Source of the DNA: Flavobacterium psychrophilum | GTDB taxonomy: Bacteria; Bacteroidota; Bacteroidia; Flavobacteriales; Flavobacteriaceae | DNA: 64,000 nucleotides | Assembly (NCBI GenBank): GCA_001708385.1 | Contig: CP012388.1 | Location: forward strand, 2,418,001-2,482,000 | Reading direction: 5' to 3' | Shown here: positions 1 to 64,000 of the stretch, in pieces | Numbering within the stretch: position 1 is the first letter of the stretch | How the letters are laid out: each line of letters begins with the position of its first letter | The notes under the pieces: model-generated | What the model saw: only the letters and a program-made list of their open reading frames with translations | Database searches by the model: none | Told to the model about the DNA's origin: nothing | Made by a program: the position numbers and the translations under genes

Positions 1-1128
1 ACGTAGAACGCGCATGGCTTCTTTAAATGAAATATAGGCCTGCTCGTCGGGGTAATTCTTTAGCAGTGGTTTTGCTTCTGCAAGTTTTTGCTTGGCATCA
101 TTAAAGCCATTGAGCTGGCATATCATGAGTGTAGAAGGAAGGTTTAGCAAATCTTTATGTTCCCGTTCCGATAGTGGTATTTCTTTTTCAAGTTTTTTTA
201 TAAGCGCAAGGTTGGCATTATAAATATGGAACATCATTTTGCGGTTATACTGCGGTGGATCAAACAACAGCGTAGATTCCATTTTATAATACCCATTCTC
301 TTCAAAACGTATGCTTACTTCCTCCAACGGATAATAGCTCGTTTTATCGTTAAGCCCCAGGGCTACATATTCGGTAATGGCAAAACTATCGTCATCATAG
401 GCAATGCTAACCTCATCCAGTGCCGAATAAAATAGCTTGATCTGTTCGTTTATCAGCTCAATATCTACACGTGAATAGTAGGTTTGCCCTTTAACTACCT
501 TTTTATGACCGGCCCAGCAAACTACAAACAGTTCTTTAAACACTTTGTATTTGGCGGCCATATCTTTATGGCGGTTGGTAACAAAGTCCATAACACCTTC
601 AAGAGTATATTCTATACTGTTGCGCGATCCGTTTTCTATGGCAGTTACAGTCTCGGCATTATGGTCGGTAAAGGCCACATCAACACCAGGTTCTAATGGT
701 ATCGAGTTGCTGCCCCTGCGGGCAAAAACAGCTCCGCCTAAAATCGTGTAAATATTCTTTTTAAAGTACGATGTCCCGCTTTTTGGCTGAATAGTTACCA
801 GGCCCACTACTTTGTCTTTCGGGAGGTTTGGGAAAGGCACATTTTCGTATTGTATCGTTGGCGGATTTACCAAATAGGCATTCACAAGATTCTGAATGCG
901 GCTATCGTCGTAAAAATCGGTACCCAAAATTTCATTGTCATGGTCTTCTACACCTACTACAATGTACGAGTTATTGGCAGGATTAGAATTGGATAACGCA
1001 CAAATATGTTTTACAAATTTGGCTTTACCTTCTTTGGTGTGAAGGTTCAGTTGACGCTTTTTATCATAAAAACTGCTCTCATCGTTGTGAGCCAGCAGGT
1101 TTTTAATTAAAAGGCGCTTATTTATCAT
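1..1128 (-). CDS. AlbA_2/Schlafen-type putative nucleic-acid or ATP-binding protein (3' end cut by window)
   Basis: A continuous minus-strand reading frame starts at the ATG at 1128 and runs off the window start, giving 376 codons with no stop. The N-terminal third contains a segment like KFVKHICALSNS followed by YIVVGVEDHDNEILG. This resembles the AlbA_2 (divergent AAA-4, Schlafen-like) domain of Bacteroidota proteins usually annotated as ATP-binding or putative DNA-binding. A later segment with FARRGSNS fits the same family. No membrane segment or signal peptide is seen. It lies downstream of, and on the same strand as, an SDR gene, with a perfect palindrome in the gap. The family is recognised by pattern only, and the role is unknown. 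Confidence 0.75.
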   Translation of the reverse strand, partial: MINKRLLIKNLLAHNDESSFYDKKRQLNLHTKEGKAKFVKHICALSNSNPANNSYIVVGVEDHDNEILGTDFYDDSRIQNLVNAYLVNPPTIQYENVPFPNLPKDKVVGLVTIQPKSGTSYFKKNIYTILGGAVFARRGSNSIPLEPGVDVAFTDHNAETVTAIENGSRNSIEYTLEGVMDFVTNRHKDMAAKYKVFKELFVVCWAGHKKVVKGQTYYSRVDIELINEQIKLFYSALDEVSIAYDDDSFAITEYVALGLNDKTSYYPLEEVSIRFEENGYYKMESTLLFDPPQYNRKMMFHIYNANLALIKKLEKEIPLSEREHKDLLNLPSTLMICQLNGFNDAKQKLAEAKPLLKNYPDEQAYISFKEAMRVLR

Positions 1129-1194
1129 GGTGGTTTATCGGGTTGCGGGTTGTTGGGTGCGGGATTATTTATCAACTAGCAAGGCTTAAATAAA

Positions 1195-1221
1195 CCTACA
1201 AGGTCTTTAAGACCTTGTAGG
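1195..1221. repeat. perfect 13-bp inverted repeat, possible terminator of the SDR gene
   Basis: The arms at 1195-1207 (CCTACAAGGTCTT) and 1209-1221 are perfect reverse complements around one base. The element lies 12 bases past the SDR stop codon on the minus strand. Palindromes of this CCTACAAGG type recur between genes in flavobacterial genomes (recalled). The T tract after the stem is weak, so it may be a dispersed palindrome rather than a classical terminator. Confidence 0.6.
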
Positions 1222-1232
1222 ATATGTAATAG

Positions 1233-1985
1233 TTAAAGCTGTTTATTTACTATTGTAGCTGACGCCTGAGCGGTTGGCAAAATAAGCAAATCGGCAATAT
1301 TTACATGGTATGGCCTTGAAACCACAAAATGAATAACATCGGCAATGTCTTCTGCTTTAAGCGGTTCAAAACCTTTGTATACACTGGTGGCACGTTCGGT
1401 ATCGCCTTTAAAGCGCACTTCGCTGAATTCGGTATCTACCATACCCGGATTAATTGCCCCTACGCGGATACCGTACTGATTTAAATCCATACGCATACCT
1501 TGGTTTATAGCATCTACAGCATGTTTGGTAGCGCAGTACACATTGCCGTTAGTATAGGTTTCTTTACCTGCAATAGACCCAATATTAATTATGTGTCCGC
1601 TTCGGCGTTCTACCATTCCGGGGATAATATGTTTGCTAACATAAAGTAACCCTTTTATATTAATGTCTATCATGGCATCCCAATCGTCTGTATCGCCATT
1701 TTCTATCGGGTCAAGGCCGTGGGCGTTACCGGCGTTATTTACAAGGATATCAATCTTTGCAAAATCGGCAGGTATCGATTTGATAGATTGCCCTACCGCT
1801 TTTTTGTTACGCACGTCAAAATTAAGAGTGTGCACTTTGGTTAGGGCAGCAAACTCATCCTGTAATTCTGCAAGACGGTCTTCGCGCCTCCCGCAGATAA
1901 TGAGGTTATAATTGTTTTTTGCCAGCAGGCGGGCAGTAGCGCGGCCAATACCGCTGGTAGCACCTGTTATTAATGCTGTTTTCAT
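1233..1985 (-). CDS. SDR family NAD(P)-dependent oxidoreductase
   Basis: This 250-residue classical short-chain dehydrogenase has the cofactor motif TGATSGIG at residues 7-14 and NNAG at 83-86. The catalytic serine is near 137 and the YxxxK pair is Tyr150/Lys154 within YCATKHA. The length is normal for the family. It resembles the YdfG-type group that oxidises 3-hydroxy acids or serine-like substrates, but the substrate cannot be read from sequence. It is cytosolic, with no signal or membrane segment. The neighbours are another oxidoreductase upstream and the AlbA-type gene downstream, both on the minus strand with gaps, so an operon is not certain. Confidence 0.9.
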   Translation of the reverse strand: MKTALITGATSGIGRATARLLAKNNYNLIICGRREDRLAELQDEFAALTKVHTLNFDVRNKKAVGQSIKSIPADFAKIDILVNNAGNAHGLDPIENGDTDDWDAMIDINIKGLLYVSKHIIPGMVERRSGHIINIGSIAGKETYTNGNVYCATKHAVDAINQGMRMDLNQYGIRVGAINPGMVDTEFSEVRFKGDTERATSVYKGFEPLKAEDIADVIHFVVSRPYHVNIADLLILPTAQASATIVNKQL

Positions 1986-2048
1986 ACTTTATTTAAAAAT
2001 TGAAAAGATTTAATAATTTAAAGATGGGATGATGCATTCTGTAATTTT

Positions 2049-2111
2049 GAACACTGAACACTGAACACTGAACACTGAACACTGAACACTGAACACTGAA
2101 CACTGAACATT
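2049..2111. repeat. tandem 7-bp microsatellite (GAACACT)n
   Basis: Eight perfect copies of GAACACT run from 2049 to 2104, followed by an imperfect ninth (GAACATT). They fill the gap between the SDR gene and the stop codon of the aldo/keto reductase. A 7-bp unit is not a multiple of three, but the repeat lies outside both reading frames. Confidence 0.95.
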
Positions 2112-2113
2112 GA

Positions 2114-2983
2114 TTAAGGTACTTTATTGCCAATACTCTCTGTCCATATAGCAAACCAGTCTTCCAATTCCAGTTTAACCTGGGTTGCTTTTATTTGGTT
2201 TTTAAGCCTTTCCGGGCTTACAGATCCCGATACGGGAGTTACTCCTGCAGGATGCTGAAGTATCCATGCTAACAGGATAACATCAGCGGTAACGCCATAT
2301 TTTGCCACAAGTTGAGACAGTAACAGTTTAAGGCGGTGCGTTTGATCGTTATGCTCTTTAAAAATACTGCCTATAGGGCTCCATGCCATTGGTTTGATGT
2401 TATTAACCATCATATAGTCGAAACTACCGTCCAGCATTGGATCTAAATGGGTCGCCGAGAATTCAATCTGATTGCAGTACACTTCGGTGCGGCTGCGTAT
2501 AAGTTCGGTCTGGCTAGACGTAAAGTTAGATACTCCAAAAGCTTTGATCTTGCCCTGGCTTTTAAGCTGTTCTACGGCTTCGGCAACCTCATCCGGATTC
2601 ATAAGGGGGCTTGGGCGGTGTAGTAACAATATATCAAGATGGTCTGTCTGTAAAAACTTAAGCGAGTTTTCGGCACTCCATATTATATATTCTTTAGAGT
2701 AATCGTAGTGCTTTACCTTGGTAGGTCTGTTGCCAACCGTGTGCTGAATGCCACACTTAGAGATAAGTTGTATTTTATCGCGGGAGATGCCGCTTTCGGC
2801 GAAAGCCTTGCCAAATTCAGCTTCGGTAGTGTAACCTCCGTAAATATCAGCATGATCAAAAGTTGTAATGCCGTTTTCAATACATGTGTGTATCATTCTG
2901 GCCATTTCTGTAGTAGAAAATTTAGCCTGCCAAACGCCCCAGTTCATGGCTCCGGCAATTATAGGAGAGATATGTATACTCAT
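2114..2983 (-). CDS. aldo/keto reductase
   Basis: This 289-residue NADPH-dependent aldo/keto reductase of the YdhF-like group is a single cytosolic TIM-barrel. The catalytic tetrad is visible: Asp43 and Tyr48 in FDHADIYGG, Lys76 in LISKCG, and the histidine of LLLHRPSP near residue 120. The C-terminal PVSGSVSPERL segment matches the cofactor-binding region of the family. It is likely to reduce carbonyl compounds, and the substrate is unknown. It lies upstream of the SDR gene on the same strand, separated by the 7-bp repeat tract, so co-transcription is possible. Confidence 0.92.
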   Translation of the reverse strand: MSIHISPIIAGAMNWGVWQAKFSTTEMARMIHTCIENGITTFDHADIYGGYTTEAEFGKAFAESGISRDKIQLISKCGIQHTVGNRPTKVKHYDYSKEYIIWSAENSLKFLQTDHLDILLLHRPSPLMNPDEVAEAVEQLKSQGKIKAFGVSNFTSSQTELIRSRTEVYCNQIEFSATHLDPMLDGSFDYMMVNNIKPMAWSPIGSIFKEHNDQTHRLKLLLSQLVAKYGVTADVILLAWILQHPAGVTPVSGSVSPERLKNQIKATQVKLELEDWFAIWTESIGNKVP

Positions 2984-3064
2984 TATAATTATATAAGGAT
3001 TTTATGACCATAAAAATAAGCAAATGATTTTGCACTATGCGTGCATGCTATTTAAAATAAACAT

Positions 3065-3105
3065 GAAAAAACCTGTTTTCTGTATTTATTTCAGAAAACA
3101 GGTTT
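3065..3105 (-). terminator. intrinsic terminator after the metalloprotease gene
   Basis: The stem pairs ACCTGTTTTCTG (3071-3082) with CAGAAAACAGGT (3092-3103) around a 9-base loop. Read on the minus strand it is followed by six T residues. It lies about 50 bases past the stop codon of the M43 protease gene. Confidence 0.75.
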
Positions 3106-3151
3106 AGGTTAACAGGCTCAAATTATTTTAGTATCGCTGTAGCGAATGATG

Positions 3152-5185
3152 TTATTGTTTTATGACTTTTGAAATTTCTTTTTTTCCGTTGGCATAGGTA
3201 TGTACCAAATATGTTCCTACGGTAAAGTTCTCTATGTTTATAACAGGATTCTGACTCATAATTGTTTGCTGCAAAACGAGCTGTCCTAACATATTGTAAA
3301 CTTCGACTTTATTAATACCGTCACCGGATATCGTAAACGATGTTTGTGCCGGGTTGGGGGTTAGAGTAAGTGTATTTTTGATAAAGGTTTCAGTATTAAG
3401 TACATCAAGTACATATACGCCATAATCCTGCACGCCGGCTTCGTAATAAGGTATATAACATTGTGCTTCAACAAAGGATGTGTTATACGTAGAGCCTATT
3501 ACCCTCATTCCTAGTAATTTGTTTTGTACGGCATTTAAAGGGATTGTTATATTTTCAGTAAAGGTAGATGTTACAGTATCTCCAGGGTTTCTTCCTTCAA
3601 AAACCTTTTCTTCAGTTTCAAAAACGGTATTGTTATTAAAATCTATATAAACCTCAAGAAATTGTTCCTTCCCGTAACTGCTATGGCATTGTAAAGTAAT
3701 AGGATAGGTGCTGCCGGCGTGAACTGTAGTATTCTCTGAACAGATAAAATTATGGTACGGGCCTGTTTTTTCTGTAAATTTATTGATGTCGTTAAACGTT
3801 ACATTTTTTATACGTAGATGTTCATACGGAAAATCGCGGGTAAATTTAGGTACACATGGTAATGCATCCAGTGCTACAGTTGAAAATGCAGCATTCTTTG
3901 TATGCGATTTTGTGCCTAACGGCGTAGTTATTTCCAGCGTAACGTCATAAGTTCCCGGTTCATTAACGGTGAATTTTGCATTTTGTGTTGCAAAACTGTA
4001 GGTGTTAGTGCCATTGGTAACTGTCCAGTTAAAAGTAATGTCCGGCCAGGTGCCGCCAAAGATGTAGGTATTTGGCATACATGGTGTTTTGTCTAAAAGT
4101 TCAATTTCCTGACCTGTATTATAACATGATATAGCATTCGCCGAAACTTTAAAATCTATATCGGGCAATGTAACAGGAACCAGGCTCATAGCGCCGTTTT
4201 GTGCAAGTAAATTAGACCTGAGAGGATAAGTGCTAAATATAGTATGCATGCGTGCAGTCTGATCTGGGGTAAAAGTATTGGCACATTCTTCACCACTGTA
4301 ATTCATGTAATTGTTTTTTACACTATCATCAATGCTATTGTTATCGCAAACGTTAGGCCCATTATTTCCGCAACCCATGCCCATCCTGTGTGGAGCAGTA
4401 TCTTCGCAACAATCGCCTCCGCCATTCAGGTTTCCGCATCCGTTAGCAGAAGGGCAGGTAGTGGAAGTACTTCCTTCAAAAGTATGGTACAATCCCAGGG
4501 CATGTCCAAGTTCGTGAGCGGTAACTTGAGAGTCTATATCAGTAAAGCCATTATAGGGTATAACCGCACCATTATAACTTCCTGTCCACGGATAATCGGC
4601 ATAACCTGCGGAGCCATCGCCAATACCCGAAACGATCCAAATATTATAATAAGGCCCTTTTTTCCAGTAAGAGAGATCCTTTACTTCCCAGTCAGGCATG
4701 CCATTATAGCTTTGGGAAATGCCGCTCTGCATATACTTAGGGTAACCGGACATATCTACACGATTTATAGCAGTAGTGCATTCACCTTCAAAAGTTCGCA
4801 CCGCCAGCGAGAATTCAATTTTAGTATCAACTCCGTTGCCATCACCATTTGTTCCCGCTACTTTTCGGTAACGTTCGTTTATCCGGCGTATGGCGTTTTT
4901 TACATCATCGTCAGATATATTAGTTCCAACGCCTATAGGTTCGCCTTTATGCATTATGTGTACTACAACCGGAACGCGGAAAATAGTTTCTTCGCCATCT
5001 TTTTGGGGGATGTATTTAATAGTTCCGTCCATAAAAGCACGGTCAAAAGTTTCTACTTCTTTGGCATAGGCAGAATCAGTTGCCATTTTTAATTCATGCA
5101 GATGGCTTGTGCCGCATTGCAACTCTTGTGAATAGGCTAAGTGAACGCAGCAGATTACAATTAGCAACAAATAAAATTTTTTCAT
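3152..5185 (-). CDS. secreted M43-type (pappalysin-like) zinc metalloprotease with T9SS C-terminal signal
   Basis: The protein has 677 residues. Residues 1-19 form a signal peptide ending in AYSQ. The zinc site HELGHALGLYH is at 224-234, followed by a cysteine-rich segment and a YMNYSGEEC Met-turn, as in the pregnancy-associated plasma protein-A (M43) family. A PKD-like segment follows (about 345-430), then a GEVED-type segment (about 480-590) with YIDFNNNTVF. The last 80 residues (TLTPNPAQTSF to KKEISKVIKQ) are a type A T9SS sorting domain. The product is therefore probably exported through T9SS as an extracellular protease. It is monocistronic, with its own terminator downstream. The substrate is unknown. 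Confidence 0.92.
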   Translation of the reverse strand: MKKFYLLLIVICCVHLAYSQELQCGTSHLHELKMATDSAYAKEVETFDRAFMDGTIKYIPQKDGEETIFRVPVVVHIMHKGEPIGVGTNISDDDVKNAIRRINERYRKVAGTNGDGNGVDTKIEFSLAVRTFEGECTTAINRVDMSGYPKYMQSGISQSYNGMPDWEVKDLSYWKKGPYYNIWIVSGIGDGSAGYADYPWTGSYNGAVIPYNGFTDIDSQVTAHELGHALGLYHTFEGSTSTTCPSANGCGNLNGGGDCCEDTAPHRMGMGCGNNGPNVCDNNSIDDSVKNNYMNYSGEECANTFTPDQTARMHTIFSTYPLRSNLLAQNGAMSLVPVTLPDIDFKVSANAISCYNTGQEIELLDKTPCMPNTYIFGGTWPDITFNWTVTNGTNTYSFATQNAKFTVNEPGTYDVTLEITTPLGTKSHTKNAAFSTVALDALPCVPKFTRDFPYEHLRIKNVTFNDINKFTEKTGPYHNFICSENTTVHAGSTYPITLQCHSSYGKEQFLEVYIDFNNNTVFETEEKVFEGRNPGDTVTSTFTENITIPLNAVQNKLLGMRVIGSTYNTSFVEAQCYIPYYEAGVQDYGVYVLDVLNTETFIKNTLTLTPNPAQTSFTISGDGINKVEVYNMLGQLVLQQTIMSQNPVINIENFTVGTYLVHTYANGKKEISKVIKQ

Positions 5186-5425
5186 AGTAGGTTGGTTTAA
5201 GTTAAAACATTAACAGGATTAAACCTAATTACCCTACATTGGTTAAAATATTTTCTTCTACGAACAAAAGGCTTGATTTTTGTTGTGTAAAAAATCGTTA
5301 ACAATTGCAGTTTTTTATACGATTTACCTTAACAACTCGTTAACAAGGTGTAATAATATTAAAATAGTACTTGTTTCGTTACTTTAACATTGCTAAATTC
5401 ACACTCCAAAAAATTTTATAAGGAT

Positions 5426-6430
5426 ATGGAAGAAAACACATCAACGCTCGATATTAGGGCGATTAATGAAAAGATAGAGAGGGAAAGTGCCTTTGTAGAT
5501 TTACTTGTCATGGAAATGAACAAGGTTATTGTAGGCCAAAAGTATATGATAGAACGCCTTTTGATCGGTCTTTTAGGGCAGGGGCATATACTACTTGAGG
5601 GTGTACCCGGGCTTGCAAAAACGCTTGCCATCAATACGTTATCTCAGGCGGTTCACGGTTCATTCAGCCGTATACAGTTTACTCCCGATTTGCTTCCTGC
5701 CGATGTAGTAGGTACCATGATTTATAATGTTAAGCAAAACGAATTTACCATAAAAAAAGGGCCAATATTTGCCAACTTCGTGCTTGCCGATGAGATTAAC
5801 AGGGCTCCTGCAAAAGTGCAGTCTGCACTGCTTGAGGCGATGCAGGAAAAGCAGGTAACTATTGGTGAAGAAACCTTTAAACTACAAAAGCCATTTCTTG
5901 TAATGGCAACCATGAACCCGGTAGAGCAGGAAGGTACCTATCCGCTTCCTGAAGCGCAGGTAGACCGTTTTATGCTTAAAGCGGTTATCGACTATCCTAA
6001 AATGGAAGACGAGCGCCTTGTTATCCGCCAAAATCTTAAAGGTGCTTTCGAAAAAGTGAACCAGGTAGTTTCTGTAGAGCAGATTCTGCGTGCGCAGGAA
6101 GCTGTGCGTGAGGTGTACATGGACGAAAAAATAGAAAAATACATACTTGATATCATTTTTGCTACCCGTTATCCTGAAAATTATAAGCTGGAAAAACTAA
6201 AACCGCTTATTAGTTTCGGTTCATCTCCAAGGGGTAGTATCAATCTTGCTACTGCGGCAAAATGTTATGCATTTATCAAACGCAGGGGCTTTGTTATTCC
6301 TGAAGACGTAAGGGCTGTTGTACACGATGTACTCCGCCACAGGATTGGTGTTACCTATGAGGCTGAAGCAGAAAACATCACCTCTATGGACATCATCAAC
6401 AAAATCGTTAACGAGATTGAAGTGCCATAA
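5426..6430 (+). CDS. moxR: MoxR family AAA+ ATPase (first gene of the Bat operon)
   Basis: This is a 334-residue AAA+ ATPase. Walker A is GVPGLAKT at 59-66 and Walker B is LADEIN around 120-125. The ATMNPVEQEGTYPLPEAQ sensor segment and the MoxR lid domain follow. The start is placed at the ATG at 5426, since twelve codons further upstream do not resemble the family. MoxR proteins act as chaperone-like ATPases that help von Willebrand A (VWA) domain proteins mature. The DUF58 and VWA genes that follow in the same direction fit that role. It opens a cluster of nine collinear genes ending at 15138. Confidence 0.93.
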   Translation: MEENTSTLDIRAINEKIERESAFVDLLVMEMNKVIVGQKYMIERLLIGLLGQGHILLEGVPGLAKTLAINTLSQAVHGSFSRIQFTPDLLPADVVGTMIYNVKQNEFTIKKGPIFANFVLADEINRAPAKVQSALLEAMQEKQVTIGEETFKLQKPFLVMATMNPVEQEGTYPLPEAQVDRFMLKAVIDYPKMEDERLVIRQNLKGAFEKVNQVVSVEQILRAQEAVREVYMDEKIEKYILDIIFATRYPENYKLEKLKPLISFGSSPRGSINLATAAKCYAFIKRRGFVIPEDVRAVVHDVLRHRIGVTYEAEAENITSMDIINKIVNEIEVP

Positions 6431-6522
6431 AAATTTGTTTCGAGTTTAAGGTTTAAAGTTCAACGTTTTTTGCACGTTACCCAACTTTAAACCTCAAACA
6501 TTAAACTTTAAACAAAAGAAGA

Positions 6523-7389
6523 ATGGATACAAAAGATATATTAAAAAAGGTTCGCAAAATAGAGATTAAGACCAGGAGGCTGAGCAATCATATCTTTTCT
6601 GGCGAGTACCATTCATCCTTTAAAGGGAGGGGTATGACCTTTAGCGAGGTAAGGCAGTACCAGTTTGGCGACGACGTTCGTGCGATAGACTGGAATGTTA
6701 CCGCCCGCTATAATGAGCCATACATAAAAGTTTTTGAAGAAGAGCGGGAGCTTACCATGATGCTTATGGTAGACGTTTCGGGTTCTGAACACTTTGGTAC
6801 ACAGGAAAGCTTTAAAAAAGATATTGTTACCGAGATTGCCGCTACTATGGCCTTTAGTGCTACGCAGAATAACGACAAGATCGGGCTTATTCTTTTCTCA
6901 GATCAGGTAGAGCTTTTTATTCCGCCTAAAAAAGGAAAGTCGCATGTGTTGCGCATTATTCGCGAGCTCATAGAGTTTCAGCCCAAAAGCAGGAAGACTG
7001 ATGTTGGGCAGGCACTTAAATTTTTAAGCGGTGTGCTTAAAAAGAGGGCTATTGTTTTCCTGATATCAGATTTTATGGCAACGCCCGATTATGAGCAAAC
7101 CCTAAAAATAGCATCTAAAAAACATGATATTACCGGTGTAAGGGTTTATGATAACCGTGAAGAAGAAATTCCGAATATAGGTTTGGTAAACATGCTTGAC
7201 GCCGAAACGGGAGAGAGTATGCTGGTAAACACAGGGTCTAAATCGGTAAGGCTGCAATACGCTGCCTATTACCAGGAAAGGCTTAAATATTTCAGGGATA
7301 CTTTTAGCCGTTGCGGTGCCGGTACTGTAAGCACAAGGGTAGATGAATCGTATGTAACCAAACTGCTGGGCTACTTTAAGTCCAGATAG
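6523..7389 (+). CDS. DUF58 domain protein of the Bat operon
   Basis: This 288-residue protein carries the DUF58 signature GDDVRAIDWNVTAR (about residues 50-65) and a VWA-like core with VDVSGSEHFGT. It has no signal peptide and is likely cytosolic or membrane-peripheral. DUF58 genes nearly always follow moxR and precede VWA membrane proteins, and the products are thought to act together. The 92-bp gap after moxR contains no clear terminator, so co-transcription is likely. Biochemical activity is unknown. Confidence 0.9.
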   Translation: MDTKDILKKVRKIEIKTRRLSNHIFSGEYHSSFKGRGMTFSEVRQYQFGDDVRAIDWNVTARYNEPYIKVFEEERELTMMLMVDVSGSEHFGTQESFKKDIVTEIAATMAFSATQNNDKIGLILFSDQVELFIPPKKGKSHVLRIIRELIEFQPKSRKTDVGQALKFLSGVLKKRAIVFLISDFMATPDYEQTLKIASKKHDITGVRVYDNREEEIPNIGLVNMLDAETGESMLVNTGSKSVRLQYAAYYQERLKYFRDTFSRCGAGTVSTRVDESYVTKLLGYFKSR

Positions 7390-7416
7390 ATAACCATTGG
7401 TTAAAACAAGATAAAA

Positions 7417-9036
7417 ATGATTAGGACTAAATTATATACCATACTATTCCTGCTGGCTGGCATAACTGTTTTTGCACAGCAAAAGCAGGTTCAGGCAAGT
7501 ATAGATTCTACTAAAATAAGAATAGGCTCTCAGGTTAACCTTACGCTAAAAACCAAAGTAGATACGTCGGCAAAGGTAAATTTTCCCGAAGGTAAAAACT
7601 TTGGACAGCTGGAGGTACTGGAATCGTATCCGGTAGATACCATAAGGGATGGCGCAATGTACGAGCTCGTAAAAAAATACGGGCTTACCCAGTTTGATTC
7701 CGGGCGTTATGTAATTCCGTCGCTTCCGGTATTTATCAACAACAAAAATATCAGGACAGATTCACTTCTTGTTGAGGTAAATAACATTAAGATAGATACC
7801 CTTAAACGCAAGATGTATGATATTAAGCCTGTGCTTAAGGCAAAGTCTGACTCTTCGTTCTGGCTATGGCTTTTCGCTATACTTGTTGCACTTGGTGCGG
7901 CGGGCTATGGTGTTTGGTATTATCTTAAAAACAGGAAAAAAACCGAACCTAAAGCGAAAAAAGAAGAAATTATTACTCCGATTGAAAGGGCAACGCGCGA
8001 GCTTAAAAATCTTGAGCAGCAAGACCTGCTTTCAAAAGGCGCGGTAAAAGACTACTACAGCCAGCTTACCGATATTGCCCGTACATATATAGAAGAGGCT
8101 ATTCACGTTCCCGCAATGGAGAGCACAACTAGCGAGCTTATTGAAGCCATGCGTGCGGCAGTGCTTAAAAAGCGAATGAACCTTACTCAGGAAACTTTTG
8201 AGCAGCTTGAAAAAATACTTCGCACTGCCGATATGGTGAAGTTTGCCAAATCGCGACCGCTTGATTTTGAAATTGCCGAAGACCGCAGCAGGATAGAAAA
8301 AACTATTGTGGTAATTGACCGTAGTATCCCCGAAGAAAAAGAGGACGATGATATGCATACCCAGCTTTGGCTGGAGGCGCAACGTAAAAAGAAAGCCAGA
8401 AAGCGCAAAAACCGTGTCATAATAGGGAGTATAGCAGCAGTTGTGCTTGCTTTTGGAATTTCGGTCTACATTTTTGGTATGGACTATTTAAGGGATAACT
8501 TCCTGGGCTATCCTACTAAAGAACTGCTGGAGGGCGACTGGGTTAAAAGTGAATACGGTTATCCGTCGGTAATTGTAGAAACCCCTAAAGTGCTTAAGCG
8601 TTCAGATTTGTCAGGAACGGTGCCTAAGGAAGCTATGGCAAATATTAAAAATTTAAGTACGTTTAGCTACGGTGCCTTGTTGGAGAAATTCTATATACTG
8701 GTTTCAACAACAACGTATAAGCAGCCTATTGATGCAGATCTTAATGCAACGGTTGAGAATACCCTAAAAGCTATGGAAGCACAGGGAGCAAGCAATATCT
8801 TAGTTAAAAGCGAAGAATTTAATACTGATAAAGGTATTACAGGTTTAAGGTCTTACGGAAACATGACCCTTCCCGATCCTATTACAAAGAAGCCCGGCAG
8901 GGCCTATTATGAGATACTGTACTTTAAACAGGCACAAGGCCTTCAGCAGGTCATGATAATTCATGAAGAAGGCGATGAATATGCCATGCAGATATTAGAA
9001 CGTATTAAGAACTCAGTTGAATTAAGGGTAAATTAA
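7417..9036 (+). CDS. BatD/DUF4381-like membrane protein with extra C-terminal domain
   Basis: The protein has 539 residues. It carries a signal peptide (1-20, ending VFAQQ), then a periplasmic beta-rich domain to about 145, then a transmembrane helix at 148-170. A charged cytoplasmic domain (185-310) contains the helical segment VKDYYSQLTDIARTYIEEA, as in DUF4381 and BatD C-termini. After a basic stretch come a second transmembrane helix (334-353) and a C-terminal domain of about 180 residues that I do not recognise. It lies between DUF58 and BatA with gaps of a few bases, so it is surely part of the operon. It may be a BatD-like partner of the VWA proteins. Confidence 0.75.
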   Translation: MIRTKLYTILFLLAGITVFAQQKQVQASIDSTKIRIGSQVNLTLKTKVDTSAKVNFPEGKNFGQLEVLESYPVDTIRDGAMYELVKKYGLTQFDSGRYVIPSLPVFINNKNIRTDSLLVEVNNIKIDTLKRKMYDIKPVLKAKSDSSFWLWLFAILVALGAAGYGVWYYLKNRKKTEPKAKKEEIITPIERATRELKNLEQQDLLSKGAVKDYYSQLTDIARTYIEEAIHVPAMESTTSELIEAMRAAVLKKRMNLTQETFEQLEKILRTADMVKFAKSRPLDFEIAEDRSRIEKTIVVIDRSIPEEKEDDDMHTQLWLEAQRKKKARKRKNRVIIGSIAAVVLAFGISVYIFGMDYLRDNFLGYPTKELLEGDWVKSEYGYPSVIVETPKVLKRSDLSGTVPKEAMANIKNLSTFSYGALLEKFYILVSTTTYKQPIDADLNATVENTLKAMEAQGASNILVKSEEFNTDKGITGLRSYGNMTLPDPITKKPGRAYYEILYFKQAQGLQQVMIIHEEGDEYAMQILERIKNSVELRVN

Positions 9037-9038
9037 TT

Positions 9039-10043
9039 ATGAAAGACGTTACTTTTTTACATCCGGGTTTCTTTTGGCTGTTTGCTGTACTTCCGCTGGC
9101 TATTGGCTGGTACATCTGGAAAAGAAAACAACAAACGGCAACGCTTAAAATAAGTTCAATAAATGCCTTTAAGGCAAAGCCATCATTACTGGGCAGATTA
9201 AAACCGGTACTTTTTGTACTAAGGATTTTAGCTTTAAGCTCTATTATAGTAGCTATGGCAAGGCCCAGAACGGTAGACGTAAACAACAGGACAAAAACCA
9301 CACGCGGTATAGATATTGTTATAGCAATGGACGTTTCGGGTAGTATGCTTGCCAAAGACCTTAAACCTAACCGTATGGAAGCGCTTAAAGATGTGGCAGA
9401 GGATTTTGTTGATGGGCGCCCTAACGACCGTATTGGCCTTGTGGTATATGCTGGCGAAGCCTACACCAAAACGCCTGTTACAAGCGATAAGGCTTTGGTT
9501 ATAGATGCTATAAAATCGGTTAAGTATGATGAAACTGTGCTTAAAGACGGTACGGGTATAGGCACGGGACTTGCAACGGCTATAAACCGTTTAAAAGAAA
9601 GCAAAGCCAAAAGCCGCGTTATTATACTCCTTACCGATGGTGTAAATAACGCCGGGGTTATAGACCCGCGAATGGCAGCAGATATTGCTAAAGAATACGG
9701 CATTAAAGTATATACAATTGGTATTGGTACTAACGGTAATGCTATGTTTCCGTATGCTAAAAGGCCCGATGGCAAGTTTGAATACAAAATGCAAAAGGTA
9801 GAAATAGATGAGCAGTTAATGAAAGAGATTGCTAAAAAGACCGAAGGTAAATACTTTAGGGCTACATCTAACACTAAACTTAAGTCTATTTACGAAGAGA
9901 TCAATAAACTCGAAACTACAGAGATCGAGGAGATGAAATATTATAATTACGACGAGAAATTCCGTCCGTTTGCATGGGCGGCGTTAGGATTGCTGCTGGC
10001 AGAGATCGTATTGAGAAAAACACTTTACAGAAGCTTTATTTAG
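9039..10043 (+). CDS. batA: VWA domain membrane protein BatA
   Basis: This 334-residue protein has membrane helices at about 10-27 and 57-74, then a von Willebrand A domain with an intact MIDAS motif DVSGS at 98-102 and a final helix near 315-330. This is the BatA architecture of Bacteroidota. Bat proteins were linked to aerotolerance in Bacteroides fragilis and to envelope stress in other bacteria, and the mechanism is unsettled. It begins 2 bases after the upstream stop and is followed by BatB after 1 base, so the genes are likely translationally coupled. Confidence 0.92.
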   Translation: MKDVTFLHPGFFWLFAVLPLAIGWYIWKRKQQTATLKISSINAFKAKPSLLGRLKPVLFVLRILALSSIIVAMARPRTVDVNNRTKTTRGIDIVIAMDVSGSMLAKDLKPNRMEALKDVAEDFVDGRPNDRIGLVVYAGEAYTKTPVTSDKALVIDAIKSVKYDETVLKDGTGIGTGLATAINRLKESKAKSRVIILLTDGVNNAGVIDPRMAADIAKEYGIKVYTIGIGTNGNAMFPYAKRPDGKFEYKMQKVEIDEQLMKEIAKKTEGKYFRATSNTKLKSIYEEINKLETTEIEEMKYYNYDEKFRPFAWAALGLLLAEIVLRKTLYRSFI

Positions 10044-10044
10044 T

Positions 10045-11079
10045 ATGTACGAATTAGACGAACCAAGATATTTATACCTGCTGGGCATAGTGCCGGTACT
10101 GTTACTGCTGTTCTTTTTTAACCTGTACTGGCAGAAGAGGAAACAGCGTGAGTTTGGTAACCCCGAGCTGGTAAAGAAACTAACCCCGGAAAGGTCGGTG
10201 TTTAAAGCTGCACTGAAACTCGTGGTGTTGCTATTGGCACTCTCGGGTATAGTAATTGCAATTGTAAACCCTAAGGTGGGCACAAAGGTAGAAACCGTAA
10301 AACGCGAAGGTGTAGATATTGTTTTTGCAGTAGACGTTTCTAAAAGTATGCTTGCCGAAGATATGCAACCTAACAGGCTGGATAAGTCAAAGCAGATCGT
10401 GTCGCAGGTTATCAATCAATTGGGTACCGATAGAATAGGTATTGTGGCATACGCCGGAAGTGCTTACCCGGTACTGCCTATTACAGGCGATTACAGCGTA
10501 GCGAAGATGTTCCTTCAGAATATGAATACCGATATGGTTTCCTCTCAGGGTACTGCAATCAGCGATGCTTTGGAACTGGCTGTTTCGTATTTTGACGATC
10601 CGCAGACCAGTAAGCTGGTTATATTAATATCAGATGGTGAAGATCATGGCGAAGGCAGCCGCGAGGCAGCACTTGCCCTTAAAGATAAAGGCATTAAGCT
10701 GATAACTGTTGGTGTGGGTACCGAAAAAGGCGGACCAATACCTATTAAAGTTAACGGTCGTACCGAAAGCCTTAAGCGCGATAGCGAAGGCAATGTGGTA
10801 ATCACAAAAATGTATCCGCAGGATCTTAAGAGTATTGCAGCAGTTACAAATGGTGGCTATGTTTACGGTAAAAGCACCCGCGAAGTATCAGATTACGTTA
10901 AGAATGCACTGGGCAACATGGAAAAAACCGAATTCGAAGCCAAACAAATGGCAGTGTACGATTCGCAATACCAGTGGTTTTTAGGAGCGGCATTTTTGCT
11001 GCTGTTTATAGAAGTGTTTTTCCTGGAAAGAAAAACAGCATGGATTAAGAAACTTAACCTGTTTAACGAAAAAGAATAA
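10045..11079 (+). CDS. batB: VWA domain membrane protein BatB
   Basis: This 344-residue paralogue of BatA has helices at about 10-28 and 56-74, a VWA domain with MIDAS motif DVSKS at 97-101, and a C-terminal helix near 310-328. The order BatA-BatB is the conserved one. The last base of its stop codon is the first base of the BatC start codon, which suggests coupled translation. BatA and BatB are thought to form a membrane complex whose VWA domains bind partner proteins through a metal ion. Confidence 0.92.
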   Translation: MYELDEPRYLYLLGIVPVLLLLFFFNLYWQKRKQREFGNPELVKKLTPERSVFKAALKLVVLLLALSGIVIAIVNPKVGTKVETVKREGVDIVFAVDVSKSMLAEDMQPNRLDKSKQIVSQVINQLGTDRIGIVAYAGSAYPVLPITGDYSVAKMFLQNMNTDMVSSQGTAISDALELAVSYFDDPQTSKLVILISDGEDHGEGSREAALALKDKGIKLITVGVGTEKGGPIPIKVNGRTESLKRDSEGNVVITKMYPQDLKSIAAVTNGGYVYGKSTREVSDYVKNALGNMEKTEFEAKQMAVYDSQYQWFLGAAFLLLFIEVFFLERKTAWIKKLNLFNEKE

Positions 11080-11927
11080 TGAGAAAACTATTTACATACA
11101 GCCTGCTGTTAGTTACAGTGTTTTCATTTGCACAGCAGGCTAAAAAGCAACAGGACAAATATTTAAAAAAGGGTAACAGCGAGTTTACAAGCAAAAACTA
11201 TGCTGAAGCCGAAGCCAATTACAGGATATCGCAGTCCAAATCGCCTGCAAGGGCTGCTGCTGCCTATAATCTGGCAAATTCAATTTACAGGCAAAACAAG
11301 AATGTAGAGGCGGCTTACGGGTACAGCGATGCCCTTAAAAATGCTACTACAAAACAACAAAAACACATGGCCTATCATAACTTAGGTAATGTGTTCATGA
11401 AAGAGAAAGAATACCAAAACGCAGTTGACGCTTATAAAAACGCACTGCGTAACGATCCTACCGATGAGGAGTCGCGATATAACCTTGCGGTTGCTAAGGA
11501 GATGCTGAAAAATAATCCGCCGCCACCTCAACCCAAAGACGACAAGAACAAGGATAAGGATAAGAAAGACAATAAAGATCAGCAGCCTAACAACGGCGGT
11601 AATAAGGATGATAAAAATCAGCCTCCTAAAGATAAAGGTGACAACAAGGACAAAGGAGGTAAGGGTGATGACAAGGATAAAGGTGATAAAGGCGACCAAA
11701 AAGACAAGGGCGACAAAGGCGACCAGAAAGATAAAGGAGATAATGGCGATAAACAGGATCAGGGTCAGAATGGCGGTAAGCCGAAGCCTGAAGCCGGGCA
11801 GAGCCCTTCTAAACAGCGAATGGAGAACCTGCTTGATGCCATGAATAACGAAGAAAAGAAAATTCAGGATAAGATACAGGGCAGAAAAGTGAAGGTGAAA
11901 TCAACACAACAGGAGAAAGACTGGTAA
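11079..11927 (+). CDS. batC: TPR protein BatC with Lys/Asp/Gly-rich tail
   Basis: This 282-residue exported protein has a signal peptide at 1-19. Two to three TPR repeats (about 25-140) include AYHNLGNVFMKEKEYQNAV. A low-complexity region (about 148-235) is made of repeated KDKGDKGDQ-like units, and a short charged helical end follows. TPRs suggest protein-protein contacts with other Bat proteins in the periplasm. The tail is coded by near-repetitive DNA at about 11640-11760, which could change length by slippage in 3-bp-compatible steps. Confidence 0.9.
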   Translation: MRKLFTYSLLLVTVFSFAQQAKKQQDKYLKKGNSEFTSKNYAEAEANYRISQSKSPARAAAAYNLANSIYRQNKNVEAAYGYSDALKNATTKQQKHMAYHNLGNVFMKEKEYQNAVDAYKNALRNDPTDEESRYNLAVAKEMLKNNPPPPQPKDDKNKDKDKKDNKDQQPNNGGNKDDKNQPPKDKGDNKDKGGKGDDKDKGDKGDQKDKGDKGDQKDKGDNGDKQDQGQNGGKPKPEAGQSPSKQRMENLLDAMNNEEKKIQDKIQGRKVKVKSTQQEKDW

Positions 11928-11963
11928 CATTTTTGCTGTTTTAGCTACTAATGACATGACGTT

Positions 11964-12003
11964 TGTCATTCTGTGTGTGGTGAAGCGGAGTCGAAGGATT
12001 TCT
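11964..12003. repeat. partial copy of the TGTCATT dispersed repeat
   Basis: The segment reads TGTCATTCTG followed by GAAGCGGAGTCGAAGGATT. It matches the left part of the palindromic elements at 60600-60728 and 61436-61564. It lies inside the 180-bp gap between batC and batD, which otherwise shows no gene. Confidence 0.6.
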
Positions 12004-12107
12004 TAGACTTTCTCTGTCAGCAAAAATTAAAAAAGGATGAAAAGCATCCATACTAAGAACATTATAATTTGAAAACGCAATATATTTCAGGTTAAGGATA
12101 AAGAACG

Positions 12108-13874
12108 ATGAAAAGATACATCTTACTATTATTGCTTTTTGTACAGGGCATTTATGCCCAGGTAGAATTTAAGGCGACGCCAAGCAAAACAAAGCTTGGC
12201 TTAAACGAGCGCCTTATTGTGGAGTTCGCAGTAAATGCCGATGGCGATAATTTTGCACCGCCACAGTTTCCTAACTTTAAAGTTTCGGGGCCAAGCCAGA
12301 TGGTGAGCAACTCGTGGGTAAATGGTAAGCATAGCTTTAGCAAGGGCTATAAATACCTGCTGATACCTACTACTAAAGGTACATTTACCATTGGTGCAGC
12401 AACTATAGAGGTAGAGGGCAAGGAATATAAAACAGCACCTATAAAAATTACTGTAGGCGACGCTGTTGCGGGGGCCGACCCAAATCCGTACGCTAACAAC
12501 CAACAGCACCAGCAACAAATGCAGCAAAATGCAGCAGATGGTGTACACCTTGTAGCTGAGGTTAGTAAGACCAATCCGTATGTAAACGAGCCGGTAACGG
12601 TAGTGTATAAAATATACGTTAGTCCGTACACATCGGTAGGCGGCTGGAAGGAAGTAGCGAGCCCACAATACAATGATTTCTGGAGTCAGAATATCGACAT
12701 CAAAAATCTGGTACTACAGCAGGAAAACTATCAGGGGAAAGAGTACCGAATGGTAGTGCTTAGAAAAACCGTGCTGTATCCTCAAAAAGACGGAAGGCTG
12801 GAAATTGAACCGCTAACGCTTGATGTTTCTATGGAAGTGCCAAACGGAAGAGCTGATTTCTTTGGCCGCCAAATGATGGTGCCTACAAGCAAGGTAGTAT
12901 CCGCAGGAAAGAAATTTATAAATGTAAGGCCACTTCCTGAAAAAGGTAAACCTGCCGACTTTAGCGGTGCTGTAGGTAACTTTACATTTACGGCAAAACC
13001 GTCTAAAACTACATTAAGCGATGGCGAGACCATGCAGCTTAACCTAACTGTTTCGGGTAAGGGTAACTTGAAGTTATTTACCCTGCCTAAGCCACAGGTG
13101 CCTGCTGCTTTAGAAATGTATGATCCTGAGCACACAGAAGATATCTCTACGCCGTTAAGCGGAATGCAGGGTAAGATGTCTGACAGTTACACTATAGTGC
13201 CTCAAAACAAAGGTAAATATCCTATTAAACCTATTTCATTCTCATGGTTTGACCTTGCAACAAAGTCGTACAAAACAGTGACGCAGGAAGAGATCATGGT
13301 AAATGTACTTAGCGTTTCGGGCAAAGAGAGCGATAAAGACGATTTTGCCAACAAGAAAAAAGTAGAATCGGCAGAGCCATTCCGTTTCATAGCACTGGAA
13401 ACTTCGCTTAAAGAAGTTGGGCGTGATGATTTCTTTGGGTCGGGATTATTCTTCGGGTTGCTTTTTGCACCATTCTTGCTGATACCGTTCATCGTTTTAG
13501 GTAAGAAGAAAAAAGAAGCATACGATAGCGATGTTACCGGAAGCAAAATAAGACAGAACAATAAACTGGCTAAAAAATACCTTGGTGAAGCAAGGAAACA
13601 ATTGGGTAATAAAGCAGCCTTTTACCTGGCACTTGAAAAAGCCCTTCATAATTTCCTCAAGGCAAAACTTAATATTGAAACCAGCGAAATGAGCAGGGAC
13701 AATATTAAAGAATTGTTATTATCGCGTAATGCCAAAGAAGAGACAGTGTACGATTTCAGCAAAATAATGGACAACTGCGAGTTTGCAAGATATGCGCCTT
13801 CATCAGATTCGGCTATGCAACAGGATTATGACAGTGCCGTTGCGGTAATAACGGCATTAGAAAAACAAATGTAA
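12108..13874 (+). CDS. batD: BatD, large periplasmic/membrane protein
   Basis: This 588-residue protein has a signal peptide (1-17, IYAQ). A long periplasmic beta-sandwich region (20-430) carries the typical BatD opening VEFKATPSKTKLGLNE and repeats of the oxygen-tolerance (BatD) domain. A single transmembrane helix lies at about 445-467, followed by a cytoplasmic helical tail with LAKKYLGEARKQL. BatD is thought to work with the BatA/BatB VWA complex. A 180-bp gap separates it from batC, and no terminator is clear there, so it may share the operon transcript or have its own promoter. Confidence 0.92.
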   Translation: MKRYILLLLLFVQGIYAQVEFKATPSKTKLGLNERLIVEFAVNADGDNFAPPQFPNFKVSGPSQMVSNSWVNGKHSFSKGYKYLLIPTTKGTFTIGAATIEVEGKEYKTAPIKITVGDAVAGADPNPYANNQQHQQQMQQNAADGVHLVAEVSKTNPYVNEPVTVVYKIYVSPYTSVGGWKEVASPQYNDFWSQNIDIKNLVLQQENYQGKEYRMVVLRKTVLYPQKDGRLEIEPLTLDVSMEVPNGRADFFGRQMMVPTSKVVSAGKKFINVRPLPEKGKPADFSGAVGNFTFTAKPSKTTLSDGETMQLNLTVSGKGNLKLFTLPKPQVPAALEMYDPEHTEDISTPLSGMQGKMSDSYTIVPQNKGKYPIKPISFSWFDLATKSYKTVTQEEIMVNVLSVSGKESDKDDFANKKKVESAEPFRFIALETSLKEVGRDDFFGSGLFFGLLFAPFLLIPFIVLGKKKKEAYDSDVTGSKIRQNNKLAKKYLGEARKQLGNKAAFYLALEKALHNFLKAKLNIETSEMSRDNIKELLLSRNAKEETVYDFSKIMDNCEFARYAPSSDSAMQQDYDSAVAVITALEKQM

Positions 13875-13878
13875 CGTT

Positions 13879-14370
13879 ATGAGAAAGCTGGTAATAATAT
13901 CTGTTCTTATGATAGCGCAAGGTTTGTTCGCCCAGGTTAGTTATACCCTGAAAAACGAGGAAGCCATTTTTTCACTCGAAACCAAAAGCGGAAAAATAGC
14001 GGTGCTTTCTAAAGATAAAGGCGATAGATACATAGTATACCGATTTGGTTCTAAAGATAAAATTGAACTTGAATATCCCGGAAAATCTCAAGATAGCTGG
14101 AAAAAGTTTAAGTATTCGTTTTATTTGCGCGGAGGCGGTAAAGCCAATGAGGGTATGGACTTAAATTATGTTGCTTTTGAAAATAATGGATACAAATATG
14201 TAATCTACGATACGTATAGTGCTTCTGATGAAAAAAGTGAAACCGGTATTTTAGTCACGAATTTAAAGACTTCGAAAACAAGTAATATAAAAGCTAAACG
14301 TAAAAAAGGCACGCTGATAGATTTTAGGGAGAACCATCTTTTAGAAATTAGCGACGAGCTTTATAATTAA
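13879..14370 (+). CDS. exported hypothetical protein between batD and batE
   Basis: This 163-residue protein begins 4 bases after the batD stop codon. Residues 1-19 form a signal peptide ending GLFAQ. The mature part is short and beta-rich, contains YTLKNEEAIFSLETKSGK, and ends without an anchor. I do not recognise a family. Placement inside the Bat operon with tight spacing suggests a periplasmic role linked to it, but it may be an insertion specific to this lineage. Confidence 0.75.
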   Translation: MRKLVIISVLMIAQGLFAQVSYTLKNEEAIFSLETKSGKIAVLSKDKGDRYIVYRFGSKDKIELEYPGKSQDSWKKFKYSFYLRGGGKANEGMDLNYVAFENNGYKYVIYDTYSASDEKSETGILVTNLKTSKTSNIKAKRKKGTLIDFRENHLLEISDELYN

Positions 14371-14388
14371 TAGTATAGCAATACAGTA

Positions 14389-15138
14389 ATGAAAAAGTTA
14401 GCATATATATTTATCACTATATTTTTTGTGCAGTCAACCTTTGCACAAGATGCTTTTACTAAAGCAAATGAGCTGTACCGTAAGCATAAATATGCAGAGG
14501 CGGCTCAGGAGTATGAAACCATCCTGAAAGGAAAAAAAGAATCGGCAGAGGTATATTTTAACCTTGGCAATGCGTATTATAAACTGGGTAAGATAGCGCC
14601 ATCGGTTTATAATTTCGAGAAAGCCCTTTTACTGAATCCAAATTATAAAGATGCACAGATAAACCTTGGCTACGCAAAAAAAATGGCTATAGACGACATT
14701 AAGGAAGTGCCTAAAGTAGGCTTCTCTAAAATGTTGTATAACCTTACCGGAACATACCATTACAACACCTGGGCCTGGATAGCTGTAGGTTTTGCCTTTG
14801 GTTTCCTTGCGCTATTTGTTGGGTATTATTTTGCAGGCACAACACTTACAAAACGTATTTTCTTTGTAGGCATGTTCGTGGCTTTACTGGTAATAGTGCT
14901 TAGTGTAGTATCGGCAGTATTTGTAAAATCGGTAACATCAAAAGAACGTCCGGCAATAGTATTTGCAGAGGTCATTGCTGTTAAGGCAGAACCTTCGCAA
15001 AATGCAGAAGACGCTTTTGTACTTCACGAAGGCACAACAGTATCTATTTTGGAAGAAGTAGACAACTGGAAAAAGATAGAACTTGCCGATGATAGTGTAG
15101 GCTGGATTGAAAGTAGCGCCATTAAGGAAGTAAAATAA
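14389..15138 (+). CDS. batE: BatE, TPR and SH3-like domain protein
   Basis: This 249-residue protein has a signal peptide (1-19), TPR repeats (about 22-105, including VYFNLGNAYYKLGK), two membrane helices (about 125-145 and 155-178), and a C-terminal bacterial SH3-like domain (about 190-249) with the end WIESSAIKEV. This matches BatE of Bacteroidota. It is the last gene of the cluster. The SH3 domain suggests binding to peptidoglycan or to a partner in the periplasm. Confidence 0.88.
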   Translation: MKKLAYIFITIFFVQSTFAQDAFTKANELYRKHKYAEAAQEYETILKGKKESAEVYFNLGNAYYKLGKIAPSVYNFEKALLLNPNYKDAQINLGYAKKMAIDDIKEVPKVGFSKMLYNLTGTYHYNTWAWIAVGFAFGFLALFVGYYFAGTTLTKRIFFVGMFVALLVIVLSVVSAVFVKSVTSKERPAIVFAEVIAVKAEPSQNAEDAFVLHEGTTVSILEEVDNWKKIELADDSVGWIESSAIKEVK

Positions 15139-15157
15139 CCCTCACTATATTACAACC

Positions 15158-15242
15158 CGGATGACACAGATTGTACAGGTTAACACAGATTTTTTTGCAT
15201 ACTAAAAGATCTGTGAGCGTTTGTTAAAATCGGTGTCATCCG
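15158..15242. repeat. inverted repeat CGGATGACAC...GTGTCATCCG
   Basis: Ten-base arms at 15158-15167 and 15233-15242 are perfect reverse complements. Inner segments (CACAGAT and ATCTGTG) also pair, giving a long imperfect hairpin after batE. The words GTCATCCGCGTTC recur near 60530, so it is a dispersed intergenic element and not a simple terminator. Confidence 0.6.
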
Positions 15243-15312
15243 CGTTCATTTTTATATAATTTGTGAGATTTGTGTAATTCGAGTCAAAAGTATCCTCCTC
15301 ACTTATTTTTAT

Positions 15313-15320
15313 TAACTTTG
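15313..15320 (+). promoter_or_regulatory. candidate -7 element TAACTTTG upstream of yicC
   Basis: The sequence matches the TAnnTTTG consensus of Bacteroidota housekeeping promoters and ends 18 bases before the YicC start codon. No convincing TTG -33 element is seen. Confidence 0.45.
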
Positions 15321-15338
15321 TCGCACTAAATTTTTTAC

Positions 15339-16199
15339 ATGATACAGTCGATGACAGGTTTTGGTAAAGCCTCTTTACAATTACCTACAAAAAAGATTAC
15401 CGTAGAAATTAAATCGCTAAACAGCAAGGGGCTTGACCTTAGTGTAAGAATGCCATCATCGTTCCGTGAAATGGAACTTGGCCTTCGAACAAAAATTGCC
15501 CAGAAGCTGGAACGCGGAAAAGTAGATTTTTCACTGTTTGTAGAAGTTACAGGCGAAGAAACCTCGTCAAAGATCAACGCACCTATCGTTAAGGCGTACA
15601 TAGCCCAGATGAAAGATGTAATTCCGGATGCCGATCCTACCGAACTGATGAAAATGGCAGTGCGTATGCCCGATGCCCTTAAAACAGAACGTGAAGAGAT
15701 TGATGCTAACGAATGGGAAAACATCCAGGGGGTTATAGACCAGGCACTTGAAAATATTGTGAATTTCAGGGTTACAGAAGGTGTAGCATTAGAAAAAGAA
15801 TTTCTTTTACGTATAGGCAATATCCTTTCGAACATGAATGAAGCGGTATCGCTTGATGGCGAACGTATAGCTACCGTTAAAGCAAGGCTTCGTACAGCAA
15901 TAGATGAACTTATTGTAAATGTAGACGAAAACCGTTTCGAGCAGGAACTTATCTATTATCTTGAGAAAATGGATATTACCGAAGAAAAGGTACGTCTTGA
16001 AAACCACCTTAACTATTTTATAGAAACCCTTGCAGGTACCGAGGCTAATGGGCGTAAGCTTGGCTTTATTACCCAGGAAATGGGTCGTGAGATAAACACA
16101 ATGGGGTCTAAATCAAACCACGCTAAAATGCAAAAGCTCGTGGTACAGATGAAAGACGAACTGGAAAAGATTAAAGAACAGGTGTTGAATGTACTTTAA
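15339..16199 (+). CDS. YicC family endoribonuclease
   Basis: This 286-residue protein opens with MIQSMTGFGKA, the hallmark of the YicC family, and closes with the conserved MGREINTMGSKSNHAKMQ segment (about 245-262). YicC proteins were shown to be endoribonucleases. They are cytosolic, and in Bacteroidota the gene usually precedes gmk, as here. It is 36 bp upstream of gmk on the same strand and is probably co-transcribed with it. The start at 15339 follows the TAACTTTG element. Confidence 0.93.
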   Translation: MIQSMTGFGKASLQLPTKKITVEIKSLNSKGLDLSVRMPSSFREMELGLRTKIAQKLERGKVDFSLFVEVTGEETSSKINAPIVKAYIAQMKDVIPDADPTELMKMAVRMPDALKTEREEIDANEWENIQGVIDQALENIVNFRVTEGVALEKEFLLRIGNILSNMNEAVSLDGERIATVKARLRTAIDELIVNVDENRFEQELIYYLEKMDITEEKVRLENHLNYFIETLAGTEANGRKLGFITQEMGREINTMGSKSNHAKMQKLVVQMKDELEKIKEQVLNVL

Positions 16200-16235
16200 G
16201 ATAAAAGCTTAAAGGCATAAGGCAAAAGATATAGC

Positions 16236-16808
16236 ATGAGAAAAGGAAAATTATTAGTGTTTTCGGCGCCATCAGGGTCGGGTAAAACAACAATTGTAAA
16301 ACACTTGCTGGAGCAGCCGGACCTTAACCTGGCATTCTCTGTTTCGGCAGCAACACGCGAGGCCCGCGATGGCGAAGTTCATGGTAAAGATTACCACTTT
16401 ATTTCGCTGGAAGACTTTAAAAAGCATATTAAAGCCGATGAATTTGTAGAGTGGGAAGAAGTATACCGCGATAATTTTTACGGAACACTTAAAGCTGAAA
16501 TTGAACGCATCTGGGCAGAAGGCAAAAACGTAATATTTGATATTGATGTAGCAGGCGGACTTCGTATTAAAAAGAAATTCCCCGATGAAACCCTTGCTGT
16601 TTTCGTGAAACCACCAAGTATAGACGAGCTTAAGATTCGTCTTAAGAAGCGCAGTACCGAAAGTGAAGATAAGATAAATATGCGTATCGCAAAGGCATCT
16701 GTAGAGCTGGCAACAGCTCCTCAGTTTGATACCATTATTAAAAACTATGACCTTGATACTGCTAAAGGCGAAGCTTACCAATTGGTTAAAGATTTCTTAG
16801 CAGATTAA
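16236..16808 (+). CDS. gmk: guanylate kinase
   Basis: This 190-residue enzyme converts GMP and ATP to GDP and ADP in the cytosol. The P-loop SGSGKTT lies at about 13-19. The GMP-binding segment with TREARDGEVHGKDYHF and the acidic DIDVAGG motif are intact, and the length is normal. The gene follows yicC and precedes a hexapeptide acyltransferase with 9 bp between, so a yicC-gmk-acyltransferase-nadD operon is likely. Confidence 0.95.
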   Translation: MRKGKLLVFSAPSGSGKTTIVKHLLEQPDLNLAFSVSAATREARDGEVHGKDYHFISLEDFKKHIKADEFVEWEEVYRDNFYGTLKAEIERIWAEGKNVIFDIDVAGGLRIKKKFPDETLAVFVKPPSIDELKIRLKKRSTESEDKINMRIAKASVELATAPQFDTIIKNYDLDTAKGEAYQLVKDFLAD

Positions 16809-16817
16809 TTTAAGTGT

Positions 16818-17387
16818 ATGAAAAGACAATTCATAAAATGGGCTAAGCCTGTCCTGAAACGATTGCTCGGGATGGGCGAATACAGCGTAATTGATGAATT
16901 GAAAAAGAAAGGCCTTAAAGTAGGCGACAACTTTCATATGCAGGAAGGCTGTCTCATAGACGGTTCTCATTCATATCATATACAAATAGGGAATGATGTA
17001 AGCTTAGCACCAAATGTACACATATTGGCACATGATGCCAGCACATGGTGGTTTTTAGAATATACAAGAATAGCAAATACTACTATAGGAAACACCGTTT
17101 TTATAGGTGCCGGGAGTATTATTATGCCGGGAGTTACTATAGGTGATGAAGTAATTATTGGTGCAGGGTCTGTAGTTACCAAAAATGTTCCTGATAATTG
17201 TGTGTATGCCGGTAATCCTGCAAAATTCATGATGTATACCAACGAATATATAGATCGTGAACGGGCAAAGATGAACGCCGAAAATACATTTGGCACAGAC
17301 TATTCTGAAGCTAATGATGTATCATTTGAAAAGAAAGAACACCTTAAGCAGATGGCCGCAAAATACGGTACTGCCTTTTTAAAATAA
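16818..17387 (+). CDS. hexapeptide-repeat acyltransferase
   Basis: This 189-residue protein has left-handed beta-helix (hexapeptide) repeats from about residue 55, with IGNTVFIGAGSIIMPGVTIG typical of the maltose/galactoside O-acetyltransferase family. The VPDNCVYAGNPAKFM end motif of serine- or sugar-acetyltransferases is present. A histidine in HILAHDAS may be catalytic. It sits between gmk and nadD with gaps of 9 and 3 bases, which interrupts the frequent gmk-nadD pairing. The acceptor is unknown, but cell-surface sugar is typical. Confidence 0.88.
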   Translation: MKRQFIKWAKPVLKRLLGMGEYSVIDELKKKGLKVGDNFHMQEGCLIDGSHSYHIQIGNDVSLAPNVHILAHDASTWWFLEYTRIANTTIGNTVFIGAGSIIMPGVTIGDEVIIGAGSVVTKNVPDNCVYAGNPAKFMMYTNEYIDRERAKMNAENTFGTDYSEANDVSFEKKEHLKQMAAKYGTAFLK

Positions 17388-17390
17388 AAT

Positions 17391-17972
17391 ATGAAAGTAG
17401 GATTATACTTCGGCACGTTTAACCCTATACACGTAGGGCATGTTATCATTGCCAACCACATGGCCGAATATAGCGGTCTTGACCAGATATGGCTTGTGGT
17501 AACACCTCATAATCCGCTTAAAAAGAAGAGTACGCTACTAGACGATCACCAGCGACTGCAAATGGTATTTCTTGCCACACAGGATTACCCCAAGTTAAAA
17601 CCCAGCGATATAGAATTTCGCCTGCCGCAACCAAGCTACACTACAAACACACTGGTGCACCTGCAGGAGAAATTCCCAACGCATGAGTTTTCGCTAATAA
17701 TGGGCGAAGACAACCTCAACTCCCTTCATAAGTGGAAGAACTATGAAGTAATACTTCAAAACCACGACGTTTATGTCTACCCACGCATAAATACCGACAC
17801 CATCAATCCTGATATTGAAACCAGTGCCCGCATACATCGTGTAGAAGCACCCGTTATAGAGATATCGTCTACCTTTATCCGCGAAAGCATAAAAGACGGT
17901 AAAAATGTACAGCCGCTTTTACCGCAAAAAGTATGGCAGTATGTAGAACATAATCTTTTCTATAGAAAATAG
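17391..17972 (+). CDS. nadD: nicotinate-nucleotide adenylyltransferase
   Basis: This 193-residue enzyme adenylylates nicotinate mononucleotide in NAD synthesis. The nucleotidyl transferase motif GTFNPIHVGHV is near the N-terminus (about 8-18), and the ISSTFIRESI motif is near residue 165, both characteristic of NadD. It starts 3 bases after the acyltransferase stop codon and is the last gene of this short operon. Confidence 0.95.
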   Translation: MKVGLYFGTFNPIHVGHVIIANHMAEYSGLDQIWLVVTPHNPLKKKSTLLDDHQRLQMVFLATQDYPKLKPSDIEFRLPQPSYTTNTLVHLQEKFPTHEFSLIMGEDNLNSLHKWKNYEVILQNHDVYVYPRINTDTINPDIETSARIHRVEAPVIEISSTFIRESIKDGKNVQPLLPQKVWQYVEHNLFYRK

Positions 17973-18288
17973 TTTTCAGTCCTCAACCCAATCTAAATTT
18001 TCAGTCGGTGTGTCATTTTGAGCGCAGCGCAGCGGAGTCGAAAAATCTCAGAAGAAGAGATAATCTATCTGTTTTAAAGAGAGTTGGATATTTTCGTTAT
18101 ACTTTTTCCTCACCCCGCCACCATAAAGGAGAGAAGCAGTTTGGATATGCGGAGCTTTAAATTTTCCATTGTAGAGAGGCCACGGCGTGGGTTATCTACT
18201 ATTATAAAAACTCAGTACAAACGGTTAACAATACTTTATCACACCCAATTGCGCTATTTCGTACCTTTGGGTAAATTTTATATAAATT
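17973..18288. other. 316-bp intergenic region with a partial dispersed repeat
   Basis: No gene is supported here. Positions 18011-18055 (TGTCATTTTGAGCGCAGCGC and following) match the left part of the palindromic elements at 60600 and 61436. Around 18108-18190 lie fragments of the CCTCACCCC / GGAGAG type of palindromic repeat. The promoter-like TACCTTTG for the dehydrogenase is at 18262-18269. Confidence 0.6.
18262..18269 (+). promoter_or_regulatory. candidate -7 element TACCTTTG for the alcohol dehydrogenase
   Basis: Exact TAnnTTTG match ending 19 bases before the start codon at 18289. No clear -33 element is seen. Confidence 0.45.
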
Positions 18289-19449
18289 ATGCTAAACTTT
18301 GAATACTATAACCCTGTAAACTTAGTGTTTGGCAGGGGCCAGATTGCCAAATTATCTTCACTTATACCTAAAAATGCAAAAGTACTTTTAGCCTATGGTG
18401 GCGGTAGCATCTTTAAAAACGGCGTACACAAACAGGTTACTGATGCACTTGCGGGATATGACATTACCGAATTTGGAGGTATAGAGCCTAACCCACGCTA
18501 TGAAACCCTTATGAACGCGGTTGAAATAGTTCGTGAAAAGAAACTGGACTTTATTCTTGCTGTTGGCGGAGGATCTGTAATAGATGGTGTTAAATTCATA
18601 TCGGCGGCCGCCAAATTTGAAGGTGACCCGGTAGATATCCTTATCAAAAGAATCAGAATATTAGATAACACTGTACCATTTGGTACTGTGCTTACGCTTC
18701 CGGCAACAGGTAGTGAAATGAACTCGGGTTCGGTTATTACAATTAATAAAACGCAGGAAAAACTTAGCTTCGGTGGGCCTGCGGTATTCCCAGTGTTCTC
18801 TGTATGCGATCCCGAAACGGTTGCATCGTTACCAAAACGCCAGGTGCAGAATGGAATTATAGATGCCTACACCCACGTGCTGGAGCAATACCTTACTTAT
18901 CCGCATGATGCATTGTTACAGGACAGGATTGCCGAAGGCATCCTTCAGACACTTGTAGAGATTGGTCCCGGAGTAGCAGAGAATCCTGCCGATTATAAAC
19001 TGGCTGCTAATTTTATGTGGTGCGCTACAATGGCGCTTAACGGGTTAATCCAGAAAGGTGTGCCTACCGACTGGGCCACCCACATGATAGGCCACGAGCT
19101 TACAGCATTATATGAGATAGACCATGCACGTACACTGGCTATTATTGGCCCTAACCTGTACCGCGTACTATTTGATACCAAAAAAGACAAGCTAGCGCAA
19201 TACGGGCGCAGGGTTTGGAATATTACTGCCGAAAATACCGATGAAGCTGCTTTGGAGGCTATTGAGAAAACGGTCCAGTTTTTCCATACTATGGGTATGG
19301 ATACCAAAATATCGAACTACACTCAGGATTATGAAAAGACAGCCGATTTTATCGTAAAACGTTTTGAAGAACGTGGCTGGAAAGCATTGGGTGAACGCCA
19401 GAATGTTACGCCTGAGAAGGTGAGGGCAATTGTAGAAATGAGTTATTAA
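18289..19449 (+). CDS. iron-containing alcohol dehydrogenase (YqhD/BdhA-like)
   Basis: This 386-residue group III metal-dependent alcohol dehydrogenase has the N-terminal NPVNLVFGRGQ, the cofactor loop GGGSVIDGVK (about residue 95) and TLPATGSEMNSGSV (about 138-150). The metal-binding histidines lie in THVLEQ, HMIGHELTALY and DHARTLA. It resembles YqhD and butanol dehydrogenases, which use NADPH to reduce aldehydes. It is monocistronic, with a promoter-like element upstream and a strong hairpin downstream. Confidence 0.92.
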   Translation: MLNFEYYNPVNLVFGRGQIAKLSSLIPKNAKVLLAYGGGSIFKNGVHKQVTDALAGYDITEFGGIEPNPRYETLMNAVEIVREKKLDFILAVGGGSVIDGVKFISAAAKFEGDPVDILIKRIRILDNTVPFGTVLTLPATGSEMNSGSVITINKTQEKLSFGGPAVFPVFSVCDPETVASLPKRQVQNGIIDAYTHVLEQYLTYPHDALLQDRIAEGILQTLVEIGPGVAENPADYKLAANFMWCATMALNGLIQKGVPTDWATHMIGHELTALYEIDHARTLAIIGPNLYRVLFDTKKDKLAQYGRRVWNITAENTDEAALEAIEKTVQFFHTMGMDTKISNYTQDYEKTADFIVKRFEERGWKALGERQNVTPEKVRAIVEMSY

Positions 19450-19464
19450 ACAGCTATAAAACAT

Positions 19465-19497
19465 AAAAGGCATTCCGGGTAAACCTGAATGCCTTTT
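19465..19497 (+). terminator. intrinsic terminator after the alcohol dehydrogenase
   Basis: An 11-bp stem, AAAAGGCATTC (19465-19475) with GAATGCCTTTT (19487-19497), lies 16 bases past the stop codon and ends in four T residues. Confidence 0.7.
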
Positions 19498-19697
19498 AAA
19501 CACCAAAAACAAAAAATTTTAATTAACCTTTGTTATACACCCCCAATGTAAACAGAAGTCTAAAGGATAACGGCGTCAATTGCGGTATAATTGTACTGTG
19601 GCTTCATAAAATCGTGTTAATCTTTTCTTAACGGCGTTTTTAACAATTGGTTTACAGTGCTTAACAAAAAGGGAGGGTAAAATTGTTAAATTTTGAG

Positions 19698-19705
19698 TAT
19701 TTTTG
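19698..19705 (+). promoter_or_regulatory. candidate -7 element TATTTTTG upstream of gpsA
   Basis: TAnnTTTG match 24 bases before the chosen start codon at 19729. It lies inside a longer upstream reading frame, which supports the later start. Confidence 0.45.
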
Positions 19706-19728
19706 GCGTTTCAAACAATAAAGTAAAC

Positions 19729-20724
19729 ATGAGTGATACTCCTAAGTTCGCTGTTATAGGTGGTGGTAGTTGGGCAACCGCTATTACCAAGATGCTTTGC
19801 AGTAATGTAGACCAGATTGCCTGGTATATGCGTAATGATGATGCTATAGAGCATATTAAACTGCAAAAACACAACCCTAACTACCTGAGTTCTGTTGAGT
19901 TTGATACTAATAAGCTGTTACTTACCAGCGATATTAATGAGGCTGTTGCCTACGCAGACTATGTTATATTTGCTATACCGTCGGCATTTTTAAGCAGTGA
20001 GCTCGAAAAGCTTACCGTGAGCCTGGATGATAAAGTAATATTCTCTGCCATAAAAGGTATTGTTCCTGAAACAAGCCTTATTGTGGGTGAGCATTTTCAC
20101 GATAAATACGATATATCATACGATAATATTGGGGTTATTACCGGCCCATGCCATGCCGAAGAGGTAGCATTAGAGCGTTTATCTTACCTAACCATTGCCT
20201 GTGGTAATGAGAAAAAGGCTAAGATTATGGGTAAAAACCTTAATAGCCACTACATAAAAACAAAAACAAGCGACGATATTGTTGGTACAGAATATGCTGC
20301 CATGCTTAAAAATATCTACGCTATTGCTGCAGGTATTGCCCATGGCCTTGGCTATGGTGATAACTTTCAGGCACTGCTTATGAGTAATGCTATCCGCGAG
20401 ATGAAGAAATTTATCCGTAAGGTGCATAAAATGAAGCGTAATATAAATAACTCTGCCTACCTTGGGGATTTACTGGTTACGGGATATTCTGTTTTTTCAA
20501 GAAACAGGATGTTTGGTAATATGATAGGCAAGGGGTATACTGTAAAATCGGCCATGATGGAGATGAGTATGGTTGCCGAAGGGTATTATGCTGCTAAGAG
20601 TGCTTATAAGCTGAATAAAGAATATGGTGCTAAAACCCCGATTATAGATGCTGTTTACAACATTTTGTACGAAGGTAAAGACGCCAAAAGTGTTTTTAAT
20701 AAACTTACCGAAAAACTGGACTAA
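19729..20724 (+). CDS. gpsA: glycerol-3-phosphate dehydrogenase [NAD(P)+]
   Basis: This 331-residue enzyme interconverts dihydroxyacetone phosphate and sn-glycerol 3-phosphate for phospholipid synthesis. The dinucleotide motif GGGSWATA is near residue 10. The GPCHAEEVA segment and the catalytic lysine region EYAAMLKNIYAIAAGIAHG are intact. The start is set at 19729 (MSDTPKF), because an earlier in-frame ATG at 19693 overlaps the promoter-like element. It is followed by a TerC gene after 15 bp. Confidence 0.93.
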   Translation: MSDTPKFAVIGGGSWATAITKMLCSNVDQIAWYMRNDDAIEHIKLQKHNPNYLSSVEFDTNKLLLTSDINEAVAYADYVIFAIPSAFLSSELEKLTVSLDDKVIFSAIKGIVPETSLIVGEHFHDKYDISYDNIGVITGPCHAEEVALERLSYLTIACGNEKKAKIMGKNLNSHYIKTKTSDDIVGTEYAAMLKNIYAIAAGIAHGLGYGDNFQALLMSNAIREMKKFIRKVHKMKRNINNSAYLGDLLVTGYSVFSRNRMFGNMIGKGYTVKSAMMEMSMVAEGYYAAKSAYKLNKEYGAKTPIIDAVYNILYEGKDAKSVFNKLTEKLD

Positions 20725-20739
20725 CCAATACCAACCAAT

Positions 20740-21723
20740 ATGGACCATCTGATAAACCACCCCGGAGTATTAACAGCATTCTCAATAATAGTGGTTGTCA
20801 TGCTCCTGCTGGATTTGGGTGTGTTTAATAAAAACAGCCATGTAGTTTCTAATAAGGAGGCATTAACATGGTCTATTGTCTGGATATCATTATCAATGGC
20901 ATTTAGTGGGGTAATTTATTATTACCTGGGTTTTGAGCAGTTTACCCAATTTCAAAGTGCCTACTGGATAGAAAAAGCACTATCTGTAGATAACCTGTTT
21001 GTGTTTATACTTGTCTTTGGTTTCTTTAATGTACCCAAGCATCTTCACCATAAAGTACTGTTCTGGGGAATCATCGGTGCACTAATCTTCCGTGCTATAT
21101 TCATATTTACAGGCGTAGAGCTTATAAATCTCACGTATCTGCCCGAAATGAATGTTTTTGGTGAAAATGTACGCGTCAACGTTATTCTTTCGGTATTTGG
21201 CTTCTTTTTGCTTTACGCGGGAATTAAATCGTGGTTTGCCCATGAGGATGACGATGAAAATAAAGATTTCTCTAAAAGTCCGGGTGCACGCGTTATCTAC
21301 CGCTTTTTTAACGTGACAAAAAATTACGAGGGCGACCGCTTCTTTATAAAAGTAGATGGTAAAAGGCTTGCAACACCGCTTTTGGTTGTGGTTGCTGTTA
21401 TAGAATTTACCGACCTTATCTTCGCGGTAGACTCTATCCCTGCGATTTTTGCAATAGCGCCAGACGATCCGTTTATACTTTATACTTCAAACATATTTGC
21501 CATATTGGGTTTAAGGGCACTGTATTTTTTACTGGCCAACTTTATGCATATGTTCAGCAGGCTGCATTATGGCCTTGCCGTTATATTGGCATTCATAGGT
21601 GTAAAAATGCTAATAGGTCCGTTTTATCATATCTCGTCACCGCATTCGCTGATAGTCGTTGCAGGTATACTTGTGGTAGCCGTAGGAGCGTCGCTGTTGT
21701 TTCCTGTTAAGAAGGCAGAATAG
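20740..21723 (+). CDS. TerC/Alx family integral membrane protein
   Basis: This 327-residue membrane protein has about eight or nine transmembrane helices. The conserved acidic segments of the TerC family are present: LLLDLGVFNK, ALSVDNLFVFILVFGFF and EFTDLIFAVDSIPAIFAI. Family members are linked to tellurite resistance and manganese or metal export (Alx, MeeF/MeeY). Here it lies 15 bp after gpsA, likely in the same transcript. The C-terminus is cytosolic and short. Confidence 0.9.
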   Translation: MDHLINHPGVLTAFSIIVVVMLLLDLGVFNKNSHVVSNKEALTWSIVWISLSMAFSGVIYYYLGFEQFTQFQSAYWIEKALSVDNLFVFILVFGFFNVPKHLHHKVLFWGIIGALIFRAIFIFTGVELINLTYLPEMNVFGENVRVNVILSVFGFFLLYAGIKSWFAHEDDDENKDFSKSPGARVIYRFFNVTKNYEGDRFFIKVDGKRLATPLLVVVAVIEFTDLIFAVDSIPAIFAIAPDDPFILYTSNIFAILGLRALYFLLANFMHMFSRLHYGLAVILAFIGVKMLIGPFYHISSPHSLIVVAGILVVAVGASLLFPVKKAE

Positions 21724-21728
21724 CTTTT

Positions 21729-21847
21729 TGGTTGTCAGTTATTGGTTGTCAGCAGCGCAGCAATCAAAATTGTTAGCTTGTGGATTCCGTTAACTAGACA
21801 AATTTATTTATTTCGAATCCGACAACCAACAACTATCAACCGACAAC
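21729..21847. repeat. large imperfect inverted repeat between convergent genes
   Basis: The left arm has two copies of GGTTGTC (about 21730-21750) and the right arm has GACAACC and CGACAAC (about 21821-21847). An inner pair, GGATTCCG and CGAATCC, lies inside. The element fills the gap between the convergent TerC and GH92 genes and may end transcription from both sides. Confidence 0.55.
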
Positions 21848-24687
21848 TATTTTACCGATATCTCGTCCACAAAAATAAACGCGTCGCCACCTGCACCCTG
21901 ATGCCATTCGGGTAGTTTTCCAAAGTTGTATGCCTTAACTTTTACATATCGGGCTTTGGTATTCGCTAAGTCTGCGTCAAAGCTTTTAACCGTCACGGTG
22001 CCATCTTGTGCTGCCAGCGTATTATCTACAGTTTTCGCAAGTGTAAAATTGATATTATCTTCAGATGTATAATAGTCTACTTTAGATGGCATTAGTATCC
22101 ACGCGCCGCTATCCTGAAGAAAACGTGCCGATACACTCCTCACAGGCGTACTTTTCTGCAAATCGATAACCGCTTCAAAATTCTGACTTTGATATCCCTG
22201 CCAATCACCTTTGCGCCAGTTTTCGCTGCCGGTTATGCCATCTATAAGTCCGCCATTACCGCCACCGTGATAACTTGGGTTGTATACCGATTTCGTAGTT
22301 ATGGTATAGTTATTTGGCTTTTTTATGAAACGTGCCGATACCTGCCTGCTCTTCTCATTATAATTGCTCACATAAGCAACAACTTCTGAAGTAATATTGA
22401 CTTCAAACGGCATTTGGTAGCGTATAAAGATCTTGTCTTTATTAATGTCTTTTTCATTATCCACCCTGTACATGATTATATCATCCGGATTTGCAGAACT
22501 GATGCTAACTTTCATTTTATCGGTAAACGATCGTGCAGCGGCATCAATAGCCGGAACGGTAATTATCTTTTGCCTTGGCAGTGTAGATGCAGCTGTGTTC
22601 TCTGTATTAATCTGTTCAGGGTATTGTATTTCCTGTATATAACCTTCAGATTCGTCATCCTTGCCGATTGTACCTGTTGTACCGTCCTCAAAATGAATAA
22701 CTGTTTTTTCAAAATATGGTTTAGTGGTTGTCCAGTAGTCCAGCCCGGGCGTAACCTGATACAAGCCAATACTGCTAAGCACATACCAGGCACTCATTTG
22801 TCCGCAGTCTTCGTTGCCAATTAATCCGTCGGGAGTATTTTTATAGAAATTGTCTAATATGTACTGCACTTTAGCCTGCGTTTTTTCGGGCTTGTCTACA
22901 AAGTTGTACAGATAAGCCATGTGGTGACTTGGCTCATTTCCGTGTGCGTACTGACCGATAAGCCCGGTAACATCGGCCTGTTCACGGCCTGTAGTAGCAC
23001 TTGGGGCATTAAACATTTCGTCCAGTTTAGCCTCAAAGTTTTTAGGTCCGCCAAAGGCATCGATCATGCCGTAAATATCCTGCGGAACAAAAAAGCTGTA
23101 CTGCCAGCTGTTGCCTTCGGTAAAATTATTGTTTACTTCTCTTGCGTCAAAAGGCTTGTCCCAACCGCCGTTTTTGCGTGGTCGCATGTTTTTTGTTTCA
23201 GGGTCTAACAGGTTTTTCCAGCTTTGAGAGCGCGTCATAAAGTAATTATAATCATCGGTCTTGTTAAGCAATTTCGCCATTTGGGCAATACACCAGTCAT
23301 CATAAGCATATTCCAGTGTTTTAGAAACACTTTCGTGTTCGTCATCTATACTTATAAAACCTTGTTTCTTGTAAGCGTCAAGCCCTAAATGATCCAGCAT
23401 TGCACTGTGTTTTGCCGCCTGAAATGCCTTTTCGTAATCAAAGCCCTTAATGTCTTTTGCCATTGCATCGGCTATGACAGATACCGAATGGTACCCAATC
23501 ATACAATCGGTTTCATTGCTTGCAAGTTCCCACACCGGAAGCCTGCCGCCCTGTTCATACTGGTTAAGAAAGGTATTTATAAAATCGGTTGTGCGTTTCT
23601 TGTCGATAAGCGTATATAACGGATGCGCCGCCCTAAACGTATCCCATAAAGAAAACACTGAATAATAGGTAAAACCATCTGCTTTATGAATTTCATTGTC
23701 ACGCCCACGGTAAATACCATCTATATCCATAGCAATGTTAGGCTGCATCATGGTGTGGTATAGTGCCGTGTAAAAAACGGCGAGCTTATCTTTGTTTGTT
23801 TCGGTAATCTCAATTTTGTTCAGTTCTTTGTTCCAAAGCGCTTCGGCGGAAGCCTTAACTTTATCAAAATCAAATTTCGGCATTTCGGCAGCCATGTTTT
23901 TTGCAGCACCTTCATAGCTTGTAGGCGACAGCGCCACTTTTGCAAGGAGTTTTTCGCCTGCTTTTACATCTTTACTAAAACTTATAGCCAGTAAAGAACC
24001 TGCAAAAAAGGTATCGGTTAGCTTAGCGGGGGCAAAGGCATTGTTGTTCACTTTTGTTACCTTAACCGGACTGCTAAATTCTATACGCGCAAAAATATAC
24101 TGGTCGCGTGCCCAGGCAGTACTGCGGCGCATAACCTCAATAGTTCTGTCGTTAATAATACGTACTTCACCCATAATGAGCTTGTCGCGGTGATTAAGAT
24201 CAAGAATAAAATTGGCCTGCCCTTTTTTTGAGAAAGTGTATTGATGAAGCCCAACGCGCGGGGTGGTGGTAAGTTCTGCCGTGATGCCGTCATCGTTCAG
24301 CTTAACACTATAATATCCGGCGGAAGCTTTTTCTGAAGCATGCGAAAAAGTAGAAGAATAGCCTGCTTTATCAAGATCTGGTTCGCCCATAGTTGGCATG
24401 AGCATTACATCGCCATAATCGGAGCAGCCTGTGCCGTTAAGGTGGGTATGTGAAAAGCCGTAGATTGTACCGTCAGAATAATGGTATCCGCTACAACCGT
24501 CCCAACTGCCGTCAATGCGGGTGTCGGGGCTTAGCTGAACCATCCCAAAAGGCACTGTAGCGCCCGGAAATGTATGTCCGTGACCGCCTGTACCAATAAA
24601 CGGATTTACATATTGCGCATAATTGTTTTGCTGTCCAAATGCAGATAATGTAAGTAAAAAGCTTACAATTACAAACGTGCCTCTCAT
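21847..24687 (-). CDS. GH92 family exo-alpha-mannosidase with C-terminal discoidin-like domain
   Basis: The protein has 946 residues. A signal peptide (1-18) precedes the GH92 N-terminal domain with GTGGHGHTFPGATVPFGMVQ. The (alpha/alpha)6 catalytic domain contains the YAHGNEPSHH and GNEDCGQMSAWYVLSS motifs, which carry acid and calcium-site residues. GH92 enzymes release alpha-linked mannose, often from N-glycans or yeast mannan. The last 150 residues (from about 795) look like an F5/8 type C (discoidin) carbohydrate-binding domain. No SusC/SusD pair or regulator is beside it, so it is not in a visible polysaccharide utilisation locus. No lipobox is seen, so it is probably periplasmic or secreted. 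Confidence 0.93.
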   Translation of the reverse strand: MRGTFVIVSFLLTLSAFGQQNNYAQYVNPFIGTGGHGHTFPGATVPFGMVQLSPDTRIDGSWDGCSGYHYSDGTIYGFSHTHLNGTGCSDYGDVMLMPTMGEPDLDKAGYSSTFSHASEKASAGYYSVKLNDDGITAELTTTPRVGLHQYTFSKKGQANFILDLNHRDKLIMGEVRIINDRTIEVMRRSTAWARDQYIFARIEFSSPVKVTKVNNNAFAPAKLTDTFFAGSLLAISFSKDVKAGEKLLAKVALSPTSYEGAAKNMAAEMPKFDFDKVKASAEALWNKELNKIEITETNKDKLAVFYTALYHTMMQPNIAMDIDGIYRGRDNEIHKADGFTYYSVFSLWDTFRAAHPLYTLIDKKRTTDFINTFLNQYEQGGRLPVWELASNETDCMIGYHSVSVIADAMAKDIKGFDYEKAFQAAKHSAMLDHLGLDAYKKQGFISIDDEHESVSKTLEYAYDDWCIAQMAKLLNKTDDYNYFMTRSQSWKNLLDPETKNMRPRKNGGWDKPFDAREVNNNFTEGNSWQYSFFVPQDIYGMIDAFGGPKNFEAKLDEMFNAPSATTGREQADVTGLIGQYAHGNEPSHHMAYLYNFVDKPEKTQAKVQYILDNFYKNTPDGLIGNEDCGQMSAWYVLSSIGLYQVTPGLDYWTTTKPYFEKTVIHFEDGTTGTIGKDDESEGYIQEIQYPEQINTENTAASTLPRQKIITVPAIDAAARSFTDKMKVSISSANPDDIIMYRVDNEKDINKDKIFIRYQMPFEVNITSEVVAYVSNYNEKSRQVSARFIKKPNNYTITTKSVYNPSYHGGGNGGLIDGITGSENWRKGDWQGYQSQNFEAVIDLQKSTPVRSVSARFLQDSGAWILMPSKVDYYTSEDNINFTLAKTVDNTLAAQDGTVTVKSFDADLANTKARYVKVKAYNFGKLPEWHQGAGGDAFIFVDEISVK

Positions 24688-24838
24688 TTCTTAAAATTTT
24701 CTTAAAGGTGTGAAAAAAATACAGACTTTGCAAAAATTTGTATTAAAATGAAAAAGGGTGTGTGGATATTTAAAGGACAAGTGAGTCCTCACCCCGATCT
24801 CTTACAGGGAAAAGACCAGGGTGAGGAAAATTATGTAT

Positions 24839-25246
24839 CTATTCGATCATTATACCATCCTTAAAGATAAGCGGAACTTCGCTTACAAAATCTTCATGAA
24901 TAGAATGTGCTTTAAAAGTATATGTCTTATCATACAGCACATTATCAATAAAAAAGGTAACCATAAACTGATTGTCTAATACAAGAACGCTGTCTTCTAT
25001 CAATTCTATTTTTACGAATGATACCGGCTCAATTTCTACAAAAGCATGTCGAAGTAACGATGTTTTTCGGGGTTCCCCATCTATAATTCCCGATGCGCTG
25101 GATACTACCATAGCACCTTCCAGTTTAAAATCGCTGTCGTTTATAAGGTATGCGTACCAGGTTTTCTGCATAAAGTCGTCGTTCCATTCCTGTACTGCCG
25201 CTACATATACATTTTCTACCTGTGGAATTACTATATCTTTTTTCAT
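24839..25246 (-). CDS. conserved hypothetical protein
   Basis: This 135-residue acidic, beta-rich protein has no signal peptide or membrane segment. I do not recognise a named domain. Motif-like stretches include EWNDDFMQKTWYAYLIND and AHSIHEDFVSEVP. A good TAnnTTTG element (TATCTTTG) sits 22 bases upstream on the minus strand, which supports expression as a single gene. The gap downstream towards GH92 contains a CCTCACCCC/GGGTGAGG palindromic fragment. Confidence 0.75.
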   Translation of the reverse strand: MKKDIVIPQVENVYVAAVQEWNDDFMQKTWYAYLINDSDFKLEGAMVVSSASGIIDGEPRKTSLLRHAFVEIEPVSFVKIELIEDSVLVLDNQFMVTFFIDNVLYDKTYTFKAHSIHEDFVSEVPLIFKDGIMIE

Positions 25247-25268
25247 TGTTTAAAGGCTTTAAGGGGCA

Positions 25269-25276
25269 CAAAGATA
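25269..25276 (-). promoter_or_regulatory. candidate -7 element TATCTTTG for the hypothetical gene at 24839-25246
   Basis: On the minus strand the bases read TATCTTTG, an exact TAnnTTTG match, ending 22 bases before the start codon. Confidence 0.5.
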
Positions 25277-25384
25277 ACCTAAATACTTAATTGGTAAAAT
25301 AGGGTAGCAGGCTATAACTTTGTACTTTATTTAGGATTTTTAGGTGTATAATTTCTATAACTTTAAGTTACTAAAAATAATTGT

Positions 25385-25852
25385 ATGAAACTATTACAAA
25401 TTACATGCCTATCGCTGCTTTTGGGTTTTGCCGTAAGCTGTAAAGATGCACCTAAACAACCGGAAGGCCAACAGGATCAGGAAACTGTTCCAGCCACAGT
25501 AACCGATACTATTACTGCTGATGCTCATAACAGTCAAAACTCGCTGGACTGGGCGGGTGCATATAGCGGCGTTACCCCTTGTGCCGACTGTCCCGGAATG
25601 AAGACAGATATAATTTTAAATAACGATAACACCTACAGTCTGCAGGAACAATATCTTGAAAAAGAGAAAGCACCACGAAGCTTTAAAGGTTCTTTTACGT
25701 GGGATGATGCCAGGAACATTATTACGCTTGACGCGGAAGGCGACCATCATAAATTTAAAGTGATGGAAGGAAGCCTTAGGCTGCTGGATAAATTTGGTGA
25801 TGAAAAGCAGGGCGGCAAACCCGAAGATTTTGTGTTGCCGAAAGTGAAATAA
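25385..25852 (+). CDS. NlpE-like lipoprotein
   Basis: This 155-residue lipoprotein has a lipobox ending at Cys19 (FAVSC). After a low-complexity linker comes an NlpE N-terminal domain with YSGVTPCADCPGMKTDI, including the CxxC pair Cys66/Cys69, and NDNTYSLQEQY. NlpE senses copper or lipoprotein-sorting stress at the envelope in enterobacteria. Whether this shorter form signals is unknown. It ends in a hairpin shared with the convergent response-regulator gene. Confidence 0.88.
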   Translation: MKLLQITCLSLLLGFAVSCKDAPKQPEGQQDQETVPATVTDTITADAHNSQNSLDWAGAYSGVTPCADCPGMKTDIILNNDNTYSLQEQYLEKEKAPRSFKGSFTWDDARNIITLDAEGDHHKFKVMEGSLRLLDKFGDEKQGGKPEDFVLPKVK

Positions 25853-25854
25853 AA

Positions 25855-25886
25855 TAAAATCAGGATTTTAAATCTCCTGCTTTTAT
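25855..25886 (+). terminator. weak intrinsic terminator after the NlpE-like gene
   Basis: A short stem, CAGGA (25861-25865) with TCCTG (25875-25879), is flanked by A-rich and T-rich tracts, so it could act on both strands between convergent genes. It overlaps the last codons of the response-regulator gene. Confidence 0.45.
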
Positions 25887-26308
25887 TTTATGTAGTTGGG
25901 AGATATGCATTTACACCAATACTCTACGATGGCCTTAATGGTATCTTTAATTTCATCGTAATCATTTGGTTTTATAAAAAACCCCTGAACCGATTTAGAA
26001 TAGGCATCAATAACATTTTGCTGCTCGGCTACGGTAGAGAAAAATAGGTAAGGGATAGATTTAATTCTAAGATTTTCGTTCTCATGAATCTTTTCTCGTA
26101 GTTCCATGCCGTTTAGTTTTGGCATATTTATGTCAGAGAAAATAATAAATGGCTCAACTTCCGTATCGGTTAAATATTTTAGGGCATCTTCCCCGTCTCC
26201 AAAAAAGAGAATTTCATTTTTGCATTCCAAGTCTATAAATACTTGTGCTAAAATATCCTGGTCGTCCACGTCATCTTCAATAATTATAATGGGGCCTCCT
26301 TTGTTCAT
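25883..26308 (-). CDS. CheY-like response regulator receiver protein
   Basis: This 141-residue stand-alone receiver domain has the acidic pocket EDD at 11-13 and the phospho-acceptor Asp59 in SDINMP. The switch serine/threonine is in FFSTVAE (about 91-92) and the conserved lysine is Lys113 in FFIKPND. It has no output domain, so it works by protein contact. No histidine kinase is next to it. It is separated from pheS upstream by a terminator. Confidence 0.9.
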   Translation of the reverse strand: MNKGGPIIIIEDDVDDQDILAQVFIDLECKNEILFFGDGEDALKYLTDTEVEPFIIFSDINMPKLNGMELREKIHENENLRIKSIPYLFFSTVAEQQNVIDAYSKSVQGFFIKPNDYDEIKDTIKAIVEYWCKCISPNYIK

Positions 26309-26404
26309 GTTATAAAGTTGTAAGGTATTAATTACTACAAGGTAAACTATTTAAGTAACATATAGGCCATATAATTGGATTAAAGAATTTTTAACTATTT
26401 CAAT

Positions 26405-26436
26405 TAAATAAAAAACCCTTCTTAATAGAAGGGTTT
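26405..26436 (-). terminator. intrinsic terminator of pheS
   Basis: Read on the minus strand, AACCCTTCT pairs with AGAAGGGTT around a four-base loop and is followed by a run of T. It lies 7 bases past the pheS stop codon. Confidence 0.8.
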
Positions 26437-26442
26437 GTAGTA

Positions 26443-27462
26443 TTATATGCTGGCTTTAAACTGCTCCAGGAATCTAACGTCGTTTTCATAAAACATCCTG
26501 ATGTCGCCAATCTGGTATTGTAGCATCGCTATACGCTCTACGCCCATACCAAAAGCAAAACCATTGTATTTTGTAGCATCTATACCACAGTTGGTTAAAA
26601 CATGTGGGTCTACCATACCACAGCCGCCAATTTCAAGCCACCCTGTACCCTTTGTGATCCTATAGTCAGTCTCGGTCTTAAGGCCCCAGTAAATGTCAAT
26701 CTCGGCACTCGGCTCGGTAAAAGGAAAGTACGACGGGCGAAGACGGATCTTACTTTTGCCGAACATCTCTTTGGTAAAGTATAAAAGTGTTTGTTTAAGG
26801 TCTGCAAACGAAACATCTTTGTCAATATAAAGACCTTCTATCTGGTGGAATATACAGTGCGAACGCGATGATATAGCCTCATTCCTAAAAACCCTTCCCG
26901 GAGAAATAGTACGGATAGGCGGTTTGTTTTCTTCCATATAACGCACCTGTACCGATGATGTATGTGTTCTTAGCAACACATCGGGGTTGGTTTGTATAAA
27001 GAAAGTATCCTGCATATCGCGAGCAGGGTGGTATTCCGGCAGGTTAAGTGCGGTAAAGTTGTGCCAGTCATCTTCAATTTCCGGACCCTCGCTTACGTTG
27101 AAGCCAATGTTCGAGAAAATATCGATAATCTGGTTCTTTACGATAGATATAGGATGGCGTGAACCTACTGCAAATGGCTCACCCGGACGGGTAAGGTCAC
27201 CATAAATGCCTTTAGCCTCTTCTTTGCTTTCCAGTGCTTCTGTAATAAAAGCTACTTTTTCTTCAGCAGTTTTTTTCAGGCTGTTAACCACCTGTCCAAA
27301 TTCCTTTTTTTGTTCGTTAGGAACTGCTTTAAATTCAGCAAAAAAGTCATTAAGAAGGCCTTTTTTACCCAGGAACTTAATCCTGAACGCTTCCAGTTCT
27401 TCTTTGTTTTGAGTCTGAAATGCTTCAGCCTCTGCAATATATCCTTTAATTTTCTCTATCAT
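26443..27462 (-). CDS. pheS: phenylalanine--tRNA ligase alpha subunit
   Basis: The 339-residue catalytic subunit charges tRNA-Phe together with PheT. It has the N-terminal coiled coil, then the class II motifs: GSRHPIS with [54 protein letters not shown] and the motif 3 segment [14 protein letters not shown]. The start is placed at 27462 (MIEKIKGYI), because a longer form would overlap the promoter-like element. pheT is not adjacent, as is common in this phylum. Confidence 0.95.
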
Positions 27463-27482
27463 TGTTATTCTGTAAAGTGCTG

Positions 27483-27490
27483 CAAATTTA
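27483..27490 (-). promoter_or_regulatory. candidate -7 element TAAATTTG for pheS
   Basis: Exact TAnnTTTG match on the minus strand, ending 20 bases before the start codon at 27462. It supports the shorter PheS form. Confidence 0.5.
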
Positions 27491-27629
27491 GGCATTTTTA
27501 ATTTGTTGTGCTATTTGAGAGTGTCTTTAATTTTATGGTTTAGTACATAAAAATTAATGTTTACCTGCACATTTTCTTACTTAGCCTCAAAAATTATTTT
27601 TGTTGCAAAAGCGGCACTATGTTTGTCTC

Positions 27630-27748
27630 AGGTTTAAAGATTGATCATTGGTCATGACCACTACAGCCTCTTACTGCAAGCCCCCAGCGGTAGGTAAAGC
27701 TAAAACACAACATTAAGAACCCTGTTGGAACCACCCGCAGGGTTTTTT
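27630..27748 (+). ncRNA. array unit 1, putative sRNA
   Basis: Box A is at 27563, box B at 27585-27596 and the -7 element TATGTTTG at 27618-27625, so the start is taken as about 27630. One hairpin (27672-27677 with 27687-27692) shows the loop AAGCCCCCA. The CCTG/CAGG hairpin 1 of other units is missing or degenerate. The terminator pairs AACCCTG (27718-27724) with CAGGGTT (27738-27744) and ends in six T residues. Confidence 0.7.
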
Positions 27749-27847
27749 AATTCATATAATCACAACAGTTGTGTTAGTTAACCTGCACATTATCAGGGTT
27801 AGCCTCAAAAATTATTTCAGTTAAAAATCCTGCCGTACGTTTGCTTC

Positions 27848-28004
27848 AGAATTAAGAACATTACTAAAAGTTTTGATTGATATATAAATTGGTTGGTTGG
27901 TTGAAAGCCCTGTCGAAAGGCAGGCAAAATGGCAGTAATGCCCAAAGAATTACACTACTTACTACTACTTGAAAAACCGGTGTACTTACTGCACCGGTTT
28001 TTTT
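27848..28004 (+). ncRNA. array unit 2, divergent putative sRNA without CCCCC loops
   Basis: Boxes A and B are intact (27781 and 27803) and the -7 element TACGTTTG is at 27836-27843. Hairpin 1 (27909-27914 with 27919-27924) is closed by a GAAA tetraloop instead of a C-rich loop. Hairpin 2 (27935-27939 with 27949-27953) has the loop GCCCAAAGA, with only three C residues. The terminator pairs AACCGGTG with CACCGGTT (27975-27999) and has a T tract to 28004. Confidence 0.65.
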
Positions 28005-28100
28005 ATTGCTGTAAGTAAGCGAAAACAGTATTTACCTGCACATTCCTGCCGGTAACCTCAAAAATTATTTTGATTGCGAAAGCTGCCGTACGTTTGTCTC

Positions 28101-28275
28101 AGGTTTAAGAATTTAATAGGTTTTGATTTGATTGAATTAAGTCCTGTGTTGCCCCCAAGACAGGCGGTCCGGCAGAAGTGCCGGGCGTCATAAACAGTAT
28201 TCCGGAGCCCCCAACGGTATGCTGCAATAAAAAAGAGGCTGTATCATTTTTAAAATGATTACCAGCCTCTTTTTT
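28101..28275 (+). ncRNA. array unit 3, putative sRNA with an extra hairpin
   Basis: The -7 element TACGTTTG is at 28089-28096. Hairpin 1 (28143-28147 with 28160-28164) shows CCCCC at 28152-28156. An extra perfect 6-bp hairpin with a GAAG loop lies at 28169-28184 and is found in no other unit. Hairpin 2 (28195-28204 with 28215-28224, one mismatch) shows CCCCC at 28208-28212. The terminator (28232-28275) is long and nearly symmetric, so it could also stop the convergent oxidoreductase gene. Confidence 0.75.
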
Positions 28276-28300
28276 ATTATAGGTCATCACGATAATTGTT

Positions 28301-28891
28301 TCAATTTACTATTTCGTCAACAACTTTATTCGCCTGTGCAAACAGGGCATCATAATGCGCCTGGTCCCTTTCTCCTTCAAAACCTATAGTGTCGTACAGA
28401 AATTCAGCCTTTGCGTCGTTCACGCCACAGTATACCGACAAGCTTTCGATCATCATGTGTTTCATGTACTCGTAATTGCCCTTTGTTTCGAAAGCTTCCT
28501 CCGTTTCGCCTGTCAATGCAATCCATCTGGTTTTATTAACGGGAAGCCTGTTGCCTTTTCCATAAGCTAGTCCGTTAGTCCAGACTTTGTCTATATATCC
28601 TTTTAAAATAGCAGGGAAAGAATACCACCAAACAGGGAACACGATAAATAAGGTGTCTACACCCTTCAGGCTCTCAAACAGGGTTCTTACTTCTTTGGTG
28701 TACGGATAGTTAATATCATCCCATTTGGGCTCGTCTACTTCATTCATAACAGGATTAAAGCCATATCTGTATAGGTCGAGTTCGCTTACATGCAGGCCTT
28801 TTTCCTCGGCATGAATTTTCATCGAATTTACAATCTGTGCAGTAAGTGAGTCTATCCTGGGATGCGCCCATACAAAATGTACTTTTTTCAT
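28301..28891 (-). CDS. NAD(P)H oxidoreductase, flavodoxin-like fold (quinone reductase type)
   Basis: This 196-residue flavodoxin-fold protein of the NQO1/MdaB/YwrO group has FVWAHPRIDSLTAQIV near the N-terminus (FMN or FAD phosphate loop) and VFPVWWYSFPAILKGYIDKV around residues 78-97, both typical. It probably reduces quinones or electrophiles by two electrons with NAD(P)H in the cytosol. It lies on the minus strand inside the sRNA array, between units 3 and 4, with its own promoter-like element at 28926-28933. The array terminator at 28232-28275 lies just past its stop codon. Confidence 0.9.
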   Translation of the reverse strand: MKKVHFVWAHPRIDSLTAQIVNSMKIHAEEKGLHVSELDLYRYGFNPVMNEVDEPKWDDINYPYTKEVRTLFESLKGVDTLFIVFPVWWYSFPAILKGYIDKVWTNGLAYGKGNRLPVNKTRWIALTGETEEAFETKGNYEYMKHMMIESLSVYCGVNDAKAEFLYDTIGFEGERDQAHYDALFAQANKVVDEIVN

Positions 28892-28925
28892 AGCGGTAGG
28901 GTAGCTCGTTGATGAGCAGGAAGAA

Positions 28926-28933
28926 CAAATTTA
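28926..28933 (-). promoter_or_regulatory. candidate -7 element TAAATTTG for the oxidoreductase
   Basis: Exact TAnnTTTG match on the minus strand, 34 bases before the start codon at 28891. Confidence 0.45.
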
Positions 28934-29095
28934 AAGGTATCAATGGTAAAGCAGAACACATTTAACGAAGTGTTGTACTCATGGATTAGAAAGACTGTTA
29001 GCCGCGAAAACGGTTTCTCGCCCTGTTTACCTACACATTTTTAGTACTTACCTCAAAAATTATGTCGGTTAAAAATGCTGCCGTACGTTTGTCTC

Positions 29096-29223
29096 AGGTT
29101 TGATTGATTGGTTACAAGTCCTGCTGGTACCCCCGACAGCAGGCAATTTTAAAAAGACATACATTTTGCCCCCAAAATTATGCTGCTAAAAAAACCTGTG
29201 CTTCAGCAAGCGCAGGTTTTTTT
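29096..29223 (+). ncRNA. array unit 4, putative sRNA
   Basis: Box A is at 29029 and box B at 29051, with the -7 element TACGTTTG at 29084-29091. Hairpin 1 has a perfect 7-bp stem (29120-29126 with 29137-29143) and CCCCC at 29130-29134. Hairpin 2 (29158-29182) shows GCCCCC at 29168-29173, with inner stem ATTTT/AAAAT. The terminator pairs CCTGTGC (29195-29201) with GCGCAGG (29210-29216), including one G-U pair, and ends in seven T residues. Confidence 0.8.
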
Positions 29224-29330
29224 ATGCCATTTTACAGATAAAAAGTGCTGTTGGTCGATTGAATTCTGAAAATCTGCTTCAAATTTCTTCCCCTTAAAAA
29301 CATATAGTAGTTTTAATATAAGTTTTAAAG

Positions 29331-29457
29331 TCATTTTTGGTATAAAACAAAAGTCCTGCTTCGGGGGTTGCAGGCAAACTGAAATACATTACGTGCCCCC
29401 CACGTATGTAGATTTAGTCAAAAAAAGACCTGTGTTATTACTAGCGCAGGTCTTTTT
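29331..29457 (+). ncRNA. array unit 5, divergent sRNA with a GGGGG loop
   Basis: The promoter is degenerate: TAAGTTTT at 29319-29326 and only a box B remnant (CCTTAAAAA at 29292-29300). Hairpin 1 (29355-29359 with 29370-29374) carries GGGGG at 29363-29367 where sister units carry CCCCC. Hairpin 2 is the strongest of the family, ten pairs with one bulge (29385-29410), and its loop is exactly CCCCC (29396-29400). The terminator pairs GACCTGTG with CGCAGGTC (29427-29452). Loop 1 could pair with loop 2 or with the loops of sister RNAs. Confidence 0.7.
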
Positions 29458-29533
29458 GTTCTGTTAACCGACACAATTTCTCCCTTAACCTCAAAAATTA
29501 TTTTGGTTGAATATCCTACCGTAAGTTTGTCTC

Positions 29534-29676
29534 AGGTTTGAAATTAATACGTTTGATTTGATTGATTAAAAAGTCCTGTTTCGCCCCCAAGTGCAGGCAA
29601 AAATTACAAACAACACTTGCCCCCAAAAGTATGTTGTTACTTAAAAAACCCTGAGTTTAGCGACTCAGGGTTTTTT
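29534..29676 (+). ncRNA. array unit 6, putative sRNA
   Basis: Box A variant AACCGACACA is at 29466, box B at 29489 and the -7 element TAAGTTTG at 29522-29529. Hairpin 1 (29575-29597) shows CCCCC at 29584-29588. Hairpin 2 (29609-29638) shows CCCCC at 29620-29624 on an AACAACA/TGTTGTT stem. The terminator pairs CCCTGAGT (29649-29656) with ACTCAGGG (29663-29670) and has A and T tracts of six. It is nearly identical to unit 10. Confidence 0.8.
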
Positions 29677-29800
29677 AATGCACTATGTTTTGATATAACA
29701 AATGTGGCCTATATCCAGAATTAAAGAATGTTTACCTGCACATTTTTACTACTGACCTCAAAAATTATGTTGGTTAAAAATACTGCCGTACGTTTGTCTC

Positions 29801-29923
29801 AGGTTTGATTGATTGGTTACAAGTCCTGCTGCTGCCCCCACAGCAGGCAATTTTACAAAACAACATATTTGCCCCCAAAAGTATGTTACTAAAAAATCCT
29901 GCGTTGGTAGCGCAGGATTTTTT
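29801..29923 (+). ncRNA. array unit 7, putative sRNA (best match to the consensus)
   Basis: Box A is at 29734 and box B at 29756, with the -7 element TACGTTTG at 29789-29796. Hairpin 1 has a perfect 7-bp stem (29825-29831 with 29841-29847) and CCCCC at 29835-29839. Hairpin 2 (29862-29887) shows CCCCC at 29872-29876. The terminator pairs TCCTGCG with CGCAGGA (29897-29917) and ends in six T residues. Confidence 0.85.
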
Positions 29924-30062
29924 ATTTGGTGTTATAGCGTACTTCTCACTATTCAAATTCAAAAATCTAAATACCCTTTTTTCATTTCCGGATTAACCGA
30001 CACATTTTTAGTGCCTACCTCAAAAATTATGTTGGTTAAAAATACTGGCGTAGGTTTGTCTC

Positions 30063-30187
30063 AGGTTTGATTGATTGGTTACAAGTCCTGCTGAATGCCC
30101 CCACAGCAGGCAATTTTACAAAACAACATATTTGCCCCCAAAAGTATGTTACTAAAAAATCCTGCGTTTGGTAATGCGGGATTTTTT
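30063..30187 (+). ncRNA. array unit 8, putative sRNA
   Basis: Box A variant AACCGACACATT is at 29995, box B at 30019 and the -7 element TAGGTTTG at 30051-30058. Hairpin 1 (30087-30093 with 30104-30110) shows CCCCC at 30098-30102. Hairpin 2 (30125-30150) shows CCCCC at 30135-30139. The terminator (30154-30187) differs from unit 7 by an A to G change that turns a T-A pair into a T-G wobble, so the stem is kept. Confidence 0.85.
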
Positions 30188-30325
30188 ATTTGGTGTTATA
30201 TCGTACTTCTCACTATTCAGATTCAAAATCTAAATATCCTTTTTTCATTTATAGATTAACCGACACATTTTTAGCGCCTACCTCAAAAATTATGTTGGTT
30301 AAAAATACTGCCGTAGGTTTGTCTC

Positions 30326-30448
30326 AGGTTTGATTGATTGGTTACAAGTCCTGCTGACTGCCCCCACAGCAGGCAATTTTACAAAACAACATATTTGCCC
30401 CCAAAAATGTTGCTAAAAAATCCTGCGTTTGGTAATGCGGGATTTTTT
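30326..30448 (+). ncRNA. array unit 9, putative sRNA
   Basis: A near copy of unit 8, 263 bp downstream. The -7 element TAGGTTTG is at 30314-30321. Hairpin 1 (30350-30356 with 30367-30373) shows CCCCC at 30361-30365. Hairpin 2 (30388-30411) shows CCCCC at 30398-30402 and has lost three bases on the 3' side of the stem compared with unit 8. The terminator is at 30415-30448. Confidence 0.85.
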
Positions 30449-30587
30449 ATTTGATGTCATGACTGACTTCTCACTTATTCAGATTTAAGATCCGGTCATC
30501 TAACATCAAGTTTCCGGTTAACCGACACATTTACACCGGTAACCTCAAAAATTATTTTAGCTGAAAATCCCGCCGTACGTTTGTCTC

Positions 30588-30734
30588 AGGTTTGAAATTA
30601 ATACGTTTGATTTGATTGATTAAAAGTCCTGTTTCGCCCCCAAGTGCAGGCAAAAAAAGAATTACAAAACGACACTTGCCCCCAAAAGTATGTTGTTATT
30701 AAAAAACCCTGAGTTTAGCGACTCAGGGTTTTTT
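30588..30734 (+). ncRNA. array unit 10, putative sRNA
   Basis: A near copy of unit 6 placed after units 7-9. The -7 element TACGTTTG is at 30576-30583. Hairpin 1 (30628-30650) shows CCCCC at 30637-30641. Hairpin 2 (30668-30697) shows CCCCC at 30679-30683; an A to G change at 30671 against unit 6 replaces A-T by a G-T wobble and keeps the stem. The terminator (30701-30734) has the same stem as unit 6. Confidence 0.85.
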
Positions 30735-30811
30735 AATGGCGTTTACCTACAAATTTGGGGGTTTCACCTCAAAAATTATAGTAACATCTAAATCTGCTAT
30801 AGCTTAGCCTC

Positions 30812-30957
30812 AAGTTTAAGTTATTAGAGAAATTTGTAAGGAAATTTCTCTGCAAGTCCTGCCTTAACCTGCAGGCAATTACAATAAACATTACGCTTTT
30901 AAAGCAGAATGTATTTCTTTTTCACACTTAAAGCCCGTGCCTAGCACAGGCTTTTTT
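30812..30957 (+). ncRNA. array unit 11, divergent putative sRNA without C-rich loops
   Basis: Box B is intact at 30767, but the -7 element is TAGCTTAG (30800-30807), one base off consensus. A perfect 9-bp hairpin (30827-30835 with 30842-30850) is added before hairpin 1. Hairpin 1 (30858-30862 with 30871-30875) keeps CCTGC/GCAGG but has the loop CTTAACCT. Hairpin 2 (30888-30912) has an inner GCTTTTAAAGC palindrome and no C run. The terminator is at 30930-30957. Confidence 0.6.
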
Positions 30958-31001
30958 ATTTGGTAGTGCAGCGTATTCTTAAAAACCTGAAACAAAAAAA
31001 T

Positions 31002-31009
31002 TACTTTTG
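31002..31009 (+). promoter_or_regulatory. candidate -7 element TACTTTTG for the ArsC/Spx-like gene
   Basis: Exact TAnnTTTG match ending only 4 bases before the ATG at 31014. If used, the mRNA would be leaderless or nearly so. Confidence 0.45.
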
Positions 31010-31013
31010 CAGT

Positions 31014-31364
31014 ATGAAAGCTATATTTTACCTGAAAACCTGCGATACATGCAGGAAGATTCTAAAATCGTTACCTACTACCGAAGGTTTTACACTTCGT
31101 GAAATAAAATCAGAAGCCATTACACCTGCAGAGCTTGAAGAAATGAGACGCCTTGCGGGAAGTTACGAAGCGCTTTTTAGCCGTAAAACAACCCTTTATA
31201 AAGAACGCGGACTTAAAGATGCAGTGCTTACCGAAGATGATTATAAAAACCTCATCCTGGAGCATTATACCTTTTTAAGCCGACCTGTTATTGTAGATGG
31301 CGAAACTATATTTGTTGGAAACAGCAAGCCTGTAGTTGAAGCAGCTATTGCACATTTGGGATAA
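31014..31364 (+). CDS. ArsC/Spx-like thioredoxin-fold protein
   Basis: This 116-residue protein of the arsenate reductase (ArsC/YffB/Spx) family has the N-terminal YLKTCDTCRKIL, with Cys10 and Cys13, and later LSRPVIVDGETIFVG near residue 90, as in the family. The start at 31014 is chosen because an upstream in-frame extension is not family-like and runs into the array terminator. A role in arsenate reduction is not certain, since many members act in other redox tasks. It directly follows the sRNA array. Confidence 0.85.
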   Translation: MKAIFYLKTCDTCRKILKSLPTTEGFTLREIKSEAITPAELEEMRRLAGSYEALFSRKTTLYKERGLKDAVLTEDDYKNLILEHYTFLSRPVIVDGETIFVGNSKPVVEAAIAHLG

Positions 31365-31382
31365 CGTATTAAAAACCGATAA

Positions 31383-31883
31383 CTACTTACTAGCCGCAGC
31401 AAACCATTCTTCCAGTATAGGAAAGATAACGTTAGATACTTTTAAGATAGGGTAAAAGAAAATAGACTCGTCGAGTGTTTTCTTTTCGGCTATAAAGTTG
31501 TTGTGGTTTATTTTTACAAAAAAGGTCAGTAATACACTTAGTATTAATACGGTTCTTAATAATCCGAAAATGGCACCCATAATACGGTTTACTAAACCGA
31601 GACCTGAGAAATCGGCTATTTTGGTCATGAATTTGGCAAGCAGCGTTATACCGATTACCACACCAACAAAGGTTATAATAAAGGCAACAATTGCTGCTGT
31701 TTTAGGATCGTCTGGCAAATGGCCATCGAAGAAACTGCCCACAGCCCCCGAAAATTTTATAGCAATATAAATACCCAGCAATAGCGATACCAGCGATGCC
31801 AGTTCTACAAAAAGTCCTTTGCGCACGCCGTTAAAAACGCCATAGCCAAGAATGCAGCATAAAATAATATCTAAACCTGTCAT
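31383..31883 (-). CDS. CvpA family membrane protein
   Basis: This 166-residue inner-membrane protein has four predicted helices and the opening GLDIILCCILGYGVFNGVRKG, which is typical of the CvpA family (colicin V production accessory protein). The start is set at 31883, five bases from a TATCTTTG element; an upstream ATG at 31910 would extend past it. CvpA is broadly conserved and linked to envelope function, and the exact role is unknown. It is divergent from the next gene. Confidence 0.88.
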   Translation of the reverse strand: MTGLDIILCCILGYGVFNGVRKGLFVELASLVSLLLGIYIAIKFSGAVGSFFDGHLPDDPKTAAIVAFIITFVGVVIGITLLAKFMTKIADFSGLGLVNRIMGAIFGLLRTVLILSVLLTFFVKINHNNFIAEKKTLDESIFFYPILKVSNVIFPILEEWFAAASK

Positions 31884-31887
31884 GGGG

Positions 31888-31895
31888 CAAAGATA
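31888..31895 (-). promoter_or_regulatory. candidate -7 element TATCTTTG for cvpA
   Basis: Exact TAnnTTTG match on the minus strand, ending 4 bases before the chosen CvpA start codon. This again suggests a very short leader. Confidence 0.45.
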
Positions 31896-31947
31896 GTATT
31901 CGGCACACACAAACCAAAAGGCCTGCGGGCATTAAATTTCAACTCAC

Positions 31948-31955
31948 TATCTTTG
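31948..31955 (+). promoter_or_regulatory. candidate -7 element TATCTTTG for the gene at 31974
   Basis: Exact TAnnTTTG match ending 18 bases before the start codon, facing away from the cvpA element. Confidence 0.5.
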
Positions 31956-31973
31956 CGTTTTTAAAACATAAAA

Positions 31974-32330
31974 ATGTCAAGAGACGAACAATTAAAATTA
32001 CGCTGGGAACAGCTTGTCACTATACTGTCTGACCGATTTGCCGATGGCGATGCGTTAGACCTTGATGCCATCATTTACCTTATCGGGGTGCAGGAACTAG
32101 GCCAGTTCAACAAAAAATTCAAAAAAGACGAAAAGGTAAACCTTATGCATATTGCCATTTGCCGCCTTTTAGAGCCTTTTGGGTATTATGAATTTGACTA
32201 TTTTGATGAAGACGGATGGCCGCACTACACCGTTAAGGAAGAACTGCCACCGCTAAAAGCAGGGGAGCAGAGCATATTGATGAAAGGCGCTATAGTTGAC
32301 TATTTCCTTGAAAAAGGACTTATTAAATAA
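31974..32330 (+). CDS. conserved hypothetical protein
   Basis: This 118-residue soluble protein opens with MSRDEQLKLRWEQLVTIL and contains acidic and aromatic stretches (FDYFDEDGWPHYTV). I believe it is conserved in Bacteroidota, but I know no function. No signal peptide or helix through the membrane is seen. It has its own promoter-like element and ends before a hairpin shared with gdhA. Confidence 0.8.
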   Translation: MSRDEQLKLRWEQLVTILSDRFADGDALDLDAIIYLIGVQELGQFNKKFKKDEKVNLMHIAICRLLEPFGYYEFDYFDEDGWPHYTVKEELPPLKAGEQSILMKGAIVDYFLEKGLIK

Positions 32331-32365
32331 GTCTCCGTATACAGAAAACTGCTTCGGAAGAAAAG

Positions 32366-32396
32366 CAAAAACTCCACGCACAGCGTGGGGTTTTGT
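32366..32396. terminator. bidirectional terminator between the hypothetical gene and gdhA
   Basis: The stem ACTCCACGC (32371-32379) pairs with GCGTGGGGT (32383-32391), including a G-T pair. A-rich and T-rich flanks give a T tract on both strands, fitting the convergent genes on either side. Confidence 0.75.
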
Positions 32397-32415
32397 ATTT
32401 TTATAAAGGCACGTG

Positions 32416-33920
<1,505 letters not shown>

Positions 33921-33951
33921 AAATATATCTTAAATCTAAAACAACACTGCG

Positions 33952-35097
33952 TTATGCAAATGCCTGTTCTATATCTTTTAATAGATCTTCAATGTCTTCA
34001 ACACCAACACTAAGGCGCACAAGATCGTCGGTAATACCAATCTCTTTACGTTTAGGTTCGGGTATAGATGCATGCGTCATCAGGGCAGGGTGGTTGGCTA
34101 AAGATTCTACACCACCAAGCGATTCTGCAAGTGTAAACACTTTTACATTTTCAAGGAAAGAAATTGCATCTGCTTTTGCTCCCGATTTAAATGTAAACGA
34201 TACCATACCGCCATACTGACCGTTCATTTGCTTTTTAGCAACTTCGTGGTTAGCATGTTTTTCAAGTCCGGGATAGTATACTTTTTCAACCTTCGGATGA
34301 TTTACCAGGTATTCGGCAACTTTTTGTCCGTTTTCACTGTGGCGCTGTACCCTTAGGTGCAGGGTTTTAATACCGCGAAGCACAAGGTAAGAATCCTGTG
34401 GGCCAAGGGTTGCCCCCGTAGCAAACTGAAGGAAATGCATTTTATCGCCCAGCTCTGCATCTTTAATAATTAGTGCACCCGCAATAACGTCGCTATGCCC
34501 GCCAAGGTATTTTGTAGCAGAGTGCATAACAATATCGGCACCTAGATCGATAGGTCGCTGAAGGTATGGTGTTGCAAAAGTATTATCTACAGCAAAAAGT
34601 ATGTTTTTAGCCTTTGTTATCTTTCCGATAGCTTCAATATCTACTACTTTCATAAGCGGGTTAGTTGGTGTTTCTACCCAAACAAGCTTAGTGTTTTCGT
34701 TTATAAGCGACTGAAATTTATCAAGGTCATTCATATCCACAAAATGGAATTTTATACCCATATCCTGATAAATGCGTGTAAACATACGGTAGGTACCTCC
34801 ATAAAGGTCGTCCATAGCAATAACCTCATCGTTAGGCTTAAGCAGCTTCATAACGCAGTCGGTTGCTGCAAGTCCCGATGAAAACGCAAGTCCGCGTGCA
34901 CCGTTCTCAATGCTCGCAAGGGCATCCTCAAGAGCAGTACGTGTAGGGTTTGCACCGCGGCTATATTCGTATCCGTTTATAAGTACTCCGGGGCTTTTCT
35001 GAGCGAAGGTAGATGTTTGAAAAACCGGCGGCATTACTGCGCCCGTGTGCTCTTCATGATGCTGGCCTCCGTGTATGGTTTTAGTGTTAAATTTCAT
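33952..35097 (-). CDS. PLP-dependent trans-sulfuration enzyme (cystathionine gamma-synthase/lyase type)
   Basis: This 381-residue Cys/Met metabolism PLP enzyme has the PLP lysine as Lys196 in MHSATKYLGGHSD. The conserved YEYSRGANPTR (43-53), SSGLAAT and AESLGGVESLANHPA segments are in place, and the length is normal. Sequence alone does not separate gamma-synthase from gamma-lyase or methionine gamma-lyase. The N-terminal MKFNTKTIHGGQ fits Bacteroidota enzymes usually called cystathionine gamma-synthase. A TAAATTTG element lies upstream. Confidence 0.9.
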   Translation of the reverse strand: MKFNTKTIHGGQHHEEHTGAVMPPVFQTSTFAQKSPGVLINGYEYSRGANPTRTALEDALASIENGARGLAFSSGLAATDCVMKLLKPNDEVIAMDDLYGGTYRMFTRIYQDMGIKFHFVDMNDLDKFQSLINENTKLVWVETPTNPLMKVVDIEAIGKITKAKNILFAVDNTFATPYLQRPIDLGADIVMHSATKYLGGHSDVIAGALIIKDAELGDKMHFLQFATGATLGPQDSYLVLRGIKTLHLRVQRHSENGQKVAEYLVNHPKVEKVYYPGLEKHANHEVAKKQMNGQYGGMVSFTFKSGAKADAISFLENVKVFTLAESLGGVESLANHPALMTHASIPEPKRKEIGITDDLVRLSVGVEDIEDLLKDIEQAFA

Positions 35098-35129
35098 ATA
35101 ATCGTATATTCGTTCTCATTAATTTTAGG

Positions 35130-35137
35130 CAAATTTA
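35130..35137 (-). promoter_or_regulatory. candidate -7 element TAAATTTG for the trans-sulfuration gene
   Basis: Exact TAnnTTTG match on the minus strand, 32 bases before the start codon at 35097. Confidence 0.45.
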
Positions 35138-35199
35138 CTGTAATTTAATTTCCCGCGTATGCGGATAAGCGTGTTTTACACAACTATAACACTTATACT

Positions 35200-36000
35200 A
35201 TGAAACAACTGCTAGTCTTAGCCCTTGCCTTTTCGCTGCTTACAGCCTGCAAGGATGATAAAGAAAAAACAACCGAAGATGTTACAGAAACTATTGTAGA
35301 AGAAGCACCTGCACTATCTTTTGAGAACAAAGAGTACAATAAAAAAACAACGTTGCCATGCAAAGGCGATGTTTGTACGTATGTATCTATAAGTGTTCCG
35401 GAGGCTAAAGGCGCACCGGAGGTTAGCGATAGCATTAATCATGAAATATTTAAGGTAACAAGAAGCATAGTATACTTTGGTGAAAAACCAACCGCTGCAA
35501 AAAGCTATAAAGAACTTATGGATTCGTTTATAGGGTCTTATGAAGAACTTGCTAAAAAATATCCTGCCGATGCCATGCCGTGGGAAGCAAAAATTAAAGC
35601 AACTATAGATTACCAAAGCGATAATATTATAAACATAAAACTTAACAATTATATGTTTACCGGAGGAGCGCACGGATACGAAGGCAACCGTTCGCTTTTG
35701 TTTGATGCGAAAACAGGAAGAACACTTACGTACGATGCCATTTTACACGACAGAAAAGCGTTTACAGCTTTTGCCGAAAAGAAGTTTCGCGAAAAATTTA
35801 ATATCCCGGCAGGTAAATCTATAAATGCTACCGGATTGTTTTTTGAGAATGATAAATTTATCCTTCCACAAAATATATTTTATAAAGAAAACGGACTTCT
35901 TTTATACTACAACAGTGTAGAGATTGGCTCTTTTGCCGACGGTCCTAAAGAACTTTTATTACCGTATAGTGAAATTGGTACGTTTCTGAAAGTAAAATAA
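35200..36000 (+). CDS. DUF3298/DUF4163-type lipoprotein
   Basis: This 266-residue lipoprotein has a lipobox ending at Cys17 (LLTAC). A domain with NNYMFTGGAHGYEGNRSLLFDAKTG follows, typical of the DUF4163-DUF3298 pair found in RsiV-like extracellular domains. The C-terminal DUF3298 part runs from about 165 to 262. It is probably an envelope-anchored periplasmic protein, possibly binding peptidoglycan or lysozyme as RsiV does, which is inference. Confidence 0.85.
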   Translation: MKQLLVLALAFSLLTACKDDKEKTTEDVTETIVEEAPALSFENKEYNKKTTLPCKGDVCTYVSISVPEAKGAPEVSDSINHEIFKVTRSIVYFGEKPTAAKSYKELMDSFIGSYEELAKKYPADAMPWEAKIKATIDYQSDNIINIKLNNYMFTGGAHGYEGNRSLLFDAKTGRTLTYDAILHDRKAFTAFAEKKFREKFNIPAGKSINATGLFFENDKFILPQNIFYKENGLLLYYNSVEIGSFADGPKELLLPYSEIGTFLKVK

Positions 36001-36107
36001 CTCTGAATGTTAATTAACATTTTAAAGCTAAGTTATTGATAATCATTTTGTAACTTTATATATGACTTAAAGAAGTCGATTTGAGATTTGCCTAAGATTA
36101 AAAGGAC

Positions 36108-36227
36108 ATGATGAATTTTCATTTTAAGCAAACATCATCAGATGGGGCAAAAACTACAGAGTATTCGATCTCTATACCTATTGTTGGTATTATAACTGTA
36201 GCAATAGCCTGTCTTTACAGTATTTAA
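36108..36227 (+). CDS. 39-residue single-pass membrane peptide
   Basis: The frame from the ATG at 36108 to the TAA at 36225-36227 codes 39 residues. A polar N-terminal half is followed by a hydrophobic helix (PIVGIITVAIACLYSI) reaching the C-terminus. A very strong terminator begins 4 bases after the stop codon, which argues that the region is transcribed as a unit. It was too short for the ORF list used here. It could instead be an sRNA gene. No family is known to me. Confidence 0.5.
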   Translation: MMNFHFKQTSSDGAKTTEYSISIPIVGIITVAIACLYSI

Positions 36228-36230
36228 ATA

Positions 36231-36263
36231 GAACGCCTCTTCTAAGAAGAGGCGTTCTTGTTT
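36231..36263 (+). terminator. strong intrinsic terminator after the small membrane peptide
   Basis: A perfect 12-bp stem, GAACGCCTCTTC (36231-36242) with GAAGAGGCGTTC (36246-36257), has a three-base loop, followed by TTGTTT. Confidence 0.75.
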
Positions 36264-36338
36264 CCGGGTACTTTTAAACAGACTTTCATCCTTTTTTTCA
36301 GGGCTTTATACAAAAAACACAATAATGGCGTTTTAGCT

Positions 36339-36346
36339 TATATTTG
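36339..36346 (+). promoter_or_regulatory. candidate -7 element TATATTTG for porZ-recO
   Basis: Exact TAnnTTTG match ending 18 bases before the ATG at 36365. Confidence 0.5.
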
Positions 36347-36364
36347 TGCAAATAATTGCTTTTG

Positions 36365-38656
36365 ATGAAAAAGATTTTCTTACTGTATTTCTTATTGCTT
36401 TCATTTACTTTTTTTGGGCAAAACCAGCCCTGGAGGAGTTTCTTTTCGTATAACGACATTGTAGATGTAACCCAGTCGCAAAGCAGGGTGTTTGGTGCAG
36501 CCAGTAGTGCTATGTTCGAAAAGAACTTAGGTACTAACGAGCTTAAAACAATAACCTCTGTAGATGGACTTAAAGTAGAGACAATAACAGCAGTACATCA
36601 CAGTACCATATTTAACCGCACATTGGTTGGTAACACTAACGGCTTGCTTATTGTTATTAATGGTGATAATACCATTGTGAATAAAATTGGCATAGTACAG
36701 GAAAGTACTATTGCTGCTGCCAAAAAAAGGATAAATCATATTACCGAAGCCAACGGAAAGGCCTATATATCTACCGATTTTGGAATTGTAGTTTTTGACC
36801 TTGCCACTCTGGAATTTAATGATACCTATTATCTTGGCCCTAACGGATCTGAACTTGCAGTACAGCAGGCAGCTGTGTTAGGCGGCTATATTTTTGCAGC
36901 ATCTCCTACACTGGGAATCAGGGCAGGTAACCTGTCTAACCCAAATCTTAATGACTATAATCAATGGGAGCAGCCGTTTGGCGGTGCTTTTTCCGGAGTA
37001 TGTACTTTTAATAATATGCTCTTTGCCTGTGATACAAATGGACTTGTTTTTAGAATTCAGGACGGTTCAGCCAATATTTTTGCTACTCTTCCCTCCGGTG
37101 TTACAGATCTCAGGGAAGCAAACGGATATTTGGTAGCTACCTGTGCCAGCCGTGTAAATGTTTATAATGCGCAGTTAATGCAAGCTGCCCAAATTAATGT
37201 TATTCCGCTTCCCGAAGCAGAAGGTGCTATTTTTACAAGTGCTACAGTAGTTGCCGAAACCGTGTTTGTAGGTACACGGGATGATGGTATGTTCTCTGCA
37301 GGGTTTAACAGTCTTAGTTTTGAGAATATAACGCCAAATGGCCCTTCGAGAAGCAATATATTTGCCATTAAAAAAGCACCAAGTGCATTATGGGCTGTGT
37401 ACGGAGATTATGATTATTTTTACAATCCGTATGAATTAGATTATTATGGTGTTAGTAAGTTTAACGATAAAGGATGGACAACCATACCCAATACTAAACT
37501 TTTTAATGCAGCATCTATATCAGATATTGTAATTAGTCCCGTAAATGAAAACCTAATATATGTGTCTTCTTTTCATAATGGCCTTATCAAAATTGAAAAT
37601 GAAGAGCCTACAGTTCAATATACTTACCAGCCGGCTATACAAAACGGACCTGAATCTTTAGTTGATTCGGAAAATGCGAACGAACGAAGTGTAAGGATAA
37701 ATAGCCTTGCCTTTGATAAAACCGGAAATTTATGGATGACAAATGCAAGAATTGAAAAGGCCATAAAAACGCTTAGGGCCGGAGGCGGATGGATATCCTA
37801 TAATGTTAAAGACATACTTACTACTCCTACCGACAATAGTTATGGAAAAATGGCAATTGATAAAAATGGCACTAAGTGGATACCAAGTAGTTTTGGAGGG
37901 CTTATAGGATTTAATGAAACTGCCAACCCACAGTTTAAAGTTATTACCAATGGCGAGAATGGAAATTTACCATCGTATAACGTAAGATGTGTAGCCATAG
38001 ACAATAATAATCGCTTATGGATAGGTACTGTTAGCGGATTAAGGGTGTTACAGGGAGTAGACCGTTTTAATACCGAAGACCAGCTTACTACAAATGCTAT
38101 AATTATTCTTGAAGACGGACTTGCCCAGGAACTAATGTACGAGCAAAGTATAATAGATATTGCTGTTGATGGTGCAAATAACAAATGGATAGGTACAGGG
38201 GGAGCAGGAGCTTTTTTAGTATCGCCGGATGGCCAACAGACGCTTTTTCATTTTACGAAAGAGAATTCTCCACTACCAAGCAATACTATAAATGATATTG
38301 AGGTAGATAATGTTACCGGAGAGGTTTTCTTCGCTACAGATAAAGGAATGGTTTCCTACAGGGGTACATCAACTGAAGCAGCAGATGATCTTAGCAAGGT
38401 GTATGTTTTTCCAAATCCGGTACGTCCTACTTTTAACGGAGACGTAAATATTAGCGGGCTTGTAGACAATGCTAACGTTAAGATTACAGATATTGAGGGT
38501 AATCTTGTGTACGAAACTACATCTGAAGGAGGAACCGTTCTATGGGACACACGTGCTTTTGGAAAGTATAAAGTGGCATCCGGCGTGTATATGATATTTA
38601 TATCTTCTGAAGATGGCACAAAAACTAAGGTTAAAAAGGTAATGATCATCAGATAA
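36365..38656 (+). CDS. porZ: PorZ-like T9SS component with beta-propeller domains
   Basis: This 763-residue exported protein has a signal peptide (MKKIFLLYFLLLSFTFFGQ). The opening PWRSFFSYNDIVDV is the hallmark of PorZ homologues. Two-component-regulator-type beta-propeller repeats follow (for example NNNRLWIGTVSGLRVL and DGANNKWIGT). The C-terminal beta-sandwich (from about 675, VFPNPVRP) resembles a T9SS sorting domain but ends VKKVMIIR. PorZ is part of the attachment complex that delivers A-LPS to the PorU sortase. It fits with the T9SS cargo at 3152-5185. It is followed by recO, an order I recall from other Flavobacteriia. Confidence 0.85.
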   Translation: MKKIFLLYFLLLSFTFFGQNQPWRSFFSYNDIVDVTQSQSRVFGAASSAMFEKNLGTNELKTITSVDGLKVETITAVHHSTIFNRTLVGNTNGLLIVINGDNTIVNKIGIVQESTIAAAKKRINHITEANGKAYISTDFGIVVFDLATLEFNDTYYLGPNGSELAVQQAAVLGGYIFAASPTLGIRAGNLSNPNLNDYNQWEQPFGGAFSGVCTFNNMLFACDTNGLVFRIQDGSANIFATLPSGVTDLREANGYLVATCASRVNVYNAQLMQAAQINVIPLPEAEGAIFTSATVVAETVFVGTRDDGMFSAGFNSLSFENITPNGPSRSNIFAIKKAPSALWAVYGDYDYFYNPYELDYYGVSKFNDKGWTTIPNTKLFNAASISDIVISPVNENLIYVSSFHNGLIKIENEEPTVQYTYQPAIQNGPESLVDSENANERSVRINSLAFDKTGNLWMTNARIEKAIKTLRAGGGWISYNVKDILTTPTDNSYGKMAIDKNGTKWIPSSFGGLIGFNETANPQFKVITNGENGNLPSYNVRCVAIDNNNRLWIGTVSGLRVLQGVDRFNTEDQLTTNAIIILEDGLAQELMYEQSIIDIAVDGANNKWIGTGGAGAFLVSPDGQQTLFHFTKENSPLPSNTINDIEVDNVTGEVFFATDKGMVSYRGTSTEAADDLSKVYVFPNPVRPTFNGDVNISGLVDNANVKITDIEGNLVYETTSEGGTVLWDTRAFGKYKVASGVYMIFISSEDGTKTKVKKVMIIR

Positions 38657-38695
38657 TTTACTATCGGTACTTACCGGTTTTATCATCAATAATAT

Positions 38696-39409
38696 ATGCT
38701 CGTAAAGACAAAGGCTATAGTGTTAAGTGCGTTGCGGTATCAGGAAAAAAGCCTGATCGTAAAGTGCTTTACCGAATCTGACGGGCTTAAGTCATATTAC
38801 GTTCGCGATGCTTTTACATCAAAAAAAAGCAGCCAGAAAACTGTGTATTTTCGGCCGCTTAATATACTTGAGATAGAAGCATCTCATAAAAATAAAGGAA
38901 CACTTGAATATTTTAAGGAAGTGCGCATGGCATATCCTTACTTTTCAATCACTACAGATATTACCAAAACAACTATTGCCATTTTTATATCAGAGATGCT
39001 GCATCATTGCATTAAGGAAGAAGAAAAAAATCAAAGCCTTTATTCCTTTCTTGAAACTGCATTACTTTGGCTTGACAGTCATGATGGAGCCGCTAACTTT
39101 CACCTGATTTTGCTTTTGGAAATTACTAAATTTCTAGGGTTCTATCCGGATGGTTCAAACGAAGAATATTCTTTTTTTGAAATGACAGGAGGTGTTTTTG
39201 TGCCTTATGCTTCGGTAAGCTGCCTTTCGGCAGAGGAAACCCAGTTGTTAAGAAGACTTATTCCTTTAAAGTTTGATAACAGCACCAAAGCCTTTCATGT
39301 TTCAGAAAGGCAGGCGTTGCTAAAAATATTGCTGGACTATTATGCATTTCACCTTGATGGTTTTAAAAGACCAAAATCGCTAGAAGTACTTAAAGAGGTT
39401 TTTAGTTGA
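38696..39409 (+). CDS. recO: DNA repair protein RecO
   Basis: This 237-residue RecO opens with the OB-fold segment LVKTKAIVLSALRYQEKSLIVKC and has the helical C-terminal region. It loads RecA with RecF and RecR in gap repair. The length is usual for the phylum. Its stop codon is followed with no spacer by the stop codon of the first prophage gene on the other strand, so the 3' end of recO is the visible border between host and phage DNA. Confidence 0.92.
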   Translation: MLVKTKAIVLSALRYQEKSLIVKCFTESDGLKSYYVRDAFTSKKSSQKTVYFRPLNILEIEASHKNKGTLEYFKEVRMAYPYFSITTDITKTTIAIFISEMLHHCIKEEEKNQSLYSFLETALLWLDSHDGAANFHLILLLEITKFLGFYPDGSNEEYSFFEMTGGVFVPYASVSCLSAEETQLLRRLIPLKFDNSTKAFHVSERQALLKILLDYYAFHLDGFKRPKSLEVLKEVFS

Positions 39410-40042
39410 TTATTTTGTAAATAGAAATCCGCTTGCAGATCCTAACATAAACCAAACGAACCATTTTTTAAACCAGGGTTGACGGATAGTAATTTCTGCG
39501 GAAGTTATATTGTTGGTTTTTAAATATGGGTTGCTGTTTGTGATATCAGTTACCAGAATTTCCTCCCCTAAAAACCAATTTCGTTTAAGTCCGTTTATCA
39601 CGGTCACTGTATTTTCAAAGTGCAATGAATCGATTCTAATGCCTTTTTGGTCAGATTGCCAATTGAGTGTGTACCATTTCTCATTTATGGTTCCTGAGCG
39701 TTTAAAAACACATGGAACAGTATCTTTATATACTATTGGGATACTATCAATCAAAGTAACGGTTTCATATTTAACCAAAGATCTGATTTTTGAGAATTCA
39801 GCGGTAAGTTTTCTCAGCTCAATATCTTTGTTTATAAGTAGATTTTGTAACTGCTTATTCTCTAGTTGTAACGTTGATTTTGTTGCTGTAATAGTACCTA
39901 GTCTGTTCTTATAATAGTTTACAGTATCAGTCAATAATGAAGTGTAATTATTTGCTACACTTTTGTTTGAACTACACGTTTGAACAGATGCAAACAGCAG
40001 CACTATCAGTACTGCTGTCGCTGTTTGCCAAATGTATTTCAT
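39410..40042 (-). CDS. phage membrane-anchored coiled-coil protein, possibly spanin-like
   Basis: This 210-residue protein has an N-terminal hydrophobic segment (6-22) and a coiled-coil stretch (about 55-90, with LQLENKQLQNLLINKDIELR). A beta-rich region follows, then a C-terminal hydrophobic helix (WFVWFMLGSASGFLF). The topology and the place just after the endolysin gene fit an envelope-spanning lysis protein, but the family is not firmly recognised. It overlaps the endolysin gene by one base. Confidence 0.6.
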   Translation of the reverse strand: MKYIWQTATAVLIVLLFASVQTCSSNKSVANNYTSLLTDTVNYYKNRLGTITATKSTLQLENKQLQNLLINKDIELRKLTAEFSKIRSLVKYETVTLIDSIPIVYKDTVPCVFKRSGTINEKWYTLNWQSDQKGIRIDSLHFENTVTVINGLKRNWFLGEEILVTDITNSNPYLKTNNITSAEITIRQPWFKKWFVWFMLGSASGFLFTK

Positions 40043-40506
40043 TAATCTAAAACTTTAAGATGTACAAACAGTACATTTTTTACACTTCGCGTACGGTTCA
40101 TTACTGCTCCGCCATCACTTTGATTGGTTAATGACGTATTGCCTTCTATGGTATAAAATTCCTTATCCTTAACTTTCCATCCATTAAATATACCAACGTG
40201 ATCGTGTTTGCTATCGCCATTCCAATCGAAAAATACTAAGTCTCCCATTTGTGGTGAATTTGCTACCTCTCCAGTCTTTTTAAAATGGGCTACTGCTGTC
40301 TGGCATCCGGCAAAACCTTTTGTATAGCCAATTTTACCTAAAGGAACACCTGCCTGGGCGTAAACCCAGCTGCAAAATATTCCACACCACGCTACACCGT
40401 CTAAACCAAACCACTTTCCATATTTTGTTTTATTGCTGTTAAGTGGGCTTTCTTTTTGACCGACCTCCCCGAAAGCAATCGCAATTATTTTTTCTCCTTT
40501 TGTCAT
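40042..40506 (-). CDS. CHAP-domain endolysin
   Basis: This 154-residue cysteine peptidase/amidase has the CHAP-type motif GVAWCGIFCSWVY, with probable nucleophile Cys41, and a histidine in KHDHVGIF (His103). It probably cleaves peptidoglycan peptides or the amide bond at lysis. There is no signal peptide, so release depends on the holin encoded just upstream in the transcript, 5 bp away. Confidence 0.85.
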   Translation of the reverse strand: MTKGEKIIAIAFGEVGQKESPLNSNKTKYGKWFGLDGVAWCGIFCSWVYAQAGVPLGKIGYTKGFAGCQTAVAHFKKTGEVANSPQMGDLVFFDWNGDSKHDHVGIFNGWKVKDKEFYTIEGNTSLTNQSDGGAVMNRTRSVKNVLFVHLKVLD

Positions 40507-40511
40507 TGTTA

Positions 40512-40937
40512 TTAAATTAAATCGTTAATATCGTTTTTAATCTCTTTACTACGTTTCAGTGTGCTCTTAAGCCATTTTATTATATCCTTGCCAGTTGCTT
40601 CTTCGTAATTTTCTTTAATAGAAGTAAACTCAATACTTACCAAAACCAGAGCAATAAGCTTTGTGAAAAAATAGTCAACCGAAAACCATATCTTCATAAA
40701 CTCTGATAGTAGGTAATGGTCAATTATAAACAGAAGGATTATGCAGGCCTCATAGATGATCAGCTTACCTATGATATCGGACATATACCTGCTCTTAATT
40801 GGTTTCTTTAGCTTATTGGCTTTATACAGTCCGGTTACTGTATCTAAAAAGATTGCTATGGCAACTGCGATAAGTACACCCTGTATTGGAAGTAAAAAAC
40901 CTGTAACGCCTGCAGTGATCGAATAAATGAATTTCAT
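40512..40937 (-). CDS. phage holin
   Basis: This 141-residue membrane protein has about three to four helices and the motif FLDTVTGLYKANK near residue 31-43, typical of the phage_holin_4 group. It is expected to form holes in the inner membrane at lysis. It directly precedes the endolysin in the transcript. Confidence 0.8.
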   Translation of the reverse strand: MKFIYSITAGVTGFLLPIQGVLIAVAIAIFLDTVTGLYKANKLKKPIKSRYMSDIIGKLIIYEACIILLFIIDHYLLSEFMKIWFSVDYFFTKLIALVLVSIEFTSIKENYEEATGKDIIKWLKSTLKRSKEIKNDINDLI

Positions 40938-40956
40938 TTTGTTATAATTTCATTGA

Positions 40957-43900
40957 TTAAGCTGGAGTTACAACAGCAGCGATTGGACTAATAACCCATT
41001 CTGCAGATGAAAGTTTTTTACAAGCGAACGACCCACTGGTATGAATTGCGTATACCGTATAACCCAAGCGTACACTTGGATATTTAGCATTTAAGGTAGT
41101 AAACCACCCGGAACTGCCGGTATAATTATTATCAATGACAAAACCTGTTTCAAGATCCAAAATTTTAGCATCCAATTGCGACTTATTAATTGGATGACTA
41201 CCTAAAGTAGCATTAGGCACAATAGGGGCATCTATGAAAGTTAAAGTTCCACTCTTCGTAGTGGCACCATTTTTTATTATATAATTAGTAGCTACATTGT
41301 TGGCAGCAGTTGCTTGCGCTGAGTCCAACTGCCCTAATGCAACATATTCATTTGCATTTTGAGCGTTAGCTCCCCATACCCTACCAGCGGCCGTTACTCC
41401 AAAAACATCTGTGTTACCAACTTTAGCCCTAAGAACATCAGAAGCGTTTCCATTATTGGTCTCAAATCTATGTGCTACAGTATTTGTAGATTGAAAATAC
41501 ACATTAGTACCGCTAGCATTGCCGAAACTTATTCTGCTACCTTGTGGATTTGATCCTGATATAATATTTGCATTTAAAATTACCTGATCGGCAAATGTTG
41601 TTGCAGCAAATCCTATATCAACTTTTGCTACATTGCCTCTTTCCAATACCAAGTTATATCCATTGTTTGTTCCTATAGTCATGACTGTATTGAAACTATT
41701 ACCGCCTTGTAAAATAGATCCAGCTGTAACTTCGTCCAGTTGCCCTTTATTTATGGCGTGACTTGCTAACGTACCGGCAGGTACGACCGGAGCTTCAGTA
41801 AATGTTTTAGTACCGTTTACAGTTGACGCTCCGCTTGAGGGTATATAGTTGGATGCTACATTATTTGCTGCTGTATTCAATCCTGAATCGAGTTGTGATT
41901 TTATAATCACTTCCTGTGGCAACACAGCAGCAGGAGCCTGTAAAGTTCCACCGTTGATAGGTTTAGTAACACCTTGTGGGGAGACCTCAAGTCGCTCTGT
42001 ATCTACACCATTTAGATATGTAGCTACCCTGGCGGCACCACTAGTATCATTACCTTGCCTCGCACCTCTAAATGATGCCATTGTTTGAACACCATTCGAA
42101 CTGGAACTTTCAATTTGCACGGCTATTCCACCACCAAATCCATCCTGAGAAGCAGCGCTGGTTTTTGCTACTGCTGTAATTGCGGCAAATGACTGAGCAG
42201 CTACATCTATTTTTCTTTTGAATTGGTATAATGAATTTGAATTTGAATCCCATGTGTGTGCACCTATCCAAGTTTTGTCACCTCCAATACTACCTTGATT
42301 CGTACTTGTCGTAACAACACTAGTTGCATCAGCCTTTAAATCAAGCTGAGCTTTATTCACAGCATGCACAGCCAATGTACCGGCAGGCACCGTCGGAGCT
42401 TCAGTAAATGTTTTAGCACCACCAATTGTAGAAGCTCCACTGGATGGAACATAACTCGAAGCAATATTGTTGGCTGCTAAAGAGAGACTTGAATCTAACT
42501 GGCTCTTTATAACTACCTCATTTCCATTTGTAGCAGGAATAGTAGTTACTTTTCCTGTAAAGTTTGCACTACCATCTACACCATTTATAAACCACGTCTG
42601 ACCTGTCGCAAGTCCTGAATAACCTACTAATTTAAAGCCGTAATTGTGACGTATTTCCTTAGCATTATTGTATAGTTCCCAAACAGATTCACCTAAAGTG
42701 TTGATAGAGCTAATACCAAATTGGCCTTGTAATTTTAATCTCCAAGTATTGACAGCTGCCCCTCCTATACCTAAATTATCGTTAAAAGTTTTTTGACCTG
42801 TAACTGACTCAGTGATACTTCCTAACTTATGCAGTACTTCGGAGTCGTTAGATTTTAAGTCAAGTTGTCCCTTATTTACAGCATGATTTGCTAAAGTACC
42901 CGCAGGCACCACTGGAGCTTCGGTAAAAGTTTTAGTACCACCAACTGTAGAGGCTCCAATGGATGGAACGTAGTTAGTGGCAACATTATTGGCAGCAGTT
43001 GCGAGCGCTGCCGTTACCCATGATCTTTCCGCTAGCTGTTCCCATACACTGTTAACACCGCTATATCTTGATCTGTATCTGATACCACCCGTTACAGACT
43101 GAGAGTTAGCTGCAATATGTAATTGTCCTCCAAACATCCCATCAGTAAACATCATACTTAGAATAGATCCGGATGTCGGAAAGTTTATTACGTTCGAACC
43201 TCCATAACCCATCATTGTATTTAGTGAATTTGCATCAGCTGTAGCACCCAATTGGGTCAGACCGCCTCCATTACTATTCAAGGTTAAATATTTTGAGGAA
43301 AGACCATCCATTTGTCCTTTATTGACAGCATGATTTGCCAATGTACCAGCAGGAACCATCGGAGCTTCGGTAAATGTTTTAGCTCCATTAATCGACTCCA
43401 CTATTGATCCTGTTCTATGAACTACTTCTGCATCGTTTGCTAATAATTTCCAGGGCTGCCATGCGCTACCATTCAATGTCCGGATAAACAGTTGGTTGAT
43501 ATTGTTTCCTAAAGCATGATAGGCCTGATAAACCTGTGTCGCAGAAAATCTAACAACCTCCAATTTACCCGCTTGGATGATAGGGTAATTAAGTTCTAAA
43601 GTAACACCTGTGTTATTGCGTTTAAGATATAGTCCTGTATCTAAATATGTATTTAAATCGGTATTTTCCGGAACATCCAAAACTTTGGTATCCAAAGTAC
43701 CTGCCTTATCGGCTTTTAGACCGATTGATGCAGTTATATTAGCCAAAGCGGTTACTAGCCCAGATATATCTGTGATTGCCATCGCCAACCACAGTTTGAA
43801 ACTGGATAGTGTGTATCGTTTAACTCTCGTTTGAGTGCTGTCATAACCAGCAACGTGTGTTATTCCGTTTCCATCATTTAAAAAATCACCGTAAGCTCCG

Positions 43901-45270
43901 CCAAACTGTTCTGTTTGGGTTGCAGTGCTAGCAGAATTAACGCCAATAGGCCAAAATCCTGTAGCATTAGAACCATTTGCATTTGCCTTTGTGTTTAACG
44001 CAGCCTGCAAACCCTGAATATTGTTTATTGTAACCGCAACAGAATCTACAATATTGCCCGTAGCATCTTTAAACTCTAGAAGACTTTGGTTTGAACCGTT
44101 AAATTCGACCGAATGCATTAAATTCGAAACAAAAGCACTTACCAGTACTTGACTTAAAACTTCGCCTGCATCATTTTTAAGTTCGAGCTTTTCTGTTGTG
44201 TCATTATAAAAAAACGTTGTTCCTTCGTTGTTTAAAAAAGCAAGATTCACAGTCGCTAAAATTGTTCCTTCACTGTTTTTGAGATACATTTCTGCCGCTG
44301 CCTGATTAACTGTAACCGTAAGCCCATTAACTGCTGCCTCTGTAGTAAAAGGCGAAGTACCGTCTCCGTTATTGACTAGTTGGGAAATATTTTTATTGCC
44401 ACCCTGTTCAAGTATTTTTTCGAGATTTGGGACATCGGTAATTCTGCTATCGGTACTCGATACAAAATCATTTGCTGAAAATTTATTGGTATAGCTAATT
44501 CCATATAATCCCGGTGTACCTGTAAATTGGGCAAAATACAGTACATCATCTGTTTCGTAGCTAAAGTAATAGGTCTTTTGGCCTGTACCGCCTTCCGTTC
44601 CCGAATCATAAAAGTTCCAGTTAGAAGCATTAGCCTTAGCTATAAAATTACCATCAGCTACCACACCAAGATTTTCAATTATTGCATTCGATTGCCCTAA
44701 TAAATCGTCTATTAAGTAATTACGAATGGTAATTTCTTCAAGATGCCTGGTAGAAATAGTAGTACCATTTTGTCCCCAGTTGCCTTTTCCAGGTTTAAAA
44801 AGGTATTTGTATATTTTTGTAACAGACAGTCCGTTCGGACCATCGGCTAACAATGAAGCTGTGATTATTACAGGTGTTTCTTTTGCAGTAATCACAATTT
44901 CCATAGCATTTAGCTTTTCTGCTACTGCCGCTACCACCGAGTATACAGGTACGTAATTAGGAGCCGGGCCTACAAATCCAGCATCTATTGTCCTGCCGGT
45001 ATTATTTTGATCGATAATAGAACTGTCGCCTCCGGTAAGCCTTGAATACGTTACATCAAGTAAAGCGGCTTGTAAAGCAGCAGCTGAGGTGTAAGACGAA
45101 CCATTAACTGTAAACTCTGAAAAATGGGTTAGTGAAACAAGCACATCTTTACGTTCATAACAGTTATAGAGCTCTATTTTATTGCCGTGTACCGCCGAGA
45201 CATAGTTCCTGAAATATTGTATGCCATTAAGTGTGAAGTTTTTGTCGTTTAGCGAATTTATACTGTTCAT
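40957..45270 (-). CDS. very large tail fibre or adhesin-like phage protein with internal repeats
   Basis: At 1437 residues this is the longest gene of the phage. Five imperfect repeats share the core KTFTEAPVVPAGTLANHAVN, followed by KGQLD. They occur about every 110-220 residues in the second half and separate variable blocks, a modular fibre design. The repeats are also similar as DNA, near 41200, 41780, 42380, 42890 and 43350. It is placed between the connector and holin genes, as host-binding fibres often are. No chaperone or reverse transcriptase is seen beside it. Confidence 0.8.
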   Translation of the reverse strand: MNSINSLNDKNFTLNGIQYFRNYVSAVHGNKIELYNCYERKDVLVSLTHFSEFTVNGSSYTSAAALQAALLDVTYSRLTGGDSSIIDQNNTGRTIDAGFVGPAPNYVPVYSVVAAVAEKLNAMEIVITAKETPVIITASLLADGPNGLSVTKIYKYLFKPGKGNWGQNGTTISTRHLEEITIRNYLIDDLLGQSNAIIENLGVVADGNFIAKANASNWNFYDSGTEGGTGQKTYYFSYETDDVLYFAQFTGTPGLYGISYTNKFSANDFVSSTDSRITDVPNLEKILEQGGNKNISQLVNNGDGTSPFTTEAAVNGLTVTVNQAAAEMYLKNSEGTILATVNLAFLNNEGTTFFYNDTTEKLELKNDAGEVLSQVLVSAFVSNLMHSVEFNGSNQSLLEFKDATGNIVDSVAVTINNIQGLQAALNTKANANGSNATGFWPIGVNSASTATQTEQFGGAYGDFLNDGNGITHVAGYDSTQTRVKRYTLSSFKLWLAMAITDISGLVTALANITASIGLKADKAGTLDTKVLDVPENTDLNTYLDTGLYLKRNNTGVTLELNYPIIQAGKLEVVRFSATQVYQAYHALGNNINQLFIRTLNGSAWQPWKLLANDAEVVHRTGSIVESINGAKTFTEAPMVPAGTLANHAVNKGQMDGLSSKYLTLNSNGGGLTQLGATADANSLNTMMGYGGSNVINFPTSGSILSMMFTDGMFGGQLHIAANSQSVTGGIRYRSRYSGVNSVWEQLAERSWVTAALATAANNVATNYVPSIGASTVGGTKTFTEAPVVPAGTLANHAVNKGQLDLKSNDSEVLHKLGSITESVTGQKTFNDNLGIGGAAVNTWRLKLQGQFGISSINTLGESVWELYNNAKEIRHNYGFKLVGYSGLATGQTWFINGVDGSANFTGKVTTIPATNGNEVVIKSQLDSSLSLAANNIASSYVPSSGASTIGGAKTFTEAPTVPAGTLAVHAVNKAQLDLKADATSVVTTSTNQGSIGGDKTWIGAHTWDSNSNSLYQFKRKIDVAAQSFAAITAVAKTSAASQDGFGGGIAVQIESSSSNGVQTMASFRGARQGNDTSGAARVATYLNGVDTERLEVSPQGVTKPINGGTLQAPAAVLPQEVIIKSQLDSGLNTAANNVASNYIPSSGASTVNGTKTFTEAPVVPAGTLASHAINKGQLDEVTAGSILQGGNSFNTVMTIGTNNGYNLVLERGNVAKVDIGFAATTFADQVILNANIISGSNPQGSRISFGNASGTNVYFQSTNTVAHRFETNNGNASDVLRAKVGNTDVFGVTAAGRVWGANAQNANEYVALGQLDSAQATAANNVATNYIIKNGATTKSGTLTFIDAPIVPNATLGSHPINKSQLDAKILDLETGFVIDNNYTGSSGWFTTLNAKYPSVRLGYTVYAIHTSGSFACKKLSSAEWVISPIAAVVTPA

Positions 45271-45271
45271 G

Positions 45272-45778
45272 CTATACTATTTTTTTGAATCTTAGGCCAT
45301 TTGCTGAGATTTGACAATGGTTAAAGTCGGTAGAGTGGGTTCTGCTTAAATACTTTTTTACATTTTCCCAAATCTGAAAAGCGGCGTCACGGTTAAGGCC
45401 GTAGATGGTTTTTTTAGATGATGCATCCGCAGGCATGCTGTTATCGTTGAGTTTTTCAACAACAGAATATGGGGTATCGGTAACAGATGAAAACATAATA
45501 ATACGCGCATAGGTAAAATAAGCAAGAACCATTTTGAGTCCGTAATTGGTGTAACTAATGCTGTCAACTTCATAAATGCCGCCATTTAATAGTTCTTCAA
45601 AATCCGATGGACTGGCGAGAAGCTTATTGTAAAGGCTTTCTCCAATGAGTGGCTGAAGATCCAACAATTGCGCATCGAGTATCATTTCGTTAAGCTTGGC
45701 ATCGTTGGCCGATTTGCTTATCTGCCTGTATTTAGCAATGTCGTTACGGGTTATCAGGGGCTGGCATAGCATCGGCAA
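45272..45778 (-). CDS. head-tail connector-like phage protein
   Basis: This 168-residue helical protein opens with PLITRNDIAKYRQISKSAND and resembles the DUF6712-type adaptor proteins of Bacteroidota phages. Its start overlaps the 3' end of the portal gene by 35 bases, suggesting coupled translation. It probably joins portal and tail. Assignment is by pattern and position. Confidence 0.6.
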   Translation of the reverse strand: MPMLCQPLITRNDIAKYRQISKSANDAKLNEMILDAQLLDLQPLIGESLYNKLLASPSDFEELLNGGIYEVDSISYTNYGLKMVLAYFTYARIIMFSSVTDTPYSVVEKLNDNSMPADASSKKTIYGLNRDAAFQIWENVKKYLSRTHSTDFNHCQISANGLRFKKIV

Positions 45779-46898
45779 TCAGGTTTTGAGGTTCAACAAC
45801 AAGGCTTGAAAAATCCTGAGAGCGTGCAAAGAGCTGATTGATAACAGATGTAAGCAGGCTGCGTTCTTTAGTCGTGTTTTCCCAATACGTGCGTTTCATC
45901 TCACGGATAGCCTCTCCAGAATTACCAAACATAGAAGACTCATTGTTTTTTACCAGTCCTGACGGAAGGTTATTAAACGCTACAAGTATGTTTTCGCGGA
46001 CGCTGGTTTCGGTATAATTAAAAAGCTTATCGTCTATTTTACTCTCAATTTGCTTAATTAATATGGCATCTTCCAGCTTATCTCCTGCAAAATCCATTTC
46101 CAGGCATAAAACGCCGCCAGTATTTTCGGCACCCAAACTGTCTTTAATGGCTTTCTGAAACTGTTCTCTTTCACTTTCGGCATTCAAAAGGGCTTTACTA
46201 TCTAATCCTTCGCCTACAAGGGGACGCGTAACTACCAGGGTATTACCGAAAAAGCCTTTGCGAAGCAGCTTGTTTTTATAAATCGATGCCTGTGCTTCAC
46301 TGTCGCAATCTTCGGCAACGGAATCAATACGCGATAAAGGATAAAGCAGCTTGGTGTCCATATTTACATAAAGTACCTGACCTTTATAATGCTCCCATCC
46401 TCCGGCTTTTTCTACCTGTGCATCAATCACTTTTTTGCGCGGGTTAAAAACATCTATCAATTGTATATCTGCTTTTTTTGGTTTGAGCCATTCTTTGCAA
46501 ATTGCAATCTTTCCGGCATAGTCATTACTATCGGTACGGCCTATGCGGCACCACTCAAACGGAATAACGCTAAAGTCGCAAACCTGATACAGTGCATTCC
46601 AGTTCACATGAATAAAAACGCCGCGCTGCTTTACCAGGTCATCAGCTACATCGTCGGCAAAATCTATCAGTTTCAGTTTCTTTTCTTTATTAATGATAAG
46701 CCTGTCGTTTTCTGCGCCATATCCTTTACCGATAAGATATTGCACCATGATACTGGCAGCCGACTTTGCCGTAACACTATTGTTGATAAGCCTGTCCATA
46801 CGTTCGGGGTAGGCGTTGTCGGTATCGTTAGCATAAACATCTGCCGACTTATTCCAGGGCGTTAGCCTTTTCCATACATCTATCAGCAGGGTTCTCAT
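45744..46898 (-). CDS. phage portal-like protein
   Basis: This 384-residue protein includes AASIMVQYLIGKGYG near the N-terminus, VIPFEWCRIGRTDS in the middle, and a helical C-terminal clip/crown-like region (ETSVRENILVAFNNLPSGLV). It resembles short portal proteins of Bacteroidota phages. It overlaps the upstream Cys-motif gene by four bases (ATGA). It follows the capsid gene here, which is the reverse of the usual order. Confidence 0.7.
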   Translation of the reverse strand: MRTLLIDVWKRLTPWNKSADVYANDTDNAYPERMDRLINNSVTAKSAASIMVQYLIGKGYGAENDRLIINKEKKLKLIDFADDVADDLVKQRGVFIHVNWNALYQVCDFSVIPFEWCRIGRTDSNDYAGKIAICKEWLKPKKADIQLIDVFNPRKKVIDAQVEKAGGWEHYKGQVLYVNMDTKLLYPLSRIDSVAEDCDSEAQASIYKNKLLRKGFFGNTLVVTRPLVGEGLDSKALLNAESEREQFQKAIKDSLGAENTGGVLCLEMDFAGDKLEDAILIKQIESKIDDKLFNYTETSVRENILVAFNNLPSGLVKNNESSMFGNSGEAIREMKRTYWENTTKERSLLTSVINQLFARSQDFSSLVVEPQNLIADAMPAPDNP

Positions 46899-47323
46899 TC
46901 AGAGGACGGGTTGGCAGAAATACTTCCGGCGGATGCCGTATTGTTTTTAATGACTTTTGTTTTCTTAACCGGAACTTCAGTTGCTTTTGGCATTTGGGCG
47001 AAATAACGCTGACCGTTATTGTGCTGTAAAAGCTTTTGGGCATACGCATCCGTTATATTGGCGTTGTTAACCAGTATGGGAGATCCAAATTCAAGCGGAA
47101 TATTTTCGTATTTGGCATGAAGCCTGTAATTGCATGAGTTTGCCATGGCTTTAAAATGGTTTTTGTACCTGTTGAGGTAGTCGGTTAAACATTTAGGGCA
47201 GGAGGGATTTACTTTTTCCTTAAAAATGGAGGTGTATTCTTTTAAAAACAACTCCAGATAGCGCTCACCGCTACCCGTAACAGAACGGGTAACGGTGGCA
47301 ATATCCATAGTGGTAAAGTCCAT
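46895..47323 (-). CDS. phage protein with Cys motif
   Basis: This 142-residue protein contains CPKCLTDYLNRY (about 39-50) and a later cysteine, which suggests a small metal site, and it has a Lys/Pro-rich C-terminal end. No family is recognised. It lies between a structural gene and the portal gene with ATGA overlap, so it is part of the same transcript. Confidence 0.65.
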   Translation of the reverse strand: MDFTTMDIATVTRSVTGSGERYLELFLKEYTSIFKEKVNPSCPKCLTDYLNRYKNHFKAMANSCNYRLHAKYENIPLEFGSPILVNNANITDAYAQKLLQHNNGQRYFAQMPKATEVPVKKTKVIKNNTASAGSISANPSSE

Positions 47324-47329
47324 ATAGCC

Positions 47330-47923
47330 TTAAGCCTGTAAGAACTTGTTATTGAAAATGGTTTTGGTAGCAGCATACGTTTCGTCAAGAAGCGTACGCG
47401 GCATAGTAGTCTCTTCATAACCATCGGCAGAAGAAAGCTCGAACACGATCATGTTGTCGTTTTCTTTAGAGTTGTTGGTCATAGTCATTAGCTCAAGTCC
47501 GCTTGATAATCCTAAGATCTCAAAGGCATCTTTACTGTCGGCACCTTTCCATACCTGTTCTAAAACCACCACATATTTAGCACCTTTAGCAAGAGCGTCT
47601 GCCTGTTGTTTGTTAGCAGCGCTTGGGTTAAAAATTACACCGCTAAAAGCGTGCTTAAATTTGTCGGGGGCGTTTTCCTTTTTAACCAACTCCCACGCTT
47701 TGCCGTTGCTTTGTTTTACTCCGCTAAGCAGGTGGCCCGTTTTACCGGTCTTAAGTTGAAGGTTTGTAACCAATATACGGTTTGTAGCGTCGGTAGTGGT
47801 GTTTACTACATCTATATCGTCTTTGGCGATAAGTATAACATTTTGTTCTATACCCCCAATTGGAGCGTTAGAGCAATCGAATAATATATCTGTTGTTAGG
47901 TTTCCTGTACAATCTACTGGCAT
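47330..47923 (-). CDS. phage structural protein, unknown type
   Basis: This 197-residue beta-rich protein opens with MPVDCTGNLTTDILFDCSN and has a segment GAKYVVVLEQVWKG. It follows the major capsid gene after about 110 bases. Size and position fit a head decoration or tail-tube protein. I cannot decide which. Confidence 0.6.
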   Translation of the reverse strand: MPVDCTGNLTTDILFDCSNAPIGGIEQNVILIAKDDIDVVNTTTDATNRILVTNLQLKTGKTGHLLSGVKQSNGKAWELVKKENAPDKFKHAFSGVIFNPSAANKQQADALAKGAKYVVVLEQVWKGADSKDAFEILGLSSGLELMTMTNNSKENDNMIVFELSSADGYEETTMPRTLLDETYAATKTIFNNKFLQA

Positions 47924-48033
47924 GTTGTTTTTGTTTTGTGAGAAGTATTGTTTGGTTATTTGAGCCGGGTTGAGGCCCTGAGATGTTAGGTTTGAGTAAG
48001 TAACTTTAAACTTTAAGCCTGAAACAGCGCAGC

Positions 48034-49092
48034 TTAATACGCTGCCACCGTCATATAGCTTTCAAGATGTTTGGCATCTATAGTATATGCAGCGTCCATA
48101 ATGTTTGTTTTAAGGGTTTTGTCGTAGAAAACATCCAGTTTGGTAAGGTCTTCTTCGCTTAATGTACCCACCGGGATATTACTTTTGGTGGTAAATACCG
48201 CCCTGTGTGGAAGGTTCCATTTTGTAGCGTTATCCTGGTAGGTTTTAATGTACCTGTCCCAGTCGTAACGTACTTTAACTTCTATACCGTCAAAGTATAA
48301 TTTCGGACGTCCTTCTTCAACCACTTCAAGGAAACCTGACCCTAAGTTTCTGTTACGAAGCGTAGCACGGTAGTTATCGGCTAAAGAGCGTGTGGCAAGG
48401 ATAAAGCTGTCATCGGCAGACACAAGCCTTTCATCGGCAGCAGTTACCATTTTTTCAAAGATGGCAAGGGCGGCATCTTCGGCAAGTGCCTGTCCTGCGT
48501 ATGACGTTCCTGCATTCGCCGAAATAGCTACGCGGTTAAGCGCATCGCTTGGAACTTCGGTAAAGATTTGTTTGAAAAGACCATCGAAAGAATCAAAGTA
48601 GCCAAGATCAGTTCCGTTCTTAAACACACCACCATTGGCAACGGTCTCGGCAGCAGTATCGTTAAACCATATCTTGCGGTGCATGTTCTCTAGCATGGCA
48701 GTTTCTACCGCAGAGATAATTACACCAAATTCCTGCGTGCCAACTGCATCAAAAAAGTCGGGGTTAATACGTTGCGATTTCCTGAACAATTTTAGCAGCG
48801 CAGGCATATCGGTCTGGCAATGTTTCAGCCTAAAGTCTTCCAGAACCGGAGTCCAGAATTTCTCTGTCAGTTCAAAACCACCCGCTTCGTTAGGAGTACA
48901 GCCAGTAGTTTTTTTACCTAGTAAACCTAACCTTCCGGCAAAGGCAATCTGGGTTTTTACGTCGATACCCGTTTCAATTTCGTGGAATTCGGCAAGTTCG
49001 GAGTCGTTATAAACCCTGTTAAAAATTACCTCGCTTACTGTTTCGGCCTCGCGGGCATTAAGTGTTAGAGCGTCTGCATTTACAAGAGCCAT
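48034..49092 (-). CDS. major capsid-like protein
   Basis: This 352-residue protein has an E-rich N-terminal arm, long helices, and a C-terminal region with GLDGI-type substrate PKLYFDGIEVKVRYDWDRY, as in HK97-like capsids of Bacteroidota phages. It is 1 base overlapped with the upstream ClpP-like protease (TAATG), the usual protease-capsid arrangement. Not confirmed at fold level. Confidence 0.7.
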   Translation of the reverse strand: MALVNADALTLNAREAETVSEVIFNRVYNDSELAEFHEIETGIDVKTQIAFAGRLGLLGKKTTGCTPNEAGGFELTEKFWTPVLEDFRLKHCQTDMPALLKLFRKSQRINPDFFDAVGTQEFGVIISAVETAMLENMHRKIWFNDTAAETVANGGVFKNGTDLGYFDSFDGLFKQIFTEVPSDALNRVAISANAGTSYAGQALAEDAALAIFEKMVTAADERLVSADDSFILATRSLADNYRATLRNRNLGSGFLEVVEEGRPKLYFDGIEVKVRYDWDRYIKTYQDNATKWNLPHRAVFTTKSNIPVGTLSEEDLTKLDVFYDKTLKTNIMDAAYTIDAKHLESYMTVAAY

Positions 49093-50123
49093 TATTTTGT
49101 GTTTTTATGCTTCAAATATTCTTTCATACCTGCAAGTTTGTCGCCTTCACCGGCTTTGCGATAGGTTGCTTTTTTACCATCTACGCTAAAGTTTGATGTT
49201 ACCTGGCGTTTCAGTGCCAATACTTCGCTTTTTATAGCCGTAAGCTGTCTTTTAAGGGCTTTGTTTTCTGTGCGAAGAGCAGCAGCTTCTTCAGCGTCTT
49301 CTTCCGGTTCGATGATCTCTGTAAGCTCGCCCGCAGTAAACACATAAGTAAAGCCATCGGGTAAAAGGAATTCGCCTTCGGCAGGCTTGCCGTCTACAGT
49401 GGCTGTAGCACCTACTTCAATTACAGCATCATCGGGCAGGTCGGTAAAATCAATTTCGGCACCTGTAGCATCCTGAATTACTTTGTTAAACATGTTGTGG
49501 TGTTTGAACTTGCCAAGCACTTTTTCAAACAGGCTTTCCATCCAGTGCCTGTCCTTTTCGGTAAACGATCCGGTCATAGTGGTAGTTTTGGGTTTTAAGA
49601 AGGCTTTAGCGGCAGCTTTTACCTGCTGCGGGGTGGTGGTGAAGCCCAGGGCGGTGAGTTGTTTGCCCGTAAGCCAGGTTTCGTTTTTAAGTAGCGGCAT
49701 TATGGCCTGCTCTTCAATACTCAGGGCTTTGGTGTAAAAGCCAACCATTTTCTTTTCTATGGATCGAAGCTGGTCTGCAAACTGTTCCAGCTCATCGGCA
49801 GTACCCATAGAGCCTCCCCAGGGAAGGTGAATCATAAATGGGGTGTTTTCGCGTATCTGCCTTTTGGTGCCTGCCATAAAAATTACGGTGGCAATACTGG
49901 CTACAATTCCGCTGCCTATGGTGGTAACGGGCTTGCCAAGAGATTTAAGGTAATGGTAAATGTCGAAACCCACATCTACCAGTCCGCCTTCGCTATTAAT
50001 GTGTACGTTGTAGGCAGTTGCTTTTGGCTGTTTTTTTACCTGGCCTATTACATCAATCAGCTCTACACCGGTAACACCATCAAAAGTGCCTATCTGGCCG
50101 GAGATATAAATGTTTCCTGTCAT
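49092..50123 (-). CDS. ClpP-like head maturation protease with scaffold-like tail
   Basis: This 343-residue protein has a ClpP/S14-like domain (1-165). The likely nucleophile is Ser76 in GSGIVASIATVIF and the likely histidine is His99 in FMIHLPWG. The C-terminal part (about 200-340) is acidic and coiled-coil (EEAAALRTENKALKRQLT) and ends in a basic helix, which resembles a scaffold. The gene directly precedes the capsid gene. A fused protease-scaffold is known in several phages. Confidence 0.85.
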   Translation of the reverse strand: MTGNIYISGQIGTFDGVTGVELIDVIGQVKKQPKATAYNVHINSEGGLVDVGFDIYHYLKSLGKPVTTIGSGIVASIATVIFMAGTKRQIRENTPFMIHLPWGGSMGTADELEQFADQLRSIEKKMVGFYTKALSIEEQAIMPLLKNETWLTGKQLTALGFTTTPQQVKAAAKAFLKPKTTTMTGSFTEKDRHWMESLFEKVLGKFKHHNMFNKVIQDATGAEIDFTDLPDDAVIEVGATATVDGKPAEGEFLLPDGFTYVFTAGELTEIIEPEEDAEEAAALRTENKALKRQLTAIKSEVLALKRQVTSNFSVDGKKATYRKAGEGDKLAGMKEYLKHKNTK

Positions 50124-50490
50124 TCATTAGATTTAAAATTGAAAAATTTAATGATTGAAAGATTGAGGAGAATTGAAAGATCTAAATATTGAAGGATTAA
50201 AAGATTGAGAAGATTGGTTAATTTGAAGATTTGAAAATGAAAACTCGGTAAGATTTTAGAATTGATTTTCCGGAAGTCAATTGAATACTTTTGGGTTGCT
50301 GTGCATTTTCAAATTGGAACATTTTCAAATCTTCAAATCCCTAATTATTACACTGCAAAGGTACGGCGGGTTTTTGGGTGTTTACTGCAATGGGTTTTGC
50401 AGTGGAAGACTAATATAGATATGTTTACTGTGTTGTATAGAGACATAGCAGCGCTACGTCGCTACCTGGATAATTGAATGGAAAGTTTGG
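50124..50490. other. AT-rich gap with degenerate GATTGAAA repeats
   Basis: No gene is supported. Positions about 50130-50240 are a purine-rich run of GATTGAAAGATTGA-like words that recur irregularly. The rest has TTTCAAATC words in both orientations, which could fold. The region separates the head genes from the plus-strand lipoprotein gene at 50516. Confidence 0.6.
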
Positions 50491-50498
50491 TATATTTG
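50491..50498 (+). promoter_or_regulatory. candidate -7 element TATATTTG for the cargo lipoprotein gene at 50516
   Basis: Exact TAnnTTTG match ending 17 bases before the ATG at 50516. Confidence 0.5.
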
Positions 50499-50515
50499 GC
50501 CAGCAATACATCATT

Positions 50516-51184
50516 ATGAAACATTTCCTTGCCCTGGCCGCTATTCTTCTTTTTATCAGTTGTAAAAAAGCTGAAACCACAACTGTAAAACAAACAACAG
50601 CAACAGATACTCTTGCTGTTACTTCCGCGGATGGCAAAACTAAGGTTTATATAAAAGACAGGTCAAAATACGACCCTTCGTTTATTAAAGCTATAGAGCG
50701 TTTTAGCGATACTTCTATTGGGTCTATTAAGGTTATCGACGGTTACGTTCAAATGGATAATGATACCATAATACACTTCCCTTCGGAATTACAAATGGAT
50801 GAAACGTATGAATTTTTAGCTAACAATCAGAATCATCAGTACAGGCTTACTGTAACTAAGATTAATCATACATCAGTACATTATATATTCATTATATCTG
50901 TTGGCGAAAAAATCACCTTCACATCTAACAGTAATGCTCATCTGAATATAAGTTTTCTTTTAGCAGGCGAAGTGCCCGAAGATGAAGAAACAGGTGAGTC
51001 GTATCGTGCTAATGAATATGATAATGACTACAGTAAAGACGGACGTTTTGAACTGCTTATAGGCAGTGCAGACAAAAAAGGAAGGCTTAGGGCTGTTGTT
51101 CGCAATTACAACAAAGATAAAATGTTTCCGCCGGAACTTGAAAATATGCCAACACTCCGTCAAATTATTACAATAGGCGAATAA
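50516..51184 (+). CDS. lipoprotein cargo gene (moron) in the prophage
   Basis: This 222-residue lipoprotein, from the ATG at 50516, has a lipobox ending at Cys16 (LLFISC). No family is recognised for the mature part, which is beta-rich with FPSELQMDETYEFLANNQNHQ. It lies on the plus strand against the phage operon and has its own TATATTTG element, typical of a gene expressed during lysogeny. A role in surface exclusion or host benefit is possible but not shown. Confidence 0.75.
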   Translation: MKHFLALAAILLFISCKKAETTTVKQTTATDTLAVTSADGKTKVYIKDRSKYDPSFIKAIERFSDTSIGSIKVIDGYVQMDNDTIIHFPSELQMDETYEFLANNQNHQYRLTVTKINHTSVHYIFIISVGEKITFTSNSNAHLNISFLLAGEVPEDEETGESYRANEYDNDYSKDGRFELLIGSADKKGRLRAVVRNYNKDKMFPPELENMPTLRQIITIGE

Positions 51185-51208
51185 TATAATTGTTTCCGGG
51201 TTAGACAA

Positions 51209-51454
51209 CTATCTTCCCTCCATAAAAGCAATCACGTTAAACATGGTGCGTTCGCTTACTTTATATTCTTCGGCAACCATGCCGGCTGCCCAGGTTTTCT
51301 TTGGTTTGCCATATTGTTTTAGTAGCAGTTCGGTTTCTTTAAGGTAGGCTTCGTAGTATACTTTCCAGTCGAGTATATGCACGGGAATTATGCTCTTCCC
51401 CATAAGTTTTATAAGATCGTCTCCAAGGCTTGTTATAGTTTCATAACGGGTCAT
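51209..51454 (-). CDS. small phage protein
   Basis: This 81-residue protein is predicted largely helical, with EEYKVSERTMFNVIAFMEGR at the C-terminus, which is like a helix-turn-helix half. It directly follows the Cys-rich gene upstream with no gap. No family is recognised. Confidence 0.65.
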   Translation of the reverse strand: MTRYETITSLGDDLIKLMGKSIIPVHILDWKVYYEAYLKETELLLKQYGKPKKTWAAGMVAEEYKVSERTMFNVIAFMEGR

Positions 51455-51700
51455 TTACCATTTATTTTCGGGACAAATATCGTTAGAGCGCACTTTGGCA
51501 CTAAGAGGGCAGCTGCATATTTTGCAGTATGTGCCTTCAATCTCTTTAAGGCTGTCTTTTATAAAGGCGAGCAGTTTGCCCTGCCGCGAATGTGGACACG
51601 CAGCGCAAACAGCTGCCCTTTTTTCTGCAATGTTTTCGGTTACTTCGCTTTTATCTATATAGTTTTTCCAACCGTTAAGAATATGATCTAAAGTGTTCAA
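51455..51700 (-). CDS. small Cys-rich phage protein
   Basis: This 81-residue protein has four cysteines as CAAC and CKIC, plus two more near the C-terminus, consistent with a zinc site. No family is recognised. It is downstream of the tape-measure gene, with a plus-strand cargo gene between, and it is co-directional with the next small gene. Confidence 0.65.
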   Translation of the reverse strand: MNTLDHILNGWKNYIDKSEVTENIAEKRAAVCAACPHSRQGKLLAFIKDSLKEIEGTYCKICSCPLSAKVRSNDICPENKW

Positions 51701-51743
51701 TACTATTTTTTATGTAAGAAATATTGTCGGATTATATTTTTTA

Positions 51744-51751
51744 TATATTTG
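51744..51751 (+). promoter_or_regulatory. candidate -7 element TATATTTG for the cargo gene at 51786
   Basis: Exact TAnnTTTG match ending 34 bases before the chosen ATG at 51786. Confidence 0.5.
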
Positions 51752-51785
51752 CAGCATTATAAACCATTTAAATTATTTATACGCC

Positions 51786-52259
51786 ATGAAAAAAATCATG
51801 TTATTACTTGCCTTACTGTTAAGCTTTATTGCTGTTGCTCAAAAAAAAACTACTACTAATAATTGTAGACTTGATGGGTATTTTAATGATAAAACCAATG
51901 AGATGAATTATACAACACCTCTCGTTGATGGTATTATCCTTAAAAAGATAAAAAATATTAAAGACAACATAAGCTACATAGGAATGGTAGAAGCTAAATC
52001 TACCACTAAAATTACTGGGAATGGTGTGCAACTACTTTTCGAAAACGGCGATTTTATTAGTGATCCTGAAGCAAAATTAGTAGAACAAAAGCTGGACGAT
52101 GGGAGCTTTTCTTATGTTGCGGTATTTATAATTAGTGACGCAGATATTAACTCTTTTGCATTGAGCAAATTAAAAGGTGGTAAAGTTGGTACTGTTATAA
52201 AGCTGGTTTCTCAGGGAGATGAGATAAAAAAGATGGCCCGTTGCCTTATTGATAAATAA
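51786..52259 (+). CDS. exported cargo protein (moron) in the prophage
   Basis: This 157-residue protein, from the ATG at 51786, has a signal peptide (1-18, ending AVAQ). The start is preferred because an upstream in-frame ATG lies before the TATATTTG element. The mature part (with CRLDGYFNDKTNEMNYTT) matches no family I know. The gene stands on the plus strand between the tape-measure and small phage genes and ends in a bidirectional terminator. Confidence 0.75.
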   Translation: MKKIMLLLALLLSFIAVAQKKTTTNNCRLDGYFNDKTNEMNYTTPLVDGIILKKIKNIKDNISYIGMVEAKSTTKITGNGVQLLFENGDFISDPEAKLVEQKLDDGSFSYVAVFIISDADINSFALSKLKGGKVGTVIKLVSQGDEIKKMARCLIDK

Positions 52260-52265
52260 AATACC

Positions 52266-52300
52266 AAAAACTCCCCGAAACAGCGGGGAGTTTTTCTTTT
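52266..52300. terminator. bidirectional terminator between cargo gene and tape measure gene
   Basis: The stem CTCCCCG (52271-52277) pairs with CGGGGAG (52284-52290) and is flanked by five A and five T residues, so it can stop transcription from both sides. The genes on either side converge here. Confidence 0.85.
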
Positions 52301-55026
52301 TAAAAATTAGCCGCATCCCTTACTTTTACATAACTGTTGCCTTCTGTAATTATATCCTGTACGGCTACTACCGGAGGCGGTAAACTTCTGTTAGCTTGTG
52401 CTATTTTTAGTGCCAGTTCGTCGGTATTAAGGCTTTGCTGTGCAATTTCCCGCGACACTATACCACCTCCTGCAAAATAATTGGGAGCCGAAGCCCCACC
52501 TGCCGGGAATGCGTTATTAAATGCCATAAAGTGGCGTGCCGCATTTCGGTTCATAACGCCAATTAATTCTCCCTGTTCGGCTTCAAACTGTGTGCCGTCT
52601 GCACCGGTAAACATGGTTCCGCCTGCACTGTGCCTGTTGCCGCCAATGTTAAACAAAGCTCCTTTCTCTGCTTTAGGCGCTTTGGTAGAGGCTATCTTTT
52701 TAACGTTTGCCAGACCGGATACTACAGCTGCCCCGGCTGCAATACCACCAAGTGCCGGGCCAACAATTGGTATGCCCGACATTGCCTTGTAAGCTGCCGT
52801 TGCAGACTGATACGTATCTATAGTGGTTTGGGCTATAGCCATAGCCTTACCCGCTGCACTTTCTTTGCCCATTATAGTGGCAAGGTTGCCAAAGGTAGAA
52901 GAAGCAAGTTCCAGCTTATTATTAAGTACGGCTGCCTCTGTGTCCTGCCTCATTTTTGCATACTTTTTCTCTATAAGGTCTTTATTTGCACCTGTAGCTT
53001 CGGCGGCCTCAAGCTCTTTTGCTTTTTGCTCATCCAGGCGTGCTATTTGTACACCAAGGTTGTAATCGTAGTTTGCAGTGTCTGTTGCCATCTTGTTTTC
53101 AAGATCTATGGCATCTGCCGATTTTTGAGCTTCTTTGCGTTGAAGTTCCAGTTGTTGCTGTGCTTCTGTATCTGCTTGTTTTAAACTATTAAGCTGAAGG
53201 GTAAGATCCTGTTCGCTAATGAGGTTGTTCGCTTTTTTTTCTTCAAGAAATTTTATTTCTTCGCTAAGTGTATTGGCTAACCGCGCCTTCTCTGCGTTAA
53301 AAAGTTCTTCCGAAAGAAAAGTACCGTCTTTAAGCAGTGTCCGGTTCTTTTCTTTAAAGGCATTAAGCTCATTCTGTGCATTTTCTACAGCTACACGGCT
53401 TTGAGTTTCGGCCAACTCTTTTGTAATGTTTGCATTGGCAATATCCTGCCTAAGTTTATCATTGGCAGTTTTTTTGGAGGCATTAAATTCTGCCAGGGCA
53501 ATTTGTCGTTTCTTATCGGCTACAGCCTGAGCTAACTGTAATTCATCGGTCATTGCCTTTCCTTTTATACCCTGATTTGCCAGCAGCAGTTCCAATTCCA
53601 GTTTTTGACCCTCAATAGCGTCTTGTACCTGTTGCGCCCTTTTTTGTTCTTTTTCCACACGTTTTCGGGCTTCATCCTGTTCTGCTTTTTCGCGTGCCTG
53701 CTGTTGTTTATTTAAACTGTCGGCATACTCCCGGTCTATTTTTTGCTGCCTTGCTATAGTTTCATTAGCAATTTCGTCTTTTTTCTTCTCTGCGGCTTTA
53801 AGGGCTTCTATTTCTTCATCCGAGAATTGCTTCACCTTTTGCAATTTTTGCAGGTAAGCAAAACCTTCTTTCTGAAGCCGCTTTTCTTCTTCCTGGGTTA
53901 GGTTAGCACCGTTTTTTAAAGCCCGTACAGCAAGGTTGTACGATTCATTCCCCTGTTTTACCCTTGCATCAAAGGCTTCTTGTTCTTTTTGCTCAAGCTG
54001 GGTTACGGCGTTTTCTCTTTCTTTTTCGGTAAGTGTCATGTCCTGCGATTTTCGTCGCAGTTCGTCCAGTGCATTGGCATTTTTTTGGGCGGTAACCTCC
54101 TGTAGCTCCATCGCTGCTTTTAATTCCTGCTGTGCTTTTTTAAGATTATATGCTTCGGTAGCTGCCTCTGCAGCACCTACAGTGATATTACTGAAGAAAT
54201 CTGAAACAGATTCGCCGGCAGTAAATAGCCCGGTAAATGCATTTTTTACCGTTTCTATAACTGCGCCTACTCCTGCCATAACCTGTTCTACCTTTTCTAT
54301 TATAGGTGTAAAGTTTTTGAATACAGCCATTCCCAATTGTACAGCAACAACAATAGCGGTAAGTATTGCACCAATAGGGTTAGAAACAAATCCCCAGGCG
54401 GCTTTAGTCATTCCCACGATACCGCTGCCTATACCTTCAAAAGCACCTTTAACCAGCGGCCCCACTCCGCCAGCCTCCTGCGCACGCGATACCAGCCCAC
54501 TTAATCCTCCGTTAAATATATTTATCTGATTAAACGAATCGGCTACCTGTTGTTTGTAGTCATCCATCGTAGTAATTAATTTAGCATGTGCCGATCCGTT
54601 CTCTTCAAGCCAGTTATTGTTCTCGAGCAGCTTGGCGTTTATATTTGCCAGCCTTTTTTCGTAATCGTCATCGTTGCTGTTAAGCTGTTTCTTTAGCTCT
54701 AGGAGGCGTTTGTTATTGGCTACATAATCATTTTCGCTGTTATTAACCTCATTTACGGCTTCTTTTACAGCCTTTTTAACCGATACTAGCTTGCCATCTT
54801 CTGTAATTTGTGCCGATAGTGCCTGGGTTTGCAACCGTTGTGCTGCGGTAAGGCTTTTAAGGGCAGCCTCGTTTGCCAGAAACTGCAAAGTTCCTTCCTT
54901 GCCTTTTTGGGCAAGCTTCTCCTGCTTATCCCGTAGGTCTTCTATTTGCTGTGTAGTTTTTTGTAAGCCCTTTACCAGAGCTTCGGTGTCCATATCCAGC
55001 TTTGCAATTGTTATATTTTTTGCCAT
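52300..55026 (-). CDS. phage tail tape measure protein
   Basis: This 908-residue protein has long coiled-coil tracts (about 20-160 and 290-700) with many KQQQ/EKE patterns. A hydrophobic segment follows residue 200 (IGAILTAIVVAVQLGMAVF), and there is a glycine-rich hydrophobic stretch near 740-800. This is the typical tape-measure pattern, which sets tail length and helps DNA enter. It lies 20 bp after a large tail gene. Confidence 0.85.
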   Translation of the reverse strand: MAKNITIAKLDMDTEALVKGLQKTTQQIEDLRDKQEKLAQKGKEGTLQFLANEAALKSLTAAQRLQTQALSAQITEDGKLVSVKKAVKEAVNEVNNSENDYVANNKRLLELKKQLNSNDDDYEKRLANINAKLLENNNWLEENGSAHAKLITTMDDYKQQVADSFNQINIFNGGLSGLVSRAQEAGGVGPLVKGAFEGIGSGIVGMTKAAWGFVSNPIGAILTAIVVAVQLGMAVFKNFTPIIEKVEQVMAGVGAVIETVKNAFTGLFTAGESVSDFFSNITVGAAEAATEAYNLKKAQQELKAAMELQEVTAQKNANALDELRRKSQDMTLTEKERENAVTQLEQKEQEAFDARVKQGNESYNLAVRALKNGANLTQEEEKRLQKEGFAYLQKLQKVKQFSDEEIEALKAAEKKKDEIANETIARQQKIDREYADSLNKQQQAREKAEQDEARKRVEKEQKRAQQVQDAIEGQKLELELLLANQGIKGKAMTDELQLAQAVADKKRQIALAEFNASKKTANDKLRQDIANANITKELAETQSRVAVENAQNELNAFKEKNRTLLKDGTFLSEELFNAEKARLANTLSEEIKFLEEKKANNLISEQDLTLQLNSLKQADTEAQQQLELQRKEAQKSADAIDLENKMATDTANYDYNLGVQIARLDEQKAKELEAAEATGANKDLIEKKYAKMRQDTEAAVLNNKLELASSTFGNLATIMGKESAAGKAMAIAQTTIDTYQSATAAYKAMSGIPIVGPALGGIAAGAAVVSGLANVKKIASTKAPKAEKGALFNIGGNRHSAGGTMFTGADGTQFEAEQGELIGVMNRNAARHFMAFNNAFPAGGASAPNYFAGGGIVSREIAQQSLNTDELALKIAQANRSLPPPVVAVQDIITEGNSYVKVRDAANF

Positions 55027-55046
55027 GTGGGTGCTGTATGCAAATA

Positions 55047-57284
55047 TTAGGGAATAATTACTGTTCTCGCTGCGGGCAGCATAACTGTAACCTTGTTACT
55101 AAGCTGTCCGTTGGCTCTTACCTGTAGGTTATAATACCCTCTGTTTAGCGTAATAGTTGCCGGGCTGCTGCCATTCCACGGTAATGAAACCCAACCCATA
55201 TTGTCCAGTAGGTATTCTATAACAACCCCATCAACGGTTTCGCTGGCCTGAAACGACATTTCTACAGTAAATAGGTTTACCACAACCCTTGTAATCTTTA
55301 TGGTAAATGGCTCAAAAGCCTGATTGCTCACCTTTATAAGTTCGCACCGTACAGGTTTACCCGGGACATAATTTGTTATTTTATTCATTAAAAAATTTCC
55401 ACCAAGCTGCTCTATGTAATACCGCTTTTTAAAATCTAAATTTATAATATCGGTATCCTTTAAAAACAGTTCGGCGGTAACAATACGTGCCTTGTCCAGT
55501 ATTTTTTGAAGTGTTATGTAGTAATTGCTCACTATATCGCTAAATTTTAACCCGGCAAATGTTTCGCAAAAATAGTAGCTAAAAGGAGCGAAGTCGGCTA
55601 ACAAATCCGACTTAAGCATTATCAAATCCTGTACTTTTTCCTGACGTAAAAAATAGTATCTCTTATCTAGCGATTTGTAGTTTATTGTCTGTGCATTAGT
55701 TTCTGCATCCCTGTCTATCTCTTTATCCCAAAGCTTATAAACATTGGTCTTACGGTTAAGATAATTCACCTGCGTTTTTTCGGGGCTGTATATTTTAGAT
55801 TTAATTACGTCCCTGTTTTCGGCAATGTTTACGTTACTTAAGGGGATAAACGAATCGTTATGGCTGCTCTCTTTCTCATTATAATTGTAACGAAGCCAGT
55901 TTTGCTGTGCATAGTTGCTATACAGGTAATTTTCGGATATTTTCTTAGCAAATTTTCCGCTCCAGTTCACTATCTCAGATTGTTCCAGGAGTTCTTTAAG
56001 AGTTAAAAAAATGTATTTTTTGGTAGTTGTATCCTTGTACATGGTAAGCCCAAAACGATGAACAATTTCGTTAAGGAAATCGCGCATGCTAAAATCACTC
56101 AGGATAGTGTCGAAGTCAAATACCCCGGCTTCAATTTTTGTGAGCTTAACGGTTAGGCTGCTTCCGGAATCGATAGTAAATATATTATAAGGTCTCTCGG
56201 ATGTTGCACTTATACCCAGACAGATGGCATCACCTTTATTGAGTGAAAGAAATAGGGTTTTAGAAAATTCGCGGTTTTGGGCAAGCCCGTTGAGCAACGT
56301 TTCTGAAGCGGGCAGGGTTAAGGGCGATTTAGATTGCGCATTCTTTCCTAAAACAATAGTACAATCAGAAGGTATAGTGCCCGACGGATTGCCCTGATAC
56401 GTATACACGTATTTTTTGGTGTTTAATTTTCCTGAAATTTCCAGTTTATATCTGGCGGTTTCCGGCACTATAAGATGTGTGTTATCATGGTTTGTAATGC
56501 CTCCGCTATTCTCTTGCGTATCTATAAATCTTGCAAAATACTTTCGTATATAGTTGTAAGGCTGTTTTACCTCGCCTGTAAAGCCGTAGTTTGAGCTTTC
56601 AAACAAAAGGTCTTCATTTTCTACACTTTTTATACCCATGGGGTAGGTCATCCATAAGTTTTTAAAATCGTCCGATTCAAAGACCTTTCCCTCATAGCCG
56701 TAGCCCGTTATATCATGCACTACTTCAAATATCTTTTCGTACAGCCAGGGCACATGAACCGACGGAACCAGGTAATCAATATTAATAGAAGGCAGGTTGC
56801 CCGGTGTATAGTCGCTTTTGCCGTTAAAATCGGCCAGAATATATTTATACGGAAGTATTGTGTCGCCAACCCAGGTTGTAATAATGGTCGTTATATTTTT
56901 TTCATGCGTAAGCTTTTTCAGATCCAGATCGGCAAGCGATTTATTTTCAATAGCCTTATACAGGTCTATAATACCATCGTACACCACCACTTCATAGCTT
57001 TCTCCACCATCGGTAACTACAGCCCAGCCATTGTACACAAAGCATTCGCCGTTGTCGCTATAAAGGCTGCATTCGTTTTTTTGATAGGGTATGTTAGAGT
57101 CGTTTCCTGTAAGAGTTAAAAAGTTCATTATTCTAATGTTCGTTGCTGTTTTGGGCAGCCTGAACTTATTGGTGTAATTGGTTTGCCGGTTGTCGAGGCT
57201 GTTAAGGTCGTTAACCTGTTTTGTTTGTGCTATAACCTGCCCGGCATCGAGTTCGGCAAGCTGCCCGTTGATGTAAAGGAGCAT
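55047..57284 (-). CDS. large phage tail or baseplate-like protein
   Basis: This 745-residue beta-rich protein has the N-terminal LLYINGQLAELDAGQVIAQT and a long domain with RLPKTATNIRIMNFLTLTGN. The C-terminal 80 residues look like an immunoglobulin-like fold (WVSLPWNGSSPATITLNRGYY). Placed just before the tape measure in the transcript, it is probably a tail or baseplate component. I recognise it by position more than by family. Confidence 0.65.
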   Translation of the reverse strand: MLLYINGQLAELDAGQVIAQTKQVNDLNSLDNRQTNYTNKFRLPKTATNIRIMNFLTLTGNDSNIPYQKNECSLYSDNGECFVYNGWAVVTDGGESYEVVVYDGIIDLYKAIENKSLADLDLKKLTHEKNITTIITTWVGDTILPYKYILADFNGKSDYTPGNLPSINIDYLVPSVHVPWLYEKIFEVVHDITGYGYEGKVFESDDFKNLWMTYPMGIKSVENEDLLFESSNYGFTGEVKQPYNYIRKYFARFIDTQENSGGITNHDNTHLIVPETARYKLEISGKLNTKKYVYTYQGNPSGTIPSDCTIVLGKNAQSKSPLTLPASETLLNGLAQNREFSKTLFLSLNKGDAICLGISATSERPYNIFTIDSGSSLTVKLTKIEAGVFDFDTILSDFSMRDFLNEIVHRFGLTMYKDTTTKKYIFLTLKELLEQSEIVNWSGKFAKKISENYLYSNYAQQNWLRYNYNEKESSHNDSFIPLSNVNIAENRDVIKSKIYSPEKTQVNYLNRKTNVYKLWDKEIDRDAETNAQTINYKSLDKRYYFLRQEKVQDLIMLKSDLLADFAPFSYYFCETFAGLKFSDIVSNYYITLQKILDKARIVTAELFLKDTDIINLDFKKRYYIEQLGGNFLMNKITNYVPGKPVRCELIKVSNQAFEPFTIKITRVVVNLFTVEMSFQASETVDGVVIEYLLDNMGWVSLPWNGSSPATITLNRGYYNLQVRANGQLSNKVTVMLPAARTVIIP

Positions 57285-57614
57285 GTATAATGTATTTGGG
57301 AAGTCTTTATTGTGAGTTGCAAAGTTTCAAAGTAGCAGGGTCCTCACCCCAGCCCTCTCCAAAGGAAAGGTGGACAGCATCACTCTTGTTTTTTTTGGTT
57401 GATAAATTTCACACAATTGTGTTCCCTACCCTGGAGAACATTAAGGGCGACTTAGGTGCATTTTTTAAAAGCAGCTGACCTTATGACTTTCGCTTTTATG
57501 ACTTTCGATCTTGTGTGTTATTAAATTGTAAACAACTGGCTAACAGTTGAATCTTAACATTGGATGTAAGAAAAATTTACTACTATTGAGATGAAAAGAA
57601 AAAAATAATTTGCT
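57285..57614. other. 330-bp intergenic region with repeat fragments
   Basis: No gene is supported. It holds TCAAAGTAGCAG (57327-57338), repeated in the same direction at 58079-58090 on the other side of the cargo gene, and a CCTCACCCCAGCCCTCTCC fragment (57341 on) of the host palindromic repeat type. No clear TAnnTTTG element is seen before the gene at 57615. Confidence 0.55.
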
Positions 57615-58064
57615 ATGAAAAAAATTGCTTTATTACTAGTTGCACTGCCTTTTATGGCGTGCTCTAACGACGACAGCCAGCCGGCTTCCGCGACTACGGA
57701 AAAATTTGGCGACCAGACCAATCAATTTGCACCGCCATCGTGGCTACAGGGAACATGGGCTCCCGATGCGGCTAACACTAACGGGCAGCAGTATAATTTC
57801 ACTTTTACAAGTGATAACATTTGCAGTGCTTCGGCGGCGTCTAACGGTATTTGCTGGAAAGAAGCAGTAGAAGGTTTAAATGCCCAAAATGTAGAGTATA
57901 CCATTAATCAGCAGGTTACTCCAACAACCTACACCGCGGGTTATATTACCAACGGAATAGTAGTCTCTGTACAATTCACCAAACTTGCCGATAATAAGAT
58001 TACCGTGTTTGTACCACAGGGGGCAAACCCTCAAGGCGTGACAGGCGAACTGATTAAGCAGTAG
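57615..58064 (+). CDS. small lipoprotein cargo gene (moron) in the prophage
   Basis: This 149-residue lipoprotein has a lipobox ending at Cys16 (LPFMAC) and then an acidic linker. The mature part has PPSWLQGTWAPDA and a beta-rich rest, as in small lipocalin-like Bacteroidota lipoproteins; this comparison is weak. It lies on the plus strand, flanked by 12-bp direct repeats and by a hairpin repeat, and looks like inserted cargo in the tail module. Confidence 0.75.
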   Translation: MKKIALLLVALPFMACSNDDSQPASATTEKFGDQTNQFAPPSWLQGTWAPDAANTNGQQYNFTFTSDNICSASAASNGICWKEAVEGLNAQNVEYTINQQVTPTTYTAGYITNGIVVSVQFTKLADNKITVFVPQGANPQGVTGELIKQ

Positions 58065-58082
58065 TCAGTTTCAGAGTGTCAA

Positions 58083-58155
58083 AGTAGCAGAGTTTCAAAG
58101 TTATTATGACAGTTAGAGTTTCAGGGTAGCTTTTATACTTTGAAACTCTGTTACT
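58083..58155. repeat. 19-bp inverted repeat, probable bidirectional terminator
   Basis: The arms at 58083-58101 and 58137-58155 pair almost completely (AGAGTTTCAAAGT with ACTTTGAAACTCT, plus flanking bases). The element lies between the convergent cargo gene and the tail gene at 58177. The same words occur at 57320, so this is a dispersed repeat. Confidence 0.7.
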
Positions 58156-58176
58156 CTGCTTCTTTGTTACTTTACA

Positions 58177-59364
58177 TTACAAACTCTGCGTATACCTTAC
58201 CGGTAACTCTATATCAAAACTAAAATTGGTTAGGGGCTGCTTAAAGTTCTTAAGTCTTGCCGAACCTGTTTTAAGTGTTACTTCTGCCCAGTTGCGATAG
58301 CTGTTCTGCGAAAATGGCTTTCCGGTAAACAGGTATATTTTAGGGCTATCAAGTATACCTTCAACAATGCGGCGTTCGTCTTCGGTAAGCAGTTCGGCAA
58401 CAATTTTTAAAGAATCCTGACTCGTTTTACCTATTTGCAGTGTTCGCCCAAAGCTGTTCTCTACATTGGCATTGTCGCTGTCTATTTCCCCGTTGTATTT
58501 CGTGCTTCGGTCTATCGCGTAGGTGTCCTCAAAAAGCCAGTAGCTATAGCCTCCCAAGGCATTAAGCCATTTTAGGTACACACCGTTGCGATAGGGAATC
58601 TTTTCTACTACTGCACGTGTCTGTCTCGTGCTATACGCAAGCCGTAATCTGTTAGTGCCTTCGGCGAGCGGCAATACAGTTTCAAGGGTTTCGTCTGATC
58701 TTCCGTCAGAAAACACAAGCCGTGTTACATTACGTGCCGGAGAAAAACTTCGCGCCAGCCCATTGGTTTCATTAAACACTTCCAGTCCGTTAAAGATGAT
58801 AAGAAATCCAACCGAATTAAATATCGATATATCAAACGGGTAACCCTGCCAATATTTAAGGTAGTACTCTTGTGCTGAATCTTTTTTGAAAGGCGAAAGC
58901 AACAGCATATTGTTTTTGGCAAGCCTTGTGTAGCTGTCAATCTGCTGTGAGCCTGCAATCCACGCAAGCGATTTGGTTATCGTATCCGGACTTTCGCCGT
59001 TGTGGGCAACGCTAATGCTGAGGCTTCCGGTAAGAAAAGTGCCATCGGCAAAAGAGTAGGTAAAACTCGATGCGCTTCCGCTGATGATGTTGGCCTGCAG
59101 CGTATCGTGAAAATTACGGGTATTAAGAGCCGCCGCAACATACGGCTGAAGGTTAATATAAAACTGCCCCTGTGGATTAGGATATAACCGCGCCGAAAAA
59201 TATACTTGTGGCTCTGTGTCGGCAAGCAGAATTAATGAAGATTCGGTTAAGGTAACGTCGGCATATAGTGGTGGGAGTGCCTTGTTGCTATAAAACCTGA
59301 TAACATCATTGTTGTATGCCATCCGCAGTTTAGCCTCGTCTATATCATTTACAAATTGTATCAT
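58177..59364 (-). CDS. phage structural protein (tail region)
   Basis: This 395-residue beta-rich protein opens with MIQFVNDIDEAKLRMAYNND. No named family is recognised. It overlaps the gp10-like gene by four bases (ATGA), so it is in the same transcript. Size and position fit a tail or virion protein. Confidence 0.6.
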   Translation of the reverse strand: MIQFVNDIDEAKLRMAYNNDVIRFYSNKALPPLYADVTLTESSLILLADTEPQVYFSARLYPNPQGQFYINLQPYVAAALNTRNFHDTLQANIISGSASSFTYSFADGTFLTGSLSISVAHNGESPDTITKSLAWIAGSQQIDSYTRLAKNNMLLLSPFKKDSAQEYYLKYWQGYPFDISIFNSVGFLIIFNGLEVFNETNGLARSFSPARNVTRLVFSDGRSDETLETVLPLAEGTNRLRLAYSTRQTRAVVEKIPYRNGVYLKWLNALGGYSYWLFEDTYAIDRSTKYNGEIDSDNANVENSFGRTLQIGKTSQDSLKIVAELLTEDERRIVEGILDSPKIYLFTGKPFSQNSYRNWAEVTLKTGSARLKNFKQPLTNFSFDIELPVRYTQSL

Positions 59365-59831
59365 GCCTGTAGGGTATCTAAATAATCAGAAATCTTTAGG
59401 GTAAATTCATTCAGCTGGCATTCGCCGATCTTGTCTAGTATCTGCTGAATACGCTCGGGTGTTACAACGCTGCTAATAAGATTCGTGCCGCCGTTTGTGT
59501 TTCGGTTCCAGCCTTCACGGCCTATTTTGCGGGCAATAAGAAATGCAAGGCTGCTAATGGTCATGTTTTTCTCCAACCGGTTGGCAATGCCTTTGTCTTT
59601 CAGCCATTGTTCTATGGCTTCGCTGGGTGGCTGCTTGCCTGGCTTTCGTCCGTTTTCCAGTTGCTCGCCATGTTCATCCTGAAGAAGCTCTGCGCCGTTA
59701 TCCGAAACTTCAACCGAAAGGCTCTCCGCCCACCGCCCTGATGCCCGCATGCCCAGCTCATCATATTTGGCGATAAGCTCGTTTTTAAGGGCTTCAAATT
59801 CGGTAGCCAACAATTGACTCGTATTACTCAT
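59361..59831 (-). CDS. HK97 gp10-like/tail completion-type phage protein
   Basis: This is 156 residues from the ATG at 59831; that start overlaps the upstream stop codon by eight bases, whereas a longer form would overlap by 80. The helical N-terminus is followed by SGRWAESLSVEVSDNGAEL and LENGRKPGKQPPSEAIEQWL. This pattern is seen in small tail completion or morphogenesis proteins of the HK97 gp10 type. Moderate confidence in that family. Confidence 0.6.
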   Translation of the reverse strand: MSNTSQLLATEFEALKNELIAKYDELGMRASGRWAESLSVEVSDNGAELLQDEHGEQLENGRKPGKQPPSEAIEQWLKDKGIANRLEKNMTISSLAFLIARKIGREGWNRNTNGGTNLISSVVTPERIQQILDKIGECQLNEFTLKISDYLDTLQA

Positions 59832-60273
59832 GGTTAGCCGGTATATGAAGCTTATAAGAACATAATAGTCCGTCCATATTAGCATCGAGGGCATCGGTAA
59901 CATCTATATTGTCCCATTGGTTTACTTCAATGCCCAGGCAGGCAAGGCTGTTGCCGATGTCCTTAAACACAGCAAGCAAGGGTTCAATGTGCTGGGTGTA
60001 TTTAGAGGTTGCTGCATTTCCTGTTTCGGAGAAGTAATTCTGGTCGAAGTCGCTCTGCTTTACCAAAAAGAATTTCCCTTCGTAATTGGCGGCTACAATC
60101 TGCGTACCACTTTCATTATACTCGCTTTTTCGGTTGGTGAATTCATGTAGTAGGTAAGTGGTGGCTGCTTCAGCTGATCCGTCCAACAGGTTCAGCGCGG
60201 CTTTTTTGCCGTAGTGATAGGTGAGGTTGTTATCCAGGGCTATGTCCTGTACTATGCGTACTATGTCTTTCAT
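59824..60273 (-). CDS. phage protein, unknown
   Basis: This 149-residue protein opens with MKDIVRIVQDIALDNNLTYHYGKKA. It is about evenly alpha and beta, with no signal or membrane segment. It is translationally coupled to the gp10-like gene by overlap. Size and position would suit a head-tail joining or tail terminator protein, which is inference. Confidence 0.6.
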   Translation of the reverse strand: MKDIVRIVQDIALDNNLTYHYGKKAALNLLDGSAEAATTYLLHEFTNRKSEYNESGTQIVAANYEGKFFLVKQSDFDQNYFSETGNAATSKYTQHIEPLLAVFKDIGNSLACLGIEVNQWDNIDVTDALDANMDGLLCSYKLHIPANHE

Positions 60274-60394
60274 TTTTTGTTGTGGATTTGGTTATGTGGT
60301 AATTCGGGTATCTGAAGCTTCTTTATATCGAAATTGCTTTTTTTCCATTTCGACCGAAGCGTAGTAACGAAATCTCTAATAAGGTTGAGTAAGA

Positions 60395-60498
60395 CTTCCC
60401 CTCCTTTGGAGGGGTGGCTGCAAGCCGGGGTGGTTGTCATAAAAAATACTACTAATGAACCACCCCACACTACGGGCACCCCTCCAAAGGAGGGGAAG
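60395..60498. repeat. palindromic repeat CTTCCCCTCC...GGAGGGGAAG
   Basis: The left arm (60395-60434) and right arm (60456-60498) pair over most of their length; each arm itself holds the small palindrome CCCCTCCTTTGGAGGGG. Repeats of this type are widespread between genes in Bacteroidota (recalled). A short reading frame over it is only a by-product. Confidence 0.75.
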
Positions 60499-60599
60499 GG
60501 GAGATGAATTGATCCGCCCAAATCCGCGTCATCCGCGTTCCATTTGATAATGGGAGGTTTACTATATCTTTTCAGGTTTGTTTTTAATTACATGCGCCA

Positions 60600-60728
60600 T
60601 GTCATTTCGACCGTAACGCAGCGTAGTGGAGACTCGAGGTTGAAAACCGACAGGCAAAGCAAATCTCAGATAAGTATATGGGATTAGAAGAGATTCTTCA
60701 ATTCCGCTACGCTGCATTCAGAATGACA
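60600..60728. repeat. 129-bp palindromic dispersed repeat, copy A
   Basis: It is bounded by TGTCATT (60600-60606) and AATGACA (60722-60728). The inside has GACTCGAGG, a central GCAAAGCAAATCTCAGAT and the mirrored AGAAGAGATTCTTC. It is very similar in length and sequence to copy B at 61436-61564. Partial copies occur at 11964 and 18011. The gap 60274-60808 contains no supported gene. Confidence 0.8.
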
Positions 60729-60808
60729 GCAACGATGTAATCCGCGCGCTCAATCTGTTTTGAGTGAATTTCCAAACAACCAAACAACCAAATCCACAAA
60801 TAACCAGA

Positions 60809-61348
60809 TTAACCTCTACTTATCTTCCTGTACTCTGCCTCAACTTCATTCTGTGCTTTGGTTTGTGCCAGCAGGCTGAATATCTCACTATAAGCCTTTC
60901 GCCCGAGGTCAAATGGGTACTGCCCAAATAACTTGCCCAGTTGTAGTAACGGAAGCGTGTCACTATACGGTTTCAGTTTATCGGCACCGGCCATTTCCCA
61001 AAGGTGACTGTCGGTACTCAGGGAGGCGAGGAGTTTGTTTTCGGTGATAATGGCGCGTTCAAATTCGGCAATCACAAACTTTTTCGCAGCGAAAAAATCG
61101 GTTACAGTGGCTTTCCAAAATGTTTTTTCATCGATGTCAAAGCAAATTTCAAAGAGTTGGCGGACACCATTCCAGTCGGATATCTTCGGCAGCAGCCTTA
61201 TGCAGTATTTTACATTGGCATAAGGCATGGTATTGATGTTCATTTCCTTACTGCAAAAACTGTTTTTTGGGTTGAGGTGATCCAGTATAAGGTCGTAGGC
61301 AATGGTATCCCGAAGGAGGGTGTATTGTTTGAGGGAGATATTTTTCAT
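60809..61348 (-). CDS. phage-associated hypothetical protein
   Basis: This 179-residue, mainly helical protein opens with MKNISLKQYTLLRDTIAYDLILD. No family is recognised. It stands between two repeat-containing gaps of 535 and 319 bp, so it is less tightly linked to its neighbours than other phage genes. Confidence 0.6.
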   Translation of the reverse strand: MKNISLKQYTLLRDTIAYDLILDHLNPKNSFCSKEMNINTMPYANVKYCIRLLPKISDWNGVRQLFEICFDIDEKTFWKATVTDFFAAKKFVIAEFERAIITENKLLASLSTDSHLWEMAGADKLKPYSDTLPLLQLGKLFGQYPFDLGRKAYSEIFSLLAQTKAQNEVEAEYRKISRG

Positions 61349-61435
61349 GTAGCGTTATTTGGTTATTTAACACACTCTTAGCCCCTTCCGCCGCGGCGGA
61401 GGGAACTTCATTCTTGTTCATATATAGTCAATGTT

Positions 61436-61564
61436 TGTCATTTCGACCGTAGCGCAACGTAGTGGAGACTCGAGGTTGAAAACCGACTGGCAAAGCAAAT
61501 CTCAAACAAGTTTATGGGATTGGAAGAGATTCTTCGACTCCATTGCATTTCGCTCAGAATGACA
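61436..61564. repeat. 129-bp palindromic dispersed repeat, copy B
   Basis: It is bounded by TGTCATT (61436-61442) and AATGACA (61558-61564), with the same inner words as copy A, including CGACCGTAGCGCAACGTAGT and GCAAAGCAAATCTCA. It lies in the 319-bp gap between the terminase and the hypothetical gene. A small CCGCCGCGGCGG palindrome sits at 61388-61399. Confidence 0.8.
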
Positions 61565-61667
61565 GCAACTGAAATAAATCTGCGGTTATCAGCCTAAATC
61601 CGCAGCTTGCCCAGCTTTAGCGGGTCATCCGAGTTCGAAAACAAATAACTGAGACTGCGCTAAAAAA

Positions 61668-63002
61668 CTATCCAACCCTTACTCTCGCCGAATAATCCTT
61701 CCTCAACGCAAACCAGTAACGCATCATGATGCTGTCCCATTCGTCGGGCGATCGTCCGATGAGTTCCTTAATACGGTCTTTGGCAATGATGCCCTGGCGT
61801 CCGTCCTTATCAATGTCTTTTAGTTTAACCTGTTCCATTTCTTCGGAGGTAGTTTGGCGAACCATAATATCATCGCAAATTTCTCCGGCAAGCCTGTTGG
61901 TAATCATCTCAGCCATTTTAATGGAACACTGACTCTTCAGGTTATCAAAATTGGGTTTTACGAACGTTGTACCCTCACGCATTTCAAGAGGTGACGAGTT
62001 GTTGACAAATCCTTTGCATTTAAGAAAGTCGACAACGCCACCACCAACACCGTCTTCATCGGCAATAATGTTAGACAGCGCAATGCCGTGTTTCGACTGT
62101 AATATTCGTGCCCTGCCCACCACCTCGTCGAGTCCGCTTTTGGCAATTGATTCCCGTTTTATGCACACCCACCCGTGCCAGATGCGGAACACCGTTTTGT
62201 CCCTGCCCTTTCGGGCGACATCTATGGTCATGAATTTAGCACCGGAGGGCGAAAGGTGAGTTGGTGTGAAATAGTCGGCAATGCTGTCGTGGTCAATTAG
62301 GGTAGCCGGGTCATCGTCATACTCCCAATTGCCAAAATAAAGGCGTTCGCGACTGTTCTTGTCGAGTCGCAAAAGCGATTGCAGATAACTCGGGTGCAGG
62401 TACGGATTATCTGTCGGTAAGGACTGAATGAATTTGCGGTAGGGGGCAAGCCTGCTTTCGCGTGTGGTTTTGTAGAACTCTTTGTACGTCCAATTTTTGG
62501 CGGGGTTGCAACTGCCCAGCATTTTTGGGATGAGGTTAAATTCGGTAAGTTTGTACCTGATTCGGGATTTAACGATCTGCCATGCCGAATAGGCTACCTG
62601 ATTGCATTCGTCTATAAAAGCACCTGTAATTTCCAGCGATCCCAAACTGTCGAAATTAGGATCTGAAGGATATAAAAACAGGTCTTTCAGAATGATCTCA
62701 CTGCCATTTTTCCAGTAAACAATATGATCGGTCGACTTATACGTAAACTGACCGCCCAGCTTCAGCATCGTAGCCAGCTCAAAGAAGGTATTGAGCGTAG
62801 TTTCCTTTAGGGTTTTTAGCTTGCTTCTGCCCATAAGCCAGCGTGTGCCGGGGTATTTCTGGCACATTTCCATAAGCCAAAGGCAGCCCAGGGCACTCTT
62901 GCCGCCACCGGCAGCACCGCCGTAAAGTACCTCTTCGGTTACATTGTCTTTCAGAAAATAAATGGCATGTTCCTGCTTAATCAGCAGTTTCATAAGGATC
63001 AA
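61668..63002 (-). CDS. phage terminase large subunit
   Basis: This 444-residue packaging motor has Walker A GGAAGGGKS at 28-36 and Walker B FIDE at 129-132. A C-terminal RNase H-like nuclease domain has Asp261 in FMTIDVARKGRDKT and acidic ADEDGVGGG near 314-322. It overlaps the small subunit gene by 26 bases, or by 17 if the second ATG at 62993 is used. Confidence 0.93.
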   Translation of the reverse strand: MILMKLLIKQEHAIYFLKDNVTEEVLYGGAAGGGKSALGCLWLMEMCQKYPGTRWLMGRSKLKTLKETTLNTFFELATMLKLGGQFTYKSTDHIVYWKNGSEIILKDLFLYPSDPNFDSLGSLEITGAFIDECNQVAYSAWQIVKSRIRYKLTEFNLIPKMLGSCNPAKNWTYKEFYKTTRESRLAPYRKFIQSLPTDNPYLHPSYLQSLLRLDKNSRERLYFGNWEYDDDPATLIDHDSIADYFTPTHLSPSGAKFMTIDVARKGRDKTVFRIWHGWVCIKRESIAKSGLDEVVGRARILQSKHGIALSNIIADEDGVGGGVVDFLKCKGFVNNSSPLEMREGTTFVKPNFDNLKSQCSIKMAEMITNRLAGEICDDIMVRQTTSEEMEQVKLKDIDKDGRQGIIAKDRIKELIGRSPDEWDSIMMRYWFALRKDYSARVRVG

Positions 63003-63510
63003 GGCCGGAGCCCAGGTTCAAGGTCACGGCTTTATCGTGGGCATCGTCATCGTCAGAGTACTTGTCGCTCCACAATTTAGGGTTGCGGTTCTTAAGCCAG
63101 AACTGCTGACTCCTAAAGTCGGCCGGAATGTGTTTTTCTACTTCCACGATCTCTACGCGTTCCTTCTCTACGCGTTTGCCGTTATCGTCATAATAAATCT
63201 CTTTGCATTTTATAGCCTGCTTGGTGGTAATAACCCTGTCCAGCGTTGCCTGGTACAAACTGGCTGCGACTTCCATATCGGCGGCTTTTTTGCCGCGGTT
63301 AATAGCATCGGAGAAGTCGGCATAAGTGCTCTTCCAGTTGAGGATGGTCTTACGGCATACGCCGAAAAATGATGCAAGGTCACGGTCCTGAACGCCAAGC
63401 AAACACAGTTTATACGCCTGCGCCGGATATTCGTCGCGGTACTCGGTTTTGGGTCCGGTTTTGCGGGCTTTTCTAACAGGGGAAGCTTTTTGGATTATTG
63501 CTTCGTTCAT
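62977..63510 (-). CDS. phage terminase small subunit-like protein
   Basis: This 177-residue protein has an N-terminal helix-turn-helix with YKLCLLGVQDRDLASFFGVCRKTILNWKS and a helical middle. A C-terminal part has PADFRSQQFWLKNRNPKLWSDKY, as in small terminase subunits that bind the packaging site. It is directly upstream of the large subunit gene. Confidence 0.85.
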   Translation of the reverse strand: MNEAIIQKASPVRKARKTGPKTEYRDEYPAQAYKLCLLGVQDRDLASFFGVCRKTILNWKSTYADFSDAINRGKKAADMEVAASLYQATLDRVITTKQAIKCKEIYYDDNGKRVEKERVEIVEVEKHIPADFRSQQFWLKNRNPKLWSDKYSDDDDAHDKAVTLNLGSGLDPYETAD

Positions 63511-63678
63511 TAGGTGGGGTTGAGGAAATATTGGGGGTTAATTATTTATTTTACGATTGATTTGGAATAGTATTTCAAAAATCCATATAATTTTTCTGAA
63601 GGTGGTCAAGTTTTAACCATAAACTTCTAAGATATTCTTCTCTATTTTAGTATTGCCTTTTATATTATATGATTGTTC

Positions 63679-63686
63679 TATATTTG
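63679..63686 (+). promoter_or_regulatory. candidate promoter TTG-N23-TATATTTG for the DUF3800 gene
   Basis: An exact TAnnTTTG match lies 27 bases before the ATG at 63714, with a TTG at 63653-63655, 23 bases upstream. This is the only element here with a -33 match in the usual range. Confidence 0.5.
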
Positions 63687-63713
63687 ATATTCTTAATATA
63701 AACTAAACTATAA

Positions 63714-64000
63714 ATGAATAAGACATTTAATATATATTGTGACGAAAGTTGTCATATTGAGAACGATCATAAAGCTTATATGTTCCTAGGGTCAATAAGT
63801 GTTGCATATAATCAAGTTAGATTTCATACAGAACAAATTAATCAACTAAAGAAAAAACATAATTTTTATGCAGAAATAAAGTGGTCGAAAGTTTCAAAAT
63901 CGAAATTAAGATTTTATTTAGAACTCGTAGATTACTTTTTTAATACAGATCTACAATTTAGATCTGTAGGTGTTAAAAAGGAAAAGATTAACAATGATGC
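63714..64000 (+). CDS. DUF3800-type protein (3' end cut by window)
   Basis: The frame from 63714 stays open to the window end (95 codons). It opens with NKTFNIYCDESCHIEND, the DES motif at the start of DUF3800 proteins, followed by AYMFLGSISV and EIKWSKVSKSK, which also fit. DUF3800 proteins have an RNase H-like fold, and the role is unknown; some lie beside mobile or defence genes. The stretch is more AT-rich than the phage structural genes and points the other way, so it may be cargo or early-region DNA. Confidence 0.75.
   Translation, partial: MNKTFNIYCDESCHIENDHKAYMFLGSISVAYNQVRFHTEQINQLKKKHNFYAEIKWSKVSKSKLRFYLELVDYFFNTDLQFRSVGVKKEKINND

Follow-up and report, generated by a model that had tools for sequence, protein, structure and literature searches.

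In the 64,000-nucleotide stretch of Flavobacterium psychrophilum DNA that was analysed (the window), eleven divergent paralogous units lie at positions 27559-30962, flanked by pheS and an arsC-like gene (Table 1). The array itself is real, and its repeat units (repeat families D1-D3) stand in register. A flavodoxin-like gene (PF02525; 28301-28891, minus strand) is located between units 3 and 4.

The first-pass annotation of this DNA described eleven paralogous small RNAs, each with its own promoter and terminator. Eleven related units are indeed present, and all of them carry a terminator-like hairpin with a T run at the 3' end, but only ten possess the promoter, as box A and box B are absent from unit 5 (29329-29459). 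The design common to these ten consists of an ACC...(A/G)CC direct repeat with a 21-bp period, followed by a TAnnTTTG-type -7 box that is degenerate in unit 11 (TAGCTTAG). Box B is A-T rich, and a whole-genome scan for it with at most one mismatch returned 16 matches, ten of them inside the array; the six outside were rejected as further promoters, since inspection by eye found an ACC 21 bp upstream of none. The predicted unit lengths are 124-183 nt, and, judging from the sequence, the units are likely transcribed as small RNAs.

Table 1. Promoters and predicted small RNAs of the array (positions in the window; match, antisense match to the G-rich small RNA).
Feature	Position	Strand	Remarks
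Promoter, unit 1	27559..27635	+	box A, box B (GCCTC variant), -7 TATGTTTG
Unit 1, predicted sRNA	27630..27753	+	one C5 run; not a predicted decoy
Promoter, unit 2	27777..27853	+	
Unit 2, predicted sRNA	27848..28008	+	no C5 run; similar to AG291 unit e (by eye)
Promoter, unit 3	28030..28106	+	
Unit 3, predicted sRNA	28101..28283	+	two C5 runs; match 10 nt
Promoter, unit 4	29025..29101	+	
Unit 4, predicted sRNA	29096..29226	+	two C5 loops; match 14 nt
Unit 5, predicted sRNA	29329..29459	+	no box A/B; hairpin 1 GGGGG, hairpin 2 C6; not a predicted decoy
Promoter, unit 6	29463..29539	+	
Unit 6, predicted sRNA	29534..29680	+	two C5 loops; match 12 nt
Promoter, unit 7	29730..29806	+	
Unit 7, predicted sRNA	29801..29925	+	two C5 loops; match 13 nt
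Promoter, unit 8	29992..30068	+	
Unit 8, predicted sRNA	30063..30188	+	two C5 loops; match 13 nt
Promoter, unit 9	30255..30331	+	
Unit 9, predicted sRNA	30326..30449	+	two C5 loops; match 15 nt
Promoter, unit 10	30517..30593	+	
Unit 10, predicted sRNA	30588..30738	+	two C5 loops; match 12 nt
Promoter, unit 11	30741..30817	+	-7 degenerate
Unit 11, predicted sRNA	30812..30962	+	no C5 run; not a predicted decoy

Stems, loops and relatives of the units

The substitutions from which selection at the RNA level had been proposed, A-T to G-T in hairpin 2 of units 6 and 10 and T-A to T-G in the terminators of units 7 and 8, are present in the sequence. In an alignment of 11 units, seven from this genome and four from a second species, Flavobacterium sp. 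AG291, standard pairs fill 95.3% of the pair cells, and both sides have changed in 10 of the 30 pairs; these values represent an upper view, because the model served to fit the alignment, whose rows are related to one another. Neither value was reached by any of 500 shuffles, while the observed number of further pair types was reached by 12 of 500. The stems therefore covary across the units of the two genomes, which supports the proposed selection. The absence of a conserved frame and of a fitting RNA family, both also asserted earlier, was borne out: no small ORF is common to the units, only three of the short ATG ORFs considered as coding reach at least eight codons, and none of the 4227 Rfam families matched the window at gathering score. 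Against Rfam, six related loci gave 11 matches, all sub-threshold, and the AG291 array had matches of this kind only.

The further statement that the loops stay CCCCC (C5) holds for part of the array. On the plus strand of the window, 17 of the 21 C5 start positions fall within it, and C5 loops are found in nine of the eleven units. However, two C5 runs are restricted to the seven units 3, 4 and 6-10; a single run is present in unit 1 and no run in units 2 and 11, and in unit 5 hairpin 1 displays GGGGG and hairpin 2 displays C6. By eye, several units, both with and without C5, carry a UUGGUU-type 5' segment.

In AG291, a diverged array occupies the same locus, with about eight units in two clusters and a ninth unit, driven by a box, at another place on the contig, and two further genomes apparently hold one unit each, making array size comparable among relatives. 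Units lacking C5 loops occur in AG291 as well as here. When other genomes were searched with an RNA model built from our own units only (R1), a check that the first-pass annotation had envisaged, four AG291 units were found with E values of 1e-9 to 3e-6. Weak R1 matches are present in 174 of 249 genomes; the seven that were read, in five genomes besides AG291 and at two AG291 sites, appeared by eye to be ordinary terminators behind coding genes, and these seven were rejected as homologues. Weak R2 matches (E up to 0.01) occur in 148 of 398 genomes, and 18 of the 28 loci read proved by eye to be a single conserved coding gene, GTPase-like, that matches by chance. Two pattern matches, L147 and L148, come from unrelated phyla and were likewise attributed to chance.

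A LytTR-type site in the promoters

Sites for LytTR regulators consist of a direct repeat whose two copies are spaced by roughly two helical turns and precede the -7 box, an arrangement that all ten promoters show with their 21-bp period. The motif of BtsR is similarly an ACC-type direct repeat with a period of about 21 bp. The same site adjoins an orthologous LytTR gene in relatives: at 26 of 28 non-Flavobacterium Bacteroidota loci (Chryseobacterium/Flectobacillus-type) the box pattern is found 49-678 bp downstream of that gene on the same strand, and at 4 of 20 Flavobacterium regulator loci it lies directly behind the regulator. In relatives, the genes under the LytTR site encode a dioxygenase or an M43 protease.

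One LytTR protein of our genome, encoded at G000:C1 1830342-1831019 and preceded by a kinase gene, is 50-63% identical to the orthologues at the non-Flavobacterium loci; none of the other ten exceeds about 43% over nearly the full length, with one 77-residue stretch at 45%. Against a role of this regulator, no box site adjoins its gene in our genome. A promoter profile searched against the genome gave the ten array promoters, which are also its training sequences, as the only matches below E 0.02. Because the repeat stands beside the orthologous LytTR gene elsewhere, and because the good profile matches here are confined to the array, one LytTR two-component system likely induces the ten array promoters. 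We infer that the regulator at 1830342-1831019, together with the preceding kinase, would bind the boxes in trans.

C-rich loops and a G-rich small RNA

The C-rich loops of the array form antisense matches of up to 15 nt with an unpaired G-rich stretch of small RNAs encoded downstream of purF. This separate family is present in 9 of 29 genomes examined; GGGGG is intact in 15 of its 16 copies, and GGGGGCA is unpaired in the predicted fold. The family was found by searching for the complement of the loop, and six units have an exact antisense match of 12-15 nt and unit 3 one of 10 nt, against a background maximum of 11 in 5680 windows; the match of unit 3 thus lies inside the background tail, in which 27 of the 5680 windows reach at least 10. 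For seven units the predicted cofold gain, net of folding, is -15 to -21 kcal/mol, a value reached in none of the 60 seed shuffles made for each. Unfolded duplex energy was discarded as a measure of pairing, being clearly better than shuffles only for units 4 and 7-9. The extended complementarity beyond chance that characterises a sponge is seen in seven of eleven units by energy, and in six of eleven by length; no decoy function is predicted for the remaining four (1, 2, 5 and 11). In AG291, the best antisense matches are 12 and 13 nt. Against this partner, TTGGGGGCA shows no enrichment beyond the array, where its 16 sites compare with 12 of the reversed control; a 14-nt match to a unit also exists at another site (3706182); and in five genomes the G-rich small RNA is present with no array seen at pheS.

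The best candidate for a target mimicked by the loops is a long leader before a secreted-protein-like gene (L317), which carries the C-rich motif of the loops, contains five C runs and matches the same G-rich small RNA over 14, 11 and 11 nt. Near the start codons of 410 genes, C5 runs are not enriched (6, versus 7 for G5).

We assign a probability of roughly 0.5 to the reading that ten promoters of the eleven-unit array answer to one LytTR regulator and that seven units trap the conserved G-rich small RNA, freeing its mRNA targets. Alternatively, the units could be multicopy trans-acting small RNAs that pair with mRNAs through the C-rich loops or the UUGGUU-type 5' segment, with copy number setting dose and speed and the G-rich match being incidental. 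The multicopy FopS small RNAs of Bacteroides do repress mRNAs directly (PMC11697453), and such a role would accommodate the units without C5 loops in both genomes and the 5' segment shared by units with and without C5. However, G5 is no commoner than C5 near starts in the same 410 genes, and the conserved small RNA accounts for the longest loop matches found; this alternative is unlikely.

RNAs of the CsrB/RsmZ type titrate an RNA-binding protein, and the display of one short motif in two hairpin loops of each of seven units, and in hairpins of the L317 leader as well, would suit a similar function, with the leaders bearing the motif as targets of that protein. Yet the complementarity to the G-rich small RNA is not limited to the C run but continues into its A/T flanks, and we regard protein titration as rather improbable. 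That the boxes serve the LytTR regulator as DNA decoys, or that the array is a set of duplications without RNA function, is very improbable, for although the boxes are the best conserved part of the units, the stems change in pairs while the loops are kept, every unit has a terminator hairpin, and an RNA model of our own units finds four in AG291.

The proposed circuit and known systems

Under the sponge reading, a signal would cause the kinase and LytTR regulator to switch on ten promoters, and the C-rich loops of seven units, mimicking mRNA targets such as the L317 leader, would pair with the G-rich small RNA in the cell; its titration by the induced array would then release those targets. 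Both the pairing in the cell and titration as its outcome are predictions. The fuller version, a signal-controlled amplified sponge array whose decoys copy C-rich mRNA-leader elements and sweep up the G-rich small RNA in Bacteroidota, is given a little short of even odds. Units 1, 2, 5 and 11 may have another role, perhaps via the UUGGUU-type 5' segment of some units. The regulator and the G-rich partner go beyond the first-pass annotation, which left function open. Flavobacterial small-RNA networks are little mapped, and here a regulator, its sites, a small-RNA array, a predicted partner and a candidate target form one testable circuit.

The LhrC RNAs of Listeria and the streptococcal csRNAs are multicopy, have C/U-rich loops and are controlled by one two-component system, as is predicted here, but they belong to another phylum, depend on OmpR-type rather than LytTR regulators and are described as acting on mRNAs; the array, moreover, has no Rfam match. 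The enterobacterial SroC and the ChiX decoy, like the predicted sponge, mimic a target and sequester a small RNA, yet these are single transcripts or pieces of mRNA, unlike an array of dedicated and predictably inducible units. The BtsR repeat resembles ours in type and period. BtsS/BtsR and YpdA/YpdB, which likewise pair a kinase with a LytTR regulator, control transporter genes (PMC5552118), whereas the sites here precede predicted small RNAs and those in relatives the dioxygenase or protease genes. Within the genus, Rfp18 of F. psychrophilum is also a conserved structured small RNA, with targets that include secreted metalloproteases, but it is described as a single small RNA (PMC9723704). 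FopS of Bacteroides thetaiotaomicron shares with the array its phylum and a large paralogous family (14 members) with own promoters, copy number differing between species; but FopS RNAs are about 65-70 nt long, are described at loci of many kinds and repress susC-type mRNAs directly (PMC11697453), while the units described here, at 124-183 nt, form one tandem array with a LytTR-type box, seven of them being predicted to act as a sponge.

The array and its probable selection as RNA

Between pheS and an ArsC-family gene, the window contains eleven units in the same orientation, interrupted after unit 3 by a flavodoxin-like gene. The first-pass annotation described these as paralogous small-RNA genes, each with its own promoter, and ten of them indeed begin with box A (for example ACCTGCACA or ACCGACACA) and, 21 bp beyond it, a second (A/G)CC element, box B (CCTCAAAAATTAT). 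Box B is followed by a TAnnTTTG-type box in 10 units, degenerate in unit 11; PMC9723704 gives TAnnTTTG as the -7 box of the F. psychrophilum primary sigma factor. The predicted fold of the units consists of hairpins and a terminator, and the C5 run is absent from units 2 and 11.

Coordinates of the array, its neighbours and other loci
Feature	Sequence	Position	Strand
pheS, flanking the array	window	26443-27495	minus
Array of eleven units	window	27559-30962	
Region of units with the 5' segment	window	27630-30962	
Unit 5	window	29329-29459	
ArsC-family gene, flanking the array	window	30960-31364	plus
LytTR regulator	own genome, C1	1830342-1831019	
Leader and gene, L317:1298-3392	own genome, C1	~2125 kb	
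Possible C-rich RNA, L319	own genome, C1	3706182	C
Unit without C5, L309	AG291 (G048), C5	194436-194511	minus

In unit 5, which is without the LytTR-type boxes, hairpin 1 has a GGGGG loop and hairpin 2 has C6; this unit could pair with sibling loops or with itself. Several units carry, close to their 5' end, a UUGGUU/UUGAUUGG-type segment that is possibly a second seed (stretches L053, L237 and L239 have it as well); it recurs in the units of genomes G206 and G224 and in units without C5.

An RNA model built from six of the own units matches four units of Flavobacterium sp. AG291 (E 1e-9 to 3e-6). Of the pair cells in an alignment of 11 rows, 95.3% hold standard pairs, versus 86.5% in shuffles, and both sides have changed in 10 of 30 pairs, which none of 500 shuffles attained, while 12 of 500 attained the count of further pair types; the significance of this covariation is overstated, because the aligned units are relatives of one another and the model guided their alignment. 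No small open reading frame common to the units was found, nor any Rfam family at gathering score for the array in the window or at related loci, including the AG291 array. To tandem sRNA genes under RNA-level selection we assign a probability of about 0.9.

Relatives of the array and the LytTR regulator

In AG291, five profile-supported units, and a sixth seen by eye, are divergent from pheS; two more lie at a distance of ~9 kb, and another unit, driven by the boxes and ended by a terminator, lacks C5. Units 2 and 11 of the own array have look-alikes, by eye, in its units e and f. Promoter-profile matches below 1e-8 occur, in a search of 398 genomes of the genus, only in the own genome and AG291; the profile was trained on all ten matches of the own genome and on seven of the eight strong ones in AG291. 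In genome G323 a single match (1.5e-7) precedes a gene whose secreted-protein-like product has a Por_Secre_tail domain. Inspection of the pheS locus in 30 genomes suggests one unit there in each of G206 and G224; the profile scores 10.3 bits in G224 and gives no match in G206. Genome G088 has a possible further box-driven sRNA at L066, where a LytTR-type box pair and a -7-like box are followed by a short stretch with a terminator at its end.

A two-box pattern search of the GTDB species set, of which the own genome is possibly not part, returned 32 stretches: two from AG291, two from unrelated phyla, and 28 from Chryseobacterium, Weeksellaceae, Flectobacillus and a strain labelled Cellulophaga. 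The site has a LytTR response regulator upstream of it on the same strand in 26 of these 28, with 49-678 bp between the two; none was found in the DNA examined at the other two, L138 and L145. One of the eleven LytTR proteins of the own genome shares 50-63% identity with the regulators at these loci; the remaining ten reach at most ~43% over near-full length. Pfam analysis of three cases (L120, L126 and, from the own genus, G376) identified a dioxygenase gene (PF00775) after the site each time. L119-L149 (Chryseobacterium, Flectobacillus and others), with regulator, box A/B and, where checked, dioxygenase, apparently represent an undescribed conserved regulator-target pair.

An orthologue of this regulator at at least 54% identity occurs in 68 of 398 genomes, the own included, and of 20 Flavobacterium loci with the regulator, 4 have a site directly behind it by the profile (E up to 0.03). 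The site separates the regulator from an M43 metalloprotease gene (Pfam) in G070; the AG291 site precedes a gene that resembles this protease gene. The own genome keeps the kinase (PF06580), regulator and protease; no box site was seen at this locus by inspection or profile, and its only strong profile matches are the array promoters. The simplest reading from orthology would be that the array is now a trans target of this system. Control of the array by this regulator and the kinase before it is probable.

A predicted G-rich partner RNA and a candidate target

The loop complement, TTGGGGGCA, has 23 sites in the own genome, seven on the array's opposite strand; the 16 sites elsewhere are no enrichment over the reversed control, which has 12. 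A tandem pair of units behind purF accounts for two of these 16; the units have a promoter-like box, GGGGGCA unpaired in the predicted fold, and a terminator. Of 29 genomes, 9 carry this G-rich sRNA behind purF (the 30 compared were picked for carrying the regulator), with GGGGG intact in 15 of 16 copies. Five of the nine (G133, G070, G024, G243 and G324) show no array at pheS, so that within this set the G-rich sRNA is found more widely than the array. Its copy number varies too: G243 has three copies (L268), one with GGGG only.

Units 4 and 6-10 match its unpaired stretch exactly over 12-15 nt and unit 3 over 10 nt, against a background of at most 11 nt among 5680 windows (11 in five); the best AG291 units match over 12 and 13 nt. 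The predicted net gain, including folding costs, is 15-21 kcal/mol for units 3, 4 and 6-10, equalled in none of 60 seed shuffles; the other four units (1, 2, 5 and 11) are unremarkable in this comparison. Match length alone is no proof, because the partner was sought via the complement and another own-genome site, L319, matches an array unit over 14 nt. The case for the partner comes from its seed, which sits unpaired in an sRNA-like unit, exists in duplicate and is conserved. The chances that the array is a sponge of this sRNA are about even. At L319, TGCCCCCAAAA stands directly before a terminator-like hairpin with a CCCCC loop, possibly another C-rich RNA.

The best candidate target of the G-rich sRNA is the gene at L317, whose long leader has five C runs, the last of them abutting the start codon, and matches the second G-rich sRNA over 14, 11 and 11 nt. 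It encodes a secreted-protein-like product of 565 aa with a signal-peptide-like start (by eye), the first 450 residues having no Pfam match. The array loops would mimic this leader. C5 runs are not enriched near start codons in a gene sample, so there may be few targets.

Known systems

No report of such a tandem array, or of sponges in flavobacteria, was found in the open-licence literature. Wider comparison systems are LhrC, csRNA, Csr/Rsm, SroC and ChiX, and the BtsR motif for the boxes. The nearest Bacteroidota precedents found are FopS and Rfp18.
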